Below, piece by piece: positions 1-24,403 of a DNA stretch of 24,403 nt. Location of the stretch: IMG/VR virus record IMGVR_UViG_3300020166_000112, positions 1-24,403 of that record, one strand, 5' to 3'. Source of the DNA: a virus. Position 1 is the stretch's first letter. Each line of letters opens with the position of its first letter. The notes below the pieces were generated by a model. It searched no databases. It was not told where the DNA came from and saw only the letters and a program-made list of their open reading frames with translations. A program made the translations under genes and the position numbers.

Positions 1-1662
1 ATCTACATAAGCAGTGTTAATGTGACTTTCTACGTCAATGTCTGCAAATAGTTTATCAGATTCATCTTCAGTATAATACCTATCGTCATGGTTGTGAGAT
101 GGTAATGTTTTAATATACCCTGCATTAGCATGGTCACCCCAACCATGGGCAGTATTCCAGTTTCCTGAGTTTCCTCCTGATGCAGTAACTGTTCCTCCAA
201 CAGTTAGACTATTAGTAATGTTAACGTTAGTATTCCCATCACCTACAGACATTAACTCTACAGCACCACTTCTTCCAGGTGCATCACTATAAAATCTTGT
301 TCCATTATAACCTGTAGCACCACCAATCTTAACACCTGTATGATAACCAATAACTAAGTCTGGATAAGGATGTGACCATGAACCTCCCTCTTGGTAAATT
401 CCATAATTTATCACTCCGTTACCTGAATCACCACCTTCTCCTGTAAATCTTAAAGCCTTATATCTTTTATCTTCATTTTCTTTGATATAACCCATTGCTG
501 CTATCTGAGCAGTGGTTAATTGGGTATTAGTATCTGTAGTTGAATATCCTTCATCTGCGTGGTTACCCCAACCATGAGCAGTAACTCCATTAGCAACGTC
601 TGTTGTAGAAAAATGACCTGAATCATGTACAAATCTCCAATCTTTCCATGTTCCACTGTTTTTACCTCTAACAGATATTTCACCTGTTCTGAAATTACTA
701 AATATTTGTGAAACCCAACTTGAATTATATGCTGCTACAAAAAGACCTCCATCAGCATAACCTGCATCAGATGATCCGTTTGTATAACCAGTCATATTAC
801 TGGTTGCACTATTTATTGCAATAGCATTACCACTATTTCTTGATGTAAACGTACTGCCTGCAAAATTATATGTAGTATCTGTTGTAACATAACCTGCATC
901 GGCATGGTTACCCCATCCATGTGCAGTAACTCCCTTTGTTACATCTGCCTTAGCAAAGTCCCCAGAGTTCCATACTTCTTTCCAAGAAGTCCATGTACTA
1001 TTATTTTTAGTTCTAAGCCACATACGGTCATCATATGTGTCGTATCCAATTTGTTTTTGATATCCTGTATTAGAATTATACAGTTTAATATGGTTAACAT
1101 ACATCCAATTACTTACCGATGAGGGTTTTGTAACAAACGCTGATGAGGTGTAAAACCCTGTCTTATCTAAGCCATCAAGATCCGTAGTAACTGAATCATT
1201 TGTTCCGTTTGCGTTTCCATGAAGTACATCTGTAGAGTCTATGCCATCAAGTTTTTCTGAATCTGCTGCTTTCGCAGTATTCCCTAGATAATCGCCATCA
1301 GCGTGATCTCCCCAACCGTAGGCTGTGGCCCATTGTGATGACTTTCCATGAGATTTTGTAAAAATTTCTCCATCAACATGAAGACCATTTGATATATCCC
1401 ATCTAGTATTCCCTTGATCCCAAATAAATTGAGCAGAGGCACTTGTCCCTCTTAGAACAGTTATACCACCAAGATTACTACTAGCAGCACTTCCTCCTTT
1501 ATTAAGTTCTATATTCTTATCTTCTACCTGTAGGGTAGCAGTATTTAATGTAGTTGTCGTTCCATTAACAATAAGGTTACCACCAACAGTAACATCAGAT
1601 GTACTTATCAATGTTGAGGATGTTAACCCTAAATGTCTTTTACTTGGTGATGTTGTAGCCAT
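1..1662 (-). CDS. Long tail fibre protein with GWG(N/D)HAD repeats, C-terminus cut by window edge
   Basis: The reading frame is open from an ATG at 1662 to base 1, so at least 554 residues are encoded and the C-terminus lies outside the window. The start MATTSPSKRHLGL is followed by a segment (GGNLIVNGTTTTLNTATLQV, about residues 27-46) of a type common in marine phage fibre and structural proteins. Four copies of the motif (A)(Y/H)GWG(N/D)HA(D/N)xxY occur, encoded near 1290-1330, 893-935, 550-585 and 118-155. They separate Gly/Ser/Thr/Asn-rich beta segments such as WTSWKEVWNSGDF and WKDWRFVHDSGHF. The start lies 1 base after the stop of the 575-residue gene, so the two are probably co-translated. 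It is probably a trimeric, host-contacting fibre. The fibre class is well supported; its exact place on the virion is inferred. Confidence 0.85.
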   Translation of the reverse strand, partial: MATTSPSKRHLGLTSSTLISTSDVTVGGNLIVNGTTTTLNTATLQVEDKNIELNKGGSAASSNLGGITVLRGTSASAQFIWDQGNTRWDISNGLHVDGEIFTKSHGKSSQWATAYGWGDHADGDYLGNTAKAADSEKLDGIDSTDVLHGNANGTNDSVTTDLDGLDKTGFYTSSAFVTKPSSVSNWMYVNHIKLYNSNTGYQKQIGYDTYDDRMWLRTKNNSTWTSWKEVWNSGDFAKADVTKGVTAHGWGNHADAGYVTTDTTYNFAGSTFTSRNSGNAIAINSATSNMTGYTNGSSDAGYADGGLFVAAYNSSWVSQIFSNFRTGEISVRGKNSGTWKDWRFVHDSGHFSTTDVANGVTAHGWGNHADEGYSTTDTNTQLTTAQIAAMGYIKENEDKRYKALRFTGEGGDSGNGVINYGIYQEGGSWSHPYPDLVIGYHTGVKIGGATGYNGTRFYSDAPGRSGAVELMSVGDGNTNVNITNSLTVGGTVTASGGNSGNWNTAHGWGDHANAGYIKTLPSHNHDDRYYTEDESDKLFADIDVESHINTAYVD

Positions 1663-1663
1663 A

Positions 1664-3391
1664 TTATTTCTTTTTTCCTTTTAAACGCTTTCTTGGTATT
1701 TTAAATTTTATTTTAGAGTCTAAAGACGCATCGTGCAAACTTCCATACATTACTGAGCCTTTTCCTTTATAACCTAAGTTATAAGGTGATCTATCAGGAT
1801 GACCTATTGCTTGTATCTTAACTACTAATTGAGTTCCCTTTGCAGTAAATATATGTGCTTGATCAGTAGTTCTGTCGTAAGTTTCCCAGGTCACCCCATT
1901 ATCTGGAGATACAAAGACAGTTAATGAGCAGCCTTCTGGAACATAATAATTTTGCAAACCACCTAAAAAAACCATATCTATATTACCACTATTTGGTAAT
2001 GTATAAGTCCCAAATGAAACATTCCAGTCACCAATCAATTGCTGAGGTTTATCTTCTTTAGGCCAAATTAAAAATCTATGACCGTCTGCTCCATAACCTC
2101 CTTGTATCCAATATTGTGATCCGTTGGCTGAAGACATTAAAACCATTCCATGTCCATAGTCACTTCTATAAGACCTACCTCTACCACCTGTAGTGGTGTC
2201 CTCAGTCATATCGTTATACCTTCTAAATCCTGGTGACTTTGAATTGGTTTTGTCTATCCAACCACCTAGCATATTCCACCCTCTATCAGAATGTGTTCTT
2301 ATGTATTCTGGATACTCTGGATCTTTATCCATAGGTGTTCCAGATGTTTTCTGGTATTTATTACCAAATCTAAATAAGTTATCAAACTGAACATTATCTG
2401 CATTGTTTACATAAACTTGTTTTAATATAGTTGGCTTTGTTCCTGTCATACATGGTGTAACATCTATTTTAACTATTCTACTACTACCACCAATCCACAT
2501 TATATTAGGTGCACCATTAGGATCTTCCACAAACAAACCCATTTCATATCCATCATCTCCTACACCTGCATCCCCTAAATCACACCATACAAGTTCTGGA
2601 CTTGCTGTTGATGCTTTTTCGATCATCATAAAGTTTGCATTGTAGTATGAACAGTAAAACACTCTGTCATTTACCTCATCATAAAACAAAGTAAATCTAT
2701 ATCCGTTTCTATCGTCATTTGCAGTTCCTGACTTACCATTTGTCTCCCAAGTAAGTATTTGTTCTACACCTGTTTTTACATTTCTCCTAGGGTATTTTTG
2801 ATAATGCCTTGCATCATACTCACCTACATAGAACCACTCTCCTGCACAAACTAAACCACTTGTATAATAAAGACCTGCTGAAGAAATATTCATACCTCCT
2901 TCATTTATAAATCTTTGTGGGTTTGCGTGAGTCGGTCTAGGATCTTTAACAAATGTTGTACCTCCGTTTAGACAACCACTATAATCAAATGTTGTGTAGC
3001 CATCAACATTATACGTCATCATCACACCCTTTTTATTTACCTTATCTATGGCAATAGATTGCATATGGTTATATGTGCTACCTGTGTCTCTCCATATAAA
3101 ATTTGAATCATAAAACAACCTTGTCATTGTACCATCGTTGTTTAATCTTCTTACAGCCATACCATCACCCCAACCTGCTGTAAATAATAGGTCACCGTCA
3201 ATTTCATAAGAGTTTGGAAAACCAATTTGTCTATCTCCACCATCGTAATCACCAGAACCACTATTGACTAAAGCATTACTGTAACCACCTTTAAATAAAG
3301 GTAGAACAGCATATTGGCCTCCGTATTCATTCATACCTGCTCCAACTATACTCTTGATCTTAGATCTTGATAACTCGTCTGATTTAAACAT
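1664..3391 (-). CDS. Putative tail receptor-binding protein, beta-rich, one Asp-box
   Basis: This 575-residue protein has no family I can name with confidence. It is rich in Gly, Asn, Tyr and Trp, with recurring segments such as TAGWGDGMAVRRL, VMMTYNVDGYTTF and SSANGSQYWIQGGYG, which suggests a beta-propeller or similar repeated beta fold. Residues 495-502 read SPDNGVTW, an exact match to the Asp-box pattern SxDxGxTW known from sialidase-like and other beta-propeller proteins. A Lys/Arg-rich tail (KIKFKIPRKRLKGKKK) ends it. No signal peptide is visible. It lies between two long fibre genes: its start overlaps the 54-residue gene by 8 bases and its stop is 1 base from the next fibre start. From this context I infer a virion-surface, carbohydrate-binding or carbohydrate-cleaving tail protein. 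Catalytic residues cannot be identified by eye. Confidence 0.65.
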   Translation of the reverse strand: MFKSDELSRSKIKSIVGAGMNEYGGQYAVLPLFKGGYSNALVNSGSGDYDGGDRQIGFPNSYEIDGDLLFTAGWGDGMAVRRLNNDGTMTRLFYDSNFIWRDTGSTYNHMQSIAIDKVNKKGVMMTYNVDGYTTFDYSGCLNGGTTFVKDPRPTHANPQRFINEGGMNISSAGLYYTSGLVCAGEWFYVGEYDARHYQKYPRRNVKTGVEQILTWETNGKSGTANDDRNGYRFTLFYDEVNDRVFYCSYYNANFMMIEKASTASPELVWCDLGDAGVGDDGYEMGLFVEDPNGAPNIMWIGGSSRIVKIDVTPCMTGTKPTILKQVYVNNADNVQFDNLFRFGNKYQKTSGTPMDKDPEYPEYIRTHSDRGWNMLGGWIDKTNSKSPGFRRYNDMTEDTTTGGRGRSYRSDYGHGMVLMSSANGSQYWIQGGYGADGHRFLIWPKEDKPQQLIGDWNVSFGTYTLPNSGNIDMVFLGGLQNYYVPEGCSLTVFVSPDNGVTWETYDRTTDQAHIFTAKGTQLVVKIQAIGHPDRSPYNLGYKGKGSVMYGSLHDASLDSKIKFKIPRKRLKGKKK

Positions 3392-3548
3392 TATTTAGTT
3401 CTTCTATTTTATTTTCTGCCTCTACAATTGAGGATTTTAATAATTTAACTAGATTATCATCTAGTGGTTCTCTTTCTAATTCTAACTCTAGGTCTTTTTG
3501 TCTTTGTGACAACAACCAGTTCCAATATGATAAATTATCTCCTTTCAT
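3384..3548 (-). CDS. Small 54-residue charged helical protein between fibre genes
   Basis: An ATG at 3548 overlaps the stop of the 1200-residue fibre gene in the arrangement TAATG, and the TAA at 3384-3386 overlaps the start of the 575-residue gene by 8 bases. The product begins MKGDNLSYWNWLLSQRQKDL and is Glu/Leu/Lys-rich, predicted to be almost wholly helical and possibly coiled-coil. The overlaps at both ends support a real, translationally coupled gene that length-filtered gene finders would miss. Its position inside the fibre cluster suggests a tail-fibre assembly helper or a small tail component, but no family is recognised and that role is only inferred. Confidence 0.7.
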   Translation of the reverse strand: MKGDNLSYWNWLLSQRQKDLELELEREPLDDNLVKLLKSSIVEAENKIEELNNV

Positions 3549-6500
3549 TATGACTCTGTTATTTCAACCCAAAACTGATGAAACTTATTATTGCTAGTAG
3601 GCTTCATATAACTTGTGTTAGTTCCAGAATAAATTAATGATGCACTTGATCTTAATAAACTCGCTTGAGTATCATGTTCATGATGGTACACATTGTATAC
3701 ACCTACAAATCTTTTCTTACTTGATGGTGCATCCCATTGAATGTATTTTGCATTATTAAGGTCTACTACACTTAGATTAGTAGGCTCTAGTTCACCAACA
3801 CTAAAGTCTTGTGATGTAGTTGCAACGTCAGAATAAACCCCTTGTTTAACTGCGTAAACTCTGTACTCAATTTTTCCACCTTCATCAAAAGAATTATCTA
3901 TTACAGACATTTCTTCTGCAAAGTCATCAGGAGGAATGACAGATATTAATCCAAAGTCACTTCCTACTACAGAACTAAATACTAAATATTGATCGATGTT
4001 ACCAGTTCCAGATGCAGTAATAACAACCTCTATTGTGTCACCAACTATTTGTGATAATATTTTTGGTGATTCAGGTTTAGATCTTGTGAGATATCCTCTT
4101 GTTGAGTGGTCACCCCAACCATAGGCTGTTTGCCAGTTTGCAATTCTTGTGCTGTCTACATAGTGCGTACTTCCGCCACTTGGGTATAATTTTCCAGGAA
4201 AGTCTGTATCACCATCATTTTGGAATCTCCATTCTTTTCTAGCACCCCATCCTCCAGACATATTATCTGGAAATGCAAATACTTTTAGACCACCTTCAGC
4301 ACCAATAAATACAGTCTCTTCTGCATTATTAATATTGGCATTTAATGTGCTTGACGTATCACCACCTGCTATAATTACAGCATCATCATGACCAATAGTT
4401 ATTCCTCCGTTTGCTGTAGTTCTTTTAAGTATTACTTGACCATCTACCTGTAATATATCTCCAGTATCAGGAGTAAAGTTAATTACACCTGCAATGCTAT
4501 TGTCTCTTGCACGAACACTTTCTAGATCTGATGTCTCTGAATATGACGTTAGATATCCACCATCTGCATGGTTACCCCATCCGTAGGCAGTATTCCAATT
4601 GTCTGATGATCCATCTGTTATAGAAATAGTTCCAACTTGTAAATGACCGTCAACAACTTTACTTGCAGCGTATTTTACAATTCTAACACCTTTATAACTA
4701 CCATCAACAGCATTAGAATCTCTTTGTCCAATCTGCATCATTTGAGCATTGGCAGTAGTTCTACTTGGTAAGTAATGAGTAAATGTTTGTGTCCAATCAT
4801 CACCACTAGATCCACCTTGGAAAGTCCACATATTTGTAGCATTTCTAAACCAAGTATGACCTCCATGATCTTTTACGTCTATAGAATATGTTGATTCTGC
4901 TTGAATAGTTTCATGACCATGAGTAGGTAGAGATGTAAGATATCCACCGTCAGCATGATTACCCCAACCGTAGGCTGTATCCCAATTAGCAACAGATGGG
5001 TTTGCTGTATCTATTACTTTTTCATTAGTTGATTCTTGTTCTGTAACACCTTCAAGACTTGTTACCTGGCTTATTTCCCATCCAGATGTTAAATTCATTG
5101 CACCATGGTAAAACCCTGGGTGAGCAATTACATCTACCGTAACATGACCATATTTAAATTTATCACCTACCTCTCCTAAAATTAAATAATCTTCATCTGC
5201 TGAGGATGAGAACGCATACTTTAATTCCTTAGCACTCTCTCCATGCTTTTTAATTCTTTTATTATACCATCCACTTGTCCAGTCATGTCCTGATACAGTA
5301 TAAATTGTATGTGCATCTGATGTGTACTCATATAAGGTCACCCTCATTACAAGCATAGACCAGTTCGATTTACTATGAAATCCTGGTAATTTAATTTTTA
5401 TTGCACCTGTAGAATCACCACTATCTGACCAGTGTAAAACACAATTAGCAGAGGTGTTATCTATAACAACTGGATTGTCTACATTTCCACCATTAAAAAC
5501 GGTGTCGGTGTCTGTTTTGACATAACCTGCATCGGCATGGTTACCCCAACTGTATGCTGTTTGACCTTGTTCAACATCACTAATTGTAAAACTATCTGTT
5601 GTATGAACTTGTGCCCACTTATCTTGCCAATTACTGCTTTGTTTACTTCTTATGTAAAGTTTATTATGGTGAAAGTCATGGTAAGACTGTACTGCCCAAC
5701 CTGAAGAATCCCAAAACTTAGTAGTTAGTAAACCATCTGATGCACCTTCAGGATCATCTGTAGCCTCGCTAACATCCCAAATATGAATTCCTGACTGAGT
5801 TATTGTATCTGCATTTGCTTTAAGTCTTGGGTTTAATTTTAAATACCTGCCATCATGATTGTGACTAGGTAGTGCAGTTAAGTAATCCTCGTCTGCGTGA
5901 TTACCCCAACCATGTGCAGTAACTCCGTTAGCGACATCATCACTTGAAAACTCATTAGATGTCCATACTTTCTTCCAGGGATGCCAAGCCTCACCACCTT
6001 GATGGAGTCTTAAATGCATACCTCCTGCTGAGGTGTCTCCAAAAAATAACTGTGCTCGTCTACCTGAAGATGCTGCACTTTTCAGAGTCATTACAATACT
6101 ATGGTTTGCGTGTGGTCCTTGCGTATAGTTTGTTTGACTGTCTACTCTATTATCATCTACATCGTCTAGTGAGGTAAAAAGAGCATTTGTGTGACCAGTT
6201 GTTATTATACTAGGTTTATTAAGTATAAAAGCATCGCTTGTCGTAGTTGCTTCAGTCCAATCTGATTGTACGTTTTTTTCTGCATCTGTTGGTGCGTGAG
6301 TTCCTGTAGAGAAGGTATACGCAGCATCCCATTCAGTAGGTTTATAACCATCAGCCTCAATACCACCTGTGATACGAATATTACCACCAATATTAACTCT
6401 TTCAAGATAGTCTGCTTGTGTAACATTGATACCAACATTACCACTGTCGTCTATTCCAAAAACCTCAGTTCCTTTTGAATTCCAAGTTGTGTCTTGTGGA

Positions 6501-7150
6501 AACCTTGTTCCTTTTAATGTTCTAATTACAAAAGCATTTTGACCTGGTGTGCCAACTCCTCCTCTATCATCTGCACCAACAATCCAGGATAAATCACCTC
6601 CGTTGTCATGAAATTCAATTGCTCTATCTAATATTGTAGTAGCATTACCATAGGTTCTTGGAATTGTTTTTATGTATCCTGCATCAGCATGGTTAGACCA
6701 TCCATGGGCTGTAACTCCGTTAGCAACGTCTGTTTCGGAAAAGTCTTTTGCAGTCCATAACTTGTAGTTATCTGTTTCATCACCATGTCTCCAATACAAA
6801 GAATTATCATTACTTATAGCGAACAATGTTCCTTGTGTTGAGGTAGTATTTTTAAACTTAATAGAAGCAGCATTAGAGTCATGCTTTCTTTCAAGTATTA
6901 ATCCTTTATTAAAAGTGTCGTGATTTATTGTTAACCCAACTGCTGTTGCACTGGTTATAGTTCCGCCAGATAGTTTTAAATATCTAGCATCATGGTTGTG
7001 ATCTGAGGTTGAATATCCTGCATCAGCATGGTTACCCCAACCGTAGGCAGCATCCCATTGTGTCGAAGAACCTCCATCACTTTTTGAGATTACACCATCT
7101 ACTGTTAAATCCCCTGCTACTTCTAACGAGTGAATGAATTCTATTGCCAT
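3548..7150 (-). CDS. Giant tail fibre protein with seven GWGNHAD repeats and C-terminal Fn3-like domain
   Basis: This 1200-residue protein is the largest in the window. It opens MAIEFIHSLEVAGDLTVDGV, closely resembling the start of the neighbouring 403-residue protein (MAIDFLHHLDL). Seven motif copies are encoded near 7020-7057, 6680-6720, 5890-5935, 5520-5563, 4940-4985, 4553-4595 and 4090-4135. They include AYGWGNHADAGY, the variants AHGWSNHADAGY and AYSWGNHADAGY, and a diverged last copy AYGWGDHSTRGY. They are often followed by short H(N/G)H(D/E) segments such as SHNHDGRYLKL. From about residue 1010 onward the sequence changes to Pro/Val-rich strands ending YNVYHHEHDT...FHQFWVEITES, consistent with one or two fibronectin type III-like domains. 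It is probably a long trimeric fibre, with the N-terminus attached to the virion and the repeats acting as joints between receptor-facing modules. Confidence 0.85.
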   Translation of the reverse strand: MAIEFIHSLEVAGDLTVDGVISKSDGGSSTQWDAAYGWGNHADAGYSTSDHNHDARYLKLSGGTITSATAVGLTINHDTFNKGLILERKHDSNAASIKFKNTTSTQGTLFAISNDNSLYWRHGDETDNYKLWTAKDFSETDVANGVTAHGWSNHADAGYIKTIPRTYGNATTILDRAIEFHDNGGDLSWIVGADDRGGVGTPGQNAFVIRTLKGTRFPQDTTWNSKGTEVFGIDDSGNVGINVTQADYLERVNIGGNIRITGGIEADGYKPTEWDAAYTFSTGTHAPTDAEKNVQSDWTEATTTSDAFILNKPSIITTGHTNALFTSLDDVDDNRVDSQTNYTQGPHANHSIVMTLKSAASSGRRAQLFFGDTSAGGMHLRLHQGGEAWHPWKKVWTSNEFSSDDVANGVTAHGWGNHADEDYLTALPSHNHDGRYLKLNPRLKANADTITQSGIHIWDVSEATDDPEGASDGLLTTKFWDSSGWAVQSYHDFHHNKLYIRSKQSSNWQDKWAQVHTTDSFTISDVEQGQTAYSWGNHADAGYVKTDTDTVFNGGNVDNPVVIDNTSANCVLHWSDSGDSTGAIKIKLPGFHSKSNWSMLVMRVTLYEYTSDAHTIYTVSGHDWTSGWYNKRIKKHGESAKELKYAFSSSADEDYLILGEVGDKFKYGHVTVDVIAHPGFYHGAMNLTSGWEISQVTSLEGVTEQESTNEKVIDTANPSVANWDTAYGWGNHADGGYLTSLPTHGHETIQAESTYSIDVKDHGGHTWFRNATNMWTFQGGSSGDDWTQTFTHYLPSRTTANAQMMQIGQRDSNAVDGSYKGVRIVKYAASKVVDGHLQVGTISITDGSSDNWNTAYGWGNHADGGYLTSYSETSDLESVRARDNSIAGVINFTPDTGDILQVDGQVILKRTTANGGITIGHDDAVIIAGGDTSSTLNANINNAEETVFIGAEGGLKVFAFPDNMSGGWGARKEWRFQNDGDTDFPGKLYPSGGSTHYVDSTRIANWQTAYGWGDHSTRGYLTRSKPESPKILSQIVGDTIEVVITASGTGNIDQYLVFSSVVGSDFGLISVIPPDDFAEEMSVIDNSFDEGGKIEYRVYAVKQGVYSDVATTSQDFSVGELEPTNLSVVDLNNAKYIQWDAPSSKKRFVGVYNVYHHEHDTQASLLRSSASLIYSGTNTSYMKPTSNNKFHQFWVEITES

Positions 7151-7163
7151 GTCTTAATTTTTT

Positions 7164-8375
7164 TTAGACAGCAGCCGACAAAATGTTTACTTTTATTTCT
7201 CCTACTGCTTGATCTTTTGCAAAATCTATTGAAACTGTGTCTTTATCTTTTACAGTTACATCTGCGTAAATTAACTTACCACCTTTATATAACTGAACAA
7301 TAACATTTTCTGTGTTTAATCCATGTGAAACAGCAAAACTATTGGATGCTGCTTCTTTTGGCATTAGGGAAGAGTATGCTTTGTTTTTTACTGTATCTAG
7401 TGCAATAGAAACATCTCCAAGATTAGTCATTGTACCAGAACCAGTCACATCACCAGTTAAGGTAATTGTTGGATCTGCTGTTAATTTAAAGTCTAGAGTT
7501 TGATCGGATGATTCATAAGTTACAGATAAGCCTGTTTCTGTATTTCCAGTAACCATCTCACCTACAGCAGTCTTAGCATCAGCAGCATCGAAAGGATTAA
7601 GTTGCGATGTTAATGCAATTGTTCCTGAAGCATCTGGTAGATTTATTGTTTGATCCTTTGTAGGTTCTTCAATAGATAAAGTTGTTTCAAACTCATCTGC
7701 TGTTGCTCCCTCAAAGACAAAAGCGTTTTGAACATTTACCTGTGTTTGGTTAACTGTTACAGTAGAACCTTCAACACTAAGGTTTCCTTTAATTACAGCA
7801 TTACCTCCAATTGAAAGATTTCCTTTGTTAGATGTAATGTCTGCCTCTGTTGTAACTGAATTAAATGTTACATCGCTAGTTGTTGCTACTGCTTGTCCAA
7901 TAGATATTTGACCTGTTGCACTTATAGTAACACCAGTACCTTCGCTTATATAAGCCTGTACATCAGCATCTGCGTATTGCGTGATAGTGGTTGCAATTTC
8001 ACCATCAGTAATAGTAATACCTGTACCTTGTGAAAAGTGTGCTCTTACCTCAGTAGCACTTGGCCCTGTGTAAGTAAATTTACCTGTATCTTTATCATAA
8101 GACAAACTACCATCACCACCTGTATCAGATACCTCAAACATCGCTCTTACCTCAGCCTCAGTCAAGGTCTCTCCTAGAGTTACCCAAGCAGAGCCATCGT
8201 AGAATCTAAACTTGCTAGTTGTTGTAATAAATACAGCCTGTCCTGCGACTGGTTGAGTTCCTGTGTCTTCGACTGCGTTAAGTTCTTTAAACGCATCAGT
8301 TGTGATGTTGTCTATTACGACATTTTTTACTTGATTCTGATTGAGATCAAGATGATGTAAAAAGTCTATTGCCAT
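7164..8375 (-). CDS. Tail fibre or adaptor structural protein
   Basis: This 403-residue protein has segments typical of marine phage structural proteins. These are ATEVRAHFSQGTGITI (about residue 107 onward), ISIGQAVATTSDVTFNSVTT, the GNLSVEGSTVTVNQTQVNVQ block and INLPDASGTIALTSQ. The C-terminal 60 residues (HGLNTENVIVQLYKGGKLIY...VSIDF) resemble the end of the upstream 413-residue protein (HSLNKKPTVTLVDDYENIVY...IKITF), suggesting a shared small beta domain. The N-terminal MAIDFLHHLDL matches the start of the 1200-residue fibre. It lies 6 bases after the 413-residue gene and 13 bases before the long fibre. It is probably a proximal fibre or tail-attachment protein. The structural class is well supported; the exact position in the virion is not. 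Confidence 0.75.
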   Translation of the reverse strand: MAIDFLHHLDLNQNQVKNVVIDNITTDAFKELNAVEDTGTQPVAGQAVFITTTSKFRFYDGSAWVTLGETLTEAEVRAMFEVSDTGGDGSLSYDKDTGKFTYTGPSATEVRAHFSQGTGITITDGEIATTITQYADADVQAYISEGTGVTISATGQISIGQAVATTSDVTFNSVTTEADITSNKGNLSIGGNAVIKGNLSVEGSTVTVNQTQVNVQNAFVFEGATADEFETTLSIEEPTKDQTINLPDASGTIALTSQLNPFDAADAKTAVGEMVTGNTETGLSVTYESSDQTLDFKLTADPTITLTGDVTGSGTMTNLGDVSIALDTVKNKAYSSLMPKEAASNSFAVSHGLNTENVIVQLYKGGKLIYADVTVKDKDTVSIDFAKDQAVGEIKVNILSAAV

Positions 8376-8381
8376 GATGTA

Positions 8382-9623
8382 TTAATTTATATAAACCTTA
8401 CCAGAGGTTAATGTGTTAAATGTTATTTTTATAATGTTCAAATTTACGTATTCTACCGCCCCATACACAATATTTTCATAGTCATCAACAAGTGTAACTG
8501 TTGGCTTTTTATTTAAACTATGAATGACATCCCATTGATAAAGAGGTGTAGGGAATTTTTTTTCGTATGTTGCAAATGGATTATATATTGGTTTGTTTGT
8601 TATTTGATCCCAATCTACAGAAGGAATATAATCCCTAATATCAACTGGTAGTATTTCTTCAGAAGTATGATCTCTTGGAACATTACTTCTAATAACATCC
8701 ATCATATCTCTTAATATCTCTGTCGTGTCTTGACCTGTTTGTCTCTCAGACAATCTATCTTCAAAATGCTGAAAACTTGTTATAATGTATTCGTAATCTT
8801 TACTGTATCTAGCATAAAGAGTATCATTGTAATTTACATAAGTGTCCATTAAATTTCTTACAACATCTATATATGATAAGAGTTCTGCTCGTGTTGGTGC
8901 TTTAAATACATCTGTTGTTAAAGTATTATTTAATTTTACACTTACCGAAAACCAATCAAACTCTATATGTTGGTGTTCACACACAACATCTATATATGTG
9001 GTATAAGTAGAATCCTGGTATTTACCCTCTTGATCTCTTAAATCAAAGGTCCTGTCTTCCTCAGAGAAGCCATTAGAGACCTTTTTATCAATATCGAGTC
9101 CTACACCATTAGAAGATTCAAAAGTTCGTGTAACGCTATTTAAATCGTAGTTTGTTACCGTATAATCTTCAGTAGTGTCTCTAACTTTTACACTAGGAGT
9201 AAACTCATCTATTAAATTTATGCACCTTAAAGTTTTATAATCAAAACTAAAATCAATTTGTTTTATATTAGTAGTTAAAGTTTCTGAAACTTCACCTACT
9301 TTTAAAATATATTCTATTTTGTATAAACCTTCACTAGGATTTCCGTCAGATGAAGAAAGTGGCAATATATATTCCCATTTACTTTCAGGCGGTTTTGTAG
9401 GAACACTACTAAAGACAATAGTCATGTCTGGGACATTCATGTCTGGTTCCCTTATAATTCCGTTAGGTTTTGTGACTCGTATAAACACATAGCCAGTTTG
9501 ATTTTCACCCTCTACTGTAGCAATAGAACTATCTGTCACTACCATTTTTGGTACGGAAGTGATGTCAAATTTTAACAGAAATCTTGCAGATACCTCTATA
9601 GTATCATCTTTATATGTGCTCAT
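8382..9623 (-). CDS. Putative tail or adaptor structural protein
   Basis: This 413-residue protein shows Ig-like or beta-sandwich character at residues 1-150, for example GYVFIRVTKPNG and GLYKIEYILKVGEVSETLTT. A helical central part (about 245-320, RAELLSYIDVVRNLMDTYVN and DRLSERQTGQDTTEILRDMM) follows, with a C-terminal domain (about 360-413) containing HSLNKKPTVTLVDDYENIVY and KITFNTLTSGKVYIN. That last domain resembles the end of the next gene product and the C-terminal beta domains found in many phage tail proteins. The gene begins directly after an intrinsic terminator, so it likely has its own promoter or relies on read-through, although I found no clear promoter. It could be a tail adaptor, baseplate-like or fibre-base protein. 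The function is inferred from position. Confidence 0.6.
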   Translation of the reverse strand: MSTYKDDTIEVSARFLLKFDITSVPKMVVTDSSIATVEGENQTGYVFIRVTKPNGIIREPDMNVPDMTIVFSSVPTKPPESKWEYILPLSSSDGNPSEGLYKIEYILKVGEVSETLTTNIKQIDFSFDYKTLRCINLIDEFTPSVKVRDTTEDYTVTNYDLNSVTRTFESSNGVGLDIDKKVSNGFSEEDRTFDLRDQEGKYQDSTYTTYIDVVCEHQHIEFDWFSVSVKLNNTLTTDVFKAPTRAELLSYIDVVRNLMDTYVNYNDTLYARYSKDYEYIITSFQHFEDRLSERQTGQDTTEILRDMMDVIRSNVPRDHTSEEILPVDIRDYIPSVDWDQITNKPIYNPFATYEKKFPTPLYQWDVIHSLNKKPTVTLVDDYENIVYGAVEYVNLNIIKITFNTLTSGKVYIN

Positions 9624-9631
9624 ATTTTACG

Positions 9632-9674
9632 AAAAAAAAAGTCGGCCTCAGTATTAATTTACTTTGGCCGACTT
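9632..9674 (-). terminator. Intrinsic terminator after the 273-residue gene
   Basis: A perfect 9-base inverted repeat (AAGTCGGCC at 9639-9647, GGCCGACTT at 9666-9674) encloses an 18-base loop. Read on the minus strand, the stem is followed directly by nine T residues (complement of 9632-9640). It lies between the stop of the 273-residue gene (9695) and the start of the 413-residue gene (9623), which is the expected place and orientation. Confidence 0.9.
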
Positions 9675-9694
9675 CAAAACAAACCAACAACAAA

Positions 9695-10516
9695 TTATTT
9701 AAGCAATTTTACGATTTCTTCGTAAACTAATTCCCCATTTTTGTTACTCAAAACAAAGTTGGTGAACCCCTGTAAATAACTTGATTTAGATGATCTAGGT
9801 ACTTGCACTATAGTCTCACCTGTGGAGACCCATGAAAAAGTACTATTACCTTTATCGAACTTTATAAGTTTTTTGTCAATAGCAGACTTACAGGTTGCCT
9901 GAATAGACTTGTTTTTATCCTTACTTAATGTGATGAATTTTTGTGGATCCTTTTCAGCCATAATTTCTAACTCATCTCTTAGTATAGAAATATCTCTTTT
10001 TTCATCCTTATTTAAAGCAGCAATAAATACTCTTACTTCAGCAGCAGATAGTTCAGCAGCGACATTCATAGCGTCCCTTCTTAAAGTTCTTTGTTTTCTG
10101 CTATCAGCGGCCTCTTTCGTAGGCTCTACTAATTTAAATAAAGGAACAATGCTTGTGTCCCTATCAGGATTAGAAGCATTATAGTTAGACAACATTAAAT
10201 ATTGAAATATTTCTCTATCTCCTGTTCTATTACCTCTTAAGGGCATTAAACCCTTTTCCTGCTTCGTAAACTGTATGGTATTAAATGACGGTTTTCCTCC
10301 AACACCTATTGATGCTATAGATGCAATATCTACATAATCATCTAACTCTTTGTCGTAAACTCTGTCTACTTGAGGAACCATGTGAACAGATGGCATTACC
10401 ACTTTACCAGGGTTTTGCTTATCGGCTTTCACATTTAAATATTGAAAAACCTTTACCTCATTTCTTTTTAGTTGAGGCGGTGTTTTTACGTTGTTGTACT
10501 CTTTAGTTTTAATCAT
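9695..10516 (-). CDS. Conserved-position hypothetical protein downstream of the capsid gene
   Basis: This 273-residue protein is not one I recognise. The N-terminal half carries TPPQLKRNEVKVFQYLNVKA and a beta-rich stretch. The middle (about 130-200) is helical and charged (TKEAADSRKQRTLRRDAMNV, AALNKDEKRDISILRDELEI). The C-terminal part, ATCKSAIDKKLIKFDKGNSTFSWV, has the feel of a helix followed by a beta hairpin. There is no membrane segment or signal peptide. It is the only gene bracketed by two intrinsic terminators, so it may be transcribed as a separate unit at its own level. Its site directly after the capsid gene suggests a head-associated or head-completion protein, but a regulatory or DNA-binding role is possible. 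Confidence 0.6.
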   Translation of the reverse strand: MIKTKEYNNVKTPPQLKRNEVKVFQYLNVKADKQNPGKVVMPSVHMVPQVDRVYDKELDDYVDIASIASIGVGGKPSFNTIQFTKQEKGLMPLRGNRTGDREIFQYLMLSNYNASNPDRDTSIVPLFKLVEPTKEAADSRKQRTLRRDAMNVAAELSAAEVRVFIAALNKDEKRDISILRDELEIMAEKDPQKFITLSKDKNKSIQATCKSAIDKKLIKFDKGNSTFSWVSTGETIVQVPRSSKSSYLQGFTNFVLSNKNGELVYEEIVKLLK

Positions 10517-10530
10517 AATTGTTGGGTTTT

Positions 10531-10563
10531 AAAAAAAAGAAGGGAGGGGTTACCTCCCCTCTT
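10531..10563 (-). terminator. Intrinsic terminator after the major capsid gene
   Basis: GGGAGG (10542-10547) pairs with CCTCCC (10553-10558) across a 5-base loop. After one A-C mismatch, AAGA (10537-10540) pairs with TCTT (10560-10563). On the minus strand the hairpin runs into eight T residues (complement of 10531-10538). It lies 18 bases past the stop of the capsid gene and 15 bases before the next start. The orientation fits termination of the highly expressed capsid transcript. Confidence 0.85.
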
Positions 10564-10580
10564 CTTAAGGTTATTTATTA

Positions 10581-11891
10581 CTAAAATCCTGTAACAAGTG
10601 CACAGTGTTCTTTTCCTAAAACTTCTAGACCCATAATAGCCTGGTAGTTTACGTCAAGAATTGAATCAGCACTAGTTGGAGTTGGAGCAAGTCCACCTGT
10701 CAAAGTTTCTCTGAAAGAGAAGTTGTTTCCATCTCCTTCTAAGTAACGTACTTGTAGGTAATCTTGTGATCCACCACCACCTGCGGTTTTAACTTGTCCA
10801 GTTGGTACAAGGTAAATCTCACCAGATCCTGTTACTGTAGAACCTAGTTCATTGTGATCTAAGATTGATAATTGCTTTTTGTTCCAAGTTCTTCCGTAAA
10901 GGCTAAACTTGTCAACACCTAAGTCAATGTTCTTTCCATCTACTGAGAATCTAGCACCAGTTAAACCAGTTGCATTCAACCCATTCAATGCATTGTCAAT
11001 AGCAATGTTAGCAGAAGTACCTAACCACATCCAGTAGTCTTTTGGTGCTCTTGCTTTGTTCAATGCAGCAGTTAAGGTTGATAATGTTGCTAATACATCA
11101 GTAGCATGATCGTAAGGAGATCCAGAATTTAAAATACCACCATTCTTAAGTTCTTGCTTAAGACCGTTAGTAGTTTGTACTGCATTTCCACCAATTGACA
11201 TATCACCTACAGACGCTCCTGCGTAGAAGTCACCTGATCCTTGACCAAACATCAATGCATTAGAGATATCACCTCTAAAACGCTGTAATGCTTCGTAAGT
11301 ACCTTTGTACATGAAGTAAGGCTTACCTTTATACTCAACAGTAATTTTAGACGCTTTAGCAACATCAGAAATTCTGTATTTGTTTTTAAAGATTTGCACT
11401 CGGTTAGACTGCTTAGTAAGACCATATTTGATTGGGTCTGGAGAACCAGATCCTTCACCTTGTGCATTCGAGAATACAACAAGTTTTGATCCTGCACCGT
11501 AATCAGCAGCAACTCCTGCACCATCTACTGGTGTAAAGTCGATATCACCGTTAGATGCAATTCCTTTGATCAAATATACTTGACCAGAAGCACCCATCAT
11601 AAGGTCACCAACTCTTGCATTACCAATAGCCGTAGTTTCAATACCTGCTTGTGAGCCTGTACCAGATCCTGCTGTTTTTACCTCAATTGCATTATCCTTA
11701 TACAACGCTTCATTTACAAATGCGTGGTATACTGGTTGGCTAGTAGGCTTTAATTTACCTAATGCCTGCATTACGTCAAGGAATCCTTCCTCTTCGTTTT
11801 GTACGTCTAAGACGCTTGATAAGATCTCTCTTCCTTGCACGAATGAGTGCTGTAGGAATGATAAAGAACTTATATAACTAGAATTTTCCAT
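10581..11891 (-). CDS. Major capsid protein (candidate)
   Basis: This 436-residue protein is in the expected size range for a major capsid protein and lies downstream of the portal and scaffold-like genes, followed by a strong terminator. It has a helical, charged N-terminus (MENSSYISSLSFLQHSFVQG, then EILSSVLDVQNEEEGFLDVM). The body is rich in Gly, Ala, Ser and Thr with few cysteines. A long helical segment (about 195-220) includes FMYKGTYEALQRFRGDIS, and the C-terminus LDVNYQAIMGLEVLGKEHCA is beta-like. These features are compatible with an HK97-type fold, but no diagnostic motif can be read by eye. No Shine-Dalgarno is present: the start is preceded by AAAAAGTAAAAA on the coding strand, the A-rich leader typical of highly expressed Bacteroidota genes. 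The identification is by synteny and composition. Confidence 0.82.
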   Translation of the reverse strand: MENSSYISSLSFLQHSFVQGREILSSVLDVQNEEEGFLDVMQALGKLKPTSQPVYHAFVNEALYKDNAIEVKTAGSGTGSQAGIETTAIGNARVGDLMMGASGQVYLIKGIASNGDIDFTPVDGAGVAADYGAGSKLVVFSNAQGEGSGSPDPIKYGLTKQSNRVQIFKNKYRISDVAKASKITVEYKGKPYFMYKGTYEALQRFRGDISNALMFGQGSGDFYAGASVGDMSIGGNAVQTTNGLKQELKNGGILNSGSPYDHATDVLATLSTLTAALNKARAPKDYWMWLGTSANIAIDNALNGLNATGLTGARFSVDGKNIDLGVDKFSLYGRTWNKKQLSILDHNELGSTVTGSGEIYLVPTGQVKTAGGGGSQDYLQVRYLEGDGNNFSFRETLTGGLAPTPTSADSILDVNYQAIMGLEVLGKEHCALVTGF

Positions 11892-11911
11892 TTTTTACTT
11901 TTTAATATTAT

Positions 11912-13051
11912 TTAACGAATTATTTTAACATCCGAGTCACCTCTACTCAGTGCACCAAATAAACCCTCTAATGGGCTAGATGGTGTTTTATATTGCTGTG
12001 TGCTTTTAGTAGGTTTAGTAGGGTTTTTCAAATCCGAAACAACCTTTTCTTGTCCTAATTCTTGCCCATGTGCAATAAGGGATGAGTCATAAACTTCAGG
12101 GTCTGAAGCGTAAGCCAATACTCTATACCATTTATCAAAATCAACTTGCCCTTGATCATCCTTAAATAGTGCAAAAAACTTATTATTGTCAACCGTCATG
12201 GCTTGCAATTCTTCAGGATTTTCCACTTCATAAGAGAATTTCTCATCATTATAACCAATTAAAATACGTTTGTTTTCTAAAACGTCTTTAGTAAAGTCAT
12301 TAGAATTAACGGATTCTGCCCATTTTTCCATCTGTTCAGTATTGTCTACAGTTTCATTGTCTTCAGTTTCTTTGATTTCAGGTTCAGTAAAGTTTTTTTG
12401 TTCGTCAACAAACTTATCTCTTAGTTTAGTCGCATCTGCTTTCAGAAGTTCCTTACCAAGTTCTACCTCCTCCATATCATACTTATCCTCGTCCAAAGAA
12501 TACTTGTTAACTATGTCTCTAGTATACAAACGCTCAATTGCTTTTGCAGATAAAGTTGGGTTTGCCTGTTCTAATTCACGTCTCATGATTTTTTCGTCAG
12601 ACATTTCCCCATAGTTAACTGAAGTTGCTTCTAAATAAGGAGTAAGCGATCCAGTTTTATTGTAATATTCGACTGCATTTTTAATGTAGTCATCTTTATA
12701 TTGAGTACTAGACGAATCTCTCATCCTTTTATACTCTTCAAAAAAGTCCTCTAAATTATCTACTTTACCATCTGTTAAGTCTTTTGATATATTATCTAAT
12801 TCATCAAATAACTCAGCAGTGTCTTGTAGATTGCTTTTTGTTGTTTCTTCTTGAGCCGCAGGTTCTTCTTCTGCTTTTGGCTCATCAATTACCTCTGTTT
12901 CTTCAACAGGAGTATCTTCTACTTCTGTTTCCTCTACGTTTTCTGTTTCTGTACTCTCTGTTTCAGTTTCCTCTACAGGAACCTCTACAGGTTGAGCCTC
13001 ACCATTGTCGTCAATAACTTTGACTTCTGATAAATCGAATTGTTCTTCCAT
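11912..13051 (-). CDS. Putative capsid scaffolding protein, acidic
   Basis: This 379-residue protein lies between portal and capsid genes, where scaffolding proteins are usually encoded. Residues 1-70 are strongly acidic and low in complexity (repeated ETE/VEET units such as VPVEETETESTETENVEETE). The centre is helical and charged (ELFDELDNISKDLTDGKVDN, EKIMRRELEQANPTLSAKAI, EVELGKELLKADATKLRDKF). The C-terminus has a Pro/Thr linker (PTKPTKSTQQYKTPSSPLEG) and ends in a basic patch. An acidic, helical, low-complexity body with a basic C-terminal end that binds coat protein is the usual design of scaffolding proteins. It could instead be a minor head protein. The leader before its ATG is A-rich (ACAAATTATTATT) with no Shine-Dalgarno. 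Confidence 0.65.
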   Translation of the reverse strand: MEEQFDLSEVKVIDDNGEAQPVEVPVEETETESTETENVEETEVEDTPVEETEVIDEPKAEEEPAAQEETTKSNLQDTAELFDELDNISKDLTDGKVDNLEDFFEEYKRMRDSSSTQYKDDYIKNAVEYYNKTGSLTPYLEATSVNYGEMSDEKIMRRELEQANPTLSAKAIERLYTRDIVNKYSLDEDKYDMEEVELGKELLKADATKLRDKFVDEQKNFTEPEIKETEDNETVDNTEQMEKWAESVNSNDFTKDVLENKRILIGYNDEKFSYEVENPEELQAMTVDNNKFFALFKDDQGQVDFDKWYRVLAYASDPEVYDSSLIAHGQELGQEKVVSDLKNPTKPTKSTQQYKTPSSPLEGLFGALSRGDSDVKIIR

Positions 13052-13079
13052 AATAATAATTTGTTTTGTTGTTTGTTAA

Positions 13080-15395
13080 TTATTGTTGTTGAGGCATTCC
13101 TCCAGGAACTGGTGCTTCTTCTGGTTGCTCCTGCATACCCGCCATAAAAGCCTCTTTTGTTGGTAAATTGTCCATTAAACTTCTTTCGCTTGAACCTTGT
13201 TCTCTCATACCTGCCAACTCTAATTCAAACTGATATTTCTCTTTTTGCAGTTGAGACTGTAGTTCTGCTTTTAATTTTTCCATTTGCATTTTACCCTGCA
13301 ACTCCATTTGTAATGTTTGTTGCTTAGATTGTTCAGCAGATTGAGCAGACTGCATTTGTATTTGTCCGTTTTGCTCTTGCTGCTGCATGGCTTGCTGTTG
13401 GGCTTCTTCTCGCTTCTTTTTGATACGATATGCTAATACTTGTTGTGCCTGCTTTAAATTAGTTATTTGCTCAATAAATACAGCATCCTCAAAATCGACT
13501 TGTCCTTGTGCAACACTAGCCTGTAGTATTTGCATAAGTCTTGCTTTTTGCTCTTCTGTAGGCCTGTCTTCTATTTTTACACCAAACTCGTGCTTAGAGA
13601 CAGTCTTTGTCATTTTAAAGAAATCCATTGTGTTCTTGCCCAGGGATCTAATATAACCCTCTATAGGTTTTTTCTTAACAGAATCCTGTAATCTAACTAT
13701 AACCGCTGATGCAAGTTTTTCTAACAACCTTCTTTCACCTTGCTCTATATGTGCCAATGCATTATTAGTGGCTTGGGCTGCTAACTTAGCAGTAGTTGTT
13801 AATGATCTTGCGTCTGGTGTAGAACCATCTGTAAATTCATTTAAACCTGTTATCTGCCTGATCATTTCAATGTTATTTTGAATAACCTGATAATAAGTCA
13901 TAGCGTCTCTACCTAATCCATTCTCCAATTCTTCAATTGGCTTATAATTAGTTGGCTTACCACCTATATCATTTTTTCTGTAAACAAGGGTACCTGTTTT
14001 ATTGAATAAATCAATAACATCCATCGGTTTCATTTGTTGACCACCTGCTCCTAATGGAATATCCTCAAGAGCACCGAGTTCGATCATAATCCCTTTAGGT
14101 CTCGCTTGATTAATTGTATTTTGAAGCCTATACCAGGAAATTTGTATTTGATCAGCAATAGGCAGTAATTGTTCCATTATACCTAATGGCTTCATGCTGT
14201 GAAAATCTGGAGCATACAAATGATAGGATAAATCTGTATCCATCAAGTTTGATTTTACTCTTTTCATATCAGAACATAAACCATAGTCAAAACAATAATC
14301 AGAATCAACTATCCATGATATTTTATAAACCGTTTTGTATGATGATCTAATAAATTTATTTTTTTTCTTGTTATAACTATTATAACCTGCCCTTCCAAAT
14401 CTTTTATTTCCTCTTCTGTCTGTTCTAGACTCGTGAACCATTTGGTCCACAGAGAAAAACTCTATATCTAAGACTAATATTTTTCTGTCATCATAATGCT
14501 TAAAGTGTTTTTTGTTGCTTGGGAACATTTTTGTATCCCCTTGCCTTCCAGAAAACCTATCTGCAATATCCTGATATTCTTTTTCATCAAACTGGCTACC
14601 TGCTCTTTGTTTTAGATCAGAAATAGACATCTCTGTAATTTCACCTACATGTATTTTGTCAGTAAAATCTCTTTTATTACAATGCGATATTAATAATTTA
14701 CCAGGATCAACAACTCTTATTTTTACAGCACCGTTACTATCGATATATTCTTTATATCCTGCAACACCAAAATCAAATAAATACTCGTTTATTTGTTTAC
14801 GCTTTTCCTCCATATCGTTTGTATGAAAGATGAGGTCAATCCCTTGTTCCATTTCAATGGAGGCATTGTGCTTATATGTATAAGCCATGTGCATTTCTAA
14901 TTCTTCATCATTTAAAGGTTCTTTTGGTTGAGCCTTTAAAGCACTGAATTCTTCTACACCAGGCATGGATTTAGAAGCCATATTTCTAAGATCCATTTTT
15001 GCTTTTGTAGTCTTATAATATGTTTCTATATCTGACTGAGCCAATGAATCTATAGGTGTGGCTGTAATATTGTATTCTGTTTTGCTTAGTTTACCTAATG
15101 CAATACGTCTAAATTTTGGGACTATTGGTAGAACAGTCCAATCAATAGCAAACCAACTTTCATTATCTGCTTCATCAACATTTAATAATGATTTATATTT
15201 ATTAATATTTTGATTTCCTTGTGCGTAGTCTTTTACCTTTGCATAGGTGCCTCTGTTATTATGAAATGATTGGGTGCCATGTTGAGTATAATCTGACCAC
15301 GCTGCTTTAGCGTATGACAAACACCAATCCTTTCCCTTTTGTACTGGGTCAACATTATGGTTTGGATAGTTTGCTTTTTCTGTGTGTTTTATCAT
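13080..15395 (-). CDS. Portal protein
   Basis: This 771-residue protein forms the dodecameric DNA entry ring at one capsid vertex and binds the terminase. The support is its position directly after the large terminase with a 4-base ATGA overlap, its size, and portal-like segments. Residues 79-112 include NESWFAIDWTVLPIVPKFRR and KLSKTEYNITATPID. About residues 512-545 include ITGLNEFTDGSTPDARSLTT followed by an alanine-rich helix (AKLAAQATNNALAHIEQGER), as seen near the crown or wing of portals. From about 655 to 771 it has a Gln-rich coiled-coil extension (REEAQQQAMQQQEQNGQIQM, LQMELQGKMQMEKLKAELQS) and a Pro/Gln-rich tail. Large portals with Gln-rich helical tails occur in podovirus-like phages of Bacteroidota, including crAss-like ones. 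Membership in that group is not established here. Confidence 0.85.
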   Translation of the reverse strand: MIKHTEKANYPNHNVDPVQKGKDWCLSYAKAAWSDYTQHGTQSFHNNRGTYAKVKDYAQGNQNINKYKSLLNVDEADNESWFAIDWTVLPIVPKFRRIALGKLSKTEYNITATPIDSLAQSDIETYYKTTKAKMDLRNMASKSMPGVEEFSALKAQPKEPLNDEELEMHMAYTYKHNASIEMEQGIDLIFHTNDMEEKRKQINEYLFDFGVAGYKEYIDSNGAVKIRVVDPGKLLISHCNKRDFTDKIHVGEITEMSISDLKQRAGSQFDEKEYQDIADRFSGRQGDTKMFPSNKKHFKHYDDRKILVLDIEFFSVDQMVHESRTDRRGNKRFGRAGYNSYNKKKNKFIRSSYKTVYKISWIVDSDYCFDYGLCSDMKRVKSNLMDTDLSYHLYAPDFHSMKPLGIMEQLLPIADQIQISWYRLQNTINQARPKGIMIELGALEDIPLGAGGQQMKPMDVIDLFNKTGTLVYRKNDIGGKPTNYKPIEELENGLGRDAMTYYQVIQNNIEMIRQITGLNEFTDGSTPDARSLTTTAKLAAQATNNALAHIEQGERRLLEKLASAVIVRLQDSVKKKPIEGYIRSLGKNTMDFFKMTKTVSKHEFGVKIEDRPTEEQKARLMQILQASVAQGQVDFEDAVFIEQITNLKQAQQVLAYRIKKKREEAQQQAMQQQEQNGQIQMQSAQSAEQSKQQTLQMELQGKMQMEKLKAELQSQLQKEKYQFELELAGMREQGSSERSLMDNLPTKEAFMAGMQEQPEEAPVPGGMPQQQ

Positions 15396-17377
15396 CCTAC
15401 CTTAAACTTTTTAAACATATTTTTTGCTTCTACTAAATTTCCTTTTCTTAGGTAATTTTTCAAAAGTATATTTTTGTCTGCTATTAAAGTATATCCTGCT
15501 GCCATTGCCGCATCAAACTTTGTTGTTTTACTTATATCAAACTCTAACCAGTCTTTTAATAATTCTGGATAACACACTTTATCTATATTGTTTTCTATAT
15601 AGTCTTCAGTTACTTCTGCAATTTGCTGATGTGTTTTCACAGATCCACTCATCCCAGGTTTTGCATTACCAGGTAAAAACATTAAAAAGGCAGAATATCC
15701 TCTATCTTCAAAATAATTTTTTATACCTATCTTATTATCTTCAAATAAAAGATCACAAGAATAGTAATGACAGCACTTCAACACATCTTCGTAAAATTGT
15801 CTTGCGGTACTTGGTCGGTAAATATATTCAACTATAAATGAACTGTCATAAAAATTTGATACTGAGTTGTGCTTCTTGTATACATAGAAGGCACCGTTAG
15901 ATCTTCTTTGGTCTACAGTACTGTCATGATCATAAGGATCACAGCCCATAGTAAACTCTCCCTTTTTAGTAGGAAAATAATTTTTACCCCTTTTTATTAC
16001 ATTATTAGCGTCCTTAAAGTCGTCAAATAAATACGAAACTTTAAACCTACCGTTAGACATTGGTTTAAACTCTACATGTCCTGTTTCCTTGTCTCCTACC
16101 CATTCGAAATTTCCTTTAGTGTACAAGTTATCTTTCCAAGATATACGATCTATTTGATCATTTAATTTCATGGCATTAAACAGTGACCTTTCCCCATCTA
16201 TTCTAAAAGCCTCTTCAATAGTAAACGGATTCCTCCGAATAATACTAGACAAAGCACGATCATCATTGACAAGATTTGCACGTTCAGCCAGATAATACTC
16301 CTTAGCACGTTCTTCATCTGCATAACCATATTTGTCAAAGTATAAGGTCTTAAATGAGGGAGTAAAGAATCGAAATAATCCACTGGGAGTTCTACCATGT
16401 ACGTTTCTATCTTCCTGGTTACTGTTGTCCCAAAGTCTTTTAAACGACTCACCACCAGATTCCATTTCCTCAACAGTGGTTGTGTAAAGTAGTTTTCCAA
16501 TATACTCACCATCCAGTTCTGAACAGAAACGTACAACATTATGCCTTTCCCAGACATCCACTTCCATAGTTTTCCCAACCTCGTCACCAAGGTATCTGTG
16601 TAATTTTGTTCCATCATATCCATATTTTTCTGAACTCTTCCAATCTATTTGGCTTTCAAGTTCTGGTTTACCTAAATCTTCTAATGATTTTTTTCCTCTT
16701 TTTGTTGTTCTATAAAATCTTAACTCTGATGTTGGAGTTACCCCTTTAGATTGGTCATAAACTGGTCTAAAGAAATCTGGTAGTTTTTTAAACGGTCCTA
16801 CAATAGATTTAGCAAAAACATTGTTTTTAGCATCACTTGCAGTTTTAGATTGTATTCCACCATTTTTATTTTTTGACCTTGATATAAGATCAAACATAAA
16901 CACTCCTGCTCTAACTGTTTTTCCCTGCCTACGCTTAGTTAACTCAATCATTCCAAGAGAGTTAGGATCATCAATTGTGGCTTGTAAAAAATAAAAATAA
17001 TCCTGGTCTACCTTTCTAAAACTTGGATATCCTATATCTATTTTCCACCAATTTAAAAACAAATAGTGCATACCTGTAAGGTATTCTGGCTTTCCATTAT
17101 TCATAAACCATGCCCCATTTAACCTTCTATCCCACTCTTGAGATCTAAAGTTTTCTAACTCTACATCAAAAAAATCTTTATCTTCTGATTGTCTAATTAA
17201 CTCTTCTTTTCTCTTATAGTCATAACTTTCAGGGAGTGTAGTCCTGACCCATATTTGATCTTCTTTTTTTGAAGAACTTGTTATTATAGGCCTTTTCTCT
17301 AAATCACCTGTAATTACGTTTCTAACTTTACCTTTTGGAGGTATCTCAAATTCTACTCCTTGTATGTTTACTTTCAT
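15392..17377 (-). CDS. terL: Terminase large subunit (ATPase and nuclease)
   Basis: This 661-residue protein is the DNA-packaging motor. The N-terminal ATPase domain shows a Walker A-like element KRRQGKT (148-154), a Walker B LHRYLGDE (259-266) and a coupling-type segment LYTTTVEE (297-304). The C-terminal RNase H-like nuclease domain has candidate acidic metal ligands at D480 (MGCDPYDHD), E546 or D547 (LLFEDNKIG) and D622 (TTKFDAAMAAGYT). All expected catalytic elements are present, so the gene looks intact. It overlaps the upstream 198-residue gene by ATGA and the portal by ATGA, giving a coupled packaging operon. The Walker A form with Arg-Arg-Gln before GKT and the CDP nuclease motif are similar in style to terminases of large podovirus-like phages of Bacteroidota. 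I cannot fix the packaging type (cos, headful or terminal repeat) from the sequence. Confidence 0.93.
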   Translation of the reverse strand: MKVNIQGVEFEIPPKGKVRNVITGDLEKRPIITSSSKKEDQIWVRTTLPESYDYKRKEELIRQSEDKDFFDVELENFRSQEWDRRLNGAWFMNNGKPEYLTGMHYLFLNWWKIDIGYPSFRKVDQDYFYFLQATIDDPNSLGMIELTKRRQGKTVRAGVFMFDLISRSKNKNGGIQSKTASDAKNNVFAKSIVGPFKKLPDFFRPVYDQSKGVTPTSELRFYRTTKRGKKSLEDLGKPELESQIDWKSSEKYGYDGTKLHRYLGDEVGKTMEVDVWERHNVVRFCSELDGEYIGKLLYTTTVEEMESGGESFKRLWDNSNQEDRNVHGRTPSGLFRFFTPSFKTLYFDKYGYADEERAKEYYLAERANLVNDDRALSSIIRRNPFTIEEAFRIDGERSLFNAMKLNDQIDRISWKDNLYTKGNFEWVGDKETGHVEFKPMSNGRFKVSYLFDDFKDANNVIKRGKNYFPTKKGEFTMGCDPYDHDSTVDQRRSNGAFYVYKKHNSVSNFYDSSFIVEYIYRPSTARQFYEDVLKCCHYYSCDLLFEDNKIGIKNYFEDRGYSAFLMFLPGNAKPGMSGSVKTHQQIAEVTEDYIENNIDKVCYPELLKDWLEFDISKTTKFDAAMAAGYTLIADKNILLKNYLRKGNLVEAKNMFKKFKVG

Positions 17378-17970
17378 AAATTAGCAATGAATTCTGGAGT
17401 TAATCTTTTATCTGATTTTATTGTCTTTAACAATTCTTGATCTTCACCATAAAGTTTCATGTAATAAGAATCCAACCTATCATTTATAGTGTTTAAGTCG
17501 TCCATTATTTTAGACTTTATTTGTAAGGCTTGTAATATATCTTTATCTCTTTCCCCTTCAACAGGACTTAATAATTTTTTTTGATATTCAAAAAATGTTT
17601 GCTCATTAGAAACAATCATTGACCATATTCTATTGTTTTGTTTTCTTAAAAACTCATCCACCATTTCTATAACCTTAGTGGATTTGAAAAAAAACATATC
17701 ATGTAATATCTCATTGTCTTTTACAAGATCATATCCAGATAAAACAGCGGACTGCTCCTTTCTTATTTTAAGATCTGGAAACTGCTCTTTCATTGGTGTG
17801 TTTTGATCATACATATAAAGAACATATGCAATCATTTGGTCTTCAGCGGTTTGGAAACTGCTAAACATTTTCATTTTAGGAAACTTTTTTTTCAATGACC
17901 CTTTAACCTTAAATGGATTAAATATCATCTTTTTAAAGTCTTCTGTGTTGAAGATTTCAGTTAAAGACAT
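17374..17970 (-). CDS. Possible terminase small subunit or terminase-associated protein
   Basis: This 198-residue, mostly helical protein is the first gene of the minus-strand structural operon and ends in an ATGA overlap with terL. It begins MSLTEIFNTEDFKKMIFNPF, has basic stretches (KVKGSLKKKFPKMKMF), and its C-terminal part looks coiled-coil (LQALQIKSKIMDDLNTINDR onward). Small terminase subunits typically sit directly upstream of terL, are 100-200 residues long and contain helical oligomerisation segments, which fits. No clear helix-turn-helix can be read. The assignment is therefore by position, and a general terminase-associated protein is the alternative. The coding-strand leader is ACCAAAAATCAACAAC, again without a Shine-Dalgarno. 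Confidence 0.55.
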   Translation of the reverse strand: MSLTEIFNTEDFKKMIFNPFKVKGSLKKKFPKMKMFSSFQTAEDQMIAYVLYMYDQNTPMKEQFPDLKIRKEQSAVLSGYDLVKDNEILHDMFFFKSTKVIEMVDEFLRKQNNRIWSMIVSNEQTFFEYQKKLLSPVEGERDKDILQALQIKSKIMDDLNTINDRLDSYYMKLYGEDQELLKTIKSDKRLTPEFIANL

Positions 17971-18113
17971 GTTGTTGATTTTTGGTAAAAATAAAATATA
18001 ATGTTCTGGGTATTATTAAAATTCAGGATTGGCTTTTACAACAGTAGATCGAGTAATGAATTATTAGGCTCCTAATGACGACTTCTTTTATATTTACCCT
18101 TTAATTTATTGTT
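17971..18113. promoter_or_regulatory. Divergent intergenic region with palindrome ATTAGG-CT-CCTAAT
   Basis: This 143-base gap separates the minus-strand packaging operon from the plus-strand run of small genes, so it should hold divergent promoters. It contains a perfect inverted repeat, ATTAGG (18063-18068) and CCTAAT (18071-18076) with a CT spacer, which could be an operator half-site pair or a short hairpin. I looked for the Bacteroidota promoter pattern (TTTG, 19-21 bases, TAnnTTTG) on both strands and found only imperfect matches such as TATATTTA near 18090. Promoter use is therefore inferred from gene direction. Confidence 0.5.
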
Positions 18114-18197
18114 ATGGCACTATATCAGAGTAAGAGCGTTACGCTCAATAAAATCATGAAGTTAGAGCGAACAGCAAAAAAATGTAAAATTTGGTAA
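18114..18197 (+). CDS. Possible 27-residue leader peptide or microprotein
   Basis: ATG at 18114 opens a 27-codon frame, MALYQSKSVTLNKIMKLERT then AKKCKIW, ending 4 bases before the next small gene. It is basic and ATG-GCA initiated like several downstream genes. It also contains a perfect hairpin, GAGCG-TTA-CGCTC (18134-18146). It may be a real microprotein, a translated leader, or just untranslated leader RNA. Confidence 0.35.
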   Translation: MALYQSKSVTLNKIMKLERTAKKCKIW

Positions 18198-18201
18198 CCC
18201 C

Positions 18202-18375
18202 ATGATGACAATGCAAGACTTAAAATTATACCTCATTAACGCAGGGACGTTTACAATCTCTATGACACAAATCGATACCGTACTTAAAATATCATTACTT
18301 GTTATTTCAATCGGATACACCGCACAGCGTTGGTATTACCTGAGACAAGAAAATAAAAATAAAGACAATGGATAA
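18202..18375 (+). CDS. Small single-pass membrane protein, holin-like candidate
   Basis: The 57-residue product starts MMTMQDLKLYLINAGTFTIS and contains a hydrophobic stretch TVLKISLLVISIGYTAQRWY at about residues 26-45, followed by a charged tail ending RQENKNKDNG. The arrangement is one short transmembrane helix with a positively charged C-terminus. The ATG is the first of two in tandem (18202, 18205). The frame ends 8 bases inside the next gene (start 18368), which supports translational coupling. Small phage proteins of this design are often holins or virion membrane-active proteins. A holin role is only a guess because no endolysin is visible nearby. Confidence 0.65.
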   Translation: MMTMQDLKLYLINAGTFTISMTQIDTVLKISLLVISIGYTAQRWYYLRQENKNKDNG

Positions 18376-18880
18376 AATTGCAAAACTTAGGCTGAAAGCA
18401 AAACTTGCTGAAGATTCGGGTGACCACCAAAAAGCATATAATATAAGAAAGAAAATTAAAGGACTTATTGCTAAGGCAGAATATAAAAAAGCCAAAGGTC
18501 CTTCTGGATTAAGTAAAATTATCAAGAAAGTAAAAACTAAAGGTGCAGAACTTGTAAATAAAGTAAATTTTAATTCTGATGATGATGATGCCCCTAAAGA
18601 GAAAAAAGTAAAGAAAGTAAAGAAAAGAAAGAAGGAAAAAAAACCTAAAACTACTACGACTACTTCTTCTACATCTACTAGTGTTTCTGGTACATATGGT
18701 TTAGCATATGGCAAAGACGGTAAAAAAGGAGTTGGATCAGTAACTTATAATGGTAAGACATATAAACCAGGTGATCAAGGCTATGAAACTGCAAAAGGAG
18801 TGTTTATGGAAACCATTGAGCGAAAAGAAGCAGCAGAAGCAAGAATGCAAGAATTAAAAAAGAAAAAAAGAAATAAGTAA
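18368..18880 (+). CDS. Lys-rich basic protein of unknown function
   Basis: This 170-residue protein has a helical basic N-terminus (MDKIAKLRLKAKLAEDSGDH, with ISx-like KAYNIRKKIKGLIAKAEYKK). A linker holds an acidic DDDDA patch next to a Lys cluster (KEKKVKKVKKRKKEKKPK) and a Thr/Ser run (about residues 95-107). A short domain with SGTYGLAYGKDGKKGVGSVT and YNGKTYKPGDQGYETAKG follows, and the end is a Lys-rich helix. The Lys cluster is encoded by a nearly pure purine tract (about 18596-18650). No family is recognised. The charge suggests nucleic-acid contact, for example an internal head protein or DNA-condensing protein, but that is inference. It overlaps the preceding gene by 8 bases and shares one base with the next (TAATG). 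Confidence 0.65.
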   Translation: MDKIAKLRLKAKLAEDSGDHQKAYNIRKKIKGLIAKAEYKKAKGPSGLSKIIKKVKTKGAELVNKVNFNSDDDDAPKEKKVKKVKKRKKEKKPKTTTTTSSTSTSVSGTYGLAYGKDGKKGVGSVTYNGKTYKPGDQGYETAKGVFMETIERKEAAEARMQELKKKKRNK

Positions 18881-19101
18881 TGGCAGCAAAAAGAGACTAT
18901 AAAGACGAATATAAAAAGTTTCAGTCTTCTCCTGCTATGATAAAATATAGAGCACTTCTAAACAAGTACAATCGTAAGAGAGGTACATACGGAAATGGTG
19001 ATGGTTTAGATGCATCTCATAAAGATGGTAAAATAGTTGGTTTTGAACCTTCTGTGATAAATAAAAGTAGAAAAGAAAAAAGTAGACTTAAAAAATCATA
19101 A
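18880..19101 (+). CDS. Small degenerate HNH-like basic protein
   Basis: This 73-residue protein reads MAAKRDYKDEYKKFQSSPAM, then RALLNKYNRKRGTYGNGDGL, DASHKDGKIVGFEPSVINKS and RKEKSRLKKS. The order N-R-(K)R-x(5,7)-G-D-G-x-D-x-S-H-K-x-G followed by an N-x-S-R segment resembles a family of short phage proteins related to HNH nucleases, in which D(A/V)(S/D)H matches the first HNH histidine strand and N(K/R)SR the later part. The second metal-binding histidine is not evident, so it is probably not an active nuclease and may be a structural or DNA-binding form. ATG at 18880 overlaps the upstream stop as TAATG. The family link is tentative. Confidence 0.65.
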   Translation: MAAKRDYKDEYKKFQSSPAMIKYRALLNKYNRKRGTYGNGDGLDASHKDGKIVGFEPSVINKSRKEKSRLKKS

Positions 19102-19103
19102 TT

Positions 19104-19178
19104 ATGGCATATTCAAAAATTAAAAAAATGTGTAAGTGTGGAAAGCCTTACAGCAAGTGTAAAAAATGTAACAAGTAA
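19104..19178 (+). CDS. 24-residue four-cysteine microprotein (zinc-ribbon-like)
   Basis: A 24-codon frame starts at ATG 19104, 2 bases after the previous stop, and ends 3 bases before the next ATG. The product is basic and contains CKCGKPYSKCKKCNK, that is C-x-C-x6-C-x2-C, a plausible single zinc site. ATG-GCA initiation and leader spacing match the neighbours. The regular spacing in a gap too large to be an ordinary intergenic junction here supports a real gene. The likely role is binding of nucleic acid or a protein partner, unproven. Confidence 0.6.
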   Translation: MAYSKIKKMCKCGKPYSKCKKCNK

Positions 19179-19181
19179 GTT

Positions 19182-19370
19182 ATGGCATCAGAAACACCTA
19201 AAGAGATAAGAAAGAAAAAAAGATCAGACAAGCGTGCTGCAAATGCTAAAAAACGTGCGGAAAGATTGAGAAATAGTACAGAAGAAAAATCTAGTACATA
19301 CAATACTTCTACATTAGATCCTAACGCAAGTGTTGATTACAATGCTATTAATAAAGCAATGTTTAAATAA
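19182..19370 (+). CDS. Small basic protein of unknown function
   Basis: This 62-residue protein begins MASETPKEIRKKKRSDKRAA and continues NAKKRAERLRNSTEEK. The strongly basic helical N-terminal half is followed by a Ser/Thr/Asn-rich C-terminus (STYNTSTLDPNASVDYNAIN). The ATG is 3 bases after the four-cysteine microprotein and the stop is 5 bases before the next gene. No family is recognised. Like its neighbours it is probably a nucleic-acid-contacting or virion-internal protein, judged only from charge and context. Confidence 0.55.
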   Translation: MASETPKEIRKKKRSDKRAANAKKRAERLRNSTEEKSSTYNTSTLDPNASVDYNAINKAMFK

Positions 19371-19375
19371 ATATT

Positions 19376-20284
19376 ATGGAAGACGAAGAAATTCAAGGAC
19401 AAGAGACCGATCCTAAAAAAATTGCAGCACAAAAAAGAGAAGCAGCACTTGCGGCTAGACAAGCAGCAATTAAAAAAAGGAATGATTTAATAGCCACTAA
19501 AAGAGCAGAATTAGCAGCAACTAAAAAAGCAAAACTTGAGGCTCGTGCTAAGGCTATGGCAGAAAGAAGAGCAGCCATAAACGCAAAAAAACAAGAAGGT
19601 TTAGATGCGAGACAAGCAAAGATTGATAAAAACAATAGTGACATAGCGATGGAAAAAGAATATAATTCTATCGAAAAAAAGCGTAGAAATACAGAACAAG
19701 TCAATCAAGAAAAAGAAGATAATTACGACTGGAATTACGTAGGAGGTGATGCAAACACTGCTAATAAAAGACAGAGAACCGAAATTATTGAAGGTGAAAA
19801 AGAAGTAGAAAGAATAATTAAGGGTAGTAAAGAGATTAACACATTCAAACCAACTGGTAAAACAGATGAAGATGTATATAACGCAGACCCTAGTTTAAAA
19901 AAGAAATACCCAACCTTCTCAAGTTTTAGAATTGCTGCACAAAAATTTCGTGATGATCAGGTTAAAACTGTAGAGACAGAGGAAAAAGTTATCGAAAAAG
20001 TTCCTACTAGAGAAGAAAAGGTTATTACTCAAACTAGAGAAGACTGGATCAAAAAACAATCTTGGGCTGATGGATTACCCGAAGGAATGGTAGGTAGTTT
20101 AGCAAGAAGTATGCGTAAAAGAGGTGAAGACATGACTCCACAACAGTTATACGATTTATTTAAAAGTCAAGCATCTGAAAAAGAATCTGCTGAATGGGCC
20201 AGAAAAAATGGATTTGATTATTTATTAGGCGGTAGAGGTAGTAGAGGATCATCTACAACAAGAGGTAAAACAAAATTCAACTAA
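19376..20284 (+). CDS. Coiled-coil protein of unknown function, Ala/Lys/Arg-rich
   Basis: This 302-residue protein is the largest of the plus-strand run. Residues 1-110 form a highly charged helix with repeats of AxxKR and RxAxxxAK character (KREAALAARQAAIKKRNDLI, ARAKAMAERRAAINAKKQEG), very probably a long coiled coil. The middle contains DPSLKKKYPTFSSFRIAAQK, then an acidic-basic region with the near-repeat EEKVIEKVPTREEKVI. The C-terminus, EGMVGSLARSMRKRGEDMTP, is helical and ends in a Gly/Ser/Arg tail (GGRGSRGSSTTRGKTKFN). No known family is recognised. Possible roles are a virion-internal or tail-associated protein. Its stop overlaps the next ATG as TAATG. Confidence 0.65.
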   Translation: MEDEEIQGQETDPKKIAAQKREAALAARQAAIKKRNDLIATKRAELAATKKAKLEARAKAMAERRAAINAKKQEGLDARQAKIDKNNSDIAMEKEYNSIEKKRRNTEQVNQEKEDNYDWNYVGGDANTANKRQRTEIIEGEKEVERIIKGSKEINTFKPTGKTDEDVYNADPSLKKKYPTFSSFRIAAQKFRDDQVKTVETEEKVIEKVPTREEKVITQTREDWIKKQSWADGLPEGMVGSLARSMRKRGEDMTPQQLYDLFKSQASEKESAEWARKNGFDYLLGGRGSRGSSTTRGKTKFN

Positions 20285-20454
20285 TGGCTAAAGATTTAAA
20301 GCAACAAGTAGAGGAATTAGAAATATTAAAATCTATGACTTCTGATTTTGGAGAGCAAATGGAAATTGCTGATAAAATCCATAATATCAATATGAAAATT
20401 AATGGAGTTAAACCAACAGATTCGTATATTGAATGTGTAGGATGTGGCTCATAA
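20284..20454 (+). CDS. 56-residue protein with C-terminal CxxC
   Basis: ATG at 20284 overlaps the preceding stop (TAATG). The product has a helical N-terminus (MAKDLKQQVEELEILKSMTS), a second helix (EQMEIADKIHNINMKINGVK) and the C-terminal sequence PTDSYIECVGCGS. The terminal C-V-G-C could bind a metal in an oligomer or form a disulfide. No membrane segment is present and the function is unknown. Its own stop overlaps another ATG (20454) as TAATG, which would start a 12-residue peptide, MIKQIKKIKKEE, ending at 20492. That peptide may only serve to carry ribosomes to the next gene. Confidence 0.65.
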   Translation: MAKDLKQQVEELEILKSMTSDFGEQMEIADKIHNINMKINGVKPTDSYIECVGCGS

Positions 20455-20493
20455 TGATTAAACAAATTAAGAAAATCAAAAAAGAAGAATAAT

Positions 20494-20673
20494 ATGTCAG
20501 CAGAACACATAATGTCTATAACAGATCAACAAACAGTTGATGTATTAGCAATAAGAAAAATAGAAGTATTATTAGATGTGTTGGCTGCTTTAGATAATTC
20601 AAACGCACCAGAACTTTATGGTGTTAAAATTTCTGTGGTCGATAAACTAGAGAGAGCAGTAAGTAAATTATAA
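20494..20673 (+). CDS. 59-residue helical protein, last gene of the plus-strand run
   Basis: The frame starts at ATG 20494, 1 base after the stop of a possible 12-residue peptide, and encodes MSAEHIMSITDQQTVDVLAI followed by RKIEVLLDVLAALDNSNAPE and LYGVKISVVDKLERAVSKL. It looks like a small all-helical soluble protein. No family is recognised. It ends inside a 6-base overlap with the stop of the convergent minus-strand 33-residue gene, so it closes the plus-strand operon. No clear terminator hairpin was found at the junction. Confidence 0.6.
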   Translation: MSAEHIMSITDQQTVDVLAIRKIEVLLDVLAALDNSNAPELYGVKISVVDKLERAVSKL

Positions 20674-20769
20674 ATTATCCAATAAATTTTGTAGTCCTGG
20701 TATGCTAGGATGATATGGGTGTTCTAACTTAAGTGATAATATTGTATTCATTATCTCTTGTTTAGTCAT
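20668..20769 (-). CDS. 33-residue peptide at the end of the minus-strand operon
   Basis: ATG at 20769 (complement), 16 bases after the HNH gene stop, opens the frame MTKQEIMNTILSLKLEHPYH then PSIPGLQNLLDNL. It is helical with a HPYHPSIPG turn. The coding-strand leader is A-rich (GTGGAAAAA). Its stop overlaps the convergent plus-strand gene by 6 bases. It fills an otherwise empty 112-base stretch, which supports a real small gene, but the function is unknown. Confidence 0.5.
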   Translation of the reverse strand: MTKQEIMNTILSLKLEHPYHPSIPGLQNLLDNL

Positions 20770-20785
20770 TTTTTCCACAGGGATA

Positions 20786-21061
20786 CTAGTCTGATTTCCA
20801 GGTATGGTAGATTTCTTTGAGTCTTTCATGGTGCATAGTTGTTAGCATTCGTTTAAATTGTTTTTTATCTCCAAAGTAACTGTGACATTCTCTACACAAT
20901 GCTTGCAGGTTTTCTGGGGTGTCCTTTTTATTTGATCCACCCATTCCTCTGGGGTGTATATGATGAATATCTACAGCGGTTCTATCACAAACCTCACATC
21001 CAATCCAATCTCCTGGATCAATACAAAACGCTTCGTGATATACTTTAGTATGTTTCTTCAT
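20786..21061 (-). CDS. HNH endonuclease
   Basis: This 91-residue protein has a zinc-supported HNH (beta-beta-alpha metal) motif: C22-x2-C25 (CEVC), DIHHIH at 31-36 with H33 or H34 as general base, N51 (PENLQ), and C56-x2-C59-H60 (CRECH). I chose ATG 21061 because it overlaps the upstream stop as ATGA. An in-frame ATG at 21124 would add 21 residues of poor character and overlap the upstream gene by 67 bases. Compact HNH proteins of this length in phages act as DNA nickases, packaging-associated nucleases or remnants of homing endonucleases. Here it lies in an operon with a PD-(D/E)XK nuclease, suggesting a DNA-processing role against host or competitor DNA, which is inferred. All key residues are present, so it should be active. 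Confidence 0.88.
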   Translation of the reverse strand: MKKHTKVYHEAFCIDPGDWIGCEVCDRTAVDIHHIHPRGMGGSNKKDTPENLQALCRECHSYFGDKKQFKRMLTTMHHERLKEIYHTWKSD

Positions 21062-21327
21062 TGTGTTATTAAGTAAATTGCATAGCCTAATATTACATTC
21101 ATATTGACTGCAACAATATTCCATTGCTTTGCCACAAAAACTTGGGGTAGCGATAGTATACCACCTATTACATACGTTACAGCACCCATATTATCATATT
21201 TAAGTAGATAGGGTGATATCATAATAAAGGCTGTACCCATATATCCCAATCTTTGGGAAATTTTTTCTATGGGGGTAAGTCTACGAGTCTTAACTAGACG
21301 TTTTAACAAGTCTTTTATCATATCCAT
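21058..21327 (-). CDS. Small multi-pass membrane protein
   Basis: This 89-residue protein has a basic amphipathic N-terminus (MDMIKDLLKRLVKTRRLTPI) followed by two or three hydrophobic segments, LGYMGTAFIMISPYLL (about 27-42), MGAVTYVIGGILSLPQVF (about 47-64) and IVAVNMNVILGYAIYLI (about 71-87). The segment LPQV...KQWN loosely recalls PQ-loop-type small transporters, but length and detail are not enough for that call. It could be a holin or an inner-membrane accessory protein. It overlaps the upstream 54-residue membrane gene by 10 bases and the downstream HNH gene by 4 bases. Confidence 0.7.
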   Translation of the reverse strand: MDMIKDLLKRLVKTRRLTPIEKISQRLGYMGTAFIMISPYLLKYDNMGAVTYVIGGILSLPQVFVAKQWNIVAVNMNVILGYAIYLITQ

Positions 21328-21482
21328 ACAATTTCTATAATAAGAACAAAGAGTACTACCGCACCGATCACAGTCAAAAGAAGTATATCCACGTCCTTTA
21401 GGGTGTAATCCTTTTTCTTGTTACCGATTCTGCTTACCCACTCTTTTAATGTTTCCTCTGGCTTTCTTTTTAGTCTACTCAT
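21318..21482 (-). CDS. 54-residue single-pass membrane protein
   Basis: ATG at 21482 (complement) opens a frame with a basic cytoplasmic N-terminus (MSRLKRKPEETLKEWVSRIG) and one clear transmembrane helix (VDILLLTVIGAVVLFVLIIE, residues 31-50) ending IVWI. Its TGA lies 10 bases inside the next gene, supporting translational coupling. The two adjacent membrane genes could be a holin pair or a membrane-anchored complex. It is predicted N-in, C-out from the positive N-terminus. No family is recognised. Confidence 0.7.
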   Translation of the reverse strand: MSRLKRKPEETLKEWVSRIGNKKKDYTLKDVDILLLTVIGAVVLFVLIIEIVWI

Positions 21483-21494
21483 TTCAAAAAATTT

Positions 21495-22046
21495 TTATTT
21501 GGGGGTATTTAAATCTGGGGTGACATATCTATACTTACGTTTGTCAACCTTATATTCATAATACTTGTTTCTATCATTGATTGTAACCACATTCCATTCC
21601 TTGATCTTATCCTTTTCAAAGTCCAATAAAATATATCTGTGATCTGATAAGAACAGAACAAACAATACAAAGTCTACTTCCAACTTATCTATTGTAAACA
21701 TGTTTACCTTTAAAGATCTTTCACAACCCTTAACATCTATTCTTTTTCCGTTAACTATTAGATCTGGATCACTTACACCTTTTTCTTTTACAAATGCTGA
21801 GGTTGTATAATTAACCCCTTTTAGATCATAATGATGCCTAACTAAAAGTTCCCCTAATATTCCTTTAAAATCTGTGTAGAACTCATTGTCTATAGGCTCA
21901 TCAAATAAAATTGGATGCTTGTATTTGTAACTTCTAGACTTCCAGTAAAGTTTTTTATAATGGTCTCTGTTTGCCATGACACGAGTGTCAACATATAATC
22001 TTGCGTGCTCAAAAATACACTCTGGTATCTTATAAATTTCGTCCAT
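21495..22046 (-). CDS. PD-(D/E)XK-type nuclease
   Basis: This 183-residue protein shows a readable PD-(D/E)XK core: E66 in GILGELL, then PD at 94-95 (SDPDLIVNG) and D104-V-K106 (KRIDVKGCE), with a predicted following helix and strand. This is the fold of restriction endonucleases, Holliday-junction resolvases and many phage nucleases. The spacing (helix with Glu, D95, beta hairpin, D104-x-K106) fits an intact active site. Function is therefore metal-dependent DNA cleavage, with the substrate unknown. The start at 22046 overlaps the GroES-like gene end by 17 bases, showing tight coupling. A resolvase, a host-DNA-degrading nuclease and a defence-related nuclease are all possible. Confidence 0.75.
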   Translation of the reverse strand: MDEIYKIPECIFEHARLYVDTRVMANRDHYKKLYWKSRSYKYKHPILFDEPIDNEFYTDFKGILGELLVRHHYDLKGVNYTTSAFVKEKGVSDPDLIVNGKRIDVKGCERSLKVNMFTIDKLEVDFVLFVLFLSDHRYILLDFEKDKIKEWNVVTINDRNKYYEYKVDKRKYRYVTPDLNTPK

Positions 22047-22665
22047 TTAAAACCTTCCCTAATATTACATCTTGTGTCATTACGTAATAATCCTTATCCT
22101 CGATTGTATTAAGAAATGCATTTCTCTCATGAAATCGTACTGTATCGCCTGCTGTTAAACCTAGATCTTCTTCACCTCTGATGGGTGTACCTATGTATCT
22201 GAGATGCCCTTCTTCTTCACTACGAATGGGTGCCCCTAGGTAAATAGAACCTGCCATATTCTCAGTCATTTTAGGCTCAATTAAGACATGGTTGGCAATA
22301 GCGGTCAATTTATCACCTCTGGTAAAGCAAAAGCATTGTTCTAATTCAACAAAATAGATGTCCCTTTCCCCAAATACTAAATTATCCTCTTGTACCGTCA
22401 AGTAATTAAAATAGACGATATCGCCCAACTCTAATTCCTGCCTTAAAAAGTCTCCTCTCGTATTGCTGCACCATTCCCCTCTAGGCAAAGCCACGACACT
22501 TCCACAGATTGTAACATGTTGCTCTGGGTTCCAGGATACATCTAAATAAAGTTTGCCAGTTGAGAATTCTACTGTATCATTATACTTTTTTGTAATTTTA
22601 ACCGCTATTTTTTGGCCAATCATATCCATTGCTGCTAAGATAATAGAATATGAACCATCGTTCAT
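22030..22665 (-). CDS. Tandem GroES-like co-chaperonin
   Basis: This 211-residue protein looks like two GroES folds in a row. Domain 1 (about 16-117) has IGQKIAVKITKKYND, a strand LYLDVSW, VTICGSVVALP and LELGDIVYFNYLTVQEDN, ending YFVELEQCFCF. Domain 2 (about 119-207) has LTAIANHVLIEPK, GSIYLGAP, EEGHLRYIGTP, LTAGDTVRFHE and DYYVMTQDVILGKV. Each follows the GroES pattern (hydrophobic V-x-V start, E/G-x-V turn, GD-x-V strand, late D-I-x-x-V). Phage co-chaperonins such as T4 gp31 help the host GroEL fold the capsid protein; here the expected partner is host GroEL and the client perhaps the capsid protein. Met13 and Met15 are alternative starts. It begins the minus-strand operon just after the palindromic region. 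Confidence 0.75.
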   Translation of the reverse strand: MNDGSYSIILAAMDMIGQKIAVKITKKYNDTVEFSTGKLYLDVSWNPEQHVTICGSVVALPRGEWCSNTRGDFLRQELELGDIVYFNYLTVQEDNLVFGERDIYFVELEQCFCFTRGDKLTAIANHVLIEPKMTENMAGSIYLGAPIRSEEEGHLRYIGTPIRGEEDLGLTAGDTVRFHERNAFLNTIEDKDYYVMTQDVILGKVLNGRNL

Positions 22666-22967
22666 TAATAATGCAGAGAAAGATATTCACAGAAATATGC
22701 ACTGATGGACATACTGGCTAGCCTAGGTAGACAATTTGTCTAGCCAACTATATATAGTATAATATATAATATATATATATAATATATAATACACTAGTAT
22801 ATTAAATTAAACTAATATTATACATCTTTTTTTTAATGAATTGCATTTTAAAGGATTTAAGGCATGTTAAAAATAGTCCCGATATATTACCACTAAAATT
22901 TAATTTAAGTTTCTTATATTTGCTCAGAACGTCATTGTAGATGTTTCTGTGGTATAACACCTAACAT
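22666..22967. other. Divergent intergenic region with nested palindromes and a pure A/T tract
   Basis: This 302-base stretch holds no convincing gene. It lies between the minus-strand GroES-like operon and the plus-strand regulator genes. At 22715-22746 several inverted repeats nest: TGGCTAG (22715-22721) with CTAGCCA (22740-22746), TAGACAATTTGTCTA (22728-22742), GGCTAGCC (22717-22724) and CCTAGG (22722-22727). From about 22747 to 22815 the sequence is almost entirely A and T with repeated TATAATATATAAT-like units. The layout could be an operator region, a replication origin, or both. I cannot tell which. Confidence 0.55.
22915..22922 (+). promoter_or_regulatory. Candidate -7 promoter box TATATTTG
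   Basis: TATATTTG matches the Bacteroidota -7 consensus TAnnTTTG exactly and lies 45 bases before the next plus-strand ATG (22968), a sensible distance. No TTTG or TTG is found 17-23 bases upstream, so it is a partial promoter match only. It would drive the 98-residue ORF and the winged-helix-like gene. Confidence 0.4.
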
Positions 22968-23264
22968 ATGGGGGCTAGAGTCAAAAAGGGAGACTGGGAA
23001 AGAGGAACTGGGTACCCTGGCAAAATGCGATTAAATGGCCGAATTAGTCCATGTAGGACTAGCAACAACCCACCCATACCCACTGATACACAGGCATTTA
23101 CATTGTTCGCTGCTCAAATTATTTACCAGGTGATCATTTTTCCTGTTGATTTGATCAGGAAGGGAAACCAATGGCATGAGCCGATTAAAAAAATGCATGT
23201 CGTTACGTTAACGATGCAATGCCCTGAAGATTTTAAGACAAAACAAAACCAACAAAAATATTAA
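22968..23264 (+). CDS. Doubtful 98-residue ORF of unusual composition
   Basis: An ATG-to-TAA frame encodes MGARVKKGDWERGTGYPGKM, then a Pro/Asn/Ser-rich stretch (SPCRTSNNPPIPTDTQAF) and a hydrophobic segment (TLFAAQIIYQVIIFPVDLI, about 45-63). The spacing of 3 bases to the next gene supports it as a real operon member. Against this, codons such as GGG, CCC and CGA are used more than in neighbours and no family is recognised. The region may instead be a long, structured leader RNA of the downstream regulator. The reading frame is visible; its translation is uncertain. Confidence 0.35.
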   Translation: MGARVKKGDWERGTGYPGKMRLNGRISPCRTSNNPPIPTDTQAFTLFAAQIIYQVIIFPVDLIRKGNQWHEPIKKMHVVTLTMQCPEDFKTKQNQQKY

Positions 23265-23267
23265 GAC

Positions 23268-23660
23268 ATGGTCGTAGCAAAAAAACTAGTAGAATTGTTT
23301 AGTCATCAGCACGCAATCAACAAGTACATTAAGTCATTGGATCACCAATTACAGACTAGAACAGTCATGGTATTTCTTGCATGTGCTATACGTGAGAGCG
23401 AATGTAAATCGTCCTTTAGTTTTTATACTATGCCACAAGTAATAGATCTATGCGAGCGTATGGATTGGTTAAGTAGTAAAGACAATCAGTATCCTGTATA
23501 CAGGGAACATAAGAAGTTACTCGCACTAGGGTTCATTGATAGGTTAACCAAGAAGCAAGAGTACAAAGGCCAACAGTTTTGTGTTACGATATATGGAAGG
23601 ACGCAACTACGTAGACTATACAATTACCTTATACGTGATCTTTATACTTCCTTACAGTAA
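23268..23660 (+). CDS. Putative winged-helix regulatory protein
   Basis: This 130-residue protein has the layout of a winged helix-turn-helix. Residues 28-45 (LQTRTVMVFLACAIRESE) form a first helix, followed by a second (MPQVIDLCERMDWL, 55-68). A YREHKKLLALGFIDRLTKKQ segment (78-97) has the typical helix then GFIDR turn into the wing, and KGQQFCVTIYGRTQLRRLYN (100-119) has the strand-V-T-x-x-G pattern of MarR and related proteins. It is probably a DNA-binding regulator of early or divergent genes, possibly binding the palindromes upstream. It lies 3 bases after the doubtful 98-residue ORF. Codon use (AAG, CAG, CGT) differs from the AAA/AGA-rich structural genes. The fold is inferred by eye. 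Confidence 0.6.
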   Translation: MVVAKKLVELFSHQHAINKYIKSLDHQLQTRTVMVFLACAIRESECKSSFSFYTMPQVIDLCERMDWLSSKDNQYPVYREHKKLLALGFIDRLTKKQEYKGQQFCVTIYGRTQLRRLYNYLIRDLYTSLQ

Positions 23661-23739
23661 TTCTATACGGTCACCCCAAAATGATCTGATAAGAAAACCC
23701 TGAAACCTTTACACGTTATGGATCATATGTAAAGCACAT

Positions 23740-23816
23740 TGCCTGGTAGTTCAATTGGATAGAACAACAGACTTCTAATCTGTAGGTTGAGAGTTCGAGC
23801 CTCTCCCAGGTAACCA
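23740..23816 (+). tRNA. tRNA-Arg (anticodon TCT)
   Basis: A complete cloverleaf can be drawn. The acceptor stem TGCCTGG pairs with CCAGGTA (one G-U). The D-arm is GTTC/GAAC around AATTGGATA, and the anticodon stem ACAGA/TCTGT has loop CTTCTAA and anticodon TCT at 23774-23776. The T-arm is GAGAG/CTCTC with loop TTCGAGC, and discriminator A is followed by an encoded CCA (23814-23816). It reads AGA (and AGG), which is common in the AT-rich phage genes here, so it probably supplements host decoding. It lies downstream of the winged-helix gene in the same orientation and before an intrinsic terminator. Confidence 0.96.
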
Positions 23817-23856
23817 AAATTACCCCCCAATGGGATAAATTACCCCCCGCTTGGAC
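23817..23856 (+). repeat. Two tandem 20-base units starting AAATTACCCCCC
   Basis: Directly after the tRNA CCA end, AAATTACCCCCC occurs at 23817-23828 and again at 23837-23848, giving a 20-base period; four of the remaining eight positions of each unit also match. Two units could be iteron-like protein-binding sites or a chance duplication. The C6 runs are striking in AT-rich DNA. Confidence 0.6.
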
Positions 23857-23875
23857 ATGCGTTCAAATTTTTTTT
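23851..23875 (+). terminator. Intrinsic terminator after tRNA-Arg
   Basis: TTGGAC (23851-23856) pairs with GTTCAA (23861-23866, one G-U) across an ATGC loop, followed by A and eight T residues (23868-23875). The stem is short but the T tract is strong. The place, after the tRNA and before the next promoter, is as expected. Confidence 0.5.
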
Positions 23876-23939
23876 AAAGTTTTTTTCCTAGGTTTTACAG
23901 GTTATACAGAGGTATTTACTAAAAAAAGTGATATTCACA

Positions 23940-23972
23940 TTTGGATGTTAATAAAATAATGCGTTATATTTG
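23940..23972 (+). promoter_or_regulatory. Bacteroidota-type promoter (TTTG - 21 bases - TATATTTG)
   Basis: TTTG at 23940-23943 and TATATTTG at 23965-23972 are separated by 21 bases and match the known Bacteroidota primary sigma factor consensus (TTTG, 19-21 bases, TAnnTTTG). Transcription should begin near 23979, giving a leader of about 60 bases to the ATG at 24042. That leader contains a small CGAG/CTCG hairpin and an AAACTGAAA segment just before the start codon. Confidence 0.8.
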
Positions 23973-24041
23973 TACCATCGTTCAGCGAGCATGACACTCG
24001 AAACGCTAATTAACTGAATATCAATTATTTAAACTGAAATT

Positions 24042-24287
24042 ATGAATTACTTAAGTACAGAACTGCAAACAGAATACCTTCCGAACTTCACAGGTATCAA
24101 AGTCCACAACGCTAGAATATCATACAGTGATTGGGGCGAGCATGGTGTTGATTTCAACTACTACAAAGATCCTTCTGATCCATTCAATCAACTATTTCAA
24201 GAAGATTTATATAAGCCTTTTTCAGGCGGTACAGAATTTACTAGCAAAAAAGAAGCCTTAAGATTTATTAACTCTGTAAACCAATAA
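24042..24287 (+). CDS. Small acidic protein of unknown function, first gene after a strong promoter
   Basis: This 81-residue protein begins MNYLSTELQTEYLPNFTGIK, continues VHNARISYSDWGEHGVDFNY and ends FTSKKEALRFINSVNQ. It is rich in aromatic residues (Tyr, Phe, Trp) and acidic, with no membrane segment or recognised motif. It is the first gene behind the clearest promoter in the window, which suggests an early-expressed protein, perhaps one that modifies host processes. The start is preceded by AAACTGAAATT, the same kind of leader as the partial gene at the window end. The function is unknown. Confidence 0.65.
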   Translation: MNYLSTELQTEYLPNFTGIKVHNARISYSDWGEHGVDFNYYKDPSDPFNQLFQEDLYKPFSGGTEFTSKKEALRFINSVNQ

Positions 24288-24290
24288 GCC

Positions 24291-24359
24291 ATGATCTTAA
24301 TAGCACTAGCAATTCCAATCGCATTATTTGCAACCTTCATGAGAAGTAACAACTACTAA
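24291..24359 (+). CDS. 22-residue single-pass membrane microprotein
   Basis: ATG at 24291, 3 bases after the previous stop, encodes MILIALAIPIALFATFMRSN followed by NY. It is a hydrophobic helix with a positively charged end, compatible with an inner-membrane peptide. The spacing to its neighbour supports translation, but 22 codons is close to what chance allows, so confidence is moderate. Confidence 0.45.
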   Translation: MILIALAIPIALFATFMRSNNY

Positions 24360-24387
24360 TAACTAATTAATTAAAACTGAAAATAAA

Positions 24388-24403
24388 ATGCAAAATTCAA
24401 ACT
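24388..24403 (+). CDS. Start of a further plus-strand gene, cut by window edge
   Basis: ATG at 24388 opens MQNSN and runs off the window. It is preceded by AATTAAAACTGAAAATAAA, a leader very similar to that of the 81-residue gene (AAACTGAAA close to the ATG), which is the main reason to believe it. Confidence 0.35.

Follow-up and report, generated by a model that had tools for sequence, protein, structure and literature searches.

Does one gene of a marine Bacteroidota phage encode two GroES-type domains in a single chain, and what would a protein with an even number of domains do on a seven-fold chaperonin? The gene lies in 24,403 nucleotides of viral DNA (positions 1 to 24,403 of IMG/VR record IMGVR_UViG_3300020166_000112; the whole stretch is called the window here), for which a preliminary description had claimed a phage co-chaperonin of two fused GroES-type domains. 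The protein is indeed two fused GroES-like domains, with domain 2 certain and domain 1 supported by family profiles and structure prediction. Both ingredients, phage co-chaperonins and the double-domain co-chaperonins of plastids and apicoplasts, were already known; the phage tandem family is already in databases under plain labels, and its architecture is of a known kind. The papers we consulted treat double-domain co-chaperonins as a feature of plants, algae, and apicomplexans, and the fit of an even domain number to a seven-fold chaperonin is an unsettled question there. Our search of the open literature (subscription papers lay outside it) found no description of the double-domain form in phages.

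Gene, Upstream Elements, and Neighborhood

The listed open reading frame (22030-22665, minus strand, ATG to stop) encodes 211 amino acids. Its conserved start was placed at Met13 (22629) because the first 12 codons vary among homologues and because, in one homologue (L004), a stop codon in the same frame immediately precedes the corresponding Met; the resulting protein has 199 amino acids (22033..22629, minus strand; stop codon, 22030-22032). Full-length homologues in IMG/VR share 49-100% identity with it. Comparison of the window gene with four relatives gave dN of 0.11-0.13 and dS of 0.84-1.25, with changes mostly at third codon positions, which indicates purifying selection; the open reading frame is a real gene. 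No phage match to the protein was found by tblastn, the family link coming instead from profiles and structure, and no prophage relative was found in genome contigs.

Upstream lies the palindrome GAAC-NATN-GTTC (22652..22663, no strand assigned), which close relatives carry in the corresponding position, some 20-35 bases ahead of the conserved start, and which is possibly a phage operator or promoter element. It recurs at a few other sites, and several copies directly follow AGTCCCTAGGGACT; besides the one upstream of the window gene, copies are at 23972-23983 in the window (one mismatch) and in related contigs (L038:222, L052:882/1980, and L060:5365). Between palindrome and gene, TATCTTAG (22635..22642, minus strand) ends 5 bases ahead of the conserved ATG and resembles a Bacteroidota -7 box (TAnnTTTG), a putative promoter element.

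In the window, the tandem gene is read in the same direction as the head genes, and other genes, some on the opposite strand, lie between it and the terminase. A 183-amino-acid protein (21498-22046, minus strand) overlaps the end of the tandem gene; its DPDLIVNGKRIDVKG stretch resembles a PD-(D/E)XK nuclease motif, and it had no PHROG or Pfam match. Its neighbor is an HNH nuclease (20789-21124). Four small lysine-rich proteins are encoded on the opposite strand (18368-20284, plus strand), between the nuclease genes and the terminase, in a block whose gene content differs among related contigs. Tail-fibre-like proteins (1-1662 and 3548-7150, minus strand) carry many G-W-[GS]-[ND]-H-A-D repeats (e.g., TAHGWGNHADAGY), and this repeat is common to neighboring genes.

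Two GroES-Like Domains

Domain 2 (residues 107-199; 22033..22311, minus strand) is identified by its own sequence: residues 107-193 cover positions 1-93 of the 93-position Cpn10 profile PF00166 at 34.4-34.6 bits (curated cut-off, 21.1 bits). Its model contains the GroES beta-barrel (VIA-align Z of 10.3 and rmsd of 2.2 over 87 residues against GroES 8wuc_a). An alcohol-dehydrogenase-type GroES-like fold was considered and rejected, as such structures ranked under the GroES rows, the protein lacks a nucleotide-binding domain, and it is Cpn10 that its profile match points to.

Domain 1 (residues 1-106; 22312..22629, minus strand) is seen through its relatives and through structure. The window copy falls below the Pfam cut-off (phrog_3188, E of 0.069; phrog_13932, E of 0.0044). 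Domain 1 of relatives, searched alone, gave E of 0.001 and 0.011 for PF00166, both below the cut-off, and 6e-5 for phrog_3188, and four homologues (G007, G008, G012, and G016) have first-half Cpn10 matches separate from that of the second half. Modelled alone, the domain reached a pLDDT of 65, which is low confidence; with this low-confidence model, the first 16 Foldseek matches were nonetheless GroES, Cpn10, gp31, or Cpn20 (E of 0.04-0.55; best probability, 0.99), and the first 15 in VIA-align were all Cpn10/GroES, gp31, or Cpn20 (Z of 4.3-6.5).

The AlphaFold2 model of the full-length protein (24 sequences; mean pLDDT, 81; pTM, 0.78) found its best solved matches in the Chlamydomonas Cpn20-type subunits 7ekq_R and 7ekq_Q (E of 2-3e-5). 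The match to 7ekq_R is full length (E of 2.2e-5; VIA Z of 9.7 over model residues 4-194; rmsd, 7.0). Among viral models, a Cellulophaga phage phi18:3 protein annotated "chaperonin cpn10" (200 amino acids; E of 4e-8) came second, behind a 186-amino-acid protein. Two of the checks proposed in the preliminary description agree with it: in the GroES profile search, domain 2 passes the Pfam cut-off for Cpn10 and domain 1 of relatives matches Cpn10 profiles, and with the predicted monomer structure, either half finds GroES proteins. An N-terminal extension unrelated to GroES, joined to a single GroES domain, is accordingly highly improbable; it would explain the missing Pfam match of the window's domain 1 alone and the poor stand-alone model, but not the matches of relatives' domain 1, the GroES-family proteins that come first when the stand-alone domain is used in structure searches, or the full-length match to Cpn20.

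The profile boundaries put the end of domain 1 near residue 104 and the start of domain 2 at residue 107, leaving a linker of about two residues, a length that would fit two neighboring ring positions. Direct comparison of the domains by hhalign found nothing (best stretch, 9 columns; probability, 8.5%), so that a recent duplication of the halves is without support.

Loops and an Internal Echo

The mobile-loop places of both domains retain, across the 24 sequences, an invariant G and then a hydrophobic triplet, the loop of domain 1 being assigned by position. The putative mobile loop of domain 1 (residues 13-37; 22519..22593, minus strand) was located from alignment columns and holds an invariant G-K-L-[YF]-[LMIV]-D-V; within it, model pLDDT is low at residues 29-36. 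That of domain 2 (residues 120-141; 22207..22272, minus strand) holds G-[STL]-I-[YWI]-[VLIM] and was placed by alignment and Cpn10 profile position, and the latter also places a putative roof loop (residues 148-160; 22150..22188, minus strand).

A short element is echoed within domain 2, as YLGAPIRSEEE (22210..22242, minus strand) and YIGTPIRGEED (22165..22197, minus strand). In the window copy, the pair scores 43 with BLOSUM62 against 31 for the best of 300 shuffles, and the similarity is therefore not chance. The earlier suggestion of a duplicated loop has nevertheless been abandoned, as has any inserted repeat: domain 2 aligns end to end with Cpn10, with no extra segment and zero residues added, and the copies occupy unlike structural positions (copy 1, the end of the mobile loop; copy 2, a strand and the roof loop). 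Nor is the echo conserved, being weaker or absent in relatives and missing from distant ones.

Phage Tandem Family

All 24 window-family sequences match phrog_13932, a two-domain family labelled "co-chaperonin GroES" in PHROGs, co-linearly, and the match of the window protein covers both domains (E of 1.9e-8; residues 8-192 on positions 7-198 of 200). Two Cellulophaga phage proteins, phi18:3 gp096 and phi38:1 gp089, fit it almost perfectly and presumably were among the sequences that founded it. Calle_1 is in phrog_13932, and the tandem family also takes in Elemovirus gp30 (180 amino acids) and a protein of phage ctfjg026 (187 amino acids); tblastn with the latter recovered 85 phage records and about 540 IMG/VR stretches. 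Phages of Cellulophaga and Flavobacterium have the tandem gene next to terminase and portal, and in genera other than that of the window it comes immediately before these genes or is one or two genes away from them. The window terminase is homologous to those of other tandem-bearing phages (31-33% identity to the best).

Against the principal tandem proteins of other phages, hidden Markov models of each window-family domain ranked the corresponding domain best, and searches in the opposite direction agreed, in a comparison where the small database makes the ranking weigh more than the E-values and where domain 1 of ctfjg026 is the weakest case. This domain-by-domain correspondence indicates that the fusion is ancestral, older than the divergence of these phages. 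Database labels can be corrected accordingly, as many tandem copies read "hypothetical protein" or plain "cpn10"; copies labelled "hypothetical protein" include L140 (MW202828, 3896-4459) and that of phi38:1 (KC821614).

Partner Chaperonin Genes

A separate single-domain GroES was present in all 11 other tandem-bearing genomes of at least 56 kb that were examined (phi18:3, phi38:1, Elemovirus, ctfjg026, and seven IMG/VR contigs), which represent about five lineages, since six of the seven contigs are ctfjg026-like. GroEL was found in 9 of the 11, being absent in phi18:3 and one contig (G026). The phage single-domain GroES sits with GroEL, apart from the tandem gene beside the terminase.

In the window clade, neither GroEL nor a second, single-domain GroES was found in any of five contigs of 56-64 kb. 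Four of the five (G001, G003, G006, and G012) appear to share a single map in circularly permuted forms; the window open reading frame at 24042 corresponds to G001:52 and the tandem gene to G001:61334, which gives a map of about 63 kb. With what looks like one circularly permuted map of that size, the absence is not just truncation, and the clade either lost the GroEL and single-domain GroES pair or never had it.

Proposed Function and Alternatives

The window protein is probably a double-domain co-chaperonin that acts with host GroEL and helps to fold phage virion proteins. Each chain would supply two neighboring GroES positions, head to tail across a joint of about two residues, and the mobile loop of each domain would offer its hydrophobic triplet to a GroEL apical domain. 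The protein would replace or join host GroES as the lid, most likely on host GroEL because genes for GroEL and for a second GroES are both missing from the window clade. By analogy with gp31 of T4, it may aid virion-protein folding during virion assembly, a role suggested by a gene read with head genes in the window and lying near the terminase in other genera; the family as a whole suggests a dedicated folding helper whose gene sits beside the packaging genes. The evidence shows the two domains, the family, the ancestral fusion, and the lack of other chaperonin genes in the clade, while what we infer extends to host GroEL binding, timing, clients, and ring stoichiometry. Counting against this reading, domain 1 of the window protein is hard to see by sequence and poorly modelled alone (pLDDT, 65; best Foldseek E, 0.04).

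For the stoichiometry, two options are live: mixed rings that take in a single-domain subunit, which would be host GroES in this clade and phage GroES in others, or homo-oligomers in which one site is mismatched. Mixed rings have been proposed for plastid Cpn20 and Cpn10, and phages might separately have reached this chloroplast-like answer, with three double-domain chains and one single-domain chain forming a seven-position lid; most phages would bring their own single-domain subunit and the window clade would borrow host GroES, giving a mixed phage-host lid. We consider this conceivable but somewhat unlikely. A homo-oligomer with no single-domain partner, which we hold to be a reasonable possibility but less likely than not, would have four chains, leaving one of its eight domains unbound, or three chains, whose six domains would leave one GroEL site empty. 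It suits a clade that encodes no such partner, and there are precedents: Arabidopsis and Plasmodium Cpn20 are mainly tetrameric, and Pf-Cpn20 replaces GroES on its own (PMC3542282), and six- and eight-domain concatemers function with GroEL (reviewed in PMC5780408). However, a single-domain GroES is encoded in all 11 of the large tandem-bearing genomes outside the window clade, and the host's own GroES would be there in every case.

The domains might also divide the work, domain 2 being the only working GroES domain and domain 1 a module specialised in assembling the ring, choosing clients, or shaping the chamber. Domain 1 is less Cpn10-like yet better conserved in the family (mean identity, 0.71 versus 0.60; higher in 271 of 276 pairs among 24 sequences), and W53 and C54 in its roof region are invariant, but its mobile-loop place also has an invariant G-K-L-[YF]-[LMIV], and GroES is still what structure searches find for it; we think this division unlikely. 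The location of the gene raises a broader question, as a terminase-side gene, set against a GroES gene beside GroEL, may have a different job from single-domain GroES. That the fold serves somewhere other than as a GroEL lid, for example next to the terminase, in packaging or the assembly of heads, or as a ClpP cap, seems quite improbable to us. The gene does adjoin the large terminase and portal genes in several genera, apart from the phage GroEL/GroES pair, and among solved structures the nearest are the Cpn20/23 subunits from a ClpP complex (7ekq), but the loop triplets are retained, and a dedicated lid that folds head proteins explains the location equally well. An old and widespread phage tandem family with one clade lacking a single-domain partner is natural material with which to probe the symmetry question in bacteria.

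Comparison with Known Systems

The nearest counterparts are the tandem proteins of Cellulophaga phages, Elemovirus, and ctfjg026, which like the window protein have two GroES-like domains in 180-200 amino acids and are encoded near terminase and portal, although phi18:3 gp096 shares only about 16% identity with it by structural alignment. These phages also carry a single-domain GroES and usually GroEL, whereas the window clade has neither.

Bacterial GroES/Cpn10 (PF00166) has one domain of about 95 amino acids per chain, and domain 2 of the window protein matches that whole profile. Like the window protein, T4 gp31 is a phage-encoded co-chaperonin with the GroES fold, and structure searches listed its entries 1g31 and 2cgt, but it forms a heptamer with one domain per chain, in contrast to two in the window protein, to which no sequence match of gp31 was found.

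Plastid and apicoplast Cpn20 (Chlamydomonas Cpn20/Cpn23 in 7ekq, Arabidopsis Cpn20/Cpn21, and Pf-Cpn20) has the same head-to-tail arrangement of GroES domains. It differs in being a nuclear-encoded organelle protein with about 18% identity to the window protein, and in plastids it works with Cpn60 and Cpn10; the common architecture is no proof that the fusion descends from a common ancestor. Plastid-type Cpn20 replaces GroES in E. coli (PMC3542282), and the double-domain architecture is thus compatible with GroEL function.
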